A program made the translations under genes and the position numbers. Positions 1 through 64,000 of a stretch of 64,000 nucleotides of DNA are shown piece by piece. The notes below the pieces were generated by a model. It searched no databases. It saw nothing but the letters and a program-made list of their open reading frames with translations, and was not told the origin of the DNA. Each line of letters starts with the position of its first letter. Positions within the stretch are counted from its first letter, which is position 1. Source of the stretch: Bacteroidota bacterium (GTDB taxonomy: Bacteria > Bacteroidota > Bacteroidia > SXHM01); contig CANKAM010000007.1 in assembly GCA_947479755.1 (NCBI GenBank), forward strand, positions 1-64,000, in the 5' to 3' direction.

Positions 1-24
1 ATTTTTTGTCAGCGTGTAATTCAT
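1..24 (-). CDS. actF: probable ActF, first codons only (partial, runs off the window)
   Basis: On the minus strand an ATG at position 24 opens a frame reading MNYTLTKN that leaves the window. It lies 35 bases downstream of the actE stop codon, in the same direction, where actF normally follows in Bacteroidota ACIII operons. The leader before the ATG is A-rich, as is usual in this phylum. Only eight codons are visible, so the identification rests on gene order. Confidence 0.45.
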
Positions 25-59
25 CGTGAACTATTTATTTTTTTACTGTAGAGTAGATT

Positions 60-680
60 TTACTGTTTTTGCAAAGTCTGAACGTAGTGTGTTATTTTCC
101 ATCTTTCTTCTTTGTTCAGTTGCGAAGCATGTGGACCCATCATATTCACACCATACGTAATGGTGTGGAATATTTTTCCGGGAGTTAAATCTTTCATTGC
201 ACCGCCTCTTGATGACATTCCTGCAGAGTAAGATGGAGGAGGTGGAAAACCACCTGCAGTAACTGTTTTACCGTCAGCCTGACCAGTTGCACCGTGGCAG
301 TGTGAGCAGAATTTTTCATACAACACTTTTCCGTCAGCAATTATAGCCGGTGTGAGTTCAATAGGGTTAGTTAATTCAACTCCCGCTCTATCGTACTCTT
401 CTTTTGTATCGGCATAAGCAAAAGGCATATTGTTGATAGCGCTTACTGCATAAGGATGTTCTCCTCGTGTAATAGTTCCTGCTACCGGTTTGCGTGCAGT
501 CATGCCATCAGCAAAATTCGGGTTTGCCGAATTGGTTTCGTAAGATGGTGAGCGATACATGTCTGGCATGTATTCATAACCCGGGCTGTTCGGGTCTGTT
601 TTCATGCACGAAGAAAGAGCAACCATAAAACCAAAAGTTATGGCTGTCATGGAGGTTGTGCTGTATTTTCCTATTTTCAT
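60..680 (-). CDS. actE: ActE, mono-heme cytochrome c lipoprotein of alternative complex III
   Basis: Membrane-anchored c-type cytochrome subunit of ACIII, the quinol-oxidising complex that replaces cytochrome bc1; it is thought to carry electrons from ActA towards the terminal oxidase on the periplasmic side. The 206-residue product has a lipoprotein signal (lipobox LSSC, Cys25), a single heme-binding motif CSHCH in the C-terminal half and a later Met-containing segment NMMGPHASQL that can supply the axial ligand. It follows actD by 27 bases in the same orientation, so it belongs to the act operon. Length and layout are typical; confidence is high because all neighbours are ACIII subunits. 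Confidence 0.9.
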   Translation of the reverse strand: MKIGKYSTTSMTAITFGFMVALSSCMKTDPNSPGYEYMPDMYRSPSYETNSANPNFADGMTARKPVAGTITRGEHPYAVSAINNMPFAYADTKEEYDRAGVELTNPIELTPAIIADGKVLYEKFCSHCHGATGQADGKTVTAGGFPPPPSYSAGMSSRGGAMKDLTPGKIFHTITYGVNMMGPHASQLNKEERWKITHYVQTLQKQ

Positions 681-707
681 TTCCTGTTTAAAGATTTGAG
701 TAATCTG

Positions 708-1238
708 TTACGCTTCTTTCTCTGTAATTTCAATGGCTCCGGTTGAACTCAACATTGATTTGATTTCTTCCGCAGTTTTTTTGTTTTCGTCTGTGTTGAT
801 TTGAACCATGAATTTATCATCCGTTGTTCTGTTGTCGGGATTATGAGGTTGCTGACCGGGATAAAGTCTGTTTACAATAAGGTAGGTGAGGGCCATTCCG
901 TGAGCAGCAAAAAATACGGTCATCTCAAAACTTACAGGTACAAAAGCCGGCAAGTTCATGTAAAAGAATTGACTTGGTTTACCTCCAATGTCCATAGGCC
1001 AATCGAAGATAAGCATATAGCCCATCATCAGCCATGCCAGTGAAAGACCTGTTGCGCCATAAACGAATGCGCCCATCGCAAGTCGTGTGCGCGGAACACC
1101 AATAACTGGGTCAATTCCGTGAATAGGAAAAGGTGAGAAAACGTCTTTAATCCTTACTCCTTTGCTCACCATGTCTTTGGCTGATTTCAGGAGGATTTCC
1201 TCGTCATCAAACATTCCGTAAATTACTTTTTTACTCAT
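708..1238 (-). CDS. actD: ActD, DUF3341 membrane subunit of alternative complex III
   Basis: Small integral membrane subunit of ACIII with no cofactor; in known ACIII structures it packs against the ActC/ActF core. The 176-residue protein has a soluble N-terminal part (KVIYGMFDDEE, typical of DUF3341) followed by two hydrophobic segments at about residues 55-80 and 97-122 that form a helical hairpin, then a charged tail. It starts 14 bases after actC, which implies cotranscription. Confidence 0.9.
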   Translation of the reverse strand: MSKKVIYGMFDDEEILLKSAKDMVSKGVRIKDVFSPFPIHGIDPVIGVPRTRLAMGAFVYGATGLSLAWLMMGYMLIFDWPMDIGGKPSQFFYMNLPAFVPVSFEMTVFFAAHGMALTYLIVNRLYPGQQPHNPDNRTTDDKFMVQINTDENKKTAEEIKSMLSSTGAIEITEKEA

Positions 1239-1252
1239 TCTTCTGCGGGTTA

Positions 1253-2629
1253 TTATTTTTTGTATTTATCTCCTGATGATTTCAAGATAGATTTCAATTC
1301 GGCCATTGCAATTACAGGGAATGTGCGGCAGAACAACAGGAACAGGGTAAAGAAAATTCCTAGAGTTCCGACAAAAATACCGATGTCAACAAATGTAGGG
1401 TGAAACATTACCCAACTTGATGGCAGGTAATCGCGGTGCAGTGATGTTACAATAATCACAAAACGCTCGAACCACATACCGATGTTCACGAAAATAGAAA
1501 TGATGAACGTAGCAACAAAACTTCTGCGCACTTTTTTAATCCAGAAAAGTTGTGGAGTAATAACGTTGCAGGTCATCATGCTCCAGTATGCCCACCAGTA
1601 TGGTCCGCTTGCACGGTTAAGGAAAGCATATTGCTCATACTCAACTCCTGAATACCATGAAATGAAAAGCTCGGTTAAGTATGCCACACCCACAATAGAA
1701 CCGGTAAGGATGATGATTTTGTTCATCGACTCAACGTGGTTCACGGTTATGTAGTCTTCAAGGTTTAATGTTTTACGTGCAATCAGCATCAATGTCAATA
1801 CCATCGCAAAGCCTGAGAAGATAGCTCCGGCAACGAAGTAAGGCGGGAAGATGGTGGTGTGCCAACCCGGTATTACCGAAGTAGCAAAGTCCATAGATAC
1901 AATGGTGTGAACCGAAAGTACCAGTGGTGTTGAAAGACCTGCTAGTACCAATGAAAGTTCTTCAAAACGGTGCCATGCTCTTGCGTTTCCGCTCCAGCCA
2001 AAGCTAAGAATGTTGTAAACCTTCTGTTGCAATGGTTTGCCCATACGCGCAAATTTGTCGCGTACTGTTGCAAAGTCAGGAACCAAACCTAAATACCAGA
2101 AAACTAATGATACGGTAAAGTAAGTTGAAATCGCAAATACGTCCCAAAGCAATGGTGAGTTAAAATTCACCCAAAGAGAACCAAATTGGTTCGGAAGCGG
2201 AAGAACCCAGTAAGCCAGCCAAACACGACCCATGTGAAATACCGGGAAAAGGGCTGCGCAGATTACCGCAAAAATAGTCATCGCCTCAGCTGAACGGTTA
2301 ATAGACATTCTCCACTTCTGACGGAACAGTAAAAGAACGGCAGAAATCAAAGTTCCTGCGTGGCCGATACCGATCCACCAAACGAAGTTGGTGATATCCC
2401 ATGCCCAACCTACCGTTTTATTAGAGCCCCATACTCCGATACCTGTTCCTACTGTGTAGGCAAGGCATCCAACTCCCCAACACATAGTGATGAAAGATAC
2501 AGTAAATGCCATCCACCAGTATTTGTTAGCTTTTCCTGCAATAGGGTAGGTAATATCTTCTGTAACCTGATGATAGTCCTTCTTCCCTATTATAAGTGGC
2601 TCGCGGATGTGTGCTTCGTGACTTGCCAT
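1253..2629 (-). CDS. actC: ActC, NrfD/PsrC-like quinol-oxidising membrane subunit of alternative complex III
   Basis: Polytopic subunit of the NrfD/PsrC family that holds the quinol site of ACIII. The 458-residue protein starts with a soluble stretch ([18 protein letters not shown]) characteristic of ACIII ActC and then has about ten hydrophobic helices. The spacing of 28 bases from actB and 14 to actD places it centrally in the operon. Family lengths of about 450-480 residues match. No truncation or frameshift is seen. Confidence 0.92.
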
Positions 2630-2657
2630 ATTGTTTTATAGTCGTTATTCGTTTATG

Positions 2658-5600
2658 TTATGCTGATTCTTTAACGTTTCTTACTTTGGTCTGGTAGTAT
2701 ACATTCGGCTGTGTACCTACTTCTTCAAGAAGGTTGTAGCTTCTGTCATCTTTAGAAAGTTTGCGCACCTCTGATGTTACATCACTCAGGTCGCCAAAAA
2801 CAATTGCGTGTGTTGGACAAGCCGTAGCGCAGGCGGTTTGAATATCTCCATCTTTCACTTTTCTGCCTTCTTTTTTAGCAGTCAGTTTTCCTGCCTGAAT
2901 TTGCTGAACGCAAAGCGAACATTTTTCCATAACCCCTCTTGAACGTACTACTACATCAGGGTTCAGAACCATTTTGCCCAAGTCATCATTCATGTTGAAA
3001 TCAAACTGCTCGTTGTCTGAATATTTAAACCAGTTAAATCTTCTTACTTTATAAGGACAGTTGTTTGCGCAGTAACGTGTTCCGATGCAACGGTTGTAAG
3101 CCATCATGTTCAGACCTTCAAGACTGTGTGTAGTTGCTGCAACAGGGCAAACTGTTTCGCAAGGTGCGTGGTTGCAATGCTGACACATTAACGGCTGGAA
3201 CAGAACAGAAGGATTTTCTGAAGCCGCTTCCATCTCTGTGAATTTGTCAATTGCATTCAAGCCTTCTGCATCTGCAACTTCTTGATTCATATCGCTGCTG
3301 TAATAGCGGTCAATACGCAACCAGTGCATTTCGCGGCTTCTGCGTACTTCATCTTTTCCTACAACGGCAACGTTATTTTCTGAGGTGCAACTTGTAACAC
3401 AAGCTCCGCAACCAATGCACGAATTCAGGTCAATACTCAAGCCCCACAAATGTCCTGTTTCAAGATCATGGTCGCGCCACAGGTTAATATCTTTAACGGG
3501 TTGTTTGCCGTGGTTGGTAGTTTGTAATTTTAACTGAGGATTTCCTGATTTAGGATCTTTCAGGTATTCAGAAAATGTTGTTTCTTTTACAATCGCCTCT
3601 CTGCCCATCAAGGTGTGGTGGGTTTGAGTAGCGGCAATCTGATATTTTTCGCCTGTACCTTTTACGGTTACATCGTAAGCAGTATATGTTGCGTTTCCAT
3701 CAACAACAGAAACAAACTGGTATGCATTTGCTCCGATACCGTCAGCAGTTTTTCCTGCTGCTGTTCTTCCGTAACCTAAAGCCAGACCAACAGTTCCGTA
3801 TTTCTGGCCGGGCTGCGGGAATGCAGGTGCTTTTATTGATACTCCGTTTACCGTAACTTCAACTACATCGGCATTGTCATCACCTCTTTCCAAACGGCTA
3901 AGATTAAGTTCCGCCATTTGTTTTGGTGACATGGTAACATAGTTATCCCAGGTTACTTTTGAAATTGGATCAGGCAACTCTTGCAACCAAGGGTTGTTTG
4001 CCTGAGAACCATCTCCTAAACCAGTTTTAATATAAACCTGTAATTCAGTTGCTCCTGCGGTTACTCCTTTTCTGACTGCGGCAGCAGCTGAAGAAATATC
4101 AGTTGCCGGAGCAGCAGGTGTTTCTTTTGTTGCAGCAACTGCAGCAGGTTTAACCGGTTCAGCAGCTACCTGTGCAACAGGAACTGAATAAAAACCATCG
4201 TGCAGACTTACTTCCCATGAAGCGCCTGTTGTAGTTTGCCAGTTAGCTTTTAAATAATCGTGATAAGAAGTTTCAATTCCTGCCCAAACCAATAAACTCT
4301 CTTGTGCCTGACGTGTGCTGAATAAAGGAGAAATAGTAGGTTGACCTAAACTGTATTGTCCTTTTTTAGGATTTGCATCGTTCCATGATTCCAGATAATG
4401 GTTATCAGGACAAACGTAATCTACCAATGAAGCTGTTTCGTCTTCGCGGTCAGCAAAAGATATTTTCAATTTTACTTTTTCAAGTGCTGAAACAAATTTC
4501 TCACCGTAAGTATATGCCGGATTTACACCATATAATATAACTGCATCAACTGAACCGCTTGCCATTTCAGCAACCAGGGCAGCTACTTTAGCATCGTCAC
4601 CTTGTTTCAGATAAACAGGAGTTGCAGTATCAATCGTGTTTCCGTAGTTGCCTAATAATTCATTGATAGCATTTACTACCACCTGAACATTGGTGTCGTT
4701 GCTTCCGCAAATAACCAGACTTCCTTTTGCAGCTAACAATTCAGCAGCAGCTGTCTGTAATTTATCTTTGTATTCATCAGCAATACCTGCATCATAAGTA
4801 GCAGCGCCTTTTGCTTTTGCTATAATATTATAGAGTGCTAAAACAGCTAATCCCTGCTCAGAAGGTTTTATTGCAACACGCACATCTGCGTTTGAACCGG
4901 TAACCGAAAGGGTGGTTTCAAACTGGAAGTGGCGTGACATTTTTCCGTTTTTCGGATTTCTTGTTTGTCCGTATTGTCCTGCATATTCAACAGAAGCAAG
5001 CCAGTTAACCAAGAAGTCAGCACCAAAGCTTACAGTTACTTCAGCATTTTCAAAATGATAATCAGGAATAATTGCCGAACCAAAATTTGCTTGGTTCGCT
5101 TTCAGAATTCCTGAGTAAGAAACAGCATCGTAAGTAACCTGTTCGGTGCCGGGATATTTTGCTGTAAAGTCAGCAATTGCTTTTTTAGTGGTAGGACTGA
5201 TGATAGAATTGCTCAGAATTCTGATTTTCCCGCCCTTTGCAGCAATAGCTTCTAATTGTGATTTTATGTCTTTATCAACTTCGCTCCAGGTTGCAGCAGC
5301 TTTTTTAGCCAACGGATTTTTCAGCCTTGTTGAATCATATAAAGAAAGAACCGATGAATTGATACGTGCATTAACCGCTCCTTTAGTAACAGGTGAAAGT
5401 TTGTTTCCTTCAATTTTGATAGGACGACCTTCACGTGTTTTTACCAGAATGCTTGCGTAATCATTACCATCAGCAAAGGTAGATGCATACCAATTGGCAA
5501 TACCCGGAGTAATTTCCTCAGGTTTGTTCAGGTATGGGATAGCTTTGTTTACGGGTGTTTCGCAGGCTGCAATGGTTGCGGCCGTAACACCGAATCCAAG

Positions 5601-5765
5601 AAATTTCAGGAAATCCCTGCGGTTGGTTGAAGAATCGGCAAGTGCATCGTTGCCAAGAAACTCTACATTCGTTTGCTCAGGAAATTCGTTTTCAGCGGAT
5701 TTTCTGAACTCGGGAGTGTTTTCAAGTTCCTCTATTCCTTTCCAGTATTTTTTTACTTTGGTCAT
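2658..5765 (-). CDS. actB: ActB, fused molybdopterin-oxidoreductase-like / iron-sulfur subunit of alternative complex III
   Basis: Peripheral periplasmic subunit of ACIII (1035 residues). The N-terminal part resembles a molybdopterin oxidoreductase that in ACIII holds no molybdenum; the C-terminal part is a ferredoxin-like electron wire. A Tat motif NRRDFLKF lies unusually far in (about residue 48) and is followed by a lipobox-like AAC, the layout of the Tat-variant family that ActB defines. Cysteine clusters CIGCGACVTSC (about residue 782), CQHCNHAPCETVC (860), CIGTRYCANNC (890), CSLC (945) and ACATACP (978) fit three 4Fe-4S clusters and one 3Fe-4S cluster. An Ala/Pro-rich linker near residues 530-570 separates two lobes. 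It lies 24 bases after actA. Confidence 0.93.
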   Translation of the reverse strand: MTKVKKYWKGIEELENTPEFRKSAENEFPEQTNVEFLGNDALADSSTNRRDFLKFLGFGVTAATIAACETPVNKAIPYLNKPEEITPGIANWYASTFADGNDYASILVKTREGRPIKIEGNKLSPVTKGAVNARINSSVLSLYDSTRLKNPLAKKAAATWSEVDKDIKSQLEAIAAKGGKIRILSNSIISPTTKKAIADFTAKYPGTEQVTYDAVSYSGILKANQANFGSAIIPDYHFENAEVTVSFGADFLVNWLASVEYAGQYGQTRNPKNGKMSRHFQFETTLSVTGSNADVRVAIKPSEQGLAVLALYNIIAKAKGAATYDAGIADEYKDKLQTAAAELLAAKGSLVICGSNDTNVQVVVNAINELLGNYGNTIDTATPVYLKQGDDAKVAALVAEMASGSVDAVILYGVNPAYTYGEKFVSALEKVKLKISFADREDETASLVDYVCPDNHYLESWNDANPKKGQYSLGQPTISPLFSTRQAQESLLVWAGIETSYHDYLKANWQTTTGASWEVSLHDGFYSVPVAQVAAEPVKPAAVAATKETPAAPATDISSAAAAVRKGVTAGATELQVYIKTGLGDGSQANNPWLQELPDPISKVTWDNYVTMSPKQMAELNLSRLERGDDNADVVEVTVNGVSIKAPAFPQPGQKYGTVGLALGYGRTAAGKTADGIGANAYQFVSVVDGNATYTAYDVTVKGTGEKYQIAATQTHHTLMGREAIVKETTFSEYLKDPKSGNPQLKLQTTNHGKQPVKDINLWRDHDLETGHLWGLSIDLNSCIGCGACVTSCTSENNVAVVGKDEVRRSREMHWLRIDRYYSSDMNQEVADAEGLNAIDKFTEMEAASENPSVLFQPLMCQHCNHAPCETVCPVAATTHSLEGLNMMAYNRCIGTRYCANNCPYKVRRFNWFKYSDNEQFDFNMNDDLGKMVLNPDVVVRSRGVMEKCSLCVQQIQAGKLTAKKEGRKVKDGDIQTACATACPTHAIVFGDLSDVTSEVRKLSKDDRSYNLLEEVGTQPNVYYQTKVRNVKESA

Positions 5766-5789
5766 ATTAATATGGAGCTTATTCTATAA

Positions 5790-7052
5790 TTAGTAATGAC
5801 ATTTTGCGCACTCAAGTCCGCCCATTTTTTCAACGGTTATCTTTTGCCCTTTAAACTTGTCTTTGTAAGTAGCGTGTATGTAATCGTAGTAGCCGTTTCC
5901 GTTTCCTGCGGTTTGCACTTCGGTTGTGCGGTGACATTCTATACACCAAACCATTGTTAATGGTGAATGTTGTTTTGCAACCGTCATAGAGTCGATTGCT
6001 CCGTGGCAAGTTTTACATTCCTGTTTTCCGGCAACGGTGTGTTGGCTGTGATTGAAATAAACGTGATCAGGCAGGTTGTGAACTTTTACCCATTGAATTG
6101 GTTTCTGGTTGCTGCCATATTTTCCGGTGTTCGGATCGTAATCCAAGGCTGCATAGATTTTTGCAATTTCTTTTGTCCCGGTGATTTTACCTTCCTGAAC
6201 TGCTTTGTGGCAGTTCATACAAACGTTGGCTGAAGGGATGCCGGCAACTTTACCTTTTTCAGCGCCTGAGTGACAGTAAACGCAGTTGATTCCGTTTTGT
6301 CCCGCGTGTATCTGGTGAGAGAAAGCAATTGGTTGCTCAGGCTGATATCCTTGATAAACGCCAATGCCCATTAAAGCATCCCATCCGATTTTTGAAATCC
6401 ATAAGAAACCAATGATAACCCCCAAGGCAACTATGCCTTTATTGTGTCCCAGCCAGTATTTTATTTCACCCCAAGTACCCAATTCTACAGGTGCGGGCAA
6501 ACCATCTTTTTCATTTACCAATGTTTGCAGTGAGCGTTTTACTCCTGAAAGAACATTGATTAAGATTAGGAACAGGATGGTAAGACCAAGCAGCACATAT
6601 AACATAGTGTTGCCTTTTGGTGCAGTTGCGGGTTCAGCACCTGGTGCAGTTGCTACCGGTGCAGGCGGTGACGGAGGCCCTGCTTTGATTGTAGCAATAA
6701 TTGCTTTCAGCTCCTCATCAGAAAGATGCGTGAACGATGACATCGCTACTTTTCCGTAATCGTTGAAAATTTTGTTTGCATAAGCATCACCGCTTTTACG
6801 CAACTCTTCGTTGTTCTTAATCCATTTGTAAAGCCACTCTTCAGCAGGTTGCGGAACACGGTCGAAAACACCTTTTAAACCGGGGCCTGTCAGTTTTTTA
6901 TCGTCCAGCTTGTGGCAGGTAGCGCAGTTTTGTTTAAAAAGCTTCTCTCCGTCAACGGCTTTTGCAGTAAAAGAAAATGTTAGAAAAAAGAGGAAAAAGA
7001 GAGGAAAAAATACCTTGGTTAATTTAGTGTGCATCAGGCATTTAACATTCAT
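5790..7052 (-). CDS. actA: ActA, multiheme cytochrome c of alternative complex III with an extra N-terminal cytochrome c domain
   Basis: Electron-transfer subunit of ACIII (420 residues). After a signal peptide there is a mono-heme cytochrome c domain (CATCH at residues 43-47, with Met104 a possible axial ligand), a Pro/Ala linker, two membrane segments (about 149-168 and 206-222), then a pentaheme domain with CXXCH motifs at 257-261, 278-282, 346-350, 370-374 and 415-419. Six heme sites are therefore visible. The start at 7052 is used; an in-frame ATG six codons later (7034) also gives a good signal peptide. First gene of the operon, with a candidate promoter at 7109-7116. Confidence 0.92.
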   Translation of the reverse strand: MNVKCLMHTKLTKVFFPLFFLFFLTFSFTAKAVDGEKLFKQNCATCHKLDDKKLTGPGLKGVFDRVPQPAEEWLYKWIKNNEELRKSGDAYANKIFNDYGKVAMSSFTHLSDEELKAIIATIKAGPPSPPAPVATAPGAEPATAPKGNTMLYVLLGLTILFLILINVLSGVKRSLQTLVNEKDGLPAPVELGTWGEIKYWLGHNKGIVALGVIIGFLWISKIGWDALMGIGVYQGYQPEQPIAFSHQIHAGQNGINCVYCHSGAEKGKVAGIPSANVCMNCHKAVQEGKITGTKEIAKIYAALDYDPNTGKYGSNQKPIQWVKVHNLPDHVYFNHSQHTVAGKQECKTCHGAIDSMTVAKQHSPLTMVWCIECHRTTEVQTAGNGNGYYDYIHATYKDKFKGQKITVEKMGGLECAKCHY

Positions 7053-7108
7053 ATTGCGTGGGTTTCTGATGAATAAGCGATGTAGAAAAAGGGCTTTTTT
7101 AGCCGGTG

Positions 7109-7116
7109 CAAAAATA
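7109..7116 (-). promoter_or_regulatory. candidate -7 element for the act operon
   Basis: On the minus strand this octamer reads TATTTTTG, a match to the Bacteroidota primary-sigma -7 consensus TAnnTTTG. It lies about 57 bases before the actA start codon. No convincing TTTG -33 box is seen at the usual distance, so an activator or a weak promoter is possible. Confidence 0.45.
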
Positions 7117-7160
7117 GAAGAAGAATGAATGTGTATGTAGAAATTTCATAAAAATTGTTA

Positions 7161-7179
7161 ATTTAGAACAATTCTAAAT
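7161..7179. promoter_or_regulatory. 19-bp palindrome, Fur-family-like operator candidate
   Basis: The sequence ATTTAGAACAATTCTAAAT is an inverted repeat with perfect 8-base arms and a 3-base centre. Its core TTAGAACAATTCTAA also fits the 7-1-7 geometry of Fur-family boxes. It is located between the divergent actA and ECF sigma genes, about 45 bases upstream of the act -7 element and 220 bases from the sigma gene. Binding by a metal or redox regulator is inferred only from symmetry and position. Confidence 0.4.
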
Positions 7180-7263
7180 AACGCACTTTTAACACATGAA
7201 AATTGACAGGTTTGTTTGATGCTTTTTCATCTGTTTTTAAAAACAAAAACCAGAAATAAAAAA

Positions 7264-7298
7264 GCGTTAAAATCCTTTTCTGTAAAGGGATTTAGCGC
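7264..7298. repeat. imperfect hairpin in the actA / sigma intergenic region
   Basis: Imperfect inverted repeat with arms GCGTTAAAATCCTTTT and AAAGGGATTTAGCGC around a 4-base loop. It may be a palindromic repeat of the kind scattered over this window, or part of the sigma-gene leader. The rest of the 7053-7400 gap holds AT-rich DNA and no further gene that could be supported. Confidence 0.4.
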
Positions 7299-7400
7299 GA
7301 TTGAAAAAGATTTTTTTCTGCAACCCAACCTTTGCCGAAAATCTTACGTGTAGCAGAATGCAGATTGTGTTTTGCCGTTTTTTATACCTTTATTGGTTAA

Positions 7401-7973
7401 ATGAACATTGAACAGGAACTTTTACGGCAGTGTATTAATAAGGAACGCAAGGCGCAGTTTGCTTTGTATAAACAGTTGTATAGTTTTTTAATGAGCATTT
7501 GTTTTAGATATTGCAATAATAAAGAAGATGCCCAAAGCCTCTTAAATCTCGGCTATTTAAAATTGCTGAATAATCTTGAAAAATACAGACAGGAAATTCC
7601 GTTTGGCTTGTGGGCAAGACGACTGATGATCAACACCATTATTGATGAATACCGCAAAAACAAAAAAGAAAAAGAGCTTTTAGAATATCACGATTTTACC
7701 GACCGCAGAGAAGATGAAACACTGGTGGAAATAAACGATGCGGTAAAGCGCATGGATGCACAGGAAATTCAACGCGATATTGACAAGTTGCCGAATGTGA
7801 GTAAAAAAGTATTTAATCTTTTTGTGGTAGATGGTTTCGGACATAAAGAAATAGCCGAAATGTTGGGTATGAGCGAAGGAACCAGCAAATGGCATTTGAA
7901 CAATGCCCGCGAAAAACTGAAAGTAAGAATATTAGGGACAGAGGTAGTTGAAATTAAAAGCAAAACAGCTTAG
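7401..7973 (+). CDS. ECF-type RNA polymerase sigma factor
   Basis: Alternative sigma factor of the extracytoplasmic-function class (190 residues). Sigma region 2 covers about residues 10-90 and includes the -10 recognition stretch WARRLMINTIIDEYRK; region 4 covers about 128-178 with the helix-turn-helix GHKEIAEMLGMSEGTSKWHL. It heads a plus-strand unit: the next gene, 35 bases on, has an anti-sigma-like N-terminus and a membrane span, and two PKD-domain genes follow. It probably directs transcription of these surface genes in response to an envelope signal. The specific ECF group cannot be set from sequence inspection. Confidence 0.9.
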   Translation: MNIEQELLRQCINKERKAQFALYKQLYSFLMSICFRYCNNKEDAQSLLNLGYLKLLNNLEKYRQEIPFGLWARRLMINTIIDEYRKNKKEKELLEYHDFTDRREDETLVEINDAVKRMDAQEIQRDIDKLPNVSKKVFNLFVVDGFGHKEIAEMLGMSEGTSKWHLNNAREKLKVRILGTEVVEIKSKTA

Positions 7974-8008
7974 CGCCTTTTCGCCTTAGCGGTAAAAAAG
8001 AAAACAGC

Positions 8009-9274
8009 ATGAGTAAAGAAAAAGAAACCGAAAACATCATCAACGAAAAGCTCAACAGCCGTGAGTTTGCCTTTGATGAAAAAGCATGGGCGGGTATGGA
8101 AAACCTGCTTGATGCGCAGGAGAAGAAACGCAGAGTTGGGTTTTGGTTGTATTTTTCTGCAAGTATGTTTGTGGTTTTGGTGGCAGGTGCGGCTTGGTTT
8201 TTTATGCCGACAACTGATAAAAAGGGGAAAGAAACAGAGTTGGCAACGGCTGCCAACCAGTCGGCAACGGTTCTCAACTCAACGGCAACGGCTGAAACCC
8301 GGATAGCATCCGTTTCCACCGAGATGGCAACGGCTGACACCCAGATGGCAACCATTTCTACCGAGATGGCAACGGCTGAAACCCAGATGGCAACCATTCC
8401 TACCCAGATGGCAACGGCTGAAACCTTGGTGGCAAACATTTCTACCGAGATGGCAACGGATGAAACCCGGCTGGCAAACATTCCTACCCAGATGGCAACG
8501 GCTGAAACCTTGGTGGTAACCATTTCTACCCAGATGGCAACCACTGAAAATGAACAAGATTCTGCCCAAGCAGCCGAAAAAATGCTTTCAACCGATTCTG
8601 CTTCTTTAGCAGAAACCGCTAAAAACACGCTTACCGCGCCAGGAAAAGAAACCAAAAATGCCTGGGGTGTTATGGCAGGGACGGGGTATTGGTTTCCTTA
8701 CTATTCAACTATAGGAGTAAATGATAATAAGGGTATAATTGGTTTTACAGGCGGTATATATTATCAAAGAGCATTCAGCAAACATATTGAACTTGGAGTA
8801 AGTGCAGTTTATTCAAGCAGAGGAGCACTTAATAATGATAAAACTATTACCAATTCTGAGTTTGGTTTTGGAGTTGAAAACGACAAGACGACAATTTCGC
8901 CTCAAACGCTTCATTATTTAACTATTCCTCTGTATCTGAGATTTAATATCACACAGAGAAGCCATCTTTTAGTTGGAGCTTGTTATTATCGGTTGCTTAC
9001 CACTACTTCCAAAATAACACATACAACCGAAAACAGCTTTGGTGTTCTTGAAAGCAGCACAGAAAAACAAACAGGAGAACATGCGGGCTTCCGCAAAAAT
9101 GATATTGCAGCTTTTATAGGATATGAGTTAACTCTGTTTGATAGAATGAACACAGGATTGCAGTTCAGTTATGGTTTTTATGATATTACCCAAAACAGTT
9201 ACAATAATATTAAAGGAACTGACCGCAACATCTCCCTCCAACTCCAACTCAAATACGATTTAATCCGTCATTGA
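8009..9274 (+). CDS. anti-sigma-like N-terminus, membrane span and 14-residue repeats fused to an outer-membrane beta-barrel
   Basis: Four parts are visible in 421 residues. Residues 1-43 are charged with the pattern FAFDEKAW and LLDAQEKKRR, like the cytoplasmic segment of Bacteroidota sigma-associated barrel proteins. Residues 44-66 form one transmembrane helix. Residues 78-185 are Ala/Thr/Met-rich 14-residue repeats built on MATAET and MATI(S/P)T, encoded by a 42-bp tandem repeat. Residues 218-421 alternate polar and hydrophobic residues with Gly/aromatic-rich strands (GVMAGTGYWFPYY), a PorT-like barrel of about eight strands. Lying 35 bases after the ECF sigma gene, it is likely its membrane partner, possibly linking both membranes. 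Anti-sigma activity is inferred. Confidence 0.75.
   Translation: MSKEKETENIINEKLNSREFAFDEKAWAGMENLLDAQEKKRRVGFWLYFSASMFVVLVAGAAWFFMPTTDKKGKETELATAANQSATVLNSTATAETRIASVSTEMATADTQMATISTEMATAETQMATIPTQMATAETLVANISTEMATDETRLANIPTQMATAETLVVTISTQMATTENEQDSAQAAEKMLSTDSASLAETAKNTLTAPGKETKNAWGVMAGTGYWFPYYSTIGVNDNKGIIGFTGGIYYQRAFSKHIELGVSAVYSSRGALNNDKTITNSEFGFGVENDKTTISPQTLHYLTIPLYLRFNITQRSHLLVGACYYRLLTTTSKITHTTENSFGVLESSTEKQTGEHAGFRKNDIAAFIGYELTLFDRMNTGLQFSYGFYDITQNSYNNIKGTDRNISLQLQLKYDLIRH
8321..8530 (+). repeat. 42-bp tandem repeat inside the sigma-associated gene, five near-identical units
   Basis: Five consecutive 42-base units, each encoding 14 residues, run from 8321 to 8530; a truncated sixth unit follows and two more decayed units precede at about 8232-8320. 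Units alternate in their first codon (GAG or CAG) and in the serine/proline position. Because 42 is a multiple of three, copy-number change would lengthen or shorten the linker without a frameshift. Confidence 0.95.
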
Positions 9275-9278
9275 TTGT

Positions 9279-10442
9279 ATGATAAAACTTTACTCAAAAA
9301 GCCACATAGCCACTAAGCCAAATAGCCAAATAGGATTTGCTACTTGGCTACTTCCCTGCTTGGCTATTTGCCTGTTTGCCTGCAACAAACCCGATGACCC
9401 CGAGCCAACCGATACCACCCCCGTATTTTTCATCAACGGACAATTAGACAATTCGGGTCTTGCTATCAGTGCCGGTGAAAACGGCTATTATATGTATTCG
9501 GATTATTGGTTAGACGCTAACGATGTGTTCACCTTTATGGGAGAGTTTAAGCCAACCGATTGCTTTAGTTGCGCCAATACTCTGAAGGTTATATTCAGCA
9601 ATTACAAAGCCGATGCAGTTCCCTCTTCAGCAATTGATGCAGGAAGTTTTCCTTTAACCTATCTTCCGTTTAGTATTCCGGGCGGAGTGCCGGCCAGTTA
9701 CAGCGTAAAATTTACTCCGCTTACAACGGGTGGTCAGCCTCAAAGCTTTTTATGGGATTTTGGTGATGGCACCACCTCTGCCGAAGGAAGCCCAACACAT
9801 ATTTATGCCAACACGGGCATTTATGAAGTAGGACTAACTGTAACCTACCAGTCGGGATGCAGCAGTAATATCAGCAATCCGCTTAATCTGGGAGTGTCAG
9901 CGCTTTCGTGCGATGCAGGGTTTATTCTTTCCTCAGTGGATGTGAATACCGTAGCGCTTACTTCCAATCCGGGCGGCACAGCACCATGGACCTATGATTG
10001 GGATTTTGGTGACGTTACTCCGCACGACAACAGCGCCAATCCAACTCACACGTTTGCCAACTCCGGAGTTTATCAGGTTTGCCTCACTACGGTGAGTAGC
10101 GACAGTTGCACCAACACCCGCTGCCTTAATGTGGCCACCGAAAATCCGGGCGAATGTTCTATCCGTTATTCAGCCATCACCACTACTATTTCCAATCCTT
10201 TTAACCTTTCAACAGTAGAGGTGCAATGGACCGATGCGGCAGGTGTGGAATACACCTCAAACAATGCAGCACAGCCCATGGCCAGCTATTTTAAAATAAA
10301 CAATGTGGAAGAATATGAAGTAAATGAGAACGGAGATAGAACAAAAAAGTTGAACATCAGTTTAAACTGCACTTTATATAACGGAACCAATTCCATACAA
10401 CTTGAAAATGCGGCAGCTACTATAGCGGTGGCGCATCCATAA
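9279..10442 (+). CDS. PKD-domain lipoprotein
   Basis: Surface or periplasmic lipoprotein of 387 residues. The signal peptide ends in lipobox LFAC (Cys35). Two PKD domains follow, marked by SFLWDFGDGTTS (about residues 162-173) and YDWDFGDVTPHDN (about 240-252), each ending in a VCL- or VGL-containing strand. The C-terminal part (about 290-387) is not recognised. It starts 5 bases after the barrel fusion gene, so it is cotranscribed with the sigma unit. The signal-peptide coding region is made of a palindromic repeat (9317-9372). PKD domains usually mediate protein or carbohydrate contacts; the ligand is unknown. Confidence 0.8.
   Translation: MIKLYSKSHIATKPNSQIGFATWLLPCLAICLFACNKPDDPEPTDTTPVFFINGQLDNSGLAISAGENGYYMYSDYWLDANDVFTFMGEFKPTDCFSCANTLKVIFSNYKADAVPSSAIDAGSFPLTYLPFSIPGGVPASYSVKFTPLTTGGQPQSFLWDFGDGTTSAEGSPTHIYANTGIYEVGLTVTYQSGCSSNISNPLNLGVSALSCDAGFILSSVDVNTVALTSNPGGTAPWTYDWDFGDVTPHDNSANPTHTFANSGVYQVCLTTVSSDSCTNTRCLNVATENPGECSIRYSAITTTISNPFNLSTVEVQWTDAAGVEYTSNNAAQPMASYFKINNVEEYEVNENGDRTKKLNISLNCTLYNGTNSIQLENAAATIAVAHP
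9317..9372. repeat. palindromic repeat encoding the lipoprotein signal peptide
   Basis: Left arm GCCAAATAGCCAA (9317-9329) pairs with right arm TTGGCTATTTGCC (9360-9372) with 12 of 13 matches. The loop holds further TTGGCTA-type words. The same vocabulary occurs in the element at 48030-48147. It lies wholly within the reading frame and encodes residues 14-31 of the lipoprotein precursor. Confidence 0.7.
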
Positions 10443-10501
10443 ATAAAAAAACAAGCCCACCAACCTTTATCAAACAATCAGCGTGTATATCACCGAAACC
10501 C

Positions 10502-10530
10502 AAAATCACTAAATCGTAATTCACCAAATC
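10502..10530. repeat. short direct repeats AATCAC(T/C)AAATC before the PKD gene
   Basis: Degenerate copies of a 10-13 base word (AAATCACTAAATC, then TTCACCAAATC) occur in the 98-base gap between the PKD lipoprotein and the large PKD gene. No promoter or terminator is obvious here, so cotranscription through the gap is likely. Confidence 0.4.
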
Positions 10531-10540
10531 ATAAATAAAA

Positions 10541-13504
10541 ATGAAACAATTAATCTCTACCCTCACACTAATCTTTGCAGCAGCAATTTCAAGCTTTGCC
10601 TGCGTAGGTGAATTTACCTACACCGTTGAAAACAACGTTGTGGTTTTTCATGGAATATCAGATACCCCTGGCGTAACTTATCATTGGAACTTTGGCGACC
10701 AAAGCGATGCCAATGGCGAAAATGTAACGCATACTTATTCGGTTTATCCAGAGCATTACAATGTATGTCTTACTATTTCAGACGGACTTGGCTGCACCGA
10801 TGAATATTGCGCAAGCGTTTATGTACAAACAGGACCCGGCACAAACTGCGAAGGTTCGTTTACCTATGTTGTTGAAGGCGCCACCGTTGCTTTTGAAGGA
10901 CACTCAAGCTATTCCGAAGTTTCGTACTACTGGTTTTTTGGTGATGGTTCCAGCCCTGCAACCGGACAAGGTCAAACACATACCTATGAGCTTTATCCCG
11001 AACATTACGAAGTGTGTATGATTGTAGTAAACGGCAACGTTGGCTGTCAGGACACCGTTTGCCAAACCATTTATGTTGAAGGACCGCCAAACCCTGCCGA
11101 TTGCGAAGGTTCATTCACCTATACCGTTAGCAATAACACAGTAACATTTGCCGGAAGTTCAACCTATGGTGATGTTGATTACCACTGGATTTTTGGTGAC
11201 GGAAGCGATGCAAACGGACAAAACCTTTCACACACCTATACTACTTATCCTGAACATTATGATGCATGTCTTGTAATTCACAACACAACTGTTGGTTGTA
11301 TAGATACGGTATGTCAGAATATTTATGTTGAAGGTACCCCGTCTGCCTGTGAAGCAAACATTACGTATACCATTACCGGCACCGAAGTTCATTTTCATGG
11401 AGAATCAACCGTTCCCGAAGTAACCTATCACTGGAACTTTGGCGACCAAAGCGATGCCAATGGCGAGAACGTGGTGCATAACTACGAACTTTCACCCGAA
11501 CATTATGTAGTATGTTTAACCATTCACAACAGCAGCGGTTGCGAAGCCTACGTTTGTGATACCATCTTTATTGAAAGCACTACACCTGAAGAATGTCACG
11601 CATCTTTCACTTACACCATCAGTGGAAACGAGGTGCATTTTGATGGTGCATCTAACGTTCCCGGTGTTTATTACTACTGGCATTTTGGTGACGGAACAAC
11701 AGGCGGAGGTGAAAACCCTGTACATAATTACACACTTTCACCCGAGCATTACAATGTTTGCCTGACTATCTATAATAACGATGGCTGCGAGAACACGTAT
11801 TGCCATACTGTTTTTGTAGAAGGCAACGAAAACAACAGCGACTGCGAAGCTTTATTCACCTTTGTTCAGGACGGAAATATTGCAGTATTCCATGGAAGCT
11901 CATCAGTTCCGGGAGTTGATTATAGCTGGAGTTTTGGTGATGGTACTGAAGGCGCAGGTGAAAATGTAACGCACACGTTTACATCGTTCCCTGAACATTA
12001 TACCGTTTGTTTAACCATTCACAACAGCAACGGATGCGAAAGCCATTCATGTCAGGTCATTTATGTACAAAGCAGCGGTGGCGGTGGTGATGAGTGCGAA
12101 GCATCATTCACCTATACCGTTGTTGACAATGCCATACACTTCATGGGTCATTCAAACCAAAATGGTGTAAGCTACAGTTGGATATTTGGCGACAACTCAA
12201 CCGGACAAGGACAAGATCCTTGGCATACATACACGTTGTTTCCTGAACATTATAATGTGTGCCTGATTATCAATAACAATAACAACGGTTGCAGCGATAC
12301 CGTTTGTCAGACAGTATATGTACAGCACGGAAGCGGAAGTACATGTAACTCAGAATTCACTTACACTATTACAGGTAATGAGGTTCACTTTAACGGGCCA
12401 TCTAACGCAGACGGAACACATTATCAGTGGAGTTTTGGCGATGGTCATGCAAGTGATAACCACAATCCTAACCATGCTTATACTTTGTTTCCTGAGCATT
12501 ATGAAGTGTGCTTAACCGTTACCAACACCGCTAACGGTTGCAGCGAAGAATCATGTCAGACCATTTTTATTCAGCAAGGAAACAGTCCCGACCATTATGA
12601 ACTTTCAGGCACCATTTATACAGGACAAGACTATGCCGATGAAGGATATGTAATGCTTATTCATTTTGATGCAAGCACAGGATCATTAGTGCTTGACCAA
12701 ACAATAGGTATTGGTGCAAATGGGCATTATTCTTTTCTTGCCAGCCCGGGTAACTATTTCGTGAAAGCAGCATTATCGCCTGGTTCTGCACACTACGCGA
12801 ATTTCTTGCCTACTTATTTTGAGCACGAATTGTTCTGGTACAATGCTGATGTAATCAGCCATACTGTAGCTGGAAGCTTCAATCGTAATATCCACATGAT
12901 TGAGGGTAACAACCCTGGCGGCCCCGGCTTTATTGGTGGATTGGTTACAGAAGGTGCCAACAAAACCGAAGGTCCGGGTGATGTTGTAGAAGGTGTTCAG
13001 GTTATGTTACTCAACATGAATGACGAGCCGTTGCAATACACTTACAGCAATGCTTTTGGCGAGTTCTCATTCAGCAATGTGGCTTACGGAACCTATCAGG
13101 TGTATGGCGAAGTGTACAACCTCACTACTGTTCCTGCTATCGTAACCATTGACGGTTCAAACATGAACATCACTGATATTGGTTTGCTTATCACTTCAAG
13201 AGAGGTAACTACCGGTGTTAATGAGGTTGCAGTGCTTAACGAAACTTCGGTTGGTAATGTATTCCCAAATCCGTTTAAAGGAGATGCGGCTATCAATATC
13301 AGCCTGCAGAAAGATGCACGTTTAAGCATTCGCATAGTTGATATTGCAGGAAGACAAGTGTATGCCACCATCATGAACTTTGGTTCAGGTGTTCAGCAAA
13401 TTAACCTGCCTGTATCAGAATTAAGTGCGGGAATTTATAACCTCATACTTGCAGATGAGAAAACAAATTCAGCAGTAACACGCAAATTAGTTAAAACAGA
13501 ATAA
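10541..13504 (+). CDS. secreted protein with eight Cys-rich PKD repeats and a T9SS type A sorting domain
   Basis: Large exported surface protein (987 residues). A signal peptide (residues 1-20) is followed by eight PKD repeats of about 80-85 residues beginning near Cys21, Cys103, Cys188, Cys270, Cys352, Cys435, Cys519 and Cys602. Each has the core (W/F)xFGD, the signature PEHY followed two residues on by C, and three more cysteines, suggesting two disulfides per repeat. Residues about 690-890 form one or two carboxypeptidase-regulatory-like beta domains (ELSGTIYTG; GEFSFSNVAYGTYQVYG). The C-terminus, from about residue 905 (VFPNPFKGDAAINISL), is a T9SS type A sorting domain. It probably acts as an adhesin or matrix protein; the ligand is unknown. 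Last gene of the sigma unit. Confidence 0.88.
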   Translation: MKQLISTLTLIFAAAISSFACVGEFTYTVENNVVVFHGISDTPGVTYHWNFGDQSDANGENVTHTYSVYPEHYNVCLTISDGLGCTDEYCASVYVQTGPGTNCEGSFTYVVEGATVAFEGHSSYSEVSYYWFFGDGSSPATGQGQTHTYELYPEHYEVCMIVVNGNVGCQDTVCQTIYVEGPPNPADCEGSFTYTVSNNTVTFAGSSTYGDVDYHWIFGDGSDANGQNLSHTYTTYPEHYDACLVIHNTTVGCIDTVCQNIYVEGTPSACEANITYTITGTEVHFHGESTVPEVTYHWNFGDQSDANGENVVHNYELSPEHYVVCLTIHNSSGCEAYVCDTIFIESTTPEECHASFTYTISGNEVHFDGASNVPGVYYYWHFGDGTTGGGENPVHNYTLSPEHYNVCLTIYNNDGCENTYCHTVFVEGNENNSDCEALFTFVQDGNIAVFHGSSSVPGVDYSWSFGDGTEGAGENVTHTFTSFPEHYTVCLTIHNSNGCESHSCQVIYVQSSGGGGDECEASFTYTVVDNAIHFMGHSNQNGVSYSWIFGDNSTGQGQDPWHTYTLFPEHYNVCLIINNNNNGCSDTVCQTVYVQHGSGSTCNSEFTYTITGNEVHFNGPSNADGTHYQWSFGDGHASDNHNPNHAYTLFPEHYEVCLTVTNTANGCSEESCQTIFIQQGNSPDHYELSGTIYTGQDYADEGYVMLIHFDASTGSLVLDQTIGIGANGHYSFLASPGNYFVKAALSPGSAHYANFLPTYFEHELFWYNADVISHTVAGSFNRNIHMIEGNNPGGPGFIGGLVTEGANKTEGPGDVVEGVQVMLLNMNDEPLQYTYSNAFGEFSFSNVAYGTYQVYGEVYNLTTVPAIVTIDGSNMNITDIGLLITSREVTTGVNEVAVLNETSVGNVFPNPFKGDAAINISLQKDARLSIRIVDIAGRQVYATIMNFGSGVQQINLPVSELSAGIYNLILADEKTNSAVTRKLVKTE

Positions 13505-13526
13505 AATCTTTCCCTGTTGTTGTGTG

Positions 13527-13565
13527 ACCCCTGCCGTTTGGACTAAAACTTCGGCAGGGGTTTTT
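13527..13565 (+). terminator. intrinsic terminator after the PKD gene
   Basis: Perfect 10-base stem ACCCCTGCCG / CGGCAGGGGT with a 15-base loop, followed by TTTTTGC. It lies 23 bases after the PKD stop codon and closes the sigma/PKD transcription unit. Confidence 0.85.
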
Positions 13566-13617
13566 GCTTCCTGATTTTTAAGCTATAACTTTAAGCCGTG
13601 CAAATTCAAATTGTGTA

Positions 13618-14103
13618 ATGGCAAAATTAGTTCTTGACTGGAAAGATGAGCAGGAAGATTCTTTCGCGCTTATTGGCATTTCGTGTCACCAGAAAGATTA
13701 CCGCCTTTGCTGGGAACTGAATAAAATACTGGAGATTGAACTTCAAAAAGAAGAAGATATTCCGGGACCGACTGAAGAAATTTCTTTCTCGCGCTATTAT
13801 TATAACAACGAAGATTTTTTGCAGGATTTTTATTTGATCACCAACAAAATCGGGAAAATATTTTTTGCAGCCGAACTGAAACAAGCTGATTACATTTTGC
13901 AGATTTACGGTTTGCGTAGCGAATACGAAGTTGATGAGTTGGTGCAGAAAATTATAAGTATTGACAGCGTGCTTACAGCTTCTGTTTTTGACACCGAAAA
14001 ACTGAAATACGGTCACGCACTTTTTTATACCGCCATACCTAAAAAGAAAAAAGAAGAGCACGAAGATTTACTCGCAGCCTTCAGAAAAAAAAGAATAAAA
14101 TGA
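13618..14103 (+). CDS. IPExxxVDY-family protein of unknown function
   Basis: Cytoplasmic protein of 161 residues with no signal peptide. The family is named after a motif that here reads AAELKQADY (residues 84-92), keeping only the Glu, Asp and Tyr. Members occur across Bacteroidota directly upstream of pyruvate kinase, as here: its TGA stop overlaps the pyk start in an ATGA junction. The conserved coupling suggests a link to pyruvate kinase or central metabolism, but no function is known. Confidence 0.72.
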   Translation: MAKLVLDWKDEQEDSFALIGISCHQKDYRLCWELNKILEIELQKEEDIPGPTEEISFSRYYYNNEDFLQDFYLITNKIGKIFFAAELKQADYILQIYGLRSEYEVDELVQKIISIDSVLTASVFDTEKLKYGHALFYTAIPKKKKEEHEDLLAAFRKKRIK

Positions 14104-15539
14104 ACTACAACAAAACAAAAATTGTCGCCACCATCGGACCTGCTTCATCATCGTATGAAGCGTTGAAAGAAATGGCAGAAGCAGGGATGAATATTTGCCG
14201 CCTTAATTTTTCGCATGGAGCGCATGAGGTGCACAAAGCAGTTATTGACAACATCCGCAAACTGAATGCTGAAAAACCTTATAATATTGGCATAATAGCC
14301 GATTTGCAAGGACCAAAAATTCGTATCGGGATGATGGAGAAAAACAGTGCAGGCGCAGATGAAATTACATTGGTAACAGGCGATGAAATCATTTTTACCA
14401 CAAAAGAATGTATCGGCACAAAAGAGAGATTATATATTACGTATCAGTCCTTTCCTTCCGATGTAAAAGTGGATGACAAAATTTTAATAAACGATGGAAA
14501 AATTGCGCTTCGTGTTCTTGAAACCGACAGAGTAAGCGAAGTAAAAGCGTTGGTTACACATGGTGGAATTCTTTCATCAAAAAAAGGAGTAAATCTGCCG
14601 AACACAAAAATTTCATTGCCTTGTCTTACTGATAAGGACAAAAAAGATTTAGAGTTTGCCTTGAGTCAGGATGTGGAGTGGATTGGACTTTCTTTTGTAC
14701 GCTCTGGCGAAGATATTATTGAACTGAAACACTTGATTGCCAATCAAGGCAAGAACACCAAAGTAATTGCCAAGATTGAAAAACCTGAAGCCATTCAGGA
14801 TATTGATGTCATCATAAAAGAGACCGATGCCATAATGGTTGCTCGCGGTGATTTAGGTGTTGAGGTGCCGATGCAGAAAGTTCCCGTGATACAAAAACTG
14901 ATTGTGAAAAAATGTCTGGAAGCTGCAAAGCCTGTTATAATTGCAACACAGATGATGGAGAGTATGATTACAGGAATTAGTCCTTCGCGCGCTGAGGTAA
15001 ATGATGTTGCCAATTCAGTGATGGATGGTGCAGATGCGCTGATGCTGAGCGGTGAAACGTCTGTCGGAGATCATCCTGCAAAAGTGGTGGAAGCTATGCG
15101 CACCATTATTGAATACATTGAAGGATTTGAAGATATTTATAACAAGGAACACTTGCCTGTTCCCGGCACCGACAGATTTATTTCTGACTCAATTTGCTAC
15201 AATGCAAGTCTTATCGCCAAGCAAACAAATGCAGCTGCTATTATCACCATGACGCACAGTGGCTATACGGCTTTCCGGGTTTCCAGTCATAGACCTGACA
15301 CCAATATTTTAATCTTTACCGACAATCAGAGCATTTTAAATATGCTTAATTTAGTTTGGGGAGTACGTGGTTTTTATTACGATAAATATGTGAGTACCGA
15401 CCATACCATTGCCGACATAAAACTGCGCCTGAAAAAAATGGGATTGGTAAAAGAGAAAGACATCATCATCAACATTGCCAGTATTCCTATCAGCGAGCGC
15501 GGGCAATCGAATATGATTAAGGTGAGTTACGTGAGTTAG
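14100..15539 (+). CDS. pyk: pyruvate kinase
   Basis: Catalyses the final ATP-forming step of glycolysis, phosphoenolpyruvate plus ADP to pyruvate plus ATP. The 479 residues match the family length. Visible motifs are the N-terminal TKIVATIGPAS, the K+/Mg-site region ICRLNFSHG, VIAKIEKPEA with the catalytic lysine, MVARGDLGVE, and the domain-joining segment ATQMMESM. A C-terminal allosteric-type domain runs from about residue 355. It is translationally coupled to the IPExxxVDY gene, and its 3' end overlaps the convergent oxygenase gene by four bases. Confidence 0.96.
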   Translation: MNYNKTKIVATIGPASSSYEALKEMAEAGMNICRLNFSHGAHEVHKAVIDNIRKLNAEKPYNIGIIADLQGPKIRIGMMEKNSAGADEITLVTGDEIIFTTKECIGTKERLYITYQSFPSDVKVDDKILINDGKIALRVLETDRVSEVKALVTHGGILSSKKGVNLPNTKISLPCLTDKDKKDLEFALSQDVEWIGLSFVRSGEDIIELKHLIANQGKNTKVIAKIEKPEAIQDIDVIIKETDAIMVARGDLGVEVPMQKVPVIQKLIVKKCLEAAKPVIIATQMMESMITGISPSRAEVNDVANSVMDGADALMLSGETSVGDHPAKVVEAMRTIIEYIEGFEDIYNKEHLPVPGTDRFISDSICYNASLIAKQTNAAAIITMTHSGYTAFRVSSHRPDTNILIFTDNQSILNMLNLVWGVRGFYYDKYVSTDHTIADIKLRLKKMGLVKEKDIIINIASIPISERGQSNMIKVSYVS

Positions 15540-16534
15540 AGCACATCTCTTTTCAACTCCGGAAAAACTTTTGAAACTTTATTGAGAATATAATCTCCAT
15601 ACGTTCCTTCAAACGTATGTACGTTTGACTTGTCCCATCGTTCTGCGCTGTCATCTTCTGCCGGTTGTGAAATGTTTTCAATTTTCTTTGGAACAGTATC
15701 AAACCCCGGATCAAAAAACAAAGGAAATGACAATCTGCTTTTCCCTGATTTATTCAGCACACGATGAGGTGTGGAGCGATACAAACCTCCTGTCATGCGA
15801 TCGAGCATATCCCCGATGTTGCAGATAAAAGTATTTTCAATCGGTGGTGCTTCTATCCATTGTCCGCGCGATTTAACCTGTAAACCACCAATAGCATCTT
15901 GTTTTAAAATAGTGAGCAAGCCGTAATCGGTATGTTCGCCAACGCCCCACAGTTCTTCGTTTTCAGCATGATATGGATAATGAAAAATACGAAAAAGTAT
16001 CAACGGGTCTTTGGTATAACGCAAATAAAAATAATCAGCATCAAGTTTTAAACTAAGCGCAATTCCTTTAATAACAACATGACCTACTTTAGTAACTTCA
16101 TCTATGTATTGTAATACTCTTTCGCGAAGTTCTTCGGGCTTCTCGGGAAAAAGATTTTGCCCGTGCATGGGAGTTCCTGCAATTACTTGCGGATTGTTTT
16201 TATCCAGTTCAGTTCCAAAATAAATACCTTCTTTGATGTCAGGTTTTCCTGAAGTAAGTTCACCGCCAACAGGGAAAAAACCACGCCATGCTTTTCCTCC
16301 CAACTGCATGGAGATTTTTAATTTTTCTTCTTCAGCCAGTTTGAAAAATTCATGACTTAGCTTTTCTATTTTCTCCTGCAACGCCTGATTAACACCGTGC
16401 CCGGATATATAGAAGAAGCCATGTTCGCGACAGGCGGTATTTATTTGTTGCGCAATTTTATCACTAGCAGTTTTGTCTGTTTCTTTTTCACGCAGTGGAC
16501 TTATGTCTATTACAGGAATTTCTGGTGTATTCAT
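15536..16534 (-). CDS. isopenicillin-N-synthase-like 2-oxoglutarate/Fe(II) oxygenase
   Basis: Non-heme iron dioxygenase of the isopenicillin N synthase/2OG-Fe(II) family (332 residues, cytoplasmic). The N-terminal DIOX_N-type domain begins IPVIDISPL and includes EHGFFYISGHGV. The iron triad is His201 and Asp203 (GEHTDYGLL) with His257 (STPHRVLN), and the 2-oxoglutarate or substrate-binding RxS pair is Arg267/Ser269. The substrate is not predictable; relatives oxidise amino acids, hormones and secondary metabolites. It is convergent with pyk, and a palindromic repeat separates it from the next minus-strand gene. Confidence 0.88.
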   Translation of the reverse strand: MNTPEIPVIDISPLREKETDKTASDKIAQQINTACREHGFFYISGHGVNQALQEKIEKLSHEFFKLAEEEKLKISMQLGGKAWRGFFPVGGELTSGKPDIKEGIYFGTELDKNNPQVIAGTPMHGQNLFPEKPEELRERVLQYIDEVTKVGHVVIKGIALSLKLDADYFYLRYTKDPLILFRIFHYPYHAENEELWGVGEHTDYGLLTILKQDAIGGLQVKSRGQWIEAPPIENTFICNIGDMLDRMTGGLYRSTPHRVLNKSGKSRLSFPLFFDPGFDTVPKKIENISQPAEDDSAERWDKSNVHTFEGTYGDYILNKVSKVFPELKRDVL

Positions 16535-16558
16535 TAATTATCGTTTTAATTTCTAATC

Positions 16559-16634
16559 CGTCATTGCGAGCGGTAGCGAAGCAATCTCAGATAATGCGAA
16601 AGATTGCTTCGGGTGAAAAACCCTCGCAATGACG
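16559..16634. repeat. palindromic intergenic repeat, GTCATTGCGAG family, copy 1
   Basis: Starts CGTCATTGCGAGCGG and ends CCTCGCAATGACG, with an inner inverted pair GAAGCAATCT / AGATTGCTTC. It fills almost the whole gap between two minus-strand genes. A second, diverged copy lies at 23400-23495. Confidence 0.9.
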
Positions 16635-16637
16635 AAC

Positions 16638-17693
16638 CTAAATGTCATATCGTTTCGTTCCTTCAATTTCTAAAATTAAATCAGGACCGTAAGCCATTGA
16701 AGGTGTCATGTATCCTCTTTTGAAATTGCCGTTCAGCACTTTTTCTGCAATGTTTACAGCTGTTGCCGCGGTGAGTGTATAGCCTTCATGTGTTTTCAAT
16801 CCCGCTGATTTTTTCTCGCCTTTTGCGTTTTGTACTTCTCCATAAAAAATGCTGTAACCATTTTTCCGTTCCGTTTCATCAGGTCCGGGTTTGCGTTTAT
16901 TTACCTGTGCTTTCAGGTAATTCTGAACTAATGAACTGGAAAGCAACCACCCGATGTAATTACCCACTTTCATTGATTGTACCATGGAAGGAGAGGCGGA
17001 CATATAGGTTTCAATATTCGGAATTCCTGTGCTGTAATAGGCTGTTGAAACATCGCCCCATGGAATAGTGGCGCACAGAATTTTCTTTTCACCGAATGGG
17101 AACTCCTGCACATTGTGTGCGTTTTTAACATTTATAATTTTTCCGTCTTTGCGCACCGCACCGCCTGCTCCAAGGTTTTCAACCATGGTGAGTGAAGTAC
17201 CTCTCGACATTCTTCCCAAACTGGTAAACGCAAGTTTCAGACTTGTTGCATCGGGCAATTGTTGCTTTAGGTAAGCAGCTAAACAATCACTCGGCACCAC
17301 ATCAAAACCTGTTCCTGGCATCAGCATAATGCTGGCCTTCTTTGCTGCGTCACTTTTTGCGGCAGCGCCTTCAAAGACACCTATTTCACCGGTGATGTCA
17401 AGATAATGTGTGCCTGTTTGAATACAAGCACGTATCATCTGCTTAAATGTATGCGCAAACGGTCCGGCACAATGCAGCAACACTTTTTTGCCTTGCAAGG
17501 CAGCAAGTAATTTTTCTTTTTCGTTTACATCAAACACTGCATATTCTAATCCAAAACGATTAGCAAGTGCTTTTAGCTTTTCTTCGTTGCGGCCTGCCAG
17601 CAAAGGTTTCCAGCCTTTCTTTACTGCGTTTTGGGTTATCAGTTCACCGGTGTAGCCATAGGCTCCGTAAATCATTAAAGGGGTTTGTTCCAT
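16638..17693 (-). CDS. saccharopine-dehydrogenase-like / trans-acting enoyl reductase family protein
   Basis: NAD(P)-dependent oxidoreductase of the saccharopine dehydrogenase-like family (351 residues). The N-terminal Rossmann motif YGAYGYTGELI is at residues 9-19; a later GTGFDVVPSDCLA is conserved in this family. Members include lysine-pathway enzymes and trans-acting enoyl reductases of lipid biosynthesis, and the exact substrate cannot be chosen here. No membrane segment is evident. It stands alone, diverging from a small lipoprotein gene. Confidence 0.75.
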   Translation of the reverse strand: MEQTPLMIYGAYGYTGELITQNAVKKGWKPLLAGRNEEKLKALANRFGLEYAVFDVNEKEKLLAALQGKKVLLHCAGPFAHTFKQMIRACIQTGTHYLDITGEIGVFEGAAAKSDAAKKASIMLMPGTGFDVVPSDCLAAYLKQQLPDATSLKLAFTSLGRMSRGTSLTMVENLGAGGAVRKDGKIINVKNAHNVQEFPFGEKKILCATIPWGDVSTAYYSTGIPNIETYMSASPSMVQSMKVGNYIGWLLSSSLVQNYLKAQVNKRKPGPDETERKNGYSIFYGEVQNAKGEKKSAGLKTHEGYTLTAATAVNIAEKVLNGNFKRGYMTPSMAYGPDLILEIEGTKRYDI

Positions 17694-17781
17694 GTGTTTT
17701 TAATTTGGATACAAAAATGGTTTATTATTTTTATGGCATCAAAATTGTTTTTCCCTAAGCCAAAACCAAAAACTTTTTACT

Positions 17782-18168
17782 ATGAAAACTTTCAAAAATA
17801 AAATAGCTGTTGTTGCATTCACTATTGCCGTTGCACTTTCTTCTTGTACCACAGAGGAATCTTATGATTTTACAGGCACCTGGTTTTGCGAAGAGGATAA
17901 TTCCGTTTTAGGACAGTCTCAGTATACTGTAACTATTTCGGAATCACCAACGAATATCGATTCTGTGTTTATTTATAACTTTAATAATCTAGGCAATTCT
18001 ATAAGCGCTGTTGGTAGTATAAACGGAAATACCCTCACACTTGCTCCGCAATTAGTTGATAATTTAAATATTACTGGATCAGGGACATTAAGTGGTTCTA
18101 CTATTAACATGAATTATTCCGTTTCGGCAGGAGGCGTTCAAGCTGTTACTGCGATTTACACAAAGTAA
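17782..18168 (+). CDS. small lipoprotein, paralogue of the following gene
   Basis: Lipoprotein of 128 residues with lipobox ALSSC (Cys22). The mature part (from about residue 27) is beta-rich with FTGTWFCEEDNSVLG and NLNITGSGTLSG, and resembles small calycin-like or lipocalin-like lipoproteins of Bacteroidota. The next gene repeats this domain with about 50% identity. No function is recognised. A gap of 75 bases separates the two. Confidence 0.75.
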   Translation: MKTFKNKIAVVAFTIAVALSSCTTEESYDFTGTWFCEEDNSVLGQSQYTVTISESPTNIDSVFIYNFNNLGNSISAVGSINGNTLTLAPQLVDNLNITGSGTLSGSTINMNYSVSAGGVQAVTAIYTK

Positions 18169-18243
18169 TTACTGGTTCTATAAATAACAGTTATCTTAGC
18201 CTCTTATAAGGAATTACTCTTCTTACTAAAAAGTAGAAATAAG

Positions 18244-18771
18244 ATGAAAACAAAATTTTTGTTATTGCTCAGTTTAGTTGTAATCATCTTTAGTATACAA
18301 TCTTGCAAGAAGAAAGGGTGTACAAATTCTTCCGCAATTAATTATGACACAGAAGCAAAGGAAGATGATGGTTCTTGTCAAATATTAGGGTGCATTGATC
18401 CCGCATCTTCAAACTATAATCCCTATGCAAATATTGATGATGGTTCTTGTATTATAGATGACCGGAATGATTTTACCGGAAGTTGGACATGCGAAGAAAA
18501 CAGTTCTCAACTGGGAACATCTTCTTATAGCGTGACCATTTCAAAATCAGCAAGCGACAGCACTGCAATTCTGATTGCTAATTTTTATAATCTTGGTTCG
18601 TCCAACAAAGCCACTGCTATTGTAAATGGAAACACATTTGTTATAAATCCTCAATTAGTAGACAATCTGAATGTTGCTGGTAGCGGTACACTTAGCGGCA
18701 CACAAATAAACCTTAGTTACACTGTTTCGGCAGGCGGAACGGATAATGTTACTGCGGTTTATAGTAAGTAG
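18244..18771 (+). CDS. lipoprotein with two DDGSC repeats and the same beta domain as its neighbour
   Basis: Lipoprotein of 175 residues with lipobox SIQSC (Cys21). Between the anchor and the beta domain are two 21-residue repeats (about residues 25-45 and 49-69) of the type GCxDxxAxNYxxxAxxDDGSC, known from many Bacteroidota surface proteins and possibly metal-binding or disulfide-bonded. Residues 73-175 match the preceding lipoprotein (FTGSWTCEENSSQLG, NLNVAGSGTLSG). The pair looks like a tandem duplication in which one copy gained or lost the repeat module. Function unknown. Confidence 0.78.
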   Translation: MKTKFLLLLSLVVIIFSIQSCKKKGCTNSSAINYDTEAKEDDGSCQILGCIDPASSNYNPYANIDDGSCIIDDRNDFTGSWTCEENSSQLGTSSYSVTISKSASDSTAILIANFYNLGSSNKATAIVNGNTFVINPQLVDNLNVAGSGTLSGTQINLSYTVSAGGTDNVTAVYSK

Positions 18772-18829
18772 TCTCTGTATTTTATTGCTTACTATTTTGG
18801 GATGGCTTAAGTGTTCAAAAGATTTCCCT

Positions 18830-18837
18830 TACTTTTG
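18830..18837 (+). promoter_or_regulatory. candidate -7 element for the coiled-coil lipoprotein gene
   Basis: TACTTTTG matches the TAnnTTTG consensus and lies 26 bases before the ATG at 18864. Confidence 0.5.
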
Positions 18838-18863
18838 GACGCTTAAACCAACAACCAAACGCA

Positions 18864-19730
18864 ATGAAAAAACTATTTACCTTCTTGATGGCAGCCGCAA
18901 TTTTTGCAAGCTGCACTAACAAAGAACAGGAAGAAAAATTAAAACAATTAGAATTAGATAACCTGAAACTGCAGGAACAGATTGGCGGTGATGCCAATAC
19001 CATCAATGATTTTGTGAATGCCTACAACGAGATTCAATATAACCTCGACAGCATAAAAACCAAAGAAGGAATTATTACCGCTAACACTGCAAATGGTGTT
19101 GAAATGGGTGCGGATCGCAAAGAACAAATCACACAAGATATTCAGTTGATTTATGAGTTGTCGCTGAAAAACAGAAAGAAGATTGATGAGCTAAACAAAA
19201 AGTTGAAAGATGAAAAAGGCTACACCGGCAATCTGAAAAAGATGATAGAAAATCTGGAGAAACAATTAGCTGAGCGTGATGCACAGATTAATGTTTTGAA
19301 AGATGAACTTGCAAAACTGGATATCGTTGTTGAAAACCTGACTGCACAGGTTGATATGTTGGCATCGGAGAGTGAAGGCAAATCAAAAGTGATTGAAGAA
19401 AAAGTAAGCGAACTCAACACAGCTTATTATATCATCGGCACTGAAAAAAATCTGAAAGAAGCAAAAATTATTACTAAAGAAGGTGGTTTTATCGGTATGG
19501 GAAAAACGGCCAACATCAATAAAGATTTTGATCAGAATGCGTTTAATAAAATTGACATTACTAAAACGCCAGCCATTGTTATTAATAATAAAAAAGCAAA
19601 AATTGTTACTGACCATCCTTCAGCTTCTTATACCATACACGGTGATAAGAAGCATGTGGATAGTCTGAGCATTAATGATTACAAGGCTTTCTGGCGCTCG
19701 TCTAAATATCTGGTTATTGTAGCTGAATAA
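18864..19730 (+). CDS. coiled-coil lipoprotein, possible Cbp1-type adhesin family
   Basis: Lipoprotein of 288 residues with lipobox FASC (Cys17). Residues 20-185 are highly charged heptad-like sequence (EEKLKQLELDNLKLQEQI; KKIDELNKKLKDEKG; LEKQLAERDAQINVLKDEL), predicted as a long coiled coil. The C-terminal 100 residues form a compact domain (ITKEGGFIGMGKTANINK; SYTIHGDKKHVDSL). Similar Bacteroidota proteins are sometimes annotated as collagen-binding adhesins of the Cbp1 type; that assignment is weak. It probably extends from the outer or inner membrane as a rod. Confidence 0.75.
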   Translation: MKKLFTFLMAAAIFASCTNKEQEEKLKQLELDNLKLQEQIGGDANTINDFVNAYNEIQYNLDSIKTKEGIITANTANGVEMGADRKEQITQDIQLIYELSLKNRKKIDELNKKLKDEKGYTGNLKKMIENLEKQLAERDAQINVLKDELAKLDIVVENLTAQVDMLASESEGKSKVIEEKVSELNTAYYIIGTEKNLKEAKIITKEGGFIGMGKTANINKDFDQNAFNKIDITKTPAIVINNKKAKIVTDHPSASYTIHGDKKHVDSLSINDYKAFWRSSKYLVIVAE

Positions 19731-19740
19731 ATTTTGTGTT

Positions 19741-19768
19741 GGTCGGGATTACAAATCCCGACCTTTTT
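19741..19768 (+). terminator. hairpin plus T-tract, terminator-like, directly before the next start codon
   Basis: Perfect 10-base stem GGTCGGGATT / AATCCCGACC with loop ACA followed by TTTTT. It begins 10 bases after the coiled-coil gene and ends one base before the ATG at 19770. The same hairpin type occurs as a dispersed repeat in related genomes, so it may be both repeat and terminator. The downstream gene would then need its own promoter or read-through. Confidence 0.6.
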
Positions 19769-19769
19769 T

Positions 19770-20933
19770 ATGTCTGACATTTCCCACATCCTAAATCACC
19801 TTGGCGAAGAGCGCGAAAAGTATTTCGGCTCTGTTTCGCCACCTATTTTTCAGAGTAGTAACTTCTGTTTTGCTACGGTTGCCGAAATGCGCGAAGCGCT
19901 GAAGAATGAAGACAGCGTTCCTTTTTACACACGGGGTGTTAATCCCACCGTTAGTATTCTGCGCGAAAAAGTTGCGGCATTGGAAGGCGCAGAAGATGCC
20001 TTGATTTTCGGAAGCGGAAGTGCTGCTATGGCTGCCGGTGTTATGAGTTCGGTTAAAGGTGGCGAACATGTTATCTGTGTTAAAAAACCGTACAGCTGGA
20101 CTTATAAACTGTTGAACAAAATGCTCGTTCATTACGGTGTTGAAAGCACAATGGTTGACGGAACTGACATTGAAAATTTTCGTTCTGCAATAAAGCCTAA
20201 CACCAAGCTTATTATTTTAGAAAGTCCGAATTCGGTAACGTTTGAAATGCAGGACATCCGTGCGGTAGCTGCACTGGCAAAGCAACACAACATTACAACG
20301 CTGATTGACAACAGTTATTCCACACCCATTTTTCAGCGGCCGATTGAAATGGGAATTGACATGACCGTGCATAGTGCCAGCAAGTATTTTGGAGGACACA
20401 GCGATATTGTTGCCGGAGTTTTAACAGGTAGCAAAAAGAAAATTGCTGAAATTTTTCAGGATGAATTTATGACATTGGGAGGCATCATTTCTCCCAACGA
20501 TGCCTGGTTGATGCTGCTTGGACTACGCACATTGAAAATCCGTGTGGAACGAACCAACGCAACAGCTGCAAAGGTTGTTGACTTTATGGAAAACCATTCG
20601 AAAGTGAATAAAGTGTTTTTCCCTTTTTCAAAAAACAATCCGCAATATGAGTTGGCAAAATCGCAGATGAGCGGAACCGGTGGAATGTTTTCTGCTCAAC
20701 TAAAAGCAAAAGACATTGCTTCGGTTGAGGCATTCTGTAATTCATTGAAACGCTTTCTGCTTGCCTGTTCATGGGGTGGACACGAGTCGTTGATTTTCCC
20801 AACATGCACTCTTTATGATTCACAGAATTACGGAACAACAGAGCTTCCGTGGAATCACATACGCTTTTATGTGGGATTGGAAGAGCCCGAAGAAATAATT
20901 GAGGATTTAAGACAGGCATTAGAGAAAATCTAA
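19770..20933 (+). CDS. Cys/Met-metabolism-type PLP-dependent enzyme (trans-sulfuration family)
   Basis: Pyridoxal-phosphate enzyme of the cystathionine gamma-synthase/beta-lyase fold (387 residues from this ATG). The PLP lysine is Lys205 in HSASKYFGGHSD; the phosphate-binding segment GSGSAAMA is at 81-88, and Tyr53/Arg55 (FYTRGVNPT) fit the family. The frame extends 12 codons upstream through the hairpin at 19741-19763, but the ATG at 19770, giving MSDISHILNH, aligns better with the family. It could be cystathionine gamma-synthase, O-acetylhomoserine sulfhydrylase or a lyase. Its 3' end overlaps the convergent lipoprotein gene by four bases. Confidence 0.85.
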   Translation: MSDISHILNHLGEEREKYFGSVSPPIFQSSNFCFATVAEMREALKNEDSVPFYTRGVNPTVSILREKVAALEGAEDALIFGSGSAAMAAGVMSSVKGGEHVICVKKPYSWTYKLLNKMLVHYGVESTMVDGTDIENFRSAIKPNTKLIILESPNSVTFEMQDIRAVAALAKQHNITTLIDNSYSTPIFQRPIEMGIDMTVHSASKYFGGHSDIVAGVLTGSKKKIAEIFQDEFMTLGGIISPNDAWLMLLGLRTLKIRVERTNATAAKVVDFMENHSKVNKVFFPFSKNNPQYELAKSQMSGTGGMFSAQLKAKDIASVEAFCNSLKRFLLACSWGGHESLIFPTCTLYDSQNYGTTELPWNHIRFYVGLEEPEEIIEDLRQALEKI

Positions 20934-21640
20934 TTCACTTCTTCCTTCACCGCCACCACCCTCACCGGTGTATAAAGACAAGAGAAATCTGCTGTTCCTC
21001 CAAGGGTTGAATGGTTATCCAGTTCTTTTCGTTTGTGCGAAATAATTTGTAATAACATTTCGCCTTTGGCCAATGTATCAGTTGCGGTTCCCGGAATTTC
21101 AAAAACGTTTTCTGTTGCAGATCTTGAATAAAAACTGATGTTTTGTAGTTTTGCATCACGCAGTGTAATTTCATAATTATCTGCCTTATCGACACCGGAA
21201 AATGAAAACCAAAGCGAAGTGTTTTTCCCCAGATATAAGGTGTCAGGCTTTTCGGTGAAGGCAATGGTGCCGGCTTCGTAGGTTTCGGTTAACACATTTT
21301 CTTTGCTATCAGTATAGGTAACAATCACTTTTTTATCAGGGCATTTTATGGGATAAGGTTCACCATAATAGGCTCCTCCTAACAGCATTGTTCTTTCAAC
21401 CAGTTCCACATTATTGGCAGTAATTTTTGAAGGTGCACTTAAAACCAACGTTGTTCCTTTGTCGCCTGCAAAGCGGAAGCCTGCATCTACAGAAGCTGAA
21501 TAATCTGCTTCTGAAAAAGTTATTTCGTAGTGGCGGTAAATCTGGTCTTGCGCAACATCTTTTGAGTTTCCTGTTTCGTTGCTTTGGCAGGCGGTGAAAA
21601 TCACCGCAATCATTATTGATAATCCGAAAAGATTTTTCAT
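20930..21640 (-). CDS. lipoprotein of unknown function
   Basis: Lipoprotein of 236 residues using the ATG at 21640, which gives a clean signal peptide with lipobox FTAC (Cys18); an in-frame start 23 codons upstream would bury it. The mature part is beta-rich (YEITFSEADYSASVDAGFRF; FSFSGVDKADNYEITLRDAK) without a family I recognise. It diverges from the acyl-CoA dehydrogenase gene across a 58-base gap. Confidence 0.7.
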   Translation of the reverse strand: MKNLFGLSIMIAVIFTACQSNETGNSKDVAQDQIYRHYEITFSEADYSASVDAGFRFAGDKGTTLVLSAPSKITANNVELVERTMLLGGAYYGEPYPIKCPDKKVIVTYTDSKENVLTETYEAGTIAFTEKPDTLYLGKNTSLWFSFSGVDKADNYEITLRDAKLQNISFYSRSATENVFEIPGTATDTLAKGEMLLQIISHKRKELDNHSTLGGTADFSCLYTPVRVVAVKEEVN

Positions 21641-21698
21641 TGGAGTAGATTTTAAGGTTAGGAACAAAATTAAGTAATTTCGCCAAAAATTTAAACTT

Positions 21699-22880
21699 AT
21701 GGCACGCACCGATCTTTTCCAGGCTCCCGATTATTATCTTGTTGATGACCTGCTTACTGACGAACAAAAACTGATACGCGATTCGGTTCGCGCATGGGTG
21801 AAAAAAGAAGTTTCGCCTATTATTGAAGAGGCTTGCCAGACGGCAACGTTTCCGAAACATTTGATTAAAGGCTTGGCAAGTGTTGGCGCTTTTGGTCCTT
21901 ACATTCCAACAGAATATGGAGGAGCGGGCTTAGACCAGATTTCGTACGGATTAATTATGCAGGAATTAGAACGCGGAGATTCAGGAATTCGTTCTACGGC
22001 ATCTGTGCAAAGCTCGCTGGTGATGTATCCTATTTTTACGTATGGCTCTGAAGAACAAAAGAGAAAATACCTTCCCAAACTTGCAGCAGGAGAGATGATG
22101 GGTTGTTTTGGTTTAACTGAACCCGACCACGGTTCGAACCCAAACGGAATGATTACCAACTTTAAAGATGCAGGCGACCATGTGATTTTGAACGGAGCAA
22201 AAATGTGGATTTCGAATGCCCCTTTTGCGGATATAGCTGTGGTGTGGGCAAAAAACGAACACGGTGTTATTCATGGTTTGGTTGTAGAACGCGGAATGGA
22301 AGGTTTTACTACTCCTGAAACACATGGCAAGTGGTCGCTACGCGCATCGGCAACAGGTGAGTTGGTTTTTGATAATGTTAAAGTTCCGAAAGAAAATATT
22401 TTCCCGAACGTAAAAGGATTGAAAGGTCCTTTGGGTTGTTTGAACTCTGCCCGCTACGGAATATCATGGGGAGTAATTGGTGCAGCAATGGATTGCTATG
22501 ATGCAGCATTGCGTTATTCCAAACAGCGTATTCAATTCGGGAAACCGATAGGCGCTTTTCAGTTGCAGCAAAAGAAATTAGCGGAGATGATTACGGAGAT
22601 TACAAAAGCACAATTACTGAGTTGGAGGCTGGGAGTTTTGAAAAATGAACACCGCGCTACTCCTCAACAGATATCCATGGCAAAACGTAACAATGTAAAC
22701 ATGGCTTTAGAGATAACACGCAATGCTCGCCAGATGTTAGGTGGTATGGGTATAACGGGAGAGTATCCTATTATGCGCCACATGATGAATTTGGAATCGG
22801 TGGTAACGTATGAAGGCACGCACGACATTCATTTGCTGATAACAGGAATGGATGTTACGGGGTTTAATGCGTTTGAGTAG
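21699..22880 (+). CDS. acyl-CoA dehydrogenase, glutaryl-CoA dehydrogenase type
   Basis: FAD-dependent acyl-CoA dehydrogenase of 393 residues. The catalytic base is Glu372 in TYEGTHDIH, the position used by glutaryl-CoA dehydrogenases; GLTEPDHGSNP and MWISNAPFADIAVVWAK (FAD and substrate region) also resemble that subgroup. It would oxidise and decarboxylate glutaryl-CoA to crotonyl-CoA in lysine/tryptophan breakdown, feeding electrons to an electron-transfer flavoprotein. No pathway partner adjoins it. Assignment to the family is firm, to glutaryl-CoA likely. Confidence 0.9.
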   Translation: MARTDLFQAPDYYLVDDLLTDEQKLIRDSVRAWVKKEVSPIIEEACQTATFPKHLIKGLASVGAFGPYIPTEYGGAGLDQISYGLIMQELERGDSGIRSTASVQSSLVMYPIFTYGSEEQKRKYLPKLAAGEMMGCFGLTEPDHGSNPNGMITNFKDAGDHVILNGAKMWISNAPFADIAVVWAKNEHGVIHGLVVERGMEGFTTPETHGKWSLRASATGELVFDNVKVPKENIFPNVKGLKGPLGCLNSARYGISWGVIGAAMDCYDAALRYSKQRIQFGKPIGAFQLQQKKLAEMITEITKAQLLSWRLGVLKNEHRATPQQISMAKRNNVNMALEITRNARQMLGGMGITGEYPIMRHMMNLESVVTYEGTHDIHLLITGMDVTGFNAFE

Positions 22881-22922
22881 GAAAGACCAGATTATTTAAT
22901 CCGGTTTAATCAAAACGATGCG

Positions 22923-22930
22923 TATGTTTG
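22923..22930 (+). promoter_or_regulatory. candidate -7 element for the J-domain/KTSC gene
   Basis: TATGTTTG matches TAnnTTTG, 22 bases before the ATG at 22953. Confidence 0.5.
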
Positions 22931-22952
22931 CGCCCTTTTTGAAGAATAAACT

Positions 22953-23399
22953 ATGAAACGCATTACCGATTACCGCAAACTATTTGGCATAACAAAGGAA
23001 GGCACCCTTGCTGAGTTAAAAACCATTTACCGTAACTTAATGAAAGAGTGGCACCCTGATAAATTTCAGGATCCTGCTGCGCATGCCGAAGCGGAATTAA
23101 AGAGCAAAGAGATTATTGAGGCGTATCATTTTCTGGTAAGTCTTTCGCCCGAAACGCATTTGCAATACAAAGAGGAATATACCGCCACCATCACCACTTC
23201 GGGTATTGATGATTTCCGTTACAAAGGGGTAACACTGAAAGTTATTTTTACTGATGGCAGTGCGTATGAATATTTTGGTGTGCAAAAAAACACGTACAAC
23301 AAACTGATCAATTCAGATAATCGTATTCGTTTTGCAAGAAGGCATATTTTTGAAAGTTATCCGTACAGGAAAACGACCAAGGCTTCGGAGAAGGAATAA
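22953..23399 (+). CDS. J-domain protein with C-terminal KTSC domain
   Basis: Cytoplasmic protein of 148 residues. Residues 5-70 form a DnaJ J-domain with the HPD tripeptide (EWHPDKFQDP) that stimulates DnaK ATPase. Residues 85-142 form a KTSC domain (TTSGIDDFRYKGVTLKVIF; FARRHIFESYPYRK), a small domain often tied to RNA or RNA polymerase-associated proteins. The combination suggests a DnaK co-chaperone directed to a specific client. It stands alone with its own -7 element upstream. Confidence 0.85.
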   Translation: MKRITDYRKLFGITKEGTLAELKTIYRNLMKEWHPDKFQDPAAHAEAELKSKEIIEAYHFLVSLSPETHLQYKEEYTATITTSGIDDFRYKGVTLKVIFTDGSAYEYFGVQKNTYNKLINSDNRIRFARRHIFESYPYRKTTKASEKE

Positions 23400-23495
23400 C
23401 GCAATTGCGAATTCCGCCTTTTCAGCGGAATGAAGCAATCTCATATTTCAATCCAGTAGCTCATTTATGAGATTGCTTCGTTCCTCGCAATGACG
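23400..23495. repeat. palindromic intergenic repeat, GTCATTGCGAG family, copy 2
   Basis: Diverged copy of the element at 16559-16634: ATTGCGA near the left end, inner arms GAAGCAATCTCAT / ATGAGATTGCTTC, and CCTCGCAATGACG at the right end. It sits between convergent genes and may also stop transcription. Confidence 0.85.
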
Positions 23496-23504
23496 AGTTT
23501 GAAA

Positions 23505-24935
23505 TTAATTCCAACCTCCGCCCAACGCTTTATAAATATTGACTTTAGCATTCATCTGCTTCATTTTAATTTCAATCAGGTCTATTTTGGATTCGAGTGC
23601 TTCGCGCTGTGTTAATAATACTTCCATATAATCTGCGCGCGCTGATCTGAAAAGCTGATTTGAAATGGTGACAGATTGTGCGAGTATATCTACTTCCTTT
23701 GATTTTGTATCAAAGCTTTTCGCGAAATTATTAATCCCTGAAAGCTGGTTTACAACTTCAAGGTGGGCATTTAAAATAGTGCGCTCATAATTGTAAACTG
23801 CTTGTATTTGCTTCGCATTAGCGTTATAATAAGTTGCCTTAATCGCATTTCTGTTTACTAACGGAGTGATTAATTCTCCGGCTAATGTATAGATGAGCGA
23901 TTGCGGATTAATCAAATGAGCAGGATTGAAAGCCTGCAAACCCACTCCTGCTGTGATTTTAAAGGAAGGATAAAAATTAGCTTTAGCAACTTTTATATCC
24001 AGTTTTGCAGCTGTCAGCTGAAGTTCTGCCTGCCTTATATCGGTGCGCATTTGCAGAAGTTGAGAAGGAACACCGGAATAAATAGTGTCAAGTACAATAT
24101 CAGTAAAGGACAAAAAATTTCTTGGTATGGGCTGCGGGAATCTGCCGGTTAAGAAATTAATTCTGTTTTCGGTTTCGGTTATTTTTTGCAGGAGGTCGTA
24201 TTGCAGATTTTGTGTGTTGAGAAGCTGGGCTTCAAACCTGTTTACCGCTAACTGAGTAACCTTGGCAGCGTCTTTTTCCTGCTTTACTATTTGCAATGAT
24301 TTGGTTTGAATTTCTCTGTTTTTCTGAACAATGTCCAACTGGTTATCAAGCGTTAGCAGTTCATAATATGAACCTGCAATCTCCGCTACCAGATTAGTGA
24401 CCATAAAATTTCTGCCTTCAATGCTTGCGAGGTATCGGGTTGTTGCTGCTTTTTTGGCATTGCGCAATTTTTTCCAGATGTCAATTTCCCATGATGCGTA
24501 TGGACCAATTATAAAATCGGTTTGTGACTTTAATGCATTAGGCCCATCATTAACCACAAGGTTTTCTTCCATCGTTCCGCGAGCAGTATATCTTCCCACC
24601 TTTTCATACCCGGCTCCTGCATTTAAACCTACAAAAGGTAAATATTCTCCTTTTCTTGCCCGTATTTCATTTTTATTAATGTCAATTTCCTGAAGTGTGA
24701 TATTTAACTCCTGATTGTTTTTCAGAGCAGTATCAATCAATGCAGCCAGATTGGCATCATTAAAATAGTCCTTCCATTTTATTTTTGCCGTATTGGTAGT
24801 ATCTTGCGATTGAGAGTAGCTCGCGGGAACTGATTTGTTTTCTGTTCGTGTGGTCTTGAGCGCAGGAGCGCATGCTCCCAACACTGAGATTGCAATAACT
24901 GCTACAACTAATTTATTCATTATTCTAATCTTCAT
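23505..24935 (-). CDS. RND efflux outer-membrane channel lipoprotein (TolC/OprM family)
   Basis: Outer-membrane factor of a tripartite efflux pump, 476 residues. A lipobox LGAC with the acylated Cys near residue 21 precedes two duplicated helical-hairpin/beta-strand halves typical of NodT/OprM proteins (NNQELNITLQEIDINKNEI; AELQLTAAKLDIKVAKANFYP). The start at 24935 overlaps the pump gene by 11 bases; the internal ATG at 24920 gives a shorter signal peptide and is equally plausible. Last gene of the efflux operon. Confidence 0.92.
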   Translation of the reverse strand: MKIRIMNKLVVAVIAISVLGACAPALKTTRTENKSVPASYSQSQDTTNTAKIKWKDYFNDANLAALIDTALKNNQELNITLQEIDINKNEIRARKGEYLPFVGLNAGAGYEKVGRYTARGTMEENLVVNDGPNALKSQTDFIIGPYASWEIDIWKKLRNAKKAATTRYLASIEGRNFMVTNLVAEIAGSYYELLTLDNQLDIVQKNREIQTKSLQIVKQEKDAAKVTQLAVNRFEAQLLNTQNLQYDLLQKITETENRINFLTGRFPQPIPRNFLSFTDIVLDTIYSGVPSQLLQMRTDIRQAELQLTAAKLDIKVAKANFYPSFKITAGVGLQAFNPAHLINPQSLIYTLAGELITPLVNRNAIKATYYNANAKQIQAVYNYERTILNAHLEVVNQLSGINNFAKSFDTKSKEVDILAQSVTISNQLFRSARADYMEVLLTQREALESKIDLIEIKMKQMNAKVNIYKALGGGWN

Positions 24936-27900
24936 TCTGTTTTTTTCGAAGTTTTATTAAAGCCTTTTTCAATTTTTTAAGTAAAGCAGATTCCGATTCG
25001 CTTTCTATAAAGTCTTCAGTTAGCGGGTTTTCATCTTCGCCTTTAATGAGCTTTTTGCCTTCAGCCAGTTTTCCAAATATATAATACAGCCCCGGCACAA
25101 TGATGACTCCGAAAATGGTTCCGAATAGCATACCGCCAAGTGCTGATGCACCTATCGTGTGGTTACCAACTGCTCCCGGCCCTGTGGCAACTACCAAAGG
25201 AATTAACCCGGCAATAAACGCAAAGGATGTCATTAGAATAGGGCGGAAACGCGCTCGCGCTCCCTCAATAGCTGCTTCAAAAACTGTTGCTCCCTTCCTG
25301 TGTTTCTGAACGGCAAATTCTACAATAAGAACAGCATTTTTACCGAGCAATCCGGTGAGCATGATTAGTCCTACCTGAGCATAAACGTCATTGCTCAGAC
25401 CCATCACTTTTAAAAGCATGAATGATCCAAATATTCCGGGAATAATAGAAAGTAGTACTGCAAATGGCAATAAAAAACTTTCGTACTGTGCAGCCAGAAT
25501 TAAATAAACAAATAGAAATACTACAAGAAATATGTACAGTGCTTCATTTCCTCTTTTCGCCTCGTCATATGAAAGACCCTGCCAGGCAATATCGTACCCT
25601 TTTGGTAAACTTTGCTTTGCAACTTCTTGTATAGCTTTCAGCGCATCTCCGGATGAATAACCAGGAGCAGGAACGCCATTAATTAAAGAGGAATTATATA
25701 AATTGTATCGACTAATCTCATTAGGTCCCTGAGTCTTTTTTAATTTCATAAATGCTGAATAGGGTACCATTTCCCCTTCTTCGTTTTTTACAAAATAATT
25801 CAAAAGGTCTGATGGTTGTTTCCTGTATTCAGGTCCTGCCTGCGTATATACCTTGTAATAACTGTTGAACCGAATAAAGCCCTGTTCGTATGTACTTCCA
25901 ATTAAAACATTTAAATTTTCCATAGCATTTCCTATGGAAACTCCTTTTTGCATGGCAAGGGAATTATCTATGATTAATTCGTATTGCGGGTATTTAGCTG
26001 AGTAGGATGCAAATAATCCCGACAGTTCTTTTCTTTTTTCTAAAGCTGCTAAAAAATCGCTATTCACGTTATCAAATTCCTGATAATCTACATCGCTGCT
26101 TTTGTCTAATAAACGCAGTGCAAAGCCATCAGAAGAGCCATAGCCGGGAACAGCAGGAGGTTCAAAGTATTCAACAATTGCCGGAAGGTCTTTTGATTTT
26201 TCTTCCAGCTCTTCAATTATTTGCTTTGATGAGTGTTTTCGGTCTGACCAATCTTTTAAGTTAATTAAACAAGTTCCTGCATTGGAGCCTCTTCCCTCAG
26301 AAAGAATTTCATATCCTGCAAGTGAAGTAACCGAAAGAACGCCATCTACTTCCTTTGCTATTTTTTGAAGCTTTCTTGATATCTCATTGGTTCTCTCAAG
26401 AGTAGTTCCCGGAGGTGTTTGAATGATAGCATAAATTTGCCCCTGGTCTTCATTCGGAATGAATCCTGAAGGTAGAATTTTGTTTACCCCGATAACCCCA
26501 AAAGCAAATACAAGCAGTATACCATAGGTAACTACCCTCCGGTCAACTATCAACCGAAGCAGTCCGGTATATTTTCCGGTAATTTTTTCGAAGACTCTAT
26601 TAAACCAATCAATAAAGATATTTATGGGTGTTTTTCTTTTGGGCTGACCATGTGTATTCTTCAATAACATGGCACAAAGCACCGGAGTGAGTGTAAGAGC
26701 GACTAAACCCGAAATCACAATAGCGCTGGCCATGGTAATTGAAAACTGGCGGTAAAGAACGCCTACCGGTCCTGTCATAAACGCAACAGGAACAAATACA
26801 GCTGTCATAACTAAGGTGATAGCTATAATGGCACCACTTATTTCTCCAAGCACTTTTTCTACTGCCGGAAATGGCTGTAAATTTTCTTCTTCCATTTTAA
26901 CATGCACAGCTTCCACAACTACTATGGCATTATCTACTACAATACCAATAGCCAGAACAAGAGCAAATAAGGTTATCAGGTTAATGCTTAAGCCAAATAG
27001 TTGCATAAACAAAAAAGCACCTATTAATGAAACGGGCACTGCAAGAATCGGAATCAGTGTTGAGCGCCAGTCTCCCAGAAAAATGAATACCACCAATGCA
27101 ACCAGGATAAAGGCTTCTATTAATGTATGAAGCACTTTTTCGATGGAGGCATTCACAAATTTTGAAACATCATAATTGATTTCATAATCCATACCGGGAG
27201 GAAAATCTTTTCTCAATTCTTCCAGTTTGACTTTTACATCCTCAATAACCTTATTGGCATTAGAGCCGGAATTTTGTTTTAATACGATTGAGGCAGAAGG
27301 TTGACCATCTTTGTTGGAGTAAATATCTACGAATTCACTACCTGCTTCCACTGAAGCAATATCCTTTAATTTTAATATTTCTCCTTCTGAATTTGCCCGG
27401 ATAATTATGTCTTCATATTCTTCAGGTTTATTATACCATCCTTTGTAGGAAAGAACATATTCCTGCGCTTGCGCTTTAATTCCGGAACTCAGCCCCACTC
27501 TCCCCGGCCTTCCAAGAACACTTTGTTCATCAATAGCTTTCAGGACTTCTTCGGTAGAGATATTATATGCCCTCATTCTATCGGGTTTTAACCAAATGCG
27601 CATAGCAAATGAACGGCTACCTACCGCTTCAGCTCTGCCCATACCCGGCACCCTTTTTACTTCAGGTAAAATGTATGTATTGGCATAATTGAATAAAAAT
27701 TTCTCATCGGTACTTTTGTCGGTACTGAAAAGATTTACATACATCAACATGCTAGGCTGTATTGGAGTGATGATAACCCCTTCTCTTTGTACTAAGGGAG
27801 GCAGGTTTGCCATTACCTGGTCAATCCTGGTTTTAACTCGTATTGCCGCAATTGTGGGATCGGTTCCCGGCTCGAAAATAATGTCAATACCAGCTTCACT

Positions 27901-28155
27901 TGCGCTACTTGCGGTTGACAGCATATATTGCATGCCTTGCACACCGTTGATTGCTTTTTCTAAAATAGTTAAGGTTGATTTAACTAAAACCTCAGCATTT
28001 GACCCCGGAAATTCAATAAAAATACTAACCCTTGGCGGAGCAATGTCGGGGAATTGTGCTACCGGACTTGTACTCATTGAGATTAATCCAAGGAAAATTA
28101 TTCCGATGGAAATAACAATTGATAATACAGGTCGTTGAATGAATTTTTGAAACAT
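24925..28155 (-). CDS. RND multidrug efflux transporter, HAE1 (AcrB/MexB) type
   Basis: Inner-membrane proton-driven pump of 1076 residues, close to the 1030-1060 typical of AcrB. It begins MFQKFIQRPVLSIVISIGII, has 12 predicted membrane helices in the 1+5+1+5 pattern, and shows the TM4 region ALVLAIGIVVDNAIVVVEAV with the two Asp/Asn-type proton-relay positions. The large periplasmic porter loops lie after TM1 and TM7. Length and motifs fit hydrophobic/amphiphilic exporters rather than heavy-metal CusA types. Starts 16 bases after the adaptor gene. Confidence 0.94.
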   Translation of the reverse strand: MFQKFIQRPVLSIVISIGIIFLGLISMSTSPVAQFPDIAPPRVSIFIEFPGSNAEVLVKSTLTILEKAINGVQGMQYMLSTASSASEAGIDIIFEPGTDPTIAAIRVKTRIDQVMANLPPLVQREGVIITPIQPSMLMYVNLFSTDKSTDEKFLFNYANTYILPEVKRVPGMGRAEAVGSRSFAMRIWLKPDRMRAYNISTEEVLKAIDEQSVLGRPGRVGLSSGIKAQAQEYVLSYKGWYNKPEEYEDIIIRANSEGEILKLKDIASVEAGSEFVDIYSNKDGQPSASIVLKQNSGSNANKVIEDVKVKLEELRKDFPPGMDYEINYDVSKFVNASIEKVLHTLIEAFILVALVVFIFLGDWRSTLIPILAVPVSLIGAFLFMQLFGLSINLITLFALVLAIGIVVDNAIVVVEAVHVKMEEENLQPFPAVEKVLGEISGAIIAITLVMTAVFVPVAFMTGPVGVLYRQFSITMASAIVISGLVALTLTPVLCAMLLKNTHGQPKRKTPINIFIDWFNRVFEKITGKYTGLLRLIVDRRVVTYGILLVFAFGVIGVNKILPSGFIPNEDQGQIYAIIQTPPGTTLERTNEISRKLQKIAKEVDGVLSVTSLAGYEILSEGRGSNAGTCLINLKDWSDRKHSSKQIIEELEEKSKDLPAIVEYFEPPAVPGYGSSDGFALRLLDKSSDVDYQEFDNVNSDFLAALEKRKELSGLFASYSAKYPQYELIIDNSLAMQKGVSIGNAMENLNVLIGSTYEQGFIRFNSYYKVYTQAGPEYRKQPSDLLNYFVKNEEGEMVPYSAFMKLKKTQGPNEISRYNLYNSSLINGVPAPGYSSGDALKAIQEVAKQSLPKGYDIAWQGLSYDEAKRGNEALYIFLVVFLFVYLILAAQYESFLLPFAVLLSIIPGIFGSFMLLKVMGLSNDVYAQVGLIMLTGLLGKNAVLIVEFAVQKHRKGATVFEAAIEGARARFRPILMTSFAFIAGLIPLVVATGPGAVGNHTIGASALGGMLFGTIFGVIIVPGLYYIFGKLAEGKKLIKGEDENPLTEDFIESESESALLKKLKKALIKLRKKQNED

Positions 28156-28171
28156 TTTTTTATTTTTTTAT

Positions 28172-29257
28172 CTATTCAGCGTGTAAATTATCCAGTTCAC
28201 TTAATACAACTTGAGGATTAACAAAATCATAGTGTATTTTCTCATTATTTTTTACTTTACGTAATCCTTCCAGCAGGATTTTATCCTTTACAGTTACGCC
28301 TTCCGTAACTATGTACAAATGTGGCAGCTCCTCGCCAACAGTAATTTGTCTTGTATTAACTACATTATTTTCATCTATTACAAAAACAAATTTTTTATCC
28401 AGAATATCAAATGTTGATTTTTGAGGAATAATGAGTGCATTTTTTATAGAAACCGGCATCAGAATATTTCCGGTTTCGCCATGTCTTAATATTCCTTTTG
28501 GATTTAGAAATGTTGCCCTGAATGCAATGTTTCCTGTTTCATTATTAAAGTCTGCTTCAATGGTTTCTACTATTCCTTCCTGATCAAAAATCTGGTTGTT
28601 TGCCATTTGTAATTTTACATGCTGCTTGTTGTCTTTTGCCTTAGTAGCGTAATCTAAATATTCAGATTCGGGAACATTAAAATAAACCCACATCTTGCTG
28701 TTGTCAGAAAGTGTTGTCAGTAATTCTCCTTCATCTATAAGACTGCCTAACCGAACATCATTAAATCGCCCCATCATACCATCGAATGGTGCCCTGATAT
28801 CTGTAAATCCTAAATGTGCCTGAGATAATTCCAGTTCAGCTTTTGCTTTATCTAACTTAGCTTTAGCCAGCGCAAGTTCATTCTGAGATACGATATTACT
28901 GTCGGCAAGAGTTTTTGTATTTTGATATTCAATTTCAGCAAAATGTGCTTCGGCTTCTGATTTATGCATTTCGGCCTGGTATATTAAAGGCATAATCTGA
29001 AACATGAGCTGACCTTTTTTTATAGACTGCCCTTCATCTACATAAATGTTTTGCAAATAACCCCTTTCCTGTGACCGTAATTCAATGTGACTTATGGAGT
29101 GAATCTGAGACGCGTACTCATGGAAGAATAACGTATCCATTTGCATAGGACTGGTAACCAAAAATTTAGTTTCGGCTTCCTTTTCATGTTTTTCATGGTT
29201 ACAGCTTGTGAAAAATAACACAGTTGCTACGCTAACGAGAAATAAGATTCTCTTCAT
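28172..29257 (-). CDS. RND efflux periplasmic adaptor (membrane fusion protein) lipoprotein
   Basis: Adaptor that links the RND pump to the outer-membrane channel. The 361-residue protein has a lipobox FTSC (Cys19), a biotinyl-lipoyl-like barrel (GYLQNIYVDEGQSIKKGQLMF), a coiled-coil hairpin (EAHFAEIEYQNTKTLADSN to ALAKAKLDKAKAELELSQAH), the return strand IRAPFDGMMGRF, and beta-barrel domains. The order adaptor-pump-channel is standard. A 138-base gap separates it from the upstream small gene. Confidence 0.93.
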   Translation of the reverse strand: MKRILFLVSVATVLFFTSCNHEKHEKEAETKFLVTSPMQMDTLFFHEYASQIHSISHIELRSQERGYLQNIYVDEGQSIKKGQLMFQIMPLIYQAEMHKSEAEAHFAEIEYQNTKTLADSNIVSQNELALAKAKLDKAKAELELSQAHLGFTDIRAPFDGMMGRFNDVRLGSLIDEGELLTTLSDNSKMWVYFNVPESEYLDYATKAKDNKQHVKLQMANNQIFDQEGIVETIEADFNNETGNIAFRATFLNPKGILRHGETGNILMPVSIKNALIIPQKSTFDILDKKFVFVIDENNVVNTRQITVGEELPHLYIVTEGVTVKDKILLEGLRKVKNNEKIHYDFVNPQVVLSELDNLHAE

Positions 29258-29395
29258 AATAATTTTGGATTTAAATTAAATTGATTGATGGGAAATGTTT
29301 TGTTTTTCAACGATAATAAGCGATTAGAAAAAAGCAAGGGGTGCCGCAGAAAGCAGCGAATAGAAAAGGCAGGGCTAATAAAAAGCCCTAAAAAA

Positions 29396-29752
29396 TCAGC
29401 AGTATAATTTCAGCGAGTGAAATAAAAGGAAAAGCTTTCCTGAATTAGCAAACCCAAAGGACTGGGAATCGGCAGCTATTTTTTTGGAGAGGTAAAGCGA
29501 TAAACTGCTTTGAGATGAAAGAATAAATTTGGTGATTGTTTCGTCTTCTTCTAATTCTTCTAAATTATTTTCAGGGGTTTCTTCCTGTTCGCAGAAAAAT
29601 ATTTTTTCAGAAGACTTGTCGTTTTCGCGTGATGTCGTTACTTCTTTTTTTATTAATTGATGTTTGAGATAACGCTGTGCGCTTTTGCCCGCCAATGGCG
29701 AAGCAAAAAAGATGGCAAGAAGTAAAAAAATAAATCTCGAAAACAGTTTCAT
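29396..29752 (-). CDS. small exported protein upstream of the efflux operon, function unknown
   Basis: Protein of 118 residues with an N-terminal hydrophobic signal (RFIFLLLAIFFASPLAG), an acidic centre (EETPENNLEELEEDE) and a hydrophobic C-terminus ending LKLYC. I do not recognise the family. It reads in the same direction as the efflux genes and may be the first gene of that transcription unit. A weak promoter-like pair (TTTG then TACATTCG on the minus strand) lies 35-65 bases upstream. The gap 29753-30026 otherwise shows only AT-rich DNA. Confidence 0.6.
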   Translation of the reverse strand: MKLFSRFIFLLLAIFFASPLAGKSAQRYLKHQLIKKEVTTSRENDKSSEKIFFCEQEETPENNLEELEEDETITKFILSSQSSLSLYLSKKIAADSQSFGFANSGKLFLLFHSLKLYC

Positions 29753-30026
29753 CAGAAGGGGTGATGATTTAGAAAAGCGGGGCGAATGTACAAACTCTAA
29801 CTGCCGCTAAATCAAAAAAACTGTTAACGATATGTTATTCTCCACTAATGATGCGGCATTAACCCTAACTTCGTTGCTGATTTAAAAAGTTTGGAGTTAT
29901 TTAAATTCAGGTTTTTAAGATATTTTCGGAACTTTGAAAAAATTAAATGCCCTGAGGCAAACAAAATAAATTGCAAGGATTTGCGTTCATAGAGATAGAG
30001 TAATCATTGCAAAGAATATAACTAAA

Positions 30027-31526
30027 GTGAAAAATAAATTTATACTACTTCTGTTCAGCAGCATTATGCTGGCGAGTTCGGTTGAAGCACAAATCAAGAA
30101 TACAATAGTAAGCGTAGAAGATAATGCAGATGTCTGTTCCGATGACCCCATCTTAGCCATGCTGGACAGCCTTTGCACGCTTGAATTTTTCAAAAGCTCA
30201 TCGTTTACTACCGATACCGGATTGCTAAATGTTTACAACTTCTCTTCTGATTCGGTTCCTGTTTATGACGATTTTATTTATGAGTATCGTTTGGGTAAAT
30301 TAGATGCGCTGTCACCTTTTGACCTTGATTATAATGCCTCGGTTAAAAGTTATATCAATGCCTATACGGTTCAAAAGCGCAAGAAAGTAGGTCAGTTGCT
30401 TGGTTTGGCGCAACACTATTTTCCGTTGTTTGAAGAAACGTTGGATAAATATGATTTGCCGCTGGAACTGAAACACCTTGCTATTATAGAATCGGCTTTA
30501 AACCCGGTGGCTAAATCAAAGTCTGGAGCCATGGGGCTTTGGCAATTTGTTTACGGAACCGGCAAAATGTATAACCTGAAAATCAATTCGTATGTGGATG
30601 AGCGTTGCGATCCTTATCTGTCAACCGTTGCGGCCTGCGAATACCTGAAATATCTTTACGGAATGTTTGGTGACTGGCAGTTGGTGCTTGCCGCTTATAA
30701 TGGCGGACCGGGAACATTGAACAAAGCCATGAGGCGTTCGGGCAAAAAAACGTATTGGGAATTACGCCCTTATCTGCCTGTTGAAACGCAAGGTTATGTC
30801 CCCGCTTTTATAGCTGCTACGTATGTAATGAACTATGCATCGGAACACAATATTTATCCGCTTTCGCCACGCATTTTTCATTACCAGGTTGATACGCTTC
30901 ACGTTAAAAACAAACTTACGTTTGCAAGCCTTTCAAAGGTGTTGGATATTTCGGTTGAAGACCTTGAATATTTGAATCCATGCTACCGCAAACAATTTAT
31001 TCCTGCAACGGAAGAGTTTAATACGTTGGTTTTGCCGAAACAAAAAGTAGGCTTATTTATGGCTAACGAAACCGACCTGTATAATATGAATCAGGAAGTG
31101 TCGCCACCGGCAGTTGCTGCAGTTGAAAAAATTTCGGCACCGGGTGAACAGAAAAAACATACTATCCGCAGTGGCGAAACGCTGAGCAGCATTGCATCCA
31201 AATACCGTTGCTCGGTAAGTGATCTGAGAGACTGGAATAAACTGAAAGGTAACACCATTCATCCGGGCGATAAATTAATTGTGTTTACAGCAGCTCCCGT
31301 AAAAACAAAAACAGTAGTTGCTGCTGAAGAAAAACCAAAAGTTGCAACTACACAACCGGAGAAAACAACATCAGGGGAAAATAAATTTCACACCATTCAG
31401 AAAGGTGATACACTTTGGAAAATTGCCAATGAAAACGGCATTACCATTACGGAGTTAAAGCGCCTTAACAATATCTCTAACGATAATCATCCGCTGAAGA
31501 TAGGGGCGAAGATTAAGGTGGGGTAG
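30027..31526 (+). CDS. MltD-like membrane-bound lytic transglycosylase with two LysM domains
   Basis: Peptidoglycan-cleaving enzyme of 499 residues. The start is GTG: it is the only start that gives the full signal peptide (residues 1-22, ending VEAQ). The SLT catalytic domain spans about 140-250, with catalytic Glu155 in IIESALNP, and the motifs SGAMGLWQF and AAYNGGPG. Two LysM modules near residues 375-420 (HTIRSGETLSSIASKY) and 450-499 (HTIQKGDTLWKIANEN) bind glycan strands. Architecture matches E. coli MltD. Probable role is cell-wall turnover in the periplasm. Confidence 0.92.
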   Translation: MKNKFILLLFSSIMLASSVEAQIKNTIVSVEDNADVCSDDPILAMLDSLCTLEFFKSSSFTTDTGLLNVYNFSSDSVPVYDDFIYEYRLGKLDALSPFDLDYNASVKSYINAYTVQKRKKVGQLLGLAQHYFPLFEETLDKYDLPLELKHLAIIESALNPVAKSKSGAMGLWQFVYGTGKMYNLKINSYVDERCDPYLSTVAACEYLKYLYGMFGDWQLVLAAYNGGPGTLNKAMRRSGKKTYWELRPYLPVETQGYVPAFIAATYVMNYASEHNIYPLSPRIFHYQVDTLHVKNKLTFASLSKVLDISVEDLEYLNPCYRKQFIPATEEFNTLVLPKQKVGLFMANETDLYNMNQEVSPPAVAAVEKISAPGEQKKHTIRSGETLSSIASKYRCSVSDLRDWNKLKGNTIHPGDKLIVFTAAPVKTKTVVAAEEKPKVATTQPEKTTSGENKFHTIQKGDTLWKIANENGITITELKRLNNISNDNHPLKIGAKIKVG

Positions 31527-31531
31527 GCCCA

Positions 31532-31594
31532 TCGTTATGCTGAACTAGTTTCAGCATCTTTAATTCAAGACCCTGAAACAAGTTCAGGGTGACG
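31532..31594. repeat. palindromic repeat, ATGCTGAACTTGTTTCAGCAT family, copy 1
   Basis: Two hairpins in series, ATGCTGAACTAGTTTCAGCAT and CCCTGAAACAAGTTCAGGG, bounded by CGTTA and TGACG. Two further copies lie at 44435-44511 and 45613-45674 in the same orientation. Confidence 0.92.
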
Positions 31595-31603
31595 TTCCCG
31601 AAA

Positions 31604-31634
31604 ACAAAAAAACCCTCTCCGTTTCCAGAGAAGG
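31604..31634 (-). terminator. intrinsic terminator of the RRM protein gene
   Basis: On the minus strand CCTTCTC pairs with GAGAGGG across an 8-base loop, followed by seven T residues. It lies 41 bases downstream of the RRM gene stop codon. Confidence 0.65.
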
Positions 31635-31674
31635 TGCATAGCAATAAAGCCGTTTTAGAAAAGGGAAGGGAGAA

Positions 31675-31935
31675 CTATCTCTCTCTGTTGTCTTCTTTCG
31701 GGCGTGCTTCGTTTACACGAAGTGGACGACCCTGAACTTCTTTTCCGTTGAGGGCTTCAATGGCAGTTTTACCTGCTGCATCGTTGTCCATTTCAACAAA
31801 ACCGAAGCCTTTTGAGCGGCCTGAATACTTGTCGCTGATTACTTTGGCAGATGTTACATTGCCGAATTCTGCGAATGCATTTTTCAGGTCGTCATCTTTC
31901 ATTTGGAAAGAAAGGTTACCTACGTAGATGGTCAT
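31675..31935 (-). CDS. RNA-recognition-motif RNA-binding protein
   Basis: Single-domain RNA-binding protein of 86 residues, almost all RRM. RNP2 is IYVGNLSF (residues 3-10) and RNP1 is KGFGFVEM (about 42-49), with the aromatic residues that stack on RNA. The C-terminal tail ARPKEDNRER is charged. Such small RRM proteins are common in Bacteroidota and cyanobacteria, and are implicated in post-transcriptional control. A promoter-like TTTG followed 17 bases on by TACCTTTC lies upstream on the minus strand. Single gene with its own terminator. Confidence 0.93.
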   Translation of the reverse strand: MTIYVGNLSFQMKDDDLKNAFAEFGNVTSAKVISDKYSGRSKGFGFVEMDNDAAGKTAIEALNGKEVQGRPLRVNEARPKEDNRER

Positions 31936-32019
31936 ATAATTGTATTTAATTTAACGGGCGAAAGGTAAATGTTTTAATTAAATGCAAAACATTGGGCGGA
32001 AATTATTTTTAGAGCAGCC

Positions 32020-33282
32020 TTATATCCTTTCTTTGAAACGGAACGAATCACCAAACAGGTTTGTACGGATACCGATATTTATAATCAATGTGTTTGCAAG
32101 CGGATGTCTTTGCACTGTAGGAATGATATAAGCAAGGTCTGCAAAAATTCCGCAATAGCCAAAGCCAATACCGGCTGTATAAAATTGGCGATTGCCCTTT
32201 GTTTTGTTTTCATAAAAATAACCTCCGCGAGCAGCATAAAGAAATTTTCCTCCTTGTGTGACCATGCGCAGTTCAGTTCCAAACTGATGAACAAACTCAT
32301 GCCACTCTTCTTTAGCACCGCCCGGGGCATCATAAAAACTTTGATATAATCCGCGAGACATAGTTACGTTTGGGTTATATCCTTTTTGAATTATATAATC
32401 TCCGGTGCTATTCAGAATATAGTTACCTGCCGAATCAGTTTCATAAATAGGTGGCGTTGGCACGAGCAGTTTCTCGCATTGATAACCAATATCTATAGCA
32501 ATATAGGATTGCTCACTTTGTTTAAACCCAAATGTAAACAGCGTTCCAAGTTTAAGTGATGCAGGAAGAAACTGTTTTTCAAAGCCAGCATGGTAATCTA
32601 TTTTGTTACCGATGTTGAGTAAAGAGAGACCAATATTCCAACGTAGTTTTGTGTTTTCATCCAAACTATAGTGTCGCCTGAAATCAAATCCTAAATCTCC
32701 GGCAATTGCTTGTGCTGTACTAAATAGTTTGCCGGTAGTGGGATTAGGCATTCCGCCATATAAACCTGAATGAACATATTTTAATGCACCACCTATTGAA
32801 AAATATTCAGAGAAATAATGTGCATAACGTGCGCTGGCAACATATTCTGAAGGTCTGTAGTTTCCGATTATCACACCTCCGGAACCTGTAAATGTTATAT
32901 CGCCCAACGAAAAATAACGAAATGATGCTGCCCAGATATTTTTCTCATTGTAAGAATAATATCCGCCCAATTCAAAGAGGTTAATATCGGGAACTAATTT
33001 TCTAAGCCAGGGAACATAATTAAATCGCGCTCCTGTAATTCTTCTGCCGCGTGCAAGATGAGCCGGGTTTTGGTTAAAGCCATTGTCGGTATAAATATCG
33101 GGGGCAACCACACCAATAGCACCACTTCCATAGCTCTGGGCATTGGTTTCAATTTGCAGAAAAGGAACACCTGTAGTGATTGTATTTATCTGAACAGTCT
33201 GGTATGCTTGATTTTGATTGCTTTGTGCGCATAACTGTTGCACGCCAATAAACCATAAGGCAATGATGATTGATTTTTTCAT
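32020..33282 (-). CDS. porV: PorV/LptO-family T9SS outer-membrane protein
   Basis: Outer-membrane beta-barrel of the FadL fold that in T9SS carries cargo from the translocon to the attachment complex. The 420-residue protein has a signal peptide ending QLCAQ, then the PorV-typical opening ITTGVPFLQIETNAQSYG and QNPAHLARGRR, then repeated strand pairs to a C-terminal GIRTNLFGDSFRFKERI. T9SS cargo with matching sorting domains is encoded at 10541, 36480, 60156, 61074 and 62746. PorQ is the main alternative, but the N-terminal pattern favours PorV. A 33-residue peptide gene and a small membrane protein precede it. Confidence 0.85.
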   Translation of the reverse strand: MKKSIIIALWFIGVQQLCAQSNQNQAYQTVQINTITTGVPFLQIETNAQSYGSGAIGVVAPDIYTDNGFNQNPAHLARGRRITGARFNYVPWLRKLVPDINLFELGGYYSYNEKNIWAASFRYFSLGDITFTGSGGVIIGNYRPSEYVASARYAHYFSEYFSIGGALKYVHSGLYGGMPNPTTGKLFSTAQAIAGDLGFDFRRHYSLDENTKLRWNIGLSLLNIGNKIDYHAGFEKQFLPASLKLGTLFTFGFKQSEQSYIAIDIGYQCEKLLVPTPPIYETDSAGNYILNSTGDYIIQKGYNPNVTMSRGLYQSFYDAPGGAKEEWHEFVHQFGTELRMVTQGGKFLYAARGGYFYENKTKGNRQFYTAGIGFGYCGIFADLAYIIPTVQRHPLANTLIINIGIRTNLFGDSFRFKERI

Positions 33283-33296
33283 AGAACAAGTTTTGG

Positions 33297-33310
33297 TTAC
33301 TAGTTAGTAA
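33297..33310. other. 14-bp palindrome upstream of porV
   Basis: TTACTAGTTAGTAA has perfect 6-base arms around GT. It is 15 bases before the porV start and overlaps the stop codon of the 33-codon ORF. It could be an operator or chance. Confidence 0.3.
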
Positions 33311-33405
33311 AACTGTTTTCTATGAGATTTATTGTTTAGGGGTAAATTATTCTCCTGCCCAGCAGAAAACCAAAACAGAAAAAGGAGGAGGAGTATGTTT
33401 TTCAT
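33304..33405 (-). CDS. 33-residue putative secreted peptide, translationally coupled to its neighbour
   Basis: Too short for routine gene calling. The ATG at 33405 overlaps the TGA of the upstream 95-residue gene (ATGA junction). The product begins MKNILLLLFLFWFSAG and continues QENNLPLNNKSHRKQFY, a classic Bacteroidota signal peptide (cleavage before Gln) with a 17-residue mature peptide. The stop is 22 bases before the porV start. It may be a real secreted peptide, a leader ORF affecting porV, or the remnant of a larger gene. Confidence 0.5.
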   Translation of the reverse strand: MKNILLLLFLFWFSAGQENNLPLNNKSHRKQFY

Positions 33406-33689
33406 GCTTCTTTCTTTTCTAAAAGTTTCTTGTATTTCTTTTCGTTGAAATAAAATTGTCCGAACATATAAATTACCCAAAAAAAAGAAAAGGTAACCAA
33501 TCTGAATAAAAAGGATTTGAGGGATATGTCTCCAGCATGAAAATGAAAAGTTGAATCAAAACCTTCTATCAGTTCAGTAAATATTGACATAAAAACAGGC
33601 CAAGCAATTGTTCTGATAATTAGCCTGTTCTTTTTTCGGTTTAATTCCCATTCCTGCAAAAACTCTGATTCGTCTTTAGTTAGTTTCAT
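33402..33689 (-). CDS. small membrane protein of unknown function upstream of porV
   Basis: Protein of 95 residues with charged ends and two hydrophobic segments (about residues 25-42, RTIAWPVFMSIFTELI, and 60-80, LFRLVTFSFFWVIYMFGQFY). The termini are rich in Glu/Lys, predicted cytoplasmic. It reads into the 33-codon ORF and porV, with tight or overlapping junctions, so the three may be cotranscribed. I do not recognise a family. Confidence 0.65.
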   Translation of the reverse strand: MKLTKDESEFLQEWELNRKKNRLIIRTIAWPVFMSIFTELIEGFDSTFHFHAGDISLKSFLFRLVTFSFFWVIYMFGQFYFNEKKYKKLLEKKEA

Positions 33690-33827
33690 GGGTTATGATT
33701 TTTTATTTCCCACAAAAAGAAACAAAATCCCCCCACATAACCAAAAAATTTCCCTATAACCATTTTATTTCCACTCCCGTTTAAGCCCGCAACTTAATTT
33801 TCAGACACCCCCCTTTTGCATACCATC

Positions 33828-34178
33828 ATGTATCAGGATAAGTTGAATGAAGACATACGTAAAACCTACAACGGTGCGCTTGGGCAGCTAAAAGGCGTTG
33901 AAAAAATGCTGAACGATGAGCGGTGCCCTTTTGAAGTTTCCACCGTTTTAAAGGCAGTAATCGGCAACCTGAAAAGGATAAGTAATGAACAATTGCCCCA
34001 TTTCCAAAAATCGGAGATAAGGCAAAAAATACGGTACCTCTTAGCTCATCAATCGGTTACTGTTCAACAGCGCAAAGAGCTTGAAAATACAGAAGATTGC
34101 CTTGATGAGGTGAAGCCCGATGAGCTTCCTAAACTATGGCACCGTTTGCAGGCAATGGAACGCAAACAAAAGTTGTAA
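33828..34178 (+). CDS. CsoR/RcnR/FrmR-like helical protein with an extended C-terminus
   Basis: Protein of 116 residues from the ATG at 33828 (a TTG four codons earlier is less likely). Residues 10-62 follow the CsoR-family pattern: LGQLKGVEKMLNDERC resembles the first long helix of metal- or formaldehyde-sensing repressors. Cys33 and His58 are 25 residues apart, the exact spacing of the CsoR X and Y ligands, while the Z position is Ser62 rather than Cys. Residues 63-116 form an extra helical tail absent from classic CsoR proteins. A regulatory role is inferred; detection is by pattern only. It starts a group of unfamiliar genes. Confidence 0.5.
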   Translation: MYQDKLNEDIRKTYNGALGQLKGVEKMLNDERCPFEVSTVLKAVIGNLKRISNEQLPHFQKSEIRQKIRYLLAHQSVTVQQRKELENTEDCLDEVKPDELPKLWHRLQAMERKQKL

Positions 34179-34288
34179 ATCCACACATTGTTAATTTCTT
34201 TTTGCTTTCCTTTTTTGGCATACACCCCCATGCTCGCTGTTACTTCGCACAAAATTTTTAAACCAAAAAAAACTAAATACTAAACAAC

Positions 34289-34780
34289 ATGCCACTACCA
34301 TCCGAAATGGGAATAGCAATTCCCGGACCTACCAAAACAGTTATTCTTACCGACCTTAACAATGCGCTTGCCGCGCTTAACGCCCTTAAAGTGGTGCAGC
34401 TAACTGCCAGCGAAAGGCAGGGTGCACAAAGCATAGCGCAAGGTCGTTTTCCGTATGTGCAGGCGGGTATTAAAGCACTTGCACCTACATACCCTAATCT
34501 GCAACCTAATTTTTTGAATCTTGTAACTGCAGATACTGATTTGCAAACAGCCCAAGACCTTATGGAAATTATGCTGGTGGTAAAAGAAATAACCGACCGC
34601 TTTACTGATTTTGGTTTGGCAAGCGAACATTTTGCTTACCAGTATGTGCGCAAGTTTTATGCAATAGCTAAGGAAGCACAAACCGTAAACACACCGGGTG
34701 CCGATACGGTGGTAGCCGAACTGGCTCCGCTCTTTGCAGGGCAGGGAACAGAAGCAAACCCAACTCCCGATAATCCATAG
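34289..34780 (+). CDS. helical protein of unknown function
   Basis: Soluble protein of 163 residues, no signal peptide or membrane segment. It opens MPLPSEMGIAIPGPTKTVIL and is then mainly helical (LTDLNNALAALNALKVV; DLMEIMLVVKEITDRF), ending in a Gly/Pro/Asn-rich tail. I do not recognise the family. It lies 110 bases after the CsoR-like gene and just before a strong terminator, so the two may be cotranscribed. Confidence 0.7.
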   Translation: MPLPSEMGIAIPGPTKTVILTDLNNALAALNALKVVQLTASERQGAQSIAQGRFPYVQAGIKALAPTYPNLQPNFLNLVTADTDLQTAQDLMEIMLVVKEITDRFTDFGLASEHFAYQYVRKFYAIAKEAQTVNTPGADTVVAELAPLFAGQGTEANPTPDNP

Positions 34781-34791
34781 CTCATCTAACT

Positions 34792-34821
34792 AAAAAATCC
34801 CCCTGATGGGGGATTTTTTTT
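34792..34821 (+). terminator. strong intrinsic terminator
   Basis: AAAAAATCCCCC / GGGGGATTTTTT with loop TGAT, followed by a T8 run. It begins 12 bases after the preceding stop codon and separates that gene from the 21-bp repeat array. Confidence 0.9.
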
Positions 34822-34852
34822 GTGAAAACCAGCTTTTTAGTTCAGTTAAAAG

Positions 34853-35037
34853 CTAACAGAGGATACACTAAAGCTAACAAAGAGTACTGTAATGCTTACA
34901 ATGAATACACTAATGTAAACAGAAAGTACATTAATGCTATTGGAGCGTACAGTTAAGTTAACAAAGAGTACACTGATGTAAATAGTGAGCACACTAAAGT
35001 AAACAGAGAGTACAGTAATGTAAACAGAGGATACATA
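34853..35037. repeat. 21-bp tandem repeat array, eight units plus a partial ninth
   Basis: Units begin at 34853, 34874, 34895, 34916, 34937, 34958, 34979, 35000 and 35021. The approximate consensus is (C/T)TAACAGAGAGTACACTAATG (drawn one base short); the core GTACA(C/G)T recurs at the same place in nearly every unit. The 21-base period is two helical turns, so all cores face the same side. Both strands carry stop codons in the most open frames. It lies between a terminator and the start of an 81-residue gene (35059). Confidence 0.93.
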
Positions 35038-35058
35038 AAAACAGAACTAAACCACGCC

Positions 35059-35304
35059 ATGAAAATTTTAAGCAAAGAAGAAACCGCCAAAATAACACCC
35101 CTTAACAAAGGGCGGCAAACCACCGTTTATGCCAACCTTTTACAGCTTGAACCGGGCGAGGGATTGCACATAGAAAAAAAGGACTGGCGCACAAAATACC
35201 GTCCATCGGTATTAGTAAACAGGGCAGGCAAACGCCTTAACCGCAAATTTGAATGCAAACGCATGCCCGATGGCAGCGGCTGGCTGGTGAAGAGGGTGGA
35301 GTAA
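35059..35304 (+). CDS. small basic protein of unknown function downstream of the repeat array
   Basis: Protein of 81 residues, no signal peptide, rich in Lys/Arg (KKDWRTKYRPSVLVNRAGKR; FECKRMPDGSGWLVKRVE), ending with a probable beta hairpin. The net positive charge suggests nucleic-acid contact, but no family is recognised. Its leader holds the nine-copy 21-bp array, which ends about 22 bases before the ATG. The next gene, lgt, starts 27 bases later and may be cotranscribed. Confidence 0.65.
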   Translation: MKILSKEETAKITPLNKGRQTTVYANLLQLEPGEGLHIEKKDWRTKYRPSVLVNRAGKRLNRKFECKRMPDGSGWLVKRVE

Positions 35305-35331
35305 AAAATTCTCGTTACTTTGCCGCCAATT

Positions 35332-36204
35332 ATGCTCGCCTTCATCCATTGGAACATTGCCCCCGAAGCGTTTACCGTTTTCGGCATACCTGTGCGCTAC
35401 TACGGGTTGTTATTTGTAGGCGGTTTTATTGCAGCCTTTCAATTTCTGGAGTGGCTGTATAAGCGCGAAAAAATTCCGTATCAGAAATTAAGTCAGCTGG
35501 CAACGTATGCTATTATCGGTTCGTTTGCCGGTGCACGACTGGGGCATTGTTTGTTTTACGAGCCCGATTATTTTCTTTATCACCCGCTTGAAATGCTGCT
35601 GCCCATTGGCTATGATGAGAACGGCAAAATGGTTTTTCAGGCATACACCGGATTGGCAAGTCATGGTGGTGCATTCGGTATTTTATTGGCGATGCTGGTT
35701 TATAAATGGAGAACCAAAGAAGACCTGCTTCCCTTGCTCGACCGCATACTCATTGCCACACCGCTTGCCTGTGGTTTTATTCGTATGGCCAATTTTTTTA
35801 ATTCAGAAATTATAGGCTACCCCACCGATGTGCCCTGGGCAATTGTTTTTGAGCAGGTAGATATGCAGCCCCGCCACCCGGCACAGTTGTACGAGGCTAT
35901 TTTCTATTTTAGTTTGTTTGTTGTTATGTTTTTGTTGTATAAAAGAAAAGGGCTGTCAACTTCGGTAGTAGCTATGAGCATAGTAAAAGAGGAGTCAATA
36001 CCAAAAATAAAAACAGGTTTCTACTTCGCCCTCTGCATCATCGCCCTTTTCACCTTCCGCTTTTTTGTTGAGTTTATAAAAGAGCGTCAGGTTGGCTTTG
36101 AAGAAAACCTGCCCATTGATATGGGACAGATCCTCAGTATTCCCTTTGTGGTGCTGGGGGTTTGGATATTGTTAAAGGGGAAGTTTAACCGCAGAGAGAA
36201 CTGA
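35332..36204 (+). CDS. lgt: prolipoprotein diacylglyceryl transferase
   Basis: Inner-membrane enzyme that transfers diacylglycerol from phosphatidylglycerol to the lipobox cysteine of prolipoproteins, the first step of lipoprotein maturation. The 290-residue product has about seven hydrophobic helices. Motifs include YYGLLFVGGF, GARLGHCLFYEP, ASHGGAFG with the essential His, and RHPAQLYEA near the conserved C-terminal part. The ATG at 35332 is chosen over a TTG four codons upstream. The many lipoproteins in this window are its expected substrates. Confidence 0.93.
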   Translation: MLAFIHWNIAPEAFTVFGIPVRYYGLLFVGGFIAAFQFLEWLYKREKIPYQKLSQLATYAIIGSFAGARLGHCLFYEPDYFLYHPLEMLLPIGYDENGKMVFQAYTGLASHGGAFGILLAMLVYKWRTKEDLLPLLDRILIATPLACGFIRMANFFNSEIIGYPTDVPWAIVFEQVDMQPRHPAQLYEAIFYFSLFVVMFLLYKRKGLSTSVVAMSIVKEESIPKIKTGFYFALCIIALFTFRFFVEFIKERQVGFEENLPIDMGQILSIPFVVLGVWILLKGKFNRREN

Positions 36205-36218
36205 GAAAGGGGCAGAGT

Positions 36219-36280
36219 AAAACCTTTGCGGAACTTTGCGCTTTAGACAGATTTCAGACTTTGCGCCCTTTGCGGTAAAA
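36219..36280. repeat. CTTTGCGG-type direct repeats between lgt and a convergent small gene
   Basis: Words CTTTGCGG, CTTTGCGC and CCTTTGCGG recur in this 62-base stretch. Similar words (CTTAGCGCC, CCTTAGCGG) occur at 7971-7993 after the sigma gene. It looks like a dispersed intergenic repeat; no secondary structure is strong enough to call a terminator. Confidence 0.5.
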
Positions 36281-36281
36281 A

Positions 36282-36479
36282 TTATTTCATCAAACCGTTA
36301 CGTTCCAATATTATTTTGTTGCCAATGTTGAATATCAAATTTCGCTCTTCTACACTTAAATGAGAATTGGCAAATTTTGCAGTTTGCTCTAACCAATCTA
36401 ACTTTTCCTCTAAAGTCCATTTTGAATAAGCCGCAATTTGTTCATCACTAACAGTGTAGTGAAAGTCTTTATTTTCCAT
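36282..36479 (-). CDS. small helical protein of unknown function
   Basis: Soluble protein of 65 residues, predicted helical (TLEEKLDWLEQTAKFAN; SVEERNLIFNIGNKIIL). The start codon directly abuts the stop of the upstream M28 peptidase gene, so it is probably cotranscribed and translationally coupled. The WTLEEKLDWLEQ pattern appears in small Bacteroidota proteins of unknown role. No toxin or antitoxin partner is evident. Confidence 0.6.
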   Translation of the reverse strand: MENKDFHYTVSDEQIAAYSKWTLEEKLDWLEQTAKFANSHLSVEERNLIFNIGNKIILERNGLMK

Positions 36480-38042
36480 TTACTCCACCACCACCTTCTT
36501 CACACTTCTTTTCCCACCATCTTCCATCACCACAAAATAATTTCCCGAAGGAATTTTTTCAAATGAAATTTCGGTTTGTGAGTTGGCCGCAACTTTTTCG
36601 GTCTTCACTAATTTGCCTTGCACATCAACTATAGTAAGGTTAAAGCCTTGCTGAAAACAATCACCTGTTTTTACCGTCAGTTTATTTTTCACCGGGTTTG
36701 GAAACACCTGCACATCGCATATGAAGTTTGATTCAGGAACGGAAGCAATAATGTTTCCTGCATCAAAGTAAGAACTGTGTTGCAAACCTGCCAGCGTTGC
36801 AATGGTTGCAACCGTGCCTTTAACAATGTTACTCATAAATGTGAAATTAAGCTTTCCTGCCGTATCGTTAGGCGTGTGATAATCAAGGTTGCGGAAGTTT
36901 GCGCCATCGGTAAGTAATAAAGCAGGAGCATCAAGATCCCAGAAATTGGCATGATCGCTTCTGCGGAAATCAGCAGAGATTAAGCCATTGTTAGGCAATA
37001 CAATTGACGTTACTTTCAGTGAAGGAACATACATTTCAGACAGCGAATCAAATGCAGCAGTAAAAGCAGAAGACTCCGTATCGCCTGCATTGATTAAAAA
37101 ATTTCCGCGTGAGCTGTCGGCAGTTACCTCGGCATATTGGTCGGGAAACAAAAACGCAAATCCAAACGGAATTTGTTGTGAATTTACTTCGTTGGTGTAG
37201 TAGCCAATCATCTCGTAATTGGCAACGCCCTCAATAATTTCCCAGCTTGGAATTTGACTTTGGGTGTACATCAGACTGCCATAAGTTCCGGCTACACCAA
37301 CACTTTCCTCAAAATCAAAACCGATGAACTTTATCGTTTTCTCAAAATTATAAGGAGCTAAAACACGCAGTGCCTCTAAGAAACCGACAACGCCTGAGCC
37401 ATTGTCGTCTGCACCGGGCGCATCGCTCACCGTATCAAAATGTGCATCAACAATAAAGGTGTGCGCCTCACTTCCTAATCCTGCTTTTTTACCGATAATG
37501 TTTTGTCCAGTATATCCTGCACGCGGAAAATCCTGACGGTAAACACTAAGTCCTGCATCTGTAAAACGCTGTTCAATGGTGTCTTTCACTGCCTCCAGAT
37601 GTGTTGGGTTGGCAGAATAATGGCGTATGCCCGAAGCAACCATTTCCAGGTCACTGCGCAGGATTAAGCTGTCTACCTGGTCAACAATGTCCTGAATGTT
37701 TGGAACTTGTCGGTCATCTGCAATCAGTCGGATGGAATAATTAGTCACGTTACTGATAGTATCGTAATTCCAGATAATATGTTTTCCTGTTCCGGGTACT
37801 GTCGGGAAACCTACATCACCCGTCACTGTTCCGGTTGAAACAACATAGTTTTCGCCATCAGCAGAAAATGCAATTTTGATGTCAACGTTATCATTTTCGT
37901 TATCGGCAATATCGTAATCAATCATCACTTGTCCTGTGTTCCAGGGTGCAACAACCGAAACGTTTGAAATAACCGGAACCTGATTTTGAGCAAGTGCAGC
38001 AGCAGAAAAACCAAGAAGAAAAAAAGTAGATTTTAGTTTCAT
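36480..38042 (-). CDS. secreted M28-family zinc peptidase with T9SS sorting domain
   Basis: Exported metallopeptidase of 520 residues. A signal peptide (ending AALAQ) is followed by a fibronectin-like beta domain (about 25-110), then an M28 aminopeptidase domain. Zinc-site motifs are VDAHFDTVSDAPGADDNGSG (His, Asp) and FDFEESVG (Glu-Glu), with a later Asp in RRSDHANFWD. The last 80 residues (VFPNPVKNKLTVKTGD to SVKKVVVE) form a T9SS type A sorting domain, so the enzyme should be displayed or released at the cell surface. Probable role is peptide scavenging. Confidence 0.9.
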   Translation of the reverse strand: MKLKSTFFLLGFSAAALAQNQVPVISNVSVVAPWNTGQVMIDYDIADNENDNVDIKIAFSADGENYVVSTGTVTGDVGFPTVPGTGKHIIWNYDTISNVTNYSIRLIADDRQVPNIQDIVDQVDSLILRSDLEMVASGIRHYSANPTHLEAVKDTIEQRFTDAGLSVYRQDFPRAGYTGQNIIGKKAGLGSEAHTFIVDAHFDTVSDAPGADDNGSGVVGFLEALRVLAPYNFEKTIKFIGFDFEESVGVAGTYGSLMYTQSQIPSWEIIEGVANYEMIGYYTNEVNSQQIPFGFAFLFPDQYAEVTADSSRGNFLINAGDTESSAFTAAFDSLSEMYVPSLKVTSIVLPNNGLISADFRRSDHANFWDLDAPALLLTDGANFRNLDYHTPNDTAGKLNFTFMSNIVKGTVATIATLAGLQHSSYFDAGNIIASVPESNFICDVQVFPNPVKNKLTVKTGDCFQQGFNLTIVDVQGKLVKTEKVAANSQTEISFEKIPSGNYFVVMEDGGKRSVKKVVVE

Positions 38043-38096
38043 GTTTTTAATATTAATAAGGTAAATGTATAAAAGAAATTAAAACTTATAATTCAA

Positions 38097-38104
38097 TACT
38101 TTTG
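38097..38104 (+). promoter_or_regulatory. candidate -7 element for cysCDN
   Basis: TACTTTTG matches TAnnTTTG and lies only 8 bases before the cysC ATG (38113). A transcript starting at the usual distance would have an extremely short or absent leader. Confidence 0.5.
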
Positions 38105-38112
38105 CTTCCCCG

Positions 38113-38682
38113 ATGAAAAACATAAGCAAAAGCGAGCGCAACAAATTAAAAGGACACAAAGGCCTTGCTGTGTGGCTTACCGGACTTTCGGGTGCCGGAA
38201 AATCTACCATTGCGGTTGAGCTGGAGCAACAGCTTTTCGCAAAAAATATTCACACCTATACATTAGACGGAGATATTTTAAGAACTGGATTGAATAAAGA
38301 TTTATCATTTACTGAAGAAGCGCGCAAAGAAAATATTCGCAGAACAGGTGAGGTTGCCAAATTGTTTGTTGATTCGGGAACAGTTGTTATTGCTGCATTT
38401 ATTTCACCTTTCGCCAACGATAGAAAAATTGTGCGCGAATTGCTGGGCGAAGAATTTGTGGAGGTATTTGTCAATTGTCCATTAGAAGTGTGTGAGCAAC
38501 GCGATGTAAAAGGCTTGTATAAAAAAGCACGCAAAGGCGAACTGAAAAATTTTACAGGAATTGATTCGCCTTACGAAAAGCCTGAAAATCCTGAGTTAAC
38601 ATTGAACACTGATTTACAGGATCTACAGGAATGTGTGCAGCAAATTCTTGAATTTGTTTTGCCTAAAATTGAATTGAAATGA
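38113..38682 (+). CDS. cysC: adenylyl-sulfate kinase
   Basis: Phosphorylates adenosine 5'-phosphosulfate (APS) to PAPS, the second step of sulfate activation. The 189-residue protein has a Walker A P-loop GLSGAGKST (residues 24-32), the APS-binding segment DGDILRTGLNKDLSF, and FISPFANDRK. Length is close to the E. coli enzyme (about 200). It overlaps cysD by four bases (ATGA), so the two are translationally coupled. Confidence 0.95.
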   Translation: MKNISKSERNKLKGHKGLAVWLTGLSGAGKSTIAVELEQQLFAKNIHTYTLDGDILRTGLNKDLSFTEEARKENIRRTGEVAKLFVDSGTVVIAAFISPFANDRKIVRELLGEEFVEVFVNCPLEVCEQRDVKGLYKKARKGELKNFTGIDSPYEKPENPELTLNTDLQDLQECVQQILEFVLPKIELK

Positions 38683-39584
38683 AGTCGTATCAACTCTCAC
38701 ATTTAAAAGAATTAGAAGCTGAATCCATTTTTGTTATTCGCGAAGTAGCTGCACAGTTTGAAAAGCCTGCGCTGCTTTTTTCGGGAGGCAAAGACAGCAT
38801 TGTGTGTTTTCACCTGGCACGCAAAGCATTTTTTCCTGCCAACATTCCGTTTCCGTTAGTACATGTTGATACAGGCCACAACTTTGAAGAAACCCTTGTT
38901 TACCGAGACAACCTTGCAAAAAAATACGGAGCACAATTAATTATTGGTTCTGTTCAGGAAAGCATTGACAGTGGAAGAGTAACAGAAGAAAAAGGCTATA
39001 ACGCCAGCCGCAATGTATTACAAACAGTAACGCTGCTTGACACAATTGAGAAATACAAATTTGATGCCTGCATAGGCGGAGCACGCAGAGACGAAGAAAA
39101 AGCAAGAGCCAAAGAACGTTTCTTTTCGCACCGCGATGAGTTTGGTCAGTGGGATCCTAAAAATCAAAGACCGGAACTCTGGAATATTTTCAATGGAAAA
39201 AAACATATTGGCGAACACTTTCGTGTTTTTCCTATCAGCAACTGGACCGAGATGGATGTGTGGCAATATATTTTGCATGAAAAAATTGAAATGTCTTCGT
39301 TGTATTTTACGCATGAACGTGAGTGCTTTGTTAGAGAGGGAGTAATCTATGCGCATGCAAATGTTATTCCTCTTAAACCAACTGAAAAGGTTGAGAAAAT
39401 GCAGGTACGCTTTCGCACAATCGGTGATATCAGTTGCACGGGTGCGATATTATCCACTGCAAACTCAGTAGAAGAAATTGTGGAAGAAGTGGCTGCAACA
39501 AGAGTGACAGAAAGAGGAAGCAGAATTGATGACAGACGCAGTGAAGCAGCAATGGAGGACAGAAAAAAATCGGGATATTTTTAA
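38679..39584 (+). CDS. cysD: sulfate adenylyltransferase subunit 2
   Basis: Small subunit of the GTP-driven ATP sulfurylase that makes APS from sulfate and ATP. The 301 residues match E. coli CysD (302). The PP-loop motif LLFSGGKDSIV (about 31-41) binds ATP; VDTGHNFEETL and GGARRDEEKARAKE are conserved. Partner of CysN, encoded 66 bases downstream beyond a palindromic repeat. Confidence 0.96.
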   Translation: MKSYQLSHLKELEAESIFVIREVAAQFEKPALLFSGGKDSIVCFHLARKAFFPANIPFPLVHVDTGHNFEETLVYRDNLAKKYGAQLIIGSVQESIDSGRVTEEKGYNASRNVLQTVTLLDTIEKYKFDACIGGARRDEEKARAKERFFSHRDEFGQWDPKNQRPELWNIFNGKKHIGEHFRVFPISNWTEMDVWQYILHEKIEMSSLYFTHERECFVREGVIYAHANVIPLKPTEKVEKMQVRFRTIGDISCTGAILSTANSVEEIVEEVAATRVTERGSRIDDRRSEAAMEDRKKSGYF

Positions 39585-39593
39585 AAATAATTC

Positions 39594-39640
39594 ACCACTA
39601 AGTTCACAAGAACACTAAGTGAACTTGTGCTCTTAGTGGT
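39594..39640. repeat. palindromic repeat inside the cys operon
   Basis: ACCACTAAG (39594-39602) pairs perfectly with CTTAGTGGT (39632-39640), with inner arms TTCACAAG / CTTGTG and a central CACTAAGTGAA. It fills the cysD-cysN gap without a T-tract, so it may slow but probably does not end transcription. Confidence 0.85.
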
Positions 39641-39650
39641 AAAAAAAGAA

Positions 39651-40916
39651 ATGGACACACAAGGATATTTAGATATGGAACTTCTGAGGTTTACAACAGC
39701 AGGTAGTGTTGATGATGGAAAGAGTACACTTATTGGAAGATTATTATACGACAGCAAATCAATTTTTGAAGACCAGTTAGATGCAGTAAAAGCAAGCAGC
39801 GAAAAAAAGGGACTGCAGCATGTTGACCTTTCCTTATTGACAGATGGCTTGCGTGCTGAGCGTGAACAGGGAATTACCATTGATGTGGCGTATCGCTACT
39901 TCGCAACTCCAAAACGCAAATTCATTATTGCTGATACGCCCGGACATATTCAATACACACGCAACATGATTACGGGGGCATCAACGGCCAACCTTGCACT
40001 GATTTTAATTGATGCGCGCAAAGGTGTGATTGAGCAAACTTGTCGCCATTCTTTTATTGCATCGCTTTTGAGAATTCCACACTTGATTGTGTGCGTTAAC
40101 AAAATGGACTTGGTTGATTACAGCGAAGAAGTTTACAACCGTATAGTTGCTGAATACAAAAAATTTGCAGCAACATTAGATGTTAAGGATATTGAGTTTG
40201 TTCCAATCTCTGCCTTGCATGGCGATAATGTGGTTGACCGTTCTACCAATATGGATTGGTTCAAAGGTTCTCCGCTTTTAAACACGTTGGAAAATGTACA
40301 CATCGGCAGCGACTGGAATCATGAAGATGCGCGTTTTCCGGTACAATATGTTATTCGTCCGCATACAGATGAATACCATGATTACCGAGGTTATGCCGGA
40401 AGAATTGCCGGAGGAATTTTTAAGCCGGGTGATGAAATAGTTGCATTGCCTTCGGGACTTACTTCAAAAATAAAATCCATTGCAACGCTGGATGGTGCTT
40501 TGGAAGAGGCGTTCGCGCCCATGTCTGTCTCCATTACACTGGAAGACGAAATTGACATCAGTCGTGGTGACATGATTGTGAAAAAAGAAAATCCACCGGA
40601 AAGTACACAAGACGTGGATGCAATGTTATGCTGGCTTAATAATAAGTCGCCACAACCCGGAGCAAAATATTTTTTAAAACACACGAGTAATGATGCACGT
40701 GCCGTTATTAAAGAAATAAATTACAAGGTTGACATCAATACACTGAACAAAATGGAAGAAGACAAGAGCGTGAAAATGAATGATATTTTCCACGCACGTT
40801 TACGCACCACCAAGCCCTTGTTCAAGGACAGCTACAAACACAACCGCATCACCGGAAGCCTTATCCTTGTTGATGAGGGCACCAACGAAACCGTTGCTGC
40901 CGGAATGATTCAGTAG
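39651..40916 (+). CDS. cysN: sulfate adenylyltransferase subunit 1 (GTPase)
   Basis: GTPase subunit of ATP sulfurylase, of the EF-Tu superfamily. From the ATG at 39651 it has 421 residues, starting MDTQGYLDMELLRFTTAG; a GTG eight codons earlier would lie within the palindromic repeat and is rejected. Motifs are G1 GSVDDGKST, G3 DTPGH, and G4 NKMD, followed by two beta-barrel domains. It is about 50 residues shorter than E. coli CysN, as in many single-domain homologues. No PAPS reductase gene (cysH) is in the window. Confidence 0.95.
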   Translation: MDTQGYLDMELLRFTTAGSVDDGKSTLIGRLLYDSKSIFEDQLDAVKASSEKKGLQHVDLSLLTDGLRAEREQGITIDVAYRYFATPKRKFIIADTPGHIQYTRNMITGASTANLALILIDARKGVIEQTCRHSFIASLLRIPHLIVCVNKMDLVDYSEEVYNRIVAEYKKFAATLDVKDIEFVPISALHGDNVVDRSTNMDWFKGSPLLNTLENVHIGSDWNHEDARFPVQYVIRPHTDEYHDYRGYAGRIAGGIFKPGDEIVALPSGLTSKIKSIATLDGALEEAFAPMSVSITLEDEIDISRGDMIVKKENPPESTQDVDAMLCWLNNKSPQPGAKYFLKHTSNDARAVIKEINYKVDINTLNKMEEDKSVKMNDIFHARLRTTKPLFKDSYKHNRITGSLILVDEGTNETVAAGMIQ

Positions 40917-40936
40917 CCACGACCTTCAGGTCGTGG
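40917..40936. repeat. perfect short hairpin after cysN
   Basis: CCACGACCT / AGGTCGTGG with a 2-base TC loop begins directly after the cysN stop codon. No T-tract follows, so it looks more like a dispersed hairpin repeat than an intrinsic terminator. Confidence 0.7.
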
Positions 40937-41015
40937 ATTATTTGAATCTTCTGAAATTCCAGGACTCTAGCCCTTCCTCTGAAAAAAATCGCAAAGAGTT
41001 TCTGATATTTGGACA

Positions 41016-42116
41016 ATGAAATCCGTGCAAATATTTTTCTTGCTCTTTGTTATTTACTGCAAAGTTTGCGCTCAGGAAAACCTGATTTCCAATTCAGATT
41101 TTGAAAAACACAAAGCTTTGCCTACTGATATTGGGCAAGGCAAAAACTGCCTTGCAGATTGGACAATTCCCGTTTTGGTTGGTGGCGGTGATTATTATCA
41201 TGCTGATTCGAAAAGTAAAAAAGCAGGAACTGCAAAAAACTATTTTGGGAAGCAGGAACCGCATTCCGGCAAAGCGTACAGTGGTATTTGCATTACAAAA
41301 ACATATCGTGAGTATCTCCAGGCAGAATTAAAACAACAGCTTGAGAAAGGCAGAAAATACAACCTTGAACTCTACATCAGTTGTGGTGATGTTGCCTGGC
41401 TGGGCAGCATGAAAGAGTTGGACATCATTTTTACTTCAAAACAAATTATGATACCAAATGATGAGGGCATGCAGCAAAAACCTTCCATTGTTTTCAGAAA
41501 GGAAGAAGGTTATTCCAACTCAAAAGAATGGGAAAAATTAGAAGCTCTTTACGAAGCTGATGGAACAGAGAAATTTTTAACATTTGGTTGTTTTGTTTAC
41601 CGTGAACGGAATGAAGCGGAAATAAGAACTTATAACCGTGAAATTCCGGGAGCAGCCAATTACGCTCATTATTTTATTGATGATTTTACTCTAGCTCCTG
41701 TAGATGAAAAAATAACCCCGATAGCAGTTGTTGAACAGAAAATCCTTGAAGTTGAATTTCCGAAAGTTTACGAAACAGGCAAGGCTCATATTTTTAGAAA
41801 CATTGTTTTTGAATCGGGCAAAGCAGATTTGCTGCCTTCATCATTTAATGAGTTGAATGAACTTGCAGAATATTTAAACAATAATCTAATTATAAAAGCA
41901 AATATCATAGGACACACAGATAATGTAGGAAAAAAAGACGATAACCTTACTCTTTCAAGAAAGCGAGCAGAAGCGGTTTTAAATTTTCTAAAAGAAAAAA
42001 ATATCAGCGTTTCACGACTCTCCTTTGACGGCAAGGGTGATCTGGAACCAATTGCTGCAAACGATACTGAAGAAGGCAGACAAAATAACAGAAGGGTTGA
42101 GGTGGTATTTCAGTAA
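41016..42116 (+). CDS. exported OmpA-domain protein with N-terminal carbohydrate-binding-like domain
   Basis: Secreted protein of 366 residues. A signal peptide (ending KVCAQ) is followed by a jelly-roll-like domain of about 200 residues (NLISNSDFEKHKALP; HYFIDDFTLAPVD), the layout of galactose-binding folds. Residues about 255-366 form an OmpA/MotB peptidoglycan-binding domain (IVFESGKADLLPSSFNEL; IIGHTDNVGKKDDN; NNRRVEVVF). It probably tethers a surface-binding domain to the cell wall or outer membrane. The next gene also ends in an OmpA domain. Confidence 0.82.
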   Translation: MKSVQIFFLLFVIYCKVCAQENLISNSDFEKHKALPTDIGQGKNCLADWTIPVLVGGGDYYHADSKSKKAGTAKNYFGKQEPHSGKAYSGICITKTYREYLQAELKQQLEKGRKYNLELYISCGDVAWLGSMKELDIIFTSKQIMIPNDEGMQQKPSIVFRKEEGYSNSKEWEKLEALYEADGTEKFLTFGCFVYRERNEAEIRTYNREIPGAANYAHYFIDDFTLAPVDEKITPIAVVEQKILEVEFPKVYETGKAHIFRNIVFESGKADLLPSSFNELNELAEYLNNNLIIKANIIGHTDNVGKKDDNLTLSRKRAEAVLNFLKEKNISVSRLSFDGKGDLEPIAANDTEEGRQNNRRVEVVFQ

Positions 42117-42165
42117 ATGTATTCACTGTTCAATTAATTTTTACTTTCGTGCAAAATATAAAAAC

Positions 42166-43038
42166 ATGAAACTTACACTGCGCCTTTTAACTCTTCTTAT
42201 TCTTGCTGCAAGTATCTCGTCTTGCGTTAGCAAAAAGAAATACCTTGAATTGCAAACCAAAAAGGAAAGCGAACTAAAAAACGCCAATGATTTATTGATG
42301 GATTGTGAAGATGAACGCAACCGCTATTCTACAGACCTGATTGAAGCACGTACCTCGCTTAAATATTTGACAGAACAACTTACAGATTGTAAACAACAAC
42401 GTGACAAACAAGTTACACAAGTGGGTGATTTAACGGTTCTTTCTCAAGCAGCAAATCAGAACATTAATAAAACACTGGAACAATTAGAGAAAAAAGACAA
42501 ATACATTCAGTTGTTACAAGCAGCAAAAACCAAAGCCGATTCAATAAACCTTGCTCTAGCTGTTAACCTGAAAGGAGTTTTAAAAGAAGGTTTGGACGAC
42601 AACGATGTGGAAATTAAAGTGGACAAAACAGTAGTGTTCATAAACCTTTCTGATAAGATGCTTTACGAAAGCGGAAGTGCAAATCTTACTTCACGTGCAA
42701 AAGAAGTATTAGGTAAAATTGCTGCTATTCTTGATTCAAGAAGAGAGATGGAAGTAATGGTGGAAGGTTATACTGATAATAAACCTATCAGCAACAACTG
42801 TATTTCCGACAACTGGGATTTAAGCGTAAAACGCGCAACAGCAGTTATTCGTGTTCTACAAAACGATTATAAAATTGACCCGAACCGCCTTATTGCAGCA
42901 GGTCGCGGTGAGTTCAATGCACTTGCCACCAACGATACCGAAGAAGGCCGCGCCACCAACCGCAGAACACGCATCATCATTCTGCCTAAACTCGATCAGT
43001 TTTATGACTTGCTGAACCCTGCAAAAGCAGCAGAATAG
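42166..43038 (+). CDS. OmpA-family lipoprotein with coiled-coil stalk
   Basis: Lipoprotein of 290 residues using the ATG at 42166, which yields a signal with lipobox ISSC (Cys20); the longer frame has no signal. Residues about 25-125 are coiled-coil-like (KKYLELQTKKESELKNANDL; LEQLEKKDKYIQLLQ). Residues 165-280 form an OmpA domain (VEGYTDNKPISNN; SVKRATAVIRVLQND; TNRRTRIIILPK). It is a Pal-like protein linking the outer membrane to peptidoglycan. Near-tandem with the preceding OmpA-domain gene (gap 49 bases). Confidence 0.88.
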   Translation: MKLTLRLLTLLILAASISSCVSKKKYLELQTKKESELKNANDLLMDCEDERNRYSTDLIEARTSLKYLTEQLTDCKQQRDKQVTQVGDLTVLSQAANQNINKTLEQLEKKDKYIQLLQAAKTKADSINLALAVNLKGVLKEGLDDNDVEIKVDKTVVFINLSDKMLYESGSANLTSRAKEVLGKIAAILDSRREMEVMVEGYTDNKPISNNCISDNWDLSVKRATAVIRVLQNDYKIDPNRLIAAGRGEFNALATNDTEEGRATNRRTRIIILPKLDQFYDLLNPAKAAE

Positions 43039-43098
43039 AAGAATTAAGGAGCATTGGGTGGGAGGGCAAAAATAATTCCCGCCCAAACACCATTTTTT

Positions 43099-43106
43099 TA
43101 TCTTTG
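43099..43106 (+). promoter_or_regulatory. candidate -7 element for the aminotransferase gene
   Basis: TATCTTTG matches TAnnTTTG and lies 26 bases before the ATG at 43133. Confidence 0.5.
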
Positions 43107-43132
43107 CCACCAACCAACGGAATTCTAACCAG

Positions 43133-44428
43133 ATGAATATAATGGCAGCCACCACCACCCGCGAATTAATCGTATCCGAAGTAGCCGAGAACCTTATTGC
43201 CAGCGAGATCATAAAAATCGCTAACGAGGTGAACGAGAAGATTAAGAACGGTGAAAAAATATACAACCTCACCATCGGAGATTTTAACTCCACTATATTT
43301 CCTATTCCAGATGGGTTGAAAGCCGAAATAATAAAAGCTTACGAAAACAACCAGACCAATTATCCTGCAGCAAATGGAATTCCTGAACTGCGCAAAGCTG
43401 TTTCAAAATACTTGAAACGTAAAGGACATCTGGATTATACCGAAAACCAAATTCTGATTTCGGCAGGTGCGCGTCCGTTGATTTATGCAACCTTCACAGC
43501 TCTTTTAGATCCGGGCGACACTGTAATCTACCCCGTTCCAAGCTGGAATAATAATCACTACACACATCTTTCTTCGTGCAAAAAAGTAGAGATAGAAACC
43601 ACTGCCGAAAACAAATTTATGCCATCGGCACAGGATTTAAAACCTCATTTAGCCGATGCAACTGTTGTTGCTCTTTGTTCACCGCTTAACCCTACAGGAA
43701 CCATGTTCAGCAAAGAAGGGCTTGAACAAATCTGTGATTTAATTCTGGAAGAAAATGCAAAGCGTGAAGAAGGCAGAAAACCGCTTTATCTCATGTATGA
43801 CCAGATTTACTGGGCGTTAACCATGACGGGAAACAAGCATTATGACCCCGTTAGTCTGCGCCCCGAAATGCGTAACTACACCATTTACATTGATGGAATT
43901 TCAAAAGCATTTGCTTCAACAGGTGTTCGTGTTGGTTGGGCATTTGGTCCGCAAAAAATAATTGACAAAATGCGCGCATTGCTTTCACACGTGGGAGCAT
44001 GGTCGCCAAAAGCAGAGCAGGTTGCAACCTCTGTTTTTCTGGAAAAAGAAAGTGAAGTGGACGAATATTTAACATGGATAAATAAAAGTGTTTCTGAACG
44101 TTTAGCCGGTTTTTACAATGGCTTTCAGTCATTAAAAAACGAAGGATTTGCAGTGGATTCAATTGCTCCGCAAGGTGCTATGTACCTTACTGTTCAGTTC
44201 GCGCTGCACGGTTACAAAACCGAAACAGGAAAAACACTTTCCACTACACAGGATATTACCAGCTATTTATTGGATGAAGCAAAAACAGCATTAGTTCCTT
44301 TCTTTGCTTTTGGCACTTCAAGCGAATCAAACTGGTATCGCCTTTCCATAGGCACTGTAAAAACCGAAGACATTGAAAAAGTAATTGCACAACTGCGCAC
44401 TGCGCTTTCAAAATTGAAGAAAGGTTAA
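43133..44428 (+). CDS. class I/II aminotransferase (aspartate-aminotransferase-like)
   Basis: PLP-dependent aminotransferase of fold type I, 431 residues. The pattern TNYPAANGIPELRKAVSKYL, PLNPTGTMFSKE, the active-site lysine in DGISKAFASTGVRVGWAFG, and a C-terminal Arg in WYRLSIGT fit subgroup I (AspC/PatA-like). It transfers amino groups between an amino acid and 2-oxo acid in the cytoplasm; the substrate is not fixed by sequence. A second in-frame ATG three codons in is possible. A palindromic repeat follows it by six bases. Confidence 0.88.
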   Translation: MNIMAATTTRELIVSEVAENLIASEIIKIANEVNEKIKNGEKIYNLTIGDFNSTIFPIPDGLKAEIIKAYENNQTNYPAANGIPELRKAVSKYLKRKGHLDYTENQILISAGARPLIYATFTALLDPGDTVIYPVPSWNNNHYTHLSSCKKVEIETTAENKFMPSAQDLKPHLADATVVALCSPLNPTGTMFSKEGLEQICDLILEENAKREEGRKPLYLMYDQIYWALTMTGNKHYDPVSLRPEMRNYTIYIDGISKAFASTGVRVGWAFGPQKIIDKMRALLSHVGAWSPKAEQVATSVFLEKESEVDEYLTWINKSVSERLAGFYNGFQSLKNEGFAVDSIAPQGAMYLTVQFALHGYKTETGKTLSTTQDITSYLLDEAKTALVPFFAFGTSSESNWYRLSIGTVKTEDIEKVIAQLRTALSKLKKG

Positions 44429-44434
44429 AGAAAT

Positions 44435-44511
44435 CGTCATGCTGAACTTGTTTCAGCATCTGTAAATCTGATATAATATTAATAAGACCCTGAAACAAGT
44501 TTAGGGTGACG
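44435..44511. repeat. palindromic repeat, ATGCTGAACTTGTTTCAGCAT family, copy 2 (left of manC)
   Basis: CGTCATGCTGAACTTGTTTCAGCAT and CCCTGAAACAAGTTTAGGG hairpins with TGACG at the right end. It ends five bases before the manC start codon. Confidence 0.93.
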
Positions 44512-44516
44512 AGAGA

Positions 44517-45605
44517 ATGAAAAACAATTACGTAGTAATAATGGCAGGCGGGGTAGGAACAAGGTTCTGGCCCATGAGCCGCACTCCGCATCCAAAGCAA
44601 TTCTTAGACGTTTTAGGAACAGGCAAAACGCTGATACAACAAACCTACGATCGCTTTCAAAAAGTTTGTCCGCCCGAAAATATTTATGTGGTAACTAATG
44701 AAAGTTACCGCGAATTGGTAAAGGAGCAATTACCTGTACTTACTAACGAACAAATAATTTGCGAACCGAGCCGCAAGAATACAGCCCCCTGCATAGCTTA
44801 CGCTGCTTTTCGCCTCAGTGCTAAAAATCCTGATGCGAATATGGTAGTAGCGCCATCAGACCATCTTATTCTTAACACCGAAGGTTTTGTAAGTGTTATA
44901 AATAAAGCGCTGGAAATAACAGCTAAACATGATGTGCTTACTACATTAGGAATAAAACCATCACGCCCGGATACCGGTTACGGCTATATTCAATTCAACG
45001 AAAAAGAATTTCTTAACGGCAGCGGTGAAGTACAAAAGGTAAAAACCTTCACAGAAAAACCCGACCTTGATATGGCAAAACAGTTTCTTGCCAGCGGTGA
45101 TTTTTTGTGGAATTCCGGAATCTTTATCTGGTCAGCAAAAAGTATTTTAAGTGCTTTCCGCGATCATTCTAGTGAAATGTTTCAGGTTTTTGGTGAAGGA
45201 AAAACTCTTTACGGAACGCCTGCCGAAGAAGCGTTTATTAAAAAAGCATACACCGTTTGCAAAAATATTTCCATTGATTATGCCGTGATGGAAAAAGCTA
45301 AAAATGTTTACGTCCTTGCTGCCGACATCGGCTGGAGTGACCTTGGAACATGGGGTTCGCTTTACGAATATGCCGACAAAAATAAAGACGGAAATACCAT
45401 CATCGGAAAAAATGTGGTGGTTTACGATACCAAAAACTGCATCGTTAATGTTCCCAAAGACAAGCTAGTTGTGTTGGAAGGGCTTGAAGACTGCATTGTA
45501 GTTGAATCAGACGGCATACTATTAATTTGCCGCAAAACAGAAGAGCAGAAAATCAAGTTGATTGTAAATGATGTTACAATCTCTAAAGGCGAGAAGTTCG
45601 TTTAG
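44517..45605 (+). CDS. manC: mannose-1-phosphate guanylyltransferase
   Basis: Makes GDP-mannose from mannose-1-phosphate and GTP for exopolysaccharide, LPS or glycoprotein glycans. The 362-residue nucleotidyltransferase has the signature VIMAGGVGTRFWPMSR (8-23) with PKQF, the conserved segment FTEKPDLDMAKQFL, and the metal-site region DIGWSDLGTWGSLYEY. It lacks the C-terminal phosphomannose-isomerase domain of bifunctional enzymes. It stands alone, bracketed by two direct copies of a palindromic repeat. No adjoining glycan cluster is present. Confidence 0.94.
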   Translation: MKNNYVVIMAGGVGTRFWPMSRTPHPKQFLDVLGTGKTLIQQTYDRFQKVCPPENIYVVTNESYRELVKEQLPVLTNEQIICEPSRKNTAPCIAYAAFRLSAKNPDANMVVAPSDHLILNTEGFVSVINKALEITAKHDVLTTLGIKPSRPDTGYGYIQFNEKEFLNGSGEVQKVKTFTEKPDLDMAKQFLASGDFLWNSGIFIWSAKSILSAFRDHSSEMFQVFGEGKTLYGTPAEEAFIKKAYTVCKNISIDYAVMEKAKNVYVLAADIGWSDLGTWGSLYEYADKNKDGNTIIGKNVVVYDTKNCIVNVPKDKLVVLEGLEDCIVVESDGILLICRKTEEQKIKLIVNDVTISKGEKFV

Positions 45606-45612
45606 TGAGAAA

Positions 45613-45674
45613 TGTCATGCTGAACTTGTTTCAGCATCTCTCTAATAAGACCCTTAAACAAGTTCAGGGTGACG
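45613..45674. repeat. palindromic repeat, ATGCTGAACTTGTTTCAGCAT family, copy 3 (right of manC)
   Basis: TGTCATGCTGAACTTGTTTCAGCAT followed by CCCTTAAACAAGTTCAGGG and TGACG, with a shorter spacer than copy 2. It begins seven bases after the manC stop and ends four before the stop of the convergent gene. Confidence 0.93.
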
Positions 45675-45678
45675 AAAA

Positions 45679-46431
45679 CTAATTGGTGAACTTTTTATAC
45701 TGTTCATCTACCGCCTTATCCACCGGCAGCAGAATTTTCCCGAACATGATTATTGCTTTTGCCGAGTCGGCATAACTTTGGTCTTTTAGTAAAGTTGAGT
45801 AATTTACAAATGCATCAGAAAGCGATGCTTCAATAAGTTTTGGCGCTTTGTAAGTTCCTTCATTTGCATTTTTTTCAAGTTGCGGCATGGCATCGTTCAG
45901 GCTTTTGTAGGCTTCGCTGCCATTGCGCATCAGGGCATCGCAAACACCTTTTACAAACAGCAATTCAAAATTATCGGGGTCTAATTTTACCAATGGTTTG
46001 TAGTAATAAGAGGATGCCTTGCTGTAATCCTTTTTGTCAACCAGAGCTTTTGCTTCTTCCAGACAAGTCTGGCGAAGTTTATCTAAATACTCGCTGTTGT
46101 CTTTGTAGAAATTTAGCTCCTTATCGTAGGTTTTCATTTTCACGGCATGTTTCAACGCATCTTTCAGGGCAGATTTGTAATACTCTTTTATTTTGGCGTC
46201 TTCCGAGAAATGGAATTCATAATAGCACATGCTGATATAAAGATATGGCTCAGGATTTTTTGCATACTTCTCGCTTTCGGTGTAGGTCTCAGCTTTGTAG
46301 GCGCAGTCTTCGAATTTGCCTTTGTCGTAAAGCTCTTCGAGTTTAACTAATTCGCCACCGATTACTTGCGCTGATAAGTCAGATGCAAGAAGTAAGAGAC
46401 AAGATGCAAGAGGTAAAAAGTAGTTCATCAT
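45679..46431 (-). CDS. exported TPR-like protein of unknown function
   Basis: Secreted helical protein of 250 residues with a signal peptide (LPLASCLLLLASDLSAQ). The body contains repeating helical pairs that resemble degenerate TPRs (KLEELYDKGKFEDCAYKAE; KALVDKKDYSKASSYYYKPL; YADSAKAIIMFGKIL). It may be a periplasmic scaffold. The signal-peptide coding region is built from short repeats (46381-46416). A LASC box occurs in the signal, but SAQ cleavage by signal peptidase I fits better. Confidence 0.75.
   Translation of the reverse strand: MMNYFLPLASCLLLLASDLSAQVIGGELVKLEELYDKGKFEDCAYKAETYTESEKYAKNPEPYLYISMCYYEFHFSEDAKIKEYYKSALKDALKHAVKMKTYDKELNFYKDNSEYLDKLRQTCLEEAKALVDKKDYSKASSYYYKPLVKLDPDNFELLFVKGVCDALMRNGSEAYKSLNDAMPQLEKNANEGTYKAPKLIEASLSDAFVNYSTLLKDQSYADSAKAIIMFGKILLPVDKAVDEQYKKFTN
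46381..46416. repeat. low-complexity repeats in the signal-peptide region
   Basis: Two copies of AGATGCAAGA(A/G)GTAA, separated by GAGACA, occur here; on the coding strand they read CTTGCATCT and similar, encoding the hydrophobic core LASCLLLLAS. Confidence 0.7.
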
Positions 46432-46478
46432 TTATTTTTTGTGAAGCGCAAAAATAGTTTTTTACTTTTATCGCACCG

Positions 46479-47207
46479 ATGCGAACGATAGAAATAACCA
46501 CCACCCAGAATGTAACCATTGAATATGAGCTCGCTTCGTTTCGCGATCGCTTCTTTGCATTCTTCCTTGATTTCTGGATTCTGAATTTTTCTATACTGCT
46601 GTTGTACCTCTTGTGGATGTGGGCTTTTACGTTAGACCACATCAACTATTTCCTTTACCTGGTTCTGTTGCCTTTTTATTTATTCTACTCACCTGCGAGC
46701 GAGATTTGGATGAACGGACAATCGCTCGGCAAAAAAGCAATTGGTATAAAAGTGGCAAAGCTCAATGGCAAGCAGCCGGTGATTAGTGATTATTTGATTC
46801 GTTGGGCATTCAGGTTGGTTGACATCTGGTTTTCGTCAGGCACTATTGCTGCGGTGCTGGTGAACTCTACTGTGCGCGGACAAAGACTTGGCGATATGCT
46901 GGCACATACTACAGTTATTAAAACGCGCTCGTCATTAAATATTGAAATCGCGGATGTGCTGCGCATCAACACGCGTGAAAATTACGAGCCAAAATATCCG
47001 CAGGTGCGCGGACTGAGCGAGAGCGATATGCTGCTGATAAAATCAGTGATTGAACGCACCAAAAAATATAACAACACAGCACACAAAGAAGCGCTGGATA
47101 TGCTGGTGCAGAAACTGCGCGATGTTTTAGATATTGCAGAAATACCAAAAGATAAAATTACTTTTTTGAAAACGCTGCTGAATGATTATATAGTATTAAC
47201 ACGATGA
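46479..47207 (+). CDS. RDD-family membrane protein
   Basis: Integral membrane protein of 242 residues. The RDD domain (about 8-150) starts ELASFRDRFFAFFLDFW and includes GQSLGKKAIGIKVAKLNG, the conserved segment after the second helix; three or four membrane helices are seen. A C-terminal cytoplasmic part of about 90 residues is charged and helical (SESDMLLIKSVIERTKKY). RDD proteins have been linked to ion transport, but the role here is unknown. Confidence 0.85.
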   Translation: MRTIEITTTQNVTIEYELASFRDRFFAFFLDFWILNFSILLLYLLWMWAFTLDHINYFLYLVLLPFYLFYSPASEIWMNGQSLGKKAIGIKVAKLNGKQPVISDYLIRWAFRLVDIWFSSGTIAAVLVNSTVRGQRLGDMLAHTTVIKTRSSLNIEIADVLRINTRENYEPKYPQVRGLSESDMLLIKSVIERTKKYNNTAHKEALDMLVQKLRDVLDIAEIPKDKITFLKTLLNDYIVLTR

Positions 47208-47212
47208 ATACT

Positions 47213-47264
47213 CACCACAGATTACACAGATTTGCTCAGATTTTATCTGTGATAATCTGTGGTG
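47213..47264. repeat. palindromic repeat between the RDD and acyltransferase genes
   Basis: CACCACAGATTACACAGAT pairs with ATCTGTGATAATCTGTGGTG with a small bulge, around a loop containing TTGCTCAGATTTT. A weak T-run (ACTTTTTATAATG) follows immediately before the next start codon. Confidence 0.85.
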
Positions 47265-47277
47265 AACACTTTTTATA

Positions 47278-48048
47278 ATGAAAACACTCTTCAAAATTAT
47301 TCAGCCACTATATTCCGTTTGGAGTTATCTGGTGTTTTTTCTGTTTGTGGCAGTGAGCATTTTTATTACTCCGCTAATAATTATAGCAGGAGGTAAAAAT
47401 TATATCCGTCCGTTGATGAAGTATTATCGCTTCTGGAGTGATATATGGTTTGCGCTCAGTTTTATGAAACAGGATTTTACGGGCTACGAGCATATTGATA
47501 GTAATCGTGCCTATGTAATTGCAGGCACCCACTCTTCAACGCTGGATTTGTTTGCCTGCGGGTCGTCCATAAAAATGGCTTACAAAACGCTGGCGAAAAT
47601 GGAGACTGCAAAAATTCCGGTAATAGGTTATCTGTTTCGGGTGGCCTGTTTGTTTGTTGACCGCAGTAGTCCCGAAAGTCGCAAAGCAAGCATTGACAAT
47701 ATGATAAAGGAATTGCGCGAGGGCACTTCCATTCTTATTATGCCCGAAGGCACACGCAACCGAACGGGCAAACCGCTGAAAGAATTTCATGACGGTGCTT
47801 TCCGTATTGCCATAGAAACACAAACGCTCCTGCTGCCCATGGTTGTTTTAAATTGTCGCATGCTAATGCCGATGGACACCTTATTAGTTACACCAGGAAC
47901 GGTGGGCGTACGTTTTCTTAAACCAATTGAAACCTTGGGCATGACCGAAAAAGATATTCCCGCGCTGAAAGAAAAAGTTTACAAATTGCAGGAAGAGGTG
48001 ATTTTGAGGGAGGATGCTTTTTTTAATTCAAGCCAAATAGGCAAGTAG
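47278..48048 (+). CDS. plsC: 1-acylglycerol-3-phosphate O-acyltransferase (PlsC type)
   Basis: Membrane-bound acyltransferase of phospholipid synthesis, 256 residues. Two N-terminal hydrophobic segments (about 15-38) precede the catalytic motif THSSTLD (His85-X4-Asp90); EGTRNRTG is the glycerol-phosphate-binding motif, and LPMVVLN matches a later block. It forms phosphatidic acid from lysophosphatidic acid. The last six codons and stop fall within a palindromic repeat (48030-48147), so the C-terminal SSQIGK is repeat-derived. Confidence 0.88.
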   Translation: MKTLFKIIQPLYSVWSYLVFFLFVAVSIFITPLIIIAGGKNYIRPLMKYYRFWSDIWFALSFMKQDFTGYEHIDSNRAYVIAGTHSSTLDLFACGSSIKMAYKTLAKMETAKIPVIGYLFRVACLFVDRSSPESRKASIDNMIKELREGTSILIMPEGTRNRTGKPLKEFHDGAFRIAIETQTLLLPMVVLNCRMLMPMDTLLVTPGTVGVRFLKPIETLGMTEKDIPALKEKVYKLQEEVILREDAFFNSSQIGK

Positions 48049-48147
48049 GAGCTAGGCAATTAGCAATCCCTACTTTGCTATGTGGCTACTTGGTTTACCT
48101 TTGCGCCTGACCACTATTTGGCTACTTGCCTAACTCCTACTTGGCTT
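48030..48147. repeat. large palindromic repeat overlapping the plsC end and holding the rnhA promoter
   Basis: Left arm 48030-48059 (AAGCCAAATAGGCAAGTAGG, then AGCTAGGCAA) is the inverse of right arm 48126-48147 (TTGCCTAACTCCTACTTGG, then CTT), apart from an 8-base indel and one mismatch. The words CTACTTGG and CTATTTGG recur in the loop. It shares vocabulary with the element at 9317-9372. Confidence 0.85.
48074..48103 (+). promoter_or_regulatory. candidate rnhA promoter in the repeat loop
   Basis: TTTG (48074-48077), an 18-base spacer and TACCTTTG (48096-48103) match the Bacteroidota -33/-7 pattern. The start codon of rnhA is 48 bases downstream. Confidence 0.5.
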
Positions 48148-48151
48148 AAAA

Positions 48152-48622
48152 ATGATTACAATCTATACCGATGGCAGTGCGCTTGGTAACCCCGGACCGG
48201 GCGGTTACGGTATTGTGCTTTTGAAAGACCATCACCGCAAAGAAGTTTCGCAGGGCTACCGATTGACTACCAATAACCGCATGGAACTGCTCAGCGTTAT
48301 TGTCGCTTTGGAAATGATAAAGGTGCCAAACAGCCACGTTACCATTTATTCCGACTCCAAATATGTGGTTGACTCGGTTGAAAAGGGTTGGGTTTTTGGC
48401 TGGGTAAAAAAAGGCTTTAAAGACAAAAAGAATGTTGACCTCTGGAAACGCTTTCTGTTAATATACCCCAAACACCATATAAAATTCAAGTGGGTAAAAG
48501 GCCATGCAGCCAATCCACTTAACGACCGCTGCGACCAACTTGCTGTGGCGGCTTCTAACAGCAGAAATCTATTGGTGGATGAAGGGTATGAGGCTATCCG
48601 CAAGGCAGAAGGCTTGTTCTAA
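48152..48622 (+). CDS. rnhA: ribonuclease HI
   Basis: Cleaves RNA in RNA-DNA hybrids (primer removal, R-loops). The 156-residue length matches E. coli RNase HI (155). Catalytic residues are Asp7 (YTDGSALGNPG), Glu45 (NNRMELL), Asp68 (YSDSKYV), His118 (WVKGHAANP) and Asp128 (RCDQLA), all present. No hybrid-binding domain is added. Its promoter appears to lie in a palindromic repeat. Confidence 0.96.
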   Translation: MITIYTDGSALGNPGPGGYGIVLLKDHHRKEVSQGYRLTTNNRMELLSVIVALEMIKVPNSHVTIYSDSKYVVDSVEKGWVFGWVKKGFKDKKNVDLWKRFLLIYPKHHIKFKWVKGHAANPLNDRCDQLAVAASNSRNLLVDEGYEAIRKAEGLF

Positions 48623-48976
48623 TCTTATTGCCCCTAAATAGCCTCTGAATTATAGTAGTTTCTATACATTCTAACCTCCATCCGCTGTAAAAAACAGTCT
48701 CTCATAATGTGCTAATTTATAGTTTTTTATAATAAACTTCGCTTTAACACATTAGGAGGTGTTCCCCAGCATCCATTTTGCAGCCTATATTTATACTAAA
48801 GTTTAGTTTATTAAAATAAATTAAGTATTAAAATATACTAAATCATAATTTAGTGTAAAATAATTAATAGCAGAAGATACTAAATTTAAGTTTAATATAA
48901 AAATACTTATATTAGCAGTCTTGTAAATCGTGTTTTGTATTCAAAATTCAATTTTTAGCACCTAAAATCTAAAAAA
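48623..48976. other. AT-rich intergenic region with palindromes
   Basis: A 354-base gap, strongly AT-rich from 48780 on. Two palindromes share the word ACTAAA: ACTAAAGTTTAGT (48795-48807) and ACTAAATCATAATTTAGT (48837-48854); a further TACTAAATTTAAG follows near 48883. These may be operator sites for the following gene or simple AT-richness. No ORF or RNA gene could be supported. Confidence 0.5.
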
Positions 48977-49909
48977 ATGTCAGCAGAGGCAAAGTTCTAT
49001 CCCAAGTCAAATTTCGATCGCCAGAAAGCACTTATGATGGCGTTTACCCAAAATGCTAATGCGGGCTTAAATAATCCGCTTACCCAACGTACCAAAGATC
49101 GCCTGCTTGCCATCTACCCCGAGTATAACAGCAAAATGCTGACAATGCGTGCAAAAAAAGCAGAGTCAGCCGGACTTATGGCTGAAAAAGAAAAGATGCG
49201 TGAAAAAGTAGCCCTGTTTTGTTCGCACTTTATTCAGGTGTTTAATATGTGTGTAAAAAGAGGCGAATACCTAGCAGCTCATCGTACGGCTTATCAGTTA
49301 GATATTGAAAATGAAAAATTACCTCCGCTTCAATTGGAGCGTCAGGTAACCCGAGTTGCTGAAAATATAATTAAGGGTGAGCAGATACGCATTGCACAAG
49401 GTGGCGCACCTATGAGTCGCCCTTCAGCCGATGAAATTGAGGATCTGTTTATCGTGTACAAAAACCTGATATCCACCGGCAGCAATGCCAAAGATGCACT
49501 TGACAATGCGCAGGAAGATATTCAGCGCCTGAACAAAGAAGCAAACGGTGTAATAAAAAAAGTATGGCGCGAGGCTGAGGTCTTTTACAGCGAACAAAAG
49601 CGTGCAAGCATGCGCGAACATGCCCGCAGATGGGGCGTACACTATGCCCGCAAAGGCTATAAAAAGAAAATTTACGGCACCGTTACCGACCACGAAACAG
49701 GTATGCCGCTTGAACGCGTGCAACTCAAATTATCAGATGGCCGCAAAAATGTCATCACCGCCATTGACGGAAAATTTGTACTCACCACCTCGCTGATGGA
49801 AGAACAAAAACTAACCGCCACCTTGCAAGGATATACATCGGTTGAAACCGAAATTACCCTGCACGAAAACAGGGATACGGTTTGTAATATCAGGATGGTG
49901 AAGGAATAA
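48977..49909 (+). CDS. helical protein with C-terminal carboxypeptidase-regulatory-like domain, no signal peptide
   Basis: Protein of 310 residues. The N-terminal 230 residues are helical and charged (AKKAESAGLMAEKEKMREKV; NKEANGVIKKVWREAEVFY) and match no family I know. Residues 231-310 (KIYGTVTDHETGMPLERV; DGKFVLTTSL; ATLQGYTSVETEITL) form a beta-sandwich of the carboxypeptidase-regulatory type, normally found outside the cytoplasm. No signal peptide is visible, nor a better upstream start in frame. Function unknown. A long AT-rich region with palindromes precedes it and a terminator follows. Confidence 0.7.
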   Translation: MSAEAKFYPKSNFDRQKALMMAFTQNANAGLNNPLTQRTKDRLLAIYPEYNSKMLTMRAKKAESAGLMAEKEKMREKVALFCSHFIQVFNMCVKRGEYLAAHRTAYQLDIENEKLPPLQLERQVTRVAENIIKGEQIRIAQGGAPMSRPSADEIEDLFIVYKNLISTGSNAKDALDNAQEDIQRLNKEANGVIKKVWREAEVFYSEQKRASMREHARRWGVHYARKGYKKKIYGTVTDHETGMPLERVQLKLSDGRKNVITAIDGKFVLTTSLMEEQKLTATLQGYTSVETEITLHENRDTVCNIRMVKE

Positions 49910-49911
49910 AA

Positions 49912-49953
49912 ACCCTCAAAAAACCCGCAATGGGTTGAGTATTTTTTGAGGGT
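49912..49953 (+). terminator. nested hairpin, probable terminator
   Basis: Outer arms ACCCTCAAAAAA / TTTTTTGAGGGT and an inner AACCC / GGGTT stem, with a T6 run after the inner stem and TTGAG. It follows the preceding stop codon at once. Confidence 0.65.
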
Positions 49954-49958
49954 CAGCC

Positions 49959-50007
49959 ATTTTTGTGCCGACTCTGCGGTTTTTCCCAGGCAACCAGATT
50001 GTGCCAG
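49959..50007 (-). pseudogene. fragment of a second ssb gene
   Basis: About 43 bases match the intact ssb gene at 50995-51039 with three mismatches and a one-base deletion (shared core GGCAACCAGATTGTGCCAG on the plus strand). In translation it corresponds to the segment HNLVAWGKTAELAQKYL. The deletion shifts the frame and nothing else of ssb is present, so it is a decayed duplicate. Confidence 0.75.
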
Positions 50008-50102
50008 AATATTGACTAAAATCACATTATTTTCTGACCACTGTCATTGTCCACAAGCTGCGCTCCATGCATTTTTGTGCCAAACCATAAAATATAATTA
50101 TC

Positions 50103-50774
50103 ATGAAAAAAATCTTTTCAATTACGCTTATTGCAGCGCTGCTCACCTCGTTAAATTCCTGTAAAAAAGACGACCCCGAAGGGCCCAACGATTTGGGAGG
50201 CGAAACCAATATTGAGCTTACACAGGTAGGCAATATTTCATCAGCCTATATGAGTTTTGGTACTATGAGTTTGCCATCAGGTGAAATGACCGTTACCAGT
50301 AACGACAACGGAATAGTTACTTACCATATGTTTGTTGACCTCACCGGCTCGCCCGACTCGGCAATGTTGGCAGGCGTTATTCCCGATTCGTATAAAGATG
50401 CTGACGGAAATGTGTCAACAGAATTTACATTTAAAATTACCTCAGAAGGTGTTCAGGATATTTTTAAACGCGACCGCCCTTGGACCATTGTAAAATACGC
50501 AGATGAAGTAGGCGCAACCTATCCATTCACTACCGATAACGGAACCGAATTGGTGCGTAACATTACCGAAAAAACCGGGCAGGACGATTGGCCAATGGGT
50601 TTTATGTACATCAAAACCACTAAGGTTGAACAGTTGTTGCCACCATCAGACAAGACAGCCGAAAAAATTACCTTCCGTGCCAATCACAAATTTGGGTTGG
50701 TATATATTGAACTTCTGTTGAAAAACGGAGGAGGAACAGCCAGCATAGATATTGTTCCTTGGTTTATGCTCTAG
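50103..50774 (+). CDS. lipoprotein of unknown function
   Basis: Lipoprotein of 223 residues with lipobox LNSC (Cys20), followed by an Asp/Glu/Pro-rich spacer (KKDDPEGPNDLGGE). The mature part is beta-rich (NNDNGIVTYHMFVDLTG is the approximate style; VSTEFTFKITSEGV is exact) and ends FGLVYIELLLKNGG. No family is recognised. The ATG follows the ssb fragment region; a near-consensus -7 box CATTTTTG lies about 27 bases upstream. Ends at a bidirectional terminator. Confidence 0.75.
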   Translation: MKKIFSITLIAALLTSLNSCKKDDPEGPNDLGGETNIELTQVGNISSAYMSFGTMSLPSGEMTVTSNDNGIVTYHMFVDLTGSPDSAMLAGVIPDSYKDADGNVSTEFTFKITSEGVQDIFKRDRPWTIVKYADEVGATYPFTTDNGTELVRNITEKTGQDDWPMGFMYIKTTKVEQLLPPSDKTAEKITFRANHKFGLVYIELLLKNGGGTASIDIVPWFML

Positions 50775-50792
50775 AGATAAACTTGTAAAAAT

Positions 50793-50830
50793 AAAAAGCC
50801 GTCACGCAACTTAGCGTGACGGCTTTTTTT
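50793..50830. terminator. bidirectional intrinsic terminator
   Basis: AAAAAGCCGTCACGC / GCGTGACGGCTTTTT with loop AACTTA; T- and A-tracts flank both sides. It serves the plus-strand lipoprotein gene and the convergent ssb. Confidence 0.92.
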
Positions 50831-50846
50831 ATTTGCTGAATACCGA

Positions 50847-51194
50847 TTACTGTTTCCCCGCAGCTTTACTCAAAAACAGCAACTCATTTACCACAATCTC
50901 GGTGATGTATTTTTTCTCACCCTCTTTTGATGTGTAGTTGCGTGAAGTCAGTTTGCCTTCAATGGCTACTTCGCTGCCTTTGGCCAGGTACTTCTGCGCC
51001 AACTCTGCGGTTTTGCCCCAGGCAACCAGATTGTGCCAGCAGGTTTCGGTTACTTTTTCGCCTTTTGAGTTGGTAAAAGTTTCATTGGTGGCAAGTGCAA
51101 TACGTGCAACTTTTTTGCCTTTGTCAAATTCTTTCACTTCAGGAGTTGCTCCCAGATTTCCGATTAATCGTACGCTGTTTTTTAATGTGTTCAT
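50847..51194 (-). CDS. ssb: single-stranded DNA-binding protein, short form without acidic tail
   Basis: OB-fold protein of 115 residues that coats single-stranded DNA. Typical motifs are NSVRLIGNLGATPEVKEF, CWHNLVAWGKTAELAQKYL, and GSEVAIEGKLTSRNYTSKEG. The product ends LLFLSKAAGKQ soon after the OB-fold, so the linker and the acidic DDDIPF-type tip that recruits replication proteins are missing. It is probably a secondary SSB (recombination, competence or stress) rather than the main replication SSB. A fragment of a related copy lies about 1 kb away. Confidence 0.93.
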   Translation of the reverse strand: MNTLKNSVRLIGNLGATPEVKEFDKGKKVARIALATNETFTNSKGEKVTETCWHNLVAWGKTAELAQKYLAKGSEVAIEGKLTSRNYTSKEGEKKYITEIVVNELLFLSKAAGKQ

Positions 51195-51360
51195 GATGTT
51201 TTTGTTTTTAATTGTTTAACGTGAATTTTGTTTTGTCATTGTTGACGGCACAAAGGAACGTCCACCACCAACCGAAAGGCGGATAGTATCCGTTTACTTC
51301 TGAAAATAGACGGGTGTAACCGTTTGCAATCGGGTAAAAAATAACTACTATTGCAGGATA

Positions 51361-51432
51361 GAACGCTGATTTTTATGATTGGTTAAGATTTCGTATCAGC
51401 GTAAATCTTAATAATCATAAAAATCTGTGTTC
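51361..51432. repeat. long inverted repeat upstream of the zinc-ribbon gene
   Basis: Outer arms GAACGCTGATTTTTATGATT (51361-51380) and AATCATAAAAATCTGTGTTC (51413-51432) match at 17 of 20 positions; inner arms TTAAGATTT / AAATCTTAA are perfect. It resembles dispersed palindromic repeats of Bacteroidota. The rest of the 51195-51453 gap shows a small hairpin CGGATAGTATCCG but no gene. Confidence 0.88.
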
Positions 51433-51453
51433 CATCACTGTAAACTCTAAAAA

Positions 51454-51825
51454 ATGCAGGAAGAAAAACAATGTCTTGAATGTGGCGAACCCCTAAAAGG
51501 CCGTGCCGATAAAAAATTCTGTGACGACCAATGTCGCAGCAATTACAACAACAAAGCCAACAGCGATACTACTGCCGAAATGCGCAACGTAAACAACATA
51601 CTGCGCAAAAACCGCAGAATATTAAGCACCATCGTTTCGCCCGAAGGCAAGGGAAAAATCAGCAAAGCAAAACTAACCGACAAAGGATTTAATTTTAAAT
51701 ACCACACCCATACCCACACCACCTTAAAAGGCAGCACCTACAAACTCTGCTACGATTACGGATATTTACCCATTGAAAATGAGTTTATCATGGTTGTAAA
51801 ATGGGACGCGGGGTTTAAGCAATGA
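51454..51825 (+). CDS. small zinc-ribbon protein of unknown function
   Basis: Cytoplasmic protein of 123 residues. The N-terminus holds a treble-clef or ribbon-type motif CLECGEPLKGRADKKFCDDQC (abbreviated here by its ends: Cys7, Cys10, Cys23, Cys27 approximately), followed by a basic helical part and a C-terminal strand region with HTHTH near residue 90. Similar zinc-ribbon proteins are widespread in Bacteroidota; the role is unknown. Its TGA overlaps the next start codon (ATGA), so the two are coupled. Confidence 0.75.
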   Translation: MQEEKQCLECGEPLKGRADKKFCDDQCRSNYNNKANSDTTAEMRNVNNILRKNRRILSTIVSPEGKGKISKAKLTDKGFNFKYHTHTHTTLKGSTYKLCYDYGYLPIENEFIMVVKWDAGFKQ

Positions 51826-53675
51826 AAATAGATCTGAAAGAAAATCCTGTTTTCTCTACTCTGCTCATTTTATTTCTGGCAGTTTTCACTTTCCCCGAGT
51901 TCGACCCTGTTATTGGACTTGGCTTAGATCAGGGATATGTTTATTGTTTCAACTATTTTTTCAATCAGGGAATTTCGCACGGCACTGACGCAATTTTCAG
52001 TTATGGTCCATTGGGTTTTATCCGTTTTCCTTTACTGATAGGCAATAATTATCTGCTCACATTTTGTTTCACGTTTGCTTTTCAATTGCTTTTTGTGTGG
52101 CTTGTTTTTCAGGCAACAAAACACATAAAGCAAAAAGGAATTTGGCTTGCTGTAATTGCTGCTTTACTACTAAGCGCAAATCTGCGCATTGATGAAAAAA
52201 TGATGGGCTGCGTGGCCTTTGCTTTGATGCTGCATTCCACCACGCGCAAAAAATATTTCCTCTTTATTGCAATTATAGTTACTGCACTTTCGTTTTTTGT
52301 AAAGCTGAATATTGCAGCCGCTTCGGTAATGATGGCAGCATCTTATTTAGTTCTTGATTTTATCCGAACTAAAAAATTCAACAATCTTTTACTCGTAATT
52401 AGTATTGGTTTCATCATTTATTTTTTGTTGTGGCTCGTTATCAATCACAATTTAGATGGCAGCTTGTTACACCTGCGCAACTGGTTTTTTATCAGCAACG
52501 GAAACCTTGGTGCAACTTCTACAAATGCACCCAACGATAAAATTTTACTCTCGTTGATGCTGATTTTTCTTGCAGGATACTGGTGCCTGTTCCGCAGCGA
52601 AAATGTAAACACAGTGTATGTTATTTTCGCTTTTGCACTATGGGCTGTGTTCCGCTATTCCATAGCCCGCGAAGAAAATTATCACGCCAAAGCATTCTTT
52701 GATTTTCTGATTTTGTTTGGTGGCGTTCTCTTTCTTGCTGATGAAAAAATTGGTGGACTGCGCATTGCTATTCTGATTGCTATTCCCTATCTCTATTACC
52801 AAAATATTTTACAAACAGGACATTTTCACCTTGAAGTAAAAATGAAATACGGAGGCATTGCCAATTTCAAAAGAGCGGTGAATATTTTCAGCGATGGGGG
52901 AGAAGAATACAACAAACAATCGCAACAAAATCTTGCTAATGTTGTTTTGGCCGACAGCGCAAGAAAAATTATTGCCAATAACACGGTTGATATTTTTCCT
53001 TGGGAAACAAGTTATGTTGCAGCCAATAATCTGAACTACAGAAACCGTCCGCTCTTCCAATTGGGTTGTGTAAACAATGCAGTGTTGGATAAAGTAAATG
53101 CAGATTTTCTCAGTTCAGATAAAGCGCCACTCTATTATATCTGGACCAAACAAAACTGGTGGGGACAAGAAATGAGCAGTGTTGACTTCCGCTACATTTT
53201 AAGTGATGACGGACAGGTGAATTTTTCCATCCTGAATAATTACGCACAGATTTATGAAGATGAAAAAGTCCGCATCCTTAAACGCACCGAAAAAGAAAAA
53301 TTAACAGTTGAAAAATTTAATCACATCAACACCATCAACTGGAACGAGTGGACGCCACTTCCCGAATTATCAAATGGAATTGCACTGCGCATGAAGTTTA
53401 CCGTTGACAGAACATTCGTGGGCAAATTCAAACATTCATTTTACAAAGAGCCTGAATATCATATGCTCTATCAGTTGCACAACGACAGCATTAAAAAACA
53501 CCGTCTCGTTGTTCAAAACACCGAAAGCGGAATTTGGGCAGCACCTTATTTAACGCAGTATAACGATAGCCTGAAAGGTGAAAAAGTAAAAGCCATCAAG
53601 TTTGTTTACACTGACCGCGAGTTTGTTTACAAGCCGCAATTCAGTGTAGAGTGGGAGCAGATAAAGCTAAAATAA
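51822..53675 (+). CDS. polytopic membrane protein with large C-terminal domain, possibly glycosyltransferase-like
   Basis: Membrane protein of 617 residues. About ten hydrophobic helices occupy residues 10-330, with LGLDQGYVYCFNYFFNQG after the first helix and ISHGTDAIFSYGPLGFIRFP, a layout that recalls GT-C-type glycosyltransferases with an acidic residue in the first loop. The last 285 residues are soluble. No catalytic motif is certain. Translational coupling to the zinc-ribbon gene is odd and may be accidental. It ends within a strong bidirectional terminator. Confidence 0.65.
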   Translation: MKIDLKENPVFSTLLILFLAVFTFPEFDPVIGLGLDQGYVYCFNYFFNQGISHGTDAIFSYGPLGFIRFPLLIGNNYLLTFCFTFAFQLLFVWLVFQATKHIKQKGIWLAVIAALLLSANLRIDEKMMGCVAFALMLHSTTRKKYFLFIAIIVTALSFFVKLNIAAASVMMAASYLVLDFIRTKKFNNLLLVISIGFIIYFLLWLVINHNLDGSLLHLRNWFFISNGNLGATSTNAPNDKILLSLMLIFLAGYWCLFRSENVNTVYVIFAFALWAVFRYSIAREENYHAKAFFDFLILFGGVLFLADEKIGGLRIAILIAIPYLYYQNILQTGHFHLEVKMKYGGIANFKRAVNIFSDGGEEYNKQSQQNLANVVLADSARKIIANNTVDIFPWETSYVAANNLNYRNRPLFQLGCVNNAVLDKVNADFLSSDKAPLYYIWTKQNWWGQEMSSVDFRYILSDDGQVNFSILNNYAQIYEDEKVRILKRTEKEKLTVEKFNHINTINWNEWTPLPELSNGIALRMKFTVDRTFVGKFKHSFYKEPEYHMLYQLHNDSIKKHRLVVQNTESGIWAAPYLTQYNDSLKGEKVKAIKFVYTDREFVYKPQFSVEWEQIKLK

Positions 53676-53709
53676 GAGAGGCGGTTCATCGAACCGCCTC
53701 TCTTATTTT
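53670..53709. terminator. bidirectional terminator between the membrane protein and sod genes
   Basis: A perfect 17-base stem AATAAGAGAGGCGGTTC / GAACCGCCTCTCTTATT with loop ATC, flanked by A- and T-runs. The stop codon of the plus-strand gene lies inside the left arm. Confidence 0.93.
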
Positions 53710-53710
53710 T

Positions 53711-53735
53711 TGTCACACTGAGCATAGTCGAAGTG
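53711..53735. repeat. partial dispersed repeat (TGTCACACTGAGC type)
   Basis: TGTCACACTGAGCATAGTCG followed by AAGTGT, with arms ACACT / AGTGT. This is a known style of short intergenic repeat; only half of an expected longer element is present, ending at the sod stop codon. Confidence 0.55.
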
Positions 53736-54338
53736 TTAAGCTTTTTTCAAATTCGCAGCAACTTCATCCCAGTTAACTACATTCCAGAAAGCGCCAATGT
53801 AATCAGGTCTGCGGTTTTGGTAGTTCAGGTAGTATGCATGTTCCCAAACATCTAGACCAAGAATTGGAGTTCCTTTTACTTCAGCAACATCCATCAAAGG
53901 ATTATCCTGATTAGGTGAAGAAGTAACAACCAATTTACCGTCATGCACAAGTAACCATGCCCAGCCTGAACCGAAACGTGTTGCACCTGCATTATTAAAC
54001 TGTTCTTTAAATGTATCAAACGAACCGAAGTCGCGGTTGATTGCAGCAGCTAAATCACCGGTTGGCAATCCGCCACCGCCCGGTTTCATCACTTTCCAGA
54101 AAAGGCTGTGATTAAAATGTCCGCCACCATTGTTGCGCACAGCAGCCGATGATTTTGAAACACCTTTCAGTATTTCTTCAATGCTTTGTGAAGCCAGTGG
54201 AGTGCCTTCAATAGCTTTGTTCAGATTAGTAACGTAAGCATTGTGATGTTTGCTGTGATGGATTTCCATCGTGCGTGCATCAATATGCGGTTCTAGCGCA
54301 GCGTATTCGTAAGGAAGTTTTGGTAATTCGAATGCCAT
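53736..54338 (-). CDS. sod: Fe/Mn superoxide dismutase
   Basis: Cytoplasmic superoxide dismutase of 200 residues. Metal ligands are His27 (EIHHSKHH), a His in [10 protein letters not shown], and Asp/His in [12 protein letters not shown]; family motif GSGWAWLL is present. The iron and manganese forms cannot be told apart with certainty by eye. No signal peptide. A canonical promoter lies 43-74 bases upstream, and the gene stands alone between two terminators or repeats. Confidence 0.95.
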
Positions 54339-54380
54339 GATATTCTTAGTTTTTAAGGGTTAGTAATTTTTAAGAGGCTT

Positions 54381-54412
54381 CAAAGATAGAACTCTCTGAA
54401 AACAAATTCAAA
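54381..54412 (-). promoter_or_regulatory. promoter of the superoxide dismutase gene
   Basis: On the minus strand TTTG (54412-54409), a 20-base spacer, then TATCTTTG (54388-54381) match the Bacteroidota -33/-7 consensus. The expected transcript leader is about 40 bases. Confidence 0.65.
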
Positions 54413-54454
54413 CTTAATGAAATGATAACATCTCAAGTTTAATAAAGTTTGCTC

Positions 54455-54625
54455 CTAACCTTTAGCAGTGCTAATTTTCTTGCTCATTTCTGTTCCGTTG
54501 CTGAACAAACCACCTGCATAATAAAAGTCGGCATCTGCTAAGACTAAAAATCGTGCTTCCATTTTTTCTATTTGTGCTAACAGGCGTTGTTTAACTGCCA
54601 ATTGTGTTGTTTTTGAAGTTTTCAT
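54455..54625 (-). CDS. 56-residue protein of unknown function
   Basis: Short gene missed by length cut-offs. ATG at 54625, stop TAG at 54455. The product starts MKTSKTTQLAVKQRLLAQIE and contains ARFLVLADADFYYAGG and a C-terminal EMSKKISTAKG: basic, helical at the start, no signal peptide. A near-consensus box CATCTTTG lies about 28 bases upstream on the minus strand. It reads towards sod but the sod promoter lies in between. Coding status is supported by normal codon use and leader, not by homology. Confidence 0.5.
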   Translation of the reverse strand: MKTSKTTQLAVKQRLLAQIEKMEARFLVLADADFYYAGGLFSNGTEMSKKISTAKG

Positions 54626-54748
54626 TGTTTGAAGTTTTTAATTATTAGACTGCAAAGATGTGCTGTCTTTAAAGTTGTGGCGTTGTATAATTCCGTGAAA
54701 GAGTTATATCATTCACACATTCTTCTGCTTTTAGTAGTACTGAATACT

Positions 54749-54756
54749 TATTTTTG
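54749..54756 (+). promoter_or_regulatory. candidate -7 element for the FabG4-like gene
   Basis: TATTTTTG matches TAnnTTTG, 20 bases before the ATG at 54777. Confidence 0.5.
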
Positions 54757-54776
54757 GCAGCACCAAAAACAAAATC

Positions 54777-56126
54777 ATGGCAGACTTTATACTTGAATAC
54801 GGACATAAACCCGGGTGGAAATCAGTTTTCAGCATACTTGGAATTACAGTTCCTCCGCGACTGAAACGTATAAAAGGCAGTTGGAAAAAACAAATCCTTG
54901 CCGGTAAAAAAGTAGTGACTTCAACAGGTGGGATTAATTCTTCCGTTATCAGAAATATCTATGATGAATTAGGCGGCCATGCTTTAATAAATTCTCTTCC
55001 TGCCGAAGACCGCGCAGATGTGTTGTTGTTTGATGCAACAGGAATCGAATCCGTTGCTCAATTGAAATTGCTGTACGATTTTTTTCATGCGAATGCAGGC
55101 AAACTGGCTAACAACTCTCGTGTTGTAATTATAAGTCTTACCCCTTCAGGAAGTGCAGAGAATATTTCGGCACAACAAGCCATAGAAGGCTTCTCCCGCT
55201 CAGTTGCAAAAGAAGTTGGCAGAAAAGGAGCAACAGTAAATCTTGTTCGTATTGAAAATAAAAGCGCAACAGAAAAGCAATTATTACCTGTTTTACATTT
55301 TCTTTTTTCAGAAGCATCTGCTTTTGTAACTGCACAGGTTTTCAGAATTAGTTCAAGCGGAAATGTTCCGCAGATTGTTCTATTAGAAAATTCGTTGGCA
55401 GGGAAAATAGCTTTGGTAACAGGTGCTGCGCGAGGCATCGGTGAAGCCACTGCTCGCAAATTGGCTGCCGAAGGTGCAACAGTAATTGTATTAGATCGCC
55501 CCGAAGATTCAGAAGCAGGAAAAAAAGTTGCCGACTCCATCAACGGAAAATTTCTGGCTGCTGATATGAGCAAAGAAGATTCTGCAACCATCATCAACGA
55601 TTATCTGAAAAAGGAATACAACGGAGTTGATATTGTGATTCACAATGCCGGAATTACCCGCGATAAAACCATTGCTAAGATGGACGAAAAATACTGGGAC
55701 ATGGTGTTGAATGTAAATCTGCAAGCGCTGATAAGAACAAATAATCTGTTGCTGAAATCAGGAACTATTCGCAATAATGGGCGCATTGTTTGTCTTTCTT
55801 CTATTTCTGGTTTCTCCGGCAATTTCGGACAGACAAATTATTCTGCAACTAAAGCAGGAATCATAGGTTATGTAAAAGCATTAGCTGAAGAACTTGCTGC
55901 AAACAACATTACAGCAAACGCAGTTGCTCCCGGTTTTATTGAAACCAAAATGACAGCGAAAATGCCCTTGTTTACCAAAATGGGTGGACGCAGATTAAGC
56001 AATCTTAACCAAGGAGGTTTAGCAGAAGATGTTGCTGATATGATTACGTTCCTTTCCTCTCCGGGCGCGGCACTGGTTAACGGACAAACGCTGCGCGTTT
56101 GCGGAGGAAGTTATATCGGAGCGTAA
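54777..56126 (+). CDS. high-molecular-weight 3-oxoacyl-ACP reductase (FabG4-like, two SDR domains)
   Basis: Two-domain short-chain dehydrogenase of 449 residues, like mycobacterial FabG4 (about 454). The N-terminal domain (1-205) is a degenerate Rossmann/flavodoxin-like fold. The C-terminal domain (about 211-449) is a complete SDR: VTGAARGIGEATA for NAD(P)H, NAG, and catalytic Ser/Tyr/Lys in SSISGFSGN and NYSATKAG. It reduces 3-oxoacyl thioesters, probably CoA or ACP forms in lipid or polyester metabolism. It stands alone; no fatty-acid cluster adjoins. Convergent with fumC, with a 4-base gap. Confidence 0.88.
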   Translation: MADFILEYGHKPGWKSVFSILGITVPPRLKRIKGSWKKQILAGKKVVTSTGGINSSVIRNIYDELGGHALINSLPAEDRADVLLFDATGIESVAQLKLLYDFFHANAGKLANNSRVVIISLTPSGSAENISAQQAIEGFSRSVAKEVGRKGATVNLVRIENKSATEKQLLPVLHFLFSEASAFVTAQVFRISSSGNVPQIVLLENSLAGKIALVTGAARGIGEATARKLAAEGATVIVLDRPEDSEAGKKVADSINGKFLAADMSKEDSATIINDYLKKEYNGVDIVIHNAGITRDKTIAKMDEKYWDMVLNVNLQALIRTNNLLLKSGTIRNNGRIVCLSSISGFSGNFGQTNYSATKAGIIGYVKALAEELAANNITANAVAPGFIETKMTAKMPLFTKMGGRRLSNLNQGGLAEDVADMITFLSSPGAALVNGQTLRVCGGSYIGA

Positions 56127-56130
56127 AGTT

Positions 56131-57516
56131 TTACACCATTTTCTTCGGGTCAACCCAAAGATCAAATTGCTCGTTGGTAACTAAGCCCAATTCAATCGCA
56201 ACCTGACGAAGTGTTTTGTGTTCTTTGTGCGCTTTCTTGGCGATTTTTGCAGCATTCTCATAACCGATATGCGGGTTTAATGCTGTTACCAACATCAGAC
56301 TTTTTTCCAGATGTTCTTCTATCAATTCAAGATTTGGCTCTAATCCAATTGCACATTTATCATTGAATGAAACACATGCATCACCAATCAATCGCGCTGA
56401 TTGCAAAACGTTGGCAGCAATCACAGGTTTAAAAACGTTGAGTTCAAAATGTCCCGTTGCACCACCGATTGAAACGGCTACATCATTTCCCATCACCTGT
56501 GCGCAAACCATGCTCAAGGCTTCAGGTTGTGTTGGATTTACTTTCCCAGGCATAATAGAAGAACCGGGTTCATTGTCGGGAATAATTAGTTCACCAATTC
56601 CGGAGCGCGGACCGGAACTCAACATACGAATATCGTTTGCAATTTTCATCAACGAAACTGCCGAGCGTTTCAGTGCTCCTGAAAGTTCAACCATTGCATC
56701 GTGTGCAGCAAGCGCTTCAAATTTATTAGGCGCAGTTATAAAAGGAAGCCCTGTTAACTCAGCAATTTTTTTCGCAACCAACACATCATAACCTTTCGGA
56801 GCATTTAATCCTGTTCCAACGGCTGTGCCGCCAAGCGCAAGTTCTTTCACCGCTTCCAGCGCATTGTTTAATGCACGGATGCTGTTATCAATTTGTTGAA
56901 CGTATCCCGAAATTTCTTGTCCGAGTGTAAGCGGTGTTGCATCCATAAAATGAGTGCGACCAACTTTCACAATGTCTTTAAAATCGTTTGATTTTGCAGC
57001 GAGTGTATCACGCAGTTTTTTCATTCCCGGAATAGTAATCTCCACTACCTGCTTGTAAGCTGCAATGTGCATCGCAGTTGGAAATGTATCGTTGCTTGAT
57101 TGTGATTTATTCACATCATCATTCGGGTGCAGAATTTTTTTCTCATCAGAAAGTTTTCCTCCGGAAATTACATGAGCGCGATATGCAACCACTTCATTCA
57201 CGTTCATATTACTTTGAGTTCCGCTTCCGGTTTGCCATATCACCAGAGGAAATTCAGTATCTAATTTCCCTGCAAGAATTTCGTCACACACGTTTGCAAT
57301 CATATCTTTTTTGTCGGCCGACAAAACTCCCAACTCTGAATTTGCCATTGCAGCAGCTTTTTTCAGGTAAGCAAAAGCGTAAATAATTTCGCGCGGCATG
57401 CTTGCTTCCGGACCAATTTTAAAATTGTTGCGTGAGCGTTCGGTTTGTGCGCCCCAATATTTTTCGGCAGGTACTTTTACCTCGCCCATGGTATCTTTTT
57501 CTATTCTGTATTCCAT
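56131..57516 (-). CDS. fumC: fumarate hydratase class II
   Basis: Oxygen-stable citric acid cycle enzyme interconverting fumarate and malate, 461 residues (E. coli FumC 467). Signature [16 protein letters not shown], the A-site motif [11 protein letters not shown], and [13 protein letters not shown] with HxT-type catalytic region [16 protein letters not shown] are all present. Single gene with its own promoter on the minus strand. Confidence 0.97.
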
Positions 57517-57539
57517 TTTTTGTTTTGTTATTGCCGTGG

Positions 57540-57547
57540 CAAAAGTA
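57540..57547 (-). promoter_or_regulatory. candidate -7 element for fumC
   Basis: On the minus strand TACTTTTG matches TAnnTTTG, 24 bases before the fumC start. A GTTG sequence about 21 bases further upstream may be a weak -33 box. Confidence 0.5.
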
Positions 57548-57622
57548 TCAACTATTCCAATTCGTTTTCAACGAATAAAAATTTACTTTTACCCTTTCAA
57601 AATCAATAAGATTTGACCAACA

Positions 57623-58576
57623 ATGATTGTGCTGAATAAAAATATTCTTTTCCTTGATAGTGTTCATCCTGCTTTAAAAGATGAACTTAAAAGAATGGGC
57701 TGTCATTGTGAACTGGATGAAAAAAGCAGCAAAGAAGAAATAGAAAAAAAGATTGGCGATTACGATGGTATAGTTATCCGCAGCCGTATAAAAATTGATG
57801 CTGCACTTATTGATAAAGCAACAAAGCTCAAATTCATTGCCCGAGCCGGAGCCGGAATGGAAAACATTGACTCGGAATATGCGAAAAAGAAAAAAATAAA
57901 ATGCATCAATGCACCCGAAGGCAATCGTGATGCGGTGGGCGAACATGCTTTTGGAATGTTACTTTCATTGATGAATAATCTGAACAGGGCCGACAGAGAA
58001 GTACGTCAGGGAAAATGGTTGCGCGAAGAAAACCGAGGAACCGAACTGATGTTTAAAACCGTTGGAATAATAGGCTACGGAAACATGGGAACTGCTTTTG
58101 CGCGGAGGCTGCAGAGTTTCAGTGTAATGGTATTAGCTTATGATAAGTACAAAGAAAATTTTGGCGATGATTTTATTATTGAAGCCAACATGGATGCCAT
58201 TTTTGAAGAGGCAGAAGTTGTCAGCCTGCATGTTCCGCTGACAGAAGAAACACAGTACTTAGTGAACGATGAATTTTTAAGTCGTTTTAAAAATCCGATT
58301 TACCTCATCAATACTTCACGCGGGAAAGTGGTGAATACAGAAGATTTAGTGAAGCACATAAAATCAGGAAAAGTGTTAGGAGCTTGTCTGGATGTTCTGG
58401 AGTATGAAACCTCATCACTTGAAAAATTAGAACCAAAAGATTTACCACCTGCGCTTAAATATCTTTACGAAAGCGATAAGGTAATTCTCTCGCCACACAT
58501 TGCCGGCTGGACATTTGAAAGCAATCAACGCATTTCATTGGTATTGGCAGAAAAAATTGCGAAAATCTTAAAATAG
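57623..58576 (+). CDS. D-isomer-specific 2-hydroxyacid dehydrogenase
   Basis: NAD-dependent dehydrogenase of 317 residues in the SerA/PdxB/GhrB superfamily. The nucleotide-binding motif is GIIGYGNMGTAFARRL (about 149-164); catalytic Arg is in NTSRGKVV, Glu near 257 and His in LSPHIAGWT. It lacks the ACT regulatory domain of full-length SerA. 3-phosphoglycerate, glyoxylate or hydroxypyruvate are possible substrates. It lies just before a class V aminotransferase, but the aminotransferase is PhnW-like, not SerC-like, and has its own promoter. Confidence 0.85.
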   Translation: MIVLNKNILFLDSVHPALKDELKRMGCHCELDEKSSKEEIEKKIGDYDGIVIRSRIKIDAALIDKATKLKFIARAGAGMENIDSEYAKKKKIKCINAPEGNRDAVGEHAFGMLLSLMNNLNRADREVRQGKWLREENRGTELMFKTVGIIGYGNMGTAFARRLQSFSVMVLAYDKYKENFGDDFIIEANMDAIFEEAEVVSLHVPLTEETQYLVNDEFLSRFKNPIYLINTSRGKVVNTEDLVKHIKSGKVLGACLDVLEYETSSLEKLEPKDLPPALKYLYESDKVILSPHIAGWTFESNQRISLVLAEKIAKILK

Positions 58577-58619
58577 GTTTCTTCACAAATATTTAATGCA
58601 AGGCTGAAATAGGTTTAAA

Positions 58620-58627
58620 TACCTTTG
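58620..58627 (+). promoter_or_regulatory. candidate -7 element for the phnW-like gene
   Basis: TACCTTTG matches TAnnTTTG. It covers a possible TTG start at 58625, so translation more likely begins at the ATG at 58646. Confidence 0.55.
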
Positions 58628-58645
58628 GCAAAATTTTTTCTGAAA

Positions 58646-59725
58646 ATGGACAAACTTCTCTTCACACCCGGACCTTTAACCACTGGCAAAACCGTTAAAG
58701 AAGCTATGCTTCACGATTACGGCTCGCGCGATTCCAAATTTGTAAACATGGTGAAAGAGGTGAGGGCAAAGTTGTTGACTCTTGCCGGAGTCTCACAAGA
58801 AAAAGGATATGAGACAGTTATTATCCAGGGCTCAGGCACGTTTGGAATCGAAGCAACTATTTCCTCCTCTGTTCCCCGCGATGGACATTTGTTGATTGTT
58901 ATAAATGGCGCGTATGGTCACCGCATGGCAAAGATTTGCAGTGTGCATGGTATAAAACATACTTCACTTGTTTTTGCAGAAAATGAAATTCCGACTATTG
59001 AGAAAACAGAAGCTGCATTGAAAAATGACAGCAGTATAACACATATCGCAATCGTTCACAGCGAAACAACCACGGGAATATTTAACCCTATTAAAGAGTT
59101 TGGCGCACTTGCTGCAAAATATAACAAGACTTATATTGTTGATGCCATGAGCAGTTTTGGTGCTGTTCCTGTTAATGTTGCTGACTTCAATATTGATTTT
59201 CTGGTTTCATCTTCCAATAAATGTATTGAAGGAGTTCCGGGGTTTTCTTTCATTATTGCTAAACGCGAGAAGCTGATGCAATGCAAAGGACAGGCGAGAA
59301 GTCTTGTTCTGGATGTTTTTGCCCAATGGGAAGGTTTGGAAAATGATGGGCAATTCCGTTTTACACCACCTACTCATAGCATTGCTGCATTTCACAAAGC
59401 ACTGGAAGAATTAGAAAAAGAAGGTGGTGTTTCTGCACGTGCCGCCCGCTACAAAGAAAATTACCATACCCTTATTGCAGGAATGCGCAAACTGGGTTTC
59501 AAAGAATACCTTGAGCCCGAAAAACAAGGTTATATCATCACCTCATTCCTCTATCCTGAGGGCAATTTCAACTTCAAAGAGTTCTATAACTCATTAAATG
59601 ATAGAGGTTTTGTTATTTATCCCGGCAAGCTAACTCAGGCAGATGCATTCCGAATTGGGAATATTGGTCAGCTGTACAAAAAAGATGTGGAGGCTTTATT
59701 ACAAGCGATAGAATCGCTCTTATAA
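58646..59725 (+). CDS. phnW: class V aminotransferase, 2-aminoethylphosphonate:pyruvate transaminase type
   Basis: PLP enzyme of 359 residues from the ATG at 58646. The opening KLLFTPGPLTTGKTVKEAM and IIQGSGTFGIEATISS, with NGAYGHRMAKIC, match PhnW, which converts 2-aminoethylphosphonate plus pyruvate to phosphonoacetaldehyde plus alanine. The PLP lysine is in SSSNKCIEGVPGFSF. It could work in phosphonate breakdown or, in reverse, in phosphonate synthesis; no phnX, pepM or ppd gene is in the window to decide. The substrate is inferred from family similarity. Confidence 0.82.
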   Translation: MDKLLFTPGPLTTGKTVKEAMLHDYGSRDSKFVNMVKEVRAKLLTLAGVSQEKGYETVIIQGSGTFGIEATISSSVPRDGHLLIVINGAYGHRMAKICSVHGIKHTSLVFAENEIPTIEKTEAALKNDSSITHIAIVHSETTTGIFNPIKEFGALAAKYNKTYIVDAMSSFGAVPVNVADFNIDFLVSSSNKCIEGVPGFSFIIAKREKLMQCKGQARSLVLDVFAQWEGLENDGQFRFTPPTHSIAAFHKALEELEKEGGVSARAARYKENYHTLIAGMRKLGFKEYLEPEKQGYIITSFLYPEGNFNFKEFYNSLNDRGFVIYPGKLTQADAFRIGNIGQLYKKDVEALLQAIESLL

Positions 59726-59866
59726 TTATTAAGTCTTATTGTCGTTTATACCCGATTCTCGTCATTTAAACGATTAACACCCTAATTGTTAGCAAATTTT
59801 AACACCCCCCTTGAACTTTCGGGCAGGATTATTGTTAATGTTACAACATCATTTAAAAAGTACATT

Positions 59867-60013
59867 ATGACCAAGCCGAAAAGAAAAATTAGCAAAACGC
59901 CACAAAAGAGGATTAAAGTGCAGTTGGATTACAAAACCATCATCACTATTAACAGAATGGAATCCCTGAAACTTTGGCTCGAAAGATACCCGGAAGCAAA
60001 GGTTCTTGCATAA
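59867..60013 (+). CDS. small basic protein of unknown function
   Basis: Protein of 48 residues starting MTKPKRKISKTPQKRIKVQL; the frame extends 27 codons upstream but the internal ATG begins the conserved-looking basic part. The C-terminal half is helical (RMESLKLWLERYPEA). High Lys/Arg content suggests nucleic-acid or ribosome contact. No family is recognised. The upstream gap 59726-59866 holds a C-run (ACACCCCCCTT), also seen before the CsoR-like gene at 33804-33814, but no clear promoter. Confidence 0.5.
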   Translation: MTKPKRKISKTPQKRIKVQLDYKTIITINRMESLKLWLERYPEAKVLA

Positions 60014-60122
60014 GAACCAAAAATTTATCTGACAGGAAAGCTATTTTGTCATGTTTGACATGCTTCCTAATCTATTATCAGTTCTTGATATAGATTTCTA
60101 TCAAAGAAGACTATTAATATTG

Positions 60123-60140
60123 GCTTTTAACTCTAAAAGC
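60123..60140. terminator. weak hairpin between convergent genes
   Basis: GCTTTTA / TAAAAGC with loop ACTC, followed on the plus strand by an interrupted T-rich stretch. A weak terminator at best. Confidence 0.3.
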
Positions 60141-60155
60141 TAATTATTTTATATT

Positions 60156-61037
60156 TTATCGCTTAATAATCAATTTGCCCGTAGAAATCTGAATTTCTCT
60201 TCTATCAGAAACTCTGTAAATATATGTTCCATTGGTAAGATGAGCGATATTTACATCTTGCTTATTTTCACTAACCTGAAATAATCCGACTTTTCTTCCT
60301 GTAACATCAAACAATTCAAGATTTGCATCTGTTTTTAAATTTATAATATGCAATGTGTTTTGAGCAGGGTTGGGTCCAATACCAACCTTTAATGTTGTTG
60401 AGTGATTTTGAATTCCTGTATTATCAAAAGCAAAAGCTAAATCGTCTATAAATAAGGTGGATCCCACAATTCCATGGTCGCCTGCACATGAAATTAAAAC
60501 AATAACTGCGGTGTCGGGAGTTGCACCTGAAACATATTCAATAGAATCCACAAATTGTTGGTAGCTGGTAGTATTCTGGATAAACTCAATACGTGTATGC
60601 CCTACAACATCACGTGATGTCCCGTTCCATTTACTCAATGTTACTTCTACAGAGCCGGTATCCCCATTAACAGGGTTATAAATATACCAGCCTGTCATGG
60701 AAACAGGGCGTTGATCATACGCTATTCCTCCGCTGATACTTCCATCTGTGTTAATAACTCCGGTTGCACATATTCCGGGGACAATAAAAGTGGAAATTGT
60801 TTTTGTTACTAGTCTAATTGCACTTGAACCACTATGAATTTCACCTGCTGTAGTGGTTTTTATTGCCGTTCCTCCGGGTAATACAGATGCTATTAATGAA
60901 TTAATAGTGCCCCAACCATTGGGGTCGTCATAGCCTGGTCCGGCTGTCCAATCTTCAAAACCAGGATTAGGTATAGATTGTGATTTTGTATCAATTGAAA
61001 AAAAGGCTAATAAAATTATTGGTATTAATTTTTTCAT
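60156..61037 (-). CDS. T9SS-sorted secreted protein with a carbohydrate-binding-like domain
   Basis: Exported protein of 293 residues. Signal peptide (ending DTKSQ), then a beta-sandwich domain (PNPGFEDWTAGPGYDDPNGW at the start; STLFIDDLAF at the end), a layout seen in galactose-binding or PCMD-like domains. The last 80 residues (GIGPNPAQNTLHIINL; YIYRVSDRREIQISTGKLII) form a T9SS type A sorting domain. The next minus-strand gene upstream is also T9SS cargo, 36 bases away, so the three cargo genes may be cotranscribed. Confidence 0.82.
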   Translation of the reverse strand: MKKLIPIILLAFFSIDTKSQSIPNPGFEDWTAGPGYDDPNGWGTINSLIASVLPGGTAIKTTTAGEIHSGSSAIRLVTKTISTFIVPGICATGVINTDGSISGGIAYDQRPVSMTGWYIYNPVNGDTGSVEVTLSKWNGTSRDVVGHTRIEFIQNTTSYQQFVDSIEYVSGATPDTAVIVLISCAGDHGIVGSTLFIDDLAFAFDNTGIQNHSTTLKVGIGPNPAQNTLHIINLKTDANLELFDVTGRKVGLFQVSENKQDVNIAHLTNGTYIYRVSDRREIQISTGKLIIKR

Positions 61038-61073
61038 ATTTTTTTTGTTTGGTATTAAAATTAAAGGGATGTT

Positions 61074-62711
61074 TTATTTTATAACTATTCGCTGAACAGA
61101 TTGATAATTCCCGGCTGAGATTGCGACCAAGTAGATCCCTGCTGCATATTTCTCAGGGAATTCAATTTCATCTAAATAATTTCCGGCAGGTTTATTTTTT
61201 TGAGTCATCAGCAGTGATTTTTCGCCCAAAACGTTAATGAGTTCAACTTTAAGATCTGAAGTAGTTGGTAAAATATAATTCATCGAAATCATATCTGATG
61301 CAGGATTTGGAAAGACAGTTACTTTAAGAGGATTACTATCAGGATTATCAATACCCGATAACAAGTCTCCATAAATATATTGAAAGCCCATTACCATCAT
61401 TTCCTCTTCAGAAGTTAACCCCCAATAAATGGTATCAGAGGTGTAATTTCTATATCGGGCGCGGTGTATCCAACCTAAACGGGGGTCAACCTGTAGAAAA
61501 TTATCATAAAATCTAAATGTAGCATCCACACCAAAACGGTGATAACCTACATTAAAGTCCTGCTCATAGCTGTACCAGCTTTCATATTCCTGTGTACCCA
61601 TTGTTCCGTCAGGATTACGAAGAAAGATATCATAGTCGGTTCCGTATTTGTGCGTGTGTCCATATAGTTGCCATACTTTCCAGTATTTGGTTTCATTTAC
61701 ATCGTTTGCTACCTCAACAAACTCATGTTCTATATTATCCGGAGGAATGGCAATACTAAAAACCGGATAATTTCTGATAAGCATAAAATCTGAAGCAGTG
61801 CCAATGGGTTGCGTGTAAATGTTCATATAAAGATCGCAAGCCATAACGGTGTCAGGGTTTGGGTTGCGTATATGAAGGTTGAGATCAAGAACAGAGTTTT
61901 GCGCCCAAAAATAGGCAGTTCCTGTAGGCAAATCATATTCCCACATATTGGGTCCTGTTCCTATTCCATCCGTAACATCAGCATGTGAACTCAGTGCTTC
62001 TGGTCTTAATCCTTCAGCATAGTTATTCTCACCACCGGGAGAAAATTTATAAATTACGAAGTGATGTGTGTTTGATGGGAGCAGAGTAACAACTTTTGGT
62101 ATTTCAATATTGCTTGATAAACGTGGGTCATGTTTAATATAATAATAATCTTCAGTGGCCGGGGGCACTAAGATTTTTCCGATATAAATCTGGAAGCCTT
62201 CTCCGCTTGCGGGTGGAGTTGGATTTGGATAAGAATCATCTTTCCCGGCTCCGCTGTAATACAAATCTATTACATCAGTATCCACAACTGTTCCGGTTTG
62301 AGGTGCACCTCGCAAAATCCATTGGCGCATCAGTTCAATTTCTTCCTTCGCTAATGAAGTAAGACCGCTGGGCATATTATTTCCTTCTGTTCCCGCCAGA
62401 GTCATGTGAATATTATTTTCATTTAAACCATGTACAATTTTGCGTAAAAGAAAACTACGGTCAACATATCCGGGTGTTATTAGTTTGTCACCTTTTGCAG
62501 CAGCAGTGGGATTAACCGGAGTTGCATTTACCAAAGCTGAATACAGTGCAGATTCAGAAAGAGTAACATTGAACGTTGGTGTAACTCCACTATGACAGCT
62601 TGCGCCTGCACAGTTGGTTTGAAGGAGTTGATGAATCTGTGTAAATGTGCTTTGTGACTTTACATTGATGGAAAGAAGCGCGAAGAAAATAACGGGTAAA
62701 ATATTTTTCAT
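61074..62711 (-). CDS. secreted copper type II ascorbate-dependent monooxygenase-like protein with possible heme domain and T9SS sorting domain
   Basis: Exported protein of 545 residues. After a signal peptide (ending VKSQ), residues 21-135 resemble a cytochrome c domain with CAGASCH (Cys34, Cys39, His40, a CX4CH site) and Met113 in NNMPSG. Residues 165-450 match the peptidylglycine/dopamine monooxygenase fold by ligand pattern: His216-His217 (NTHHFVIYKF), His280 (LDLNLHIRN), His352 and His354 (YGHTHKYG) and Met438 in EEMM. Residues 462-545 are a T9SS type A sorting domain. Oxygenase activity is inferred from these residues. A close paralogue lies 34 bases upstream. Confidence 0.75.
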   Translation of the reverse strand: MKNILPVIFFALLSINVKSQSTFTQIHQLLQTNCAGASCHSGVTPTFNVTLSESALYSALVNATPVNPTAAAKGDKLITPGYVDRSFLLRKIVHGLNENNIHMTLAGTEGNNMPSGLTSLAKEEIELMRQWILRGAPQTGTVVDTDVIDLYYSGAGKDDSYPNPTPPASGEGFQIYIGKILVPPATEDYYYIKHDPRLSSNIEIPKVVTLLPSNTHHFVIYKFSPGGENNYAEGLRPEALSSHADVTDGIGTGPNMWEYDLPTGTAYFWAQNSVLDLNLHIRNPNPDTVMACDLYMNIYTQPIGTASDFMLIRNYPVFSIAIPPDNIEHEFVEVANDVNETKYWKVWQLYGHTHKYGTDYDIFLRNPDGTMGTQEYESWYSYEQDFNVGYHRFGVDATFRFYDNFLQVDPRLGWIHRARYRNYTSDTIYWGLTSEEEMMVMGFQYIYGDLLSGIDNPDSNPLKVTVFPNPASDMISMNYILPTTSDLKVELINVLGEKSLLMTQKNKPAGNYLDEIEFPEKYAAGIYLVAISAGNYQSVQRIVIK

Positions 62712-62745
62712 AAAAATATTGGTTTAGGGTAAAGTTTTAAGTTCG

Positions 62746-64000
62746 TTATTCAAAAATAATTTTTGCGGTTTGATTTCCTGAATTAGTTGAAATGGTCATG
62801 GAATAAAATCCCGGAGTAAGACCTAATGCGCTTTGACTTAGCTGCAGTTTTTGTTTGCCTTCGGTTATTGAAATGTTTTTAGAATAAACTTCTCTGCCCA
62901 TCATATCCAAAAGAAGAATCGTGCCTTCTGAAGAATTGTCGCAGTTGAATGAAAGGTTAATAATATCTCGTGAAGGGTTGGGATAAACATTAAAATAATT
63001 AAAAACACTTTCTTCTTCTTTAACACCGATGGTTACAGGTTCTGTGGTGTATTGAATATATGAAACAAACATTTCATCGGTAGTTCTCAGTCCGAAATAA
63101 ACCGGATCCGGGCCGGGGTTATTATACATGGTTTCATGTATTAAACCATCAGAAAAATCAACTTCCAGCATGGGGTCAAATGTGCGGAAAGGTGGATGCG
63201 CCCAGTCGTAATACCCTTGGTTAAAAGTATAGTCAGTATTATAATGCCCGTCATAAATAAGGTCACCTTTAGTGCCGTCTGAGTTGCGCATCCAGATATT
63301 GTATTCTTTACCTAATTGGTGTGTGTGAGCCATTATTGACCAGATATACCAAGTATAAGCCGAGTCGGCATTAAAATGATTTATAGTATAGATTGAATCG
63401 AGTCCGGTTCCCGGAATAACAAGGTTTGTTGGATCATCTCCACCATAATAGATTGGACCGGCAATCATTTCGGTTTGGGCTGTGCCAATGGGTTGTGTAT
63501 AAACATTTGAATATACTTCGGCAGGAAGGATTGAATCTTGATTGTAATTTGGAATGTGGTAATTCAAGTCAATAACAGAATTTGCTTCCCAACTAAATGC
63601 TGTACCCTCAGGAAGAAGAAGGTCTTGACTGTTGGGCCATTGACCTAAAATGTTACTGGTGTAATAAACGCCTGCTGCATCAAGAACGGTGTTCACCGGT
63701 CTTAATCCGGGAAGAAAATTTGAATCTTGTTGGGGGTAATATTTATAAAGTGCGGTGTGATGTGAGTATTCATTAATTTCGGTATTGATACGATATACCT
63801 CTTTTGCCGCAGGCATCTTAGTGGCATATTTATAGAAAACCTCTTTTTCTGTTGCGGGAGCTAAAAAGAAGGGCCCATAATGAACCTGAAAACCTTCTGA
63901 TGGGTCAGGTGGGGTAAGACGAGGAATTCTTGGCATTCCAGGTCCGCTGTAATAATCAGCCAATACCTGGATGTCAATATAATGATTAGTATCACCAGCT
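62746..64000 (-). CDS. secreted copper monooxygenase-like protein, T9SS-sorted (partial, N-terminus beyond the window)
   Basis: Paralogue of the preceding gene; the open frame continues to the window edge, reading GDTNHYIDIQVLADYYSGPG at the start of the visible part, so the signal peptide and any heme domain lie outside. Ligand pattern is conserved: His-His in EYSHHTALYKYY, His in IDLNYHIPNYN, HxH in MAHTHQLGKEYN and Met in TTDEMFVSYIQY. The C-terminal 80 residues (VYPNPSRDIINLSFNC to NQTAKIIFE) are a T9SS type A sorting domain. Shared motifs such as YTQPIGTA show clear duplication. Confidence 0.75.
   Translation of the reverse strand, partial: AGDTNHYIDIQVLADYYSGPGMPRIPRLTPPDPSEGFQVHYGPFFLAPATEKEVFYKYATKMPAAKEVYRINTEINEYSHHTALYKYYPQQDSNFLPGLRPVNTVLDAAGVYYTSNILGQWPNSQDLLLPEGTAFSWEANSVIDLNYHIPNYNQDSILPAEVYSNVYTQPIGTAQTEMIAGPIYYGGDDPTNLVIPGTGLDSIYTINHFNADSAYTWYIWSIMAHTHQLGKEYNIWMRNSDGTKGDLIYDGHYNTDYTFNQGYYDWAHPPFRTFDPMLEVDFSDGLIHETMYNNPGPDPVYFGLRTTDEMFVSYIQYTTEPVTIGVKEEESVFNYFNVYPNPSRDIINLSFNCDNSSEGTILLLDMMGREVYSKNISITEGKQKLQLSQSALGLTPGFYSMTISTNSGNQTAKIIFE

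Follow-up and report, generated by a model that had tools for sequence, protein, structure and literature searches.

The closest described systems are the dual membrane-spanning anti-sigma factors (Dma) of Bacteroides. According to the accessible part of PMC13088901, Dma1 and Dma2 of Bacteroides thetaiotaomicron, which go with Das1 and Das2, combine a sigma-binding N-terminus, one membrane helix, a long disordered tether and a C-terminal beta-barrel; they are encoded next to an ECF sigma gene, with a further gene in the operon. Loss of a Dma anti-sigma factor induces its own operon, and the outputs described there are vesicle formation and polysaccharide loci (PMC13088901). A similar pair is given for Phocaeicola vulgatus (M0N98_03761/03760), in which the anti-sigma factor, encoded downstream of the sigma gene, is predicted to span the periplasm and to end in an outer-membrane barrel (PMC9308784). 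Exposure to an antibacterial toxin turns the sigma gene on, probably via envelope stress, and loss of the anti-sigma factor leads to longer O-antigen and toxin protection, the available portion of that paper mentioning neither T9SS cargo nor a repeat tether. EcfO and its anti-sigma factor from Bacteroides fragilis, called similar to this pair in the same portion, differ in belonging to an oxidative-stress response (PMC9308784).

The locus described here lies in a 64,000-nucleotide stretch of a Bacteroidota bacterium genome (the window, meaning all the DNA analysed) and is read as a four-gene unit running from an ECF sigma factor through a 421-residue envelope protein and a PKD lipoprotein to a PKD protein with a T9SS tail (Table 1). 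As the architecture has been published as Dma, the envelope-spanning chain is not of a new kind. The likeness to Dma1 and Dma2 drawn here is one of architecture, and the differences are that here the third gene encodes a PKD lipoprotein, the tether is a tandem repeat, and the predicted output consists of T9SS-exported surface proteins expressed from a defined promoter-like site. Relative to the accessible account of the Dma family, the promoter-like site shared with T9SS genes, the conserved lipoprotein and the replaced heptad-repeat tether appear to be additions. A literature search joining dual membrane-spanning anti-sigma factors, T9SS and PKD gave no match besides work on TamL. In FecA/FecR/FecI TonB-dependent signalling an outer-membrane signal also controls an ECF sigma factor via an inner-membrane anti-sigma factor; there barrel and anti-sigma factor are separate proteins, whereas here they form one chain with a small OmpA-like barrel.

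Table 1. Positions of the parts of the unit within the window.
Feature	Position	Strand	Basis or remark
Promoter-like site CCAACC-N16-CGTGTA	7325..7352	+	Upstream of sigma gene; exact match
ECF-type sigma factor, 190 aa	7401..7973	+	Sigma70_r2 and Sigma70_r4_2 above Pfam cut-offs; TIGR02937 above cut-off
Putative envelope-spanning (Dma-like) anti-sigma protein, 421 aa	8009..9274	+	Helices 4-65 including membrane helix; tether 69-212; OmpA-like barrel 217-420
Tether-coding tandem repeat (most of tether)	8241..8549	+	42-bp unit (14 aa) made of 21-bp/7-aa units
Putative surface lipoprotein of 387 aa with a pair of PKD domains; third gene, conserved	9279..10442	+	Cys35, PKD, AlphaFold2
Promoter-like site CCAACC-N16-CGTGTA	10460..10487	+	Upstream of T9SS PKD gene; exact match
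Large PKD protein, 987 aa, 8 PKD stretches, T9SS type A sorting tail	10541..13504	+	PKD_4, Por_Secre_tail, TIGR04183
Terminator-like hairpin and T run at unit end	13527..13565	+	Direct reading of sequence

Components and conservation of the unit

The gene order first noted in the sequence-only reading (sigma factor, membrane protein, two PKD proteins, terminator) holds, the hairpin having been missed by the automated terminator scan because its loop exceeds the limit of that scan. The two products called PKD surface proteins do both carry PKD domains; in detail they are one lipoprotein and one T9SS protein. Pfam places Sigma70_r2 at residues 22-89 and Sigma70_r4_2 at 121-173 of the sigma factor, that is, regions 2 and 4 only as in ECF factors, with neither region 1 nor 3 among the matches. 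The group name ECF21, that of the sigma factors encoded beside Dma proteins, is absent from the accessible text of PMC8999054, in which the term matched longer group numbers only.

The AlphaFold2 model of the 421-residue protein has an OmpA-like barrel at the C-terminus and a tether (residues 69-212) with pLDDT below 50 and without secondary structure, predicted to be disordered as in Dma. A single predicted membrane helix stands behind the cytoplasmic N-terminus, the hydrophobic stretch located after KKRR falling within helix 24-65, and no signal peptide is evident by eye. The Pfam barrel match is slightly below cut-off. A soluble C-terminal domain, which would have spoken against the sequence-only reading, was rejected on the structure prediction that reading had proposed and on the comparisons, and both support its view of a single chain made to extend from the cytoplasm as far as the outer membrane; such a chain would reside in both membranes. 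The N-terminal 65 residues, for which AlphaFold2 confidence is moderate at most, are conserved and matched no anti-sigma family in Pfam and NCBIfam. By analogy with the Dma precedent in Bacteroides, the protein is likely to be the anti-sigma factor that holds the sigma factor. Its six close named relatives come from metagenome-assembled genomes labelled Chitinophaga pinensis (three), Bacteroidetes bacterium (one) and Bacteroidia bacterium (two), which places this protein in Bacteroidota, the phylum to which the Dma family is said to be confined.

Cys35 of the lipoprotein, in a lipobox-like context, is invariant across an alignment of 24 sequences made up of this protein and 23 relatives; its PKD match is above the Pfam cut-off, the mean pLDDT is 83, and matches to solved structures cover essentially the second PKD domain (208-289) only. 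A profile search with alignment A2 added just four new relatives. The last product scores 249.9 bits for PKD_4, and its C-terminal sorting tail 41.5 bits for Por_Secre_tail PF18962 (cut-off 27) and 31 bits for TIGR04183 (cut-off 23).

Sigma factor, barrel protein, lipoprotein and T9SS PKD protein occur together in all seven genomes of the genus, host included, the last with 6-11 PKD motifs in complete copies (one copy, in L138, ends at the contig end and is left out of this range). Among 20 more class loci the sigma gene always precedes the barrel protein and the lipoprotein follows in 17. Over all 27 loci (7 genus and 20 class) an ECF-type sigma gene adjoins the barrel-protein gene and the N-terminal and barrel halves keep one reading frame without exception, and the lipoprotein gene comes after in 24.

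The promoter-like site and its predicted regulon

Exact matches to CCAACC-N16-CGTGTA number exactly two in the 3.9-Mb host genome, both in the unit; with one mismatch allowed, 0.16 matches are expected in the window. The site before the T9SS PKD gene, at the place matching 10460, is found in 7/7 genus genomes. In the 400 bp upstream of 27 sigma genes and of 19 T9SS or next genes from the 27 loci, CCAACC-N16-CGT gave 32 matches against 3 for the other 24 spacers (6-30) pooled, a count that is partly circular since the motif was first seen in these loci, whereas the genome-wide matches are not; elsewhere, the N16 form occurs three times in 683 kb, both strands counted. At least one such site is present in 22/27 loci, the strict site missing from five of the 20 class loci.

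Across the seven genus genomes the relaxed form CCAACC-N16-CGTDTA yields 24 sites and the backwards control 7; of the 24, half belong to the unit and the other 12 fall outside it. Nine of these outside sites are followed by a long ORF at a distance of 9-70 bp, two are inside ORFs and one has no ORF behind it. All nine ORFs, representing five distinct protein families, carry T9SS tails above NCBIfam cut-offs, seven of type A and two of type B (the latter barely, 35.6 and 35.9 against 35); the scoring covered ORFs behind motif sites, and T9SS genes are common in the host, with type A tails on 150/150 scored out of 310 candidates. Once a mismatch is allowed, the host genome yields 13 sites and the backwards control 12, so the weaker sites are background. 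The 12 class genomes contain 21 CCAACC-N16-CGTGTW sites (10 for the backwards control), 10 in the unit and 11 elsewhere, of which five stand 40-160 bp upstream of ORFs whose products, judged by eye, seem to be exported (a lectin-PKD relative among them), five have no ORF of at least 80 aa within 400 bp and one is inside an ORF. The first five are all in G051, and the other 11 of the 12 class genomes searched showed no such broader group of sites upstream of genes for exported proteins; the wider regulon thus replicates in G051 and not generally. In the unit of G051 itself the second site precedes by 238 bp a gene that by eye is kinase-like and not T9SS cargo. The earlier proposal that the sigma factor controls the PKD adhesins gains support from these promoter-like sites, with a predicted regulon wider than the two PKD proteins, and the pair of sigma factor and barrel protein likely switches on T9SS surface-protein genes via this common sequence. 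Other ECF factors of the host could share the promoter.

The tether and the 21-bp repeats

TRF describes the tether repeat as 7.4 copies with 82% matches and 0% indels. Residues repeated at a lag of 14 use the identical codon at 54 of 56 positions against 30.4 expected, and codons are mostly copied along with residues (weakly in G002). In 18/20 genus tethers the repeats score best at a lag divisible by seven, and none of 24 tethers from outside the genus reaches the genus heptad score. The heptad sequence varies between orthologs: each heptad of the window's units has at least one hydrophobic residue, and those of relatives are rich in Gly, Pro, Thr and Asn (e.g., SGTQSEV, TEGTPAM, NTTVSDQ). 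Within the genus the sequence is conserved over the 30-odd residues that lead into the barrel (around DSASLAETAKNPLTAPGKE) and not in the repeats, and the shortest of 44 measured tethers still has at least 105 residues though the repeat sequence is replaced. Matches of the tether to Surf_Exclu_PgrA, MscS_porin and SMC, far below cut-offs, were taken as composition matches.

The host genome is rich in unrelated noncoding arrays with a period of 21 bp, so a DNA-level repeat process probably wrote the tether as well, and its heptads would most simply be one case, within a coding sequence, of a 21-bp repeat process found throughout the genus. As 21 bp equal seven codons, adding or dropping a unit can leave the reading frame intact, the tether length shifting in seven-residue steps. 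Tentatively, and with rather less than even confidence, we propose that a sequence-blind, genome-wide process writes the intermembrane span in such steps, keeping both ends and swapping in unrelated heptads, and that repeat number, evolving fast, may tune the tension, and hence the set point, of the T9SS surface-protein switch.

The arrays are also a separate, unexplained feature of this genome, able to rewrite a protein segment in frame. No shared sequence or palindrome was found in them; 5/40 consensus units score above shuffled sequences (p<0.05), the 40 including coding arrays and stretches picked for known matches. A literature search returned nothing on 21-bp arrays of this kind in Bacteroidota.

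A probable switch across the envelope

We consider it probable that the unit is a sigma/anti-sigma switch across the envelope whose output is T9SS surface cargo from CCAACC-N16-CGTGTA promoters. The 421-residue protein would retain the sigma factor on the cytoplasmic side and cross the inner membrane once, the disordered tether carrying the chain on to the OmpA-like outer-membrane barrel. If the barrel is disturbed, or else its surface partner (most plausibly the PKD lipoprotein encoded alongside), this may then release the sigma factor, which would transcribe its own operon and the T9SS-exported surface proteins.

Many anti-sigma factors act through being cut, and a protein cut in the tether would leave an inner-membrane half controlling the sigma factor and a separate barrel, the tether being a spacer or protease bait. 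Its predicted disorder makes protease access plausible and the conserved residues before the barrel could hold a cleavage site, but we regard this as unlikely given the single frame kept in every locus and the lower bound on tether length despite replaced repeats. A coiled-coil rod that sets the intermembrane distance, with the heptads under protein-level selection, would fit the seven-residue lags and the hydrophobic residues of the window; against it stand the predicted lack of helix, the Gly- and Pro-rich heptads of relatives, the low heptad scores outside the genus, the unrelated noncoding arrays and the copied codons. The rod was rejected as the main reading on the disorder, the Gly/Pro heptads and the codon copying, and is in our opinion very improbable.

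It is also rather improbable that the sigma and PKD genes are neighbours by chance, the CCAACC-N16-CGT site serving a different ECF sigma factor in charge of T9SS cargo. The 12 Sigma70_r2 matches of the host genome leave room for such a factor, and the accessible part of PMC9723704 offers a parallel in Flavobacterium psychrophilum, where T9SS genes as well as an ECF/anti-sigma pair have CGT-box (-10) promoters, with a suggested overlap of regulons. Yet in most loci examined the site stands before this sigma gene or the T9SS gene leading the operon, as autoregulation predicts.

Dma-type switches have been described in gut Bacteroides; here Dma-like units, proposed envelope-spanning switches, occur in many genomes of the class. 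The conserved lipoprotein partner, the defined promoter-like site and the predicted T9SS output make up a testable regulon, and the natural series of tether lengths gives a chance to ask whether length or tension matters.

Conservation of the sigma-barrel unit

The gene order of the unit, namely sigma factor, barrel protein, lipoprotein and a large PKD protein with a type IX secretion system (T9SS) tail, is kept in all seven genomes of the genus, the source genome included, with the copy of the fourth gene interrupted by a contig end at one locus (L138). The same small gene and, by eye, a pyruvate kinase follow the unit in five of the six genus stretches that are long enough, and a different gene lies downstream in L137. 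Upstream of it in the window, genes on the minus strand (2658-7052) look by eye like parts of alternative complex III, with a molybdopterin/4Fe-4S protein and a multihaem cytochrome c protein.

A barrel-protein match at E <= 1e-4 was found in 42 of the 149 genomes searched, a tally that counts the source genome and the six other members of its genus and also contains some weak hits confined to the tether. For 20 of the matches at class level we compared the flanking DNA: the sigma gene stands upstream of the barrel protein in every one and the lipoprotein gene follows it in 17, the exceptions being L147 (where the contig stops shortly after the barrel protein), L149 and L156. A neighbour matching the C-terminal profile of the fourth gene adjoins the sigma or lipoprotein gene in five of these 20 loci (L143, L148, L150, L151, and L157), and in five more (L153, L154, L158, L159, and L160) a protein matching the PKD-bearing lipoprotein profile comes directly after the lipoprotein. 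At L148 (8641-12444, genome G079) a second, divergent pair of sigma and barrel-protein genes adjoins the first unit on the opposite strand (E 4e-37 and 5e-20). A protein with weak similarity to the fourth gene (E 7e-10) accompanies this pair, and the module may have been duplicated locally.

A promoter-like site and its predicted regulon

The motif CCAACC-N16-CGTGTA was first recognised by reading the DNA upstream of sigma genes. When up to one mismatch is tolerated, the window should hold 0.16 matches by chance; it has two, both exact, which are also the only exact matches in the whole source genome. With one mismatch this genome has 13 matches versus 12 for the backwards pattern, so the weaker sites are background. 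Across 27 loci, the 400-bp upstream regions of 27 sigma genes and of 19 T9SS or next genes (manually assigned) contain CCAACC-N16-CGT 32 times, against three occurrences for every other spacer length between 6 and 30 taken together, a count that is partly circular because the motif was discovered in part of those loci; in the remaining DNA of these loci (683 kb with both strands included) the N16 form is found three times. At least one such site is present in 7/7 genus and 15/20 class loci. The upstream regions of L141, L151, L153, L154, and L158 have none, with a one-letter variant present in L141 and L158, and in L143 and L148, where the T9SS gene heads the operon, the site stands upstream of that gene. 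Judged by its sequence, this putative promoter links the genes of the unit. A published account of Flavobacterium psychrophilum describes a CGT-box promoter upstream of T9SS genes and an ECF/anti-sigma pair (PMC9723704).

Features in the window and families of the predicted regulon
Feature	Window position	Description
Promoter-like site CCAACC-N16-CGTGTA	7325-7352	Upstream of sigma gene
Promoter-like site CCAACC-N16-CGTGTA	10460-10487	Upstream of T9SS gene
Noncoding tandem array	34855-35039	Period a multiple of 21 bp
Noncoding tandem array	48793-48902	Period a multiple of 21 bp
Regulon family 1		Lectin-PKD protein
Regulon family 2		Protein with weak beta-propeller repeats
Regulon family 3		Serine hydrolase, PF00144 fold, with PKD-like domain
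Regulon family 4		M23 peptidase
Regulon family 5		BNR/sortilin-like protein

The slightly relaxed pattern CCAACC-N16-CGTDTA gives 24 sites in the seven genus genomes versus seven for the backwards control, 12 of them within the unit and 12 elsewhere. Nine of the outside sites stand 9-70 bp upstream of a long ORF, two lie inside ORFs and one has no ORF downstream. All nine proteins, which form five families (several being orthologs in two or three genomes), have by eye a signal-peptide-like N-terminal stretch and carry a C-terminal T9SS tail over the NCBIfam cut-off, seven of type A and two of type B, in a tally that covers the genes behind forward-pattern sites. Both type B tails only just pass (35.6 and 35.9 versus a cut-off of 35); six of the nine proteins were scanned with Pfam, and one of these two type B proteins, which was among them, passes CHU_C. 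Such tails are common in the source genome, where all 150 proteins scored, out of 310 candidates, were over the cut-off. With T9SS cargo at perhaps 5-9% of genes (our estimate), five out of five families by chance is still unlikely, and the regulon behind the site is predicted to be T9SS cargo.

A lectin-PKD T9SS protein of the source genome (L201, 2573-5989, C4) carries this promoter-like site, as do its relatives at L206 and L221 (the latter recognised by eye), so that the pairing occurs in three genomes of two lineages; among the distant members of the predicted regulon, this protein is the best conserved. Genome G051, from outside the genus, has the site upstream of a lectin-PKD relative as well as of four further proteins that look exported, and 238 bp past the second site of its own unit comes a kinase-like gene; the remaining 11 class genomes that were searched showed no comparable wider set of sites. 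Also in G051 (L217, C56), a gene for a membrane protein that looks by eye like the PorP/SprF type lies 55 bp downstream of CCAACC-N16-CGTGTA.

Tether repeats and 21-bp arrays

Aligning the barrel protein with 19 genus-level relatives showed both protein ends and a stretch of ~30 residues immediately upstream of the barrel to be conserved, while the repeats in between could be aligned only among the closest relatives. Of the 20 genus tethers, 18 show heptad periodicity (a lag-7 z of at least 3.7), the exceptions being P0017 and P0018; the set contains near-duplicates (P0001 and the window; P0006, P0007, and P0008; P0002 and P0004; P0017 and P0018). None of 24 tethers from outside the genus shows it: the highest z there is 3.0 (L031), and L030 scores best at lag 21 (p 0.004) and reaches z 1.3 at lag 7. 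Repeat units vary among relatives (MATAETQ, SGTQSEV, NTTVSDQ, LEKSNTA, VATIPNE, TEGTPAM), and so does tether length, which spans 105-187 residues within the genus and 126-321 beyond it. P0008 equals P0006 plus 42 residues (six heptads); both sequences are taken from assemblies, and the difference is possibly an effect of assembly.

The codons indicate that the tether repeats are duplicated at the DNA level: in the window, the codon is identical for 54 of 56 lag-14 residue repeats (30.4 expected). Genomes G003, G004, and G005 show a smaller excess, and G002 has almost none at lag 7 (12/25 versus 11.3 expected). An antisense open frame of 233 aa (7954-8655, minus strand) across these repeats, recurring at the same position in L008, is probably a shadow of the repeat. 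Repeats of 8 bp such as CAAATAGC occupy the lipoprotein gene start (9295-9382), upstream of and within the signal peptide, where the relatives L012 and L013 have additional N-terminal residues; repeats seem to invade this junction too.

Weak tether matches elsewhere in the source genome fall within arrays that repeat every 21 or 42 bp, mostly outside clear genes. In samples L037-L076 and L161-L180, counting as noncoding those arrays without an open frame extending 100 codons past them, the period is divisible by 21 in 14 of 20 noncoding arrays of the source genome (804 kb, window included, three stretches picked for known hits left out), 12 of 16 in G003 (400 kb) and 2 of 7 in seven outgroup genomes (800 kb); for coding arrays the values are 2/14, 5/9, and 1/2. 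No motif common to the arrays was found when their sequences were compared. Noncoding arrays of 21-bp multiples with unrelated unit sequences are frequent in the genus and rare in the outgroup samples, and the simplest account of the tether is the same process acting where any disordered sequence of enough length suffices.

Proposed signalling across the envelope

Dual membrane-spanning anti-sigma (Dma) proteins are described as having an N-terminal sigma-binding part, a membrane helix, a long disordered tether and a C-terminal barrel, with ECF21 sigma genes adjoining their genes (PMC13088901), and a similar pair in Phocaeicola is reported to be induced by an antibacterial toxin, probably via envelope stress (PMC9308784). 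With both already described, the idea of one polypeptide linking cytoplasm and outer membrane, as the sequence-only reading proposed, is not new. We name the barrel protein Dma-like from its predicted structure and the published description of that architecture.

By a standard polymer estimate, tethers of 105-187 residues would measure ~38-67 nm in contour length and ~8-12 nm from end to end when relaxed. The periplasm is some 20 nm wide, and spanning it would take about twice the relaxed size, far below the contour length, which makes a tension model possible. The sites, the gene order, the tails and the repeats are observations, and the structure is a prediction. By analogy with Dma proteins, we infer that the N-terminus would hold the sigma factor and that the barrel would lie in the outer membrane and may be bound by the PKD lipoprotein. 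If barrel and lipoprotein lost contact, or the tether were strained, the sigma factor would be freed and would then transcribe its own operon and T9SS surface proteins.
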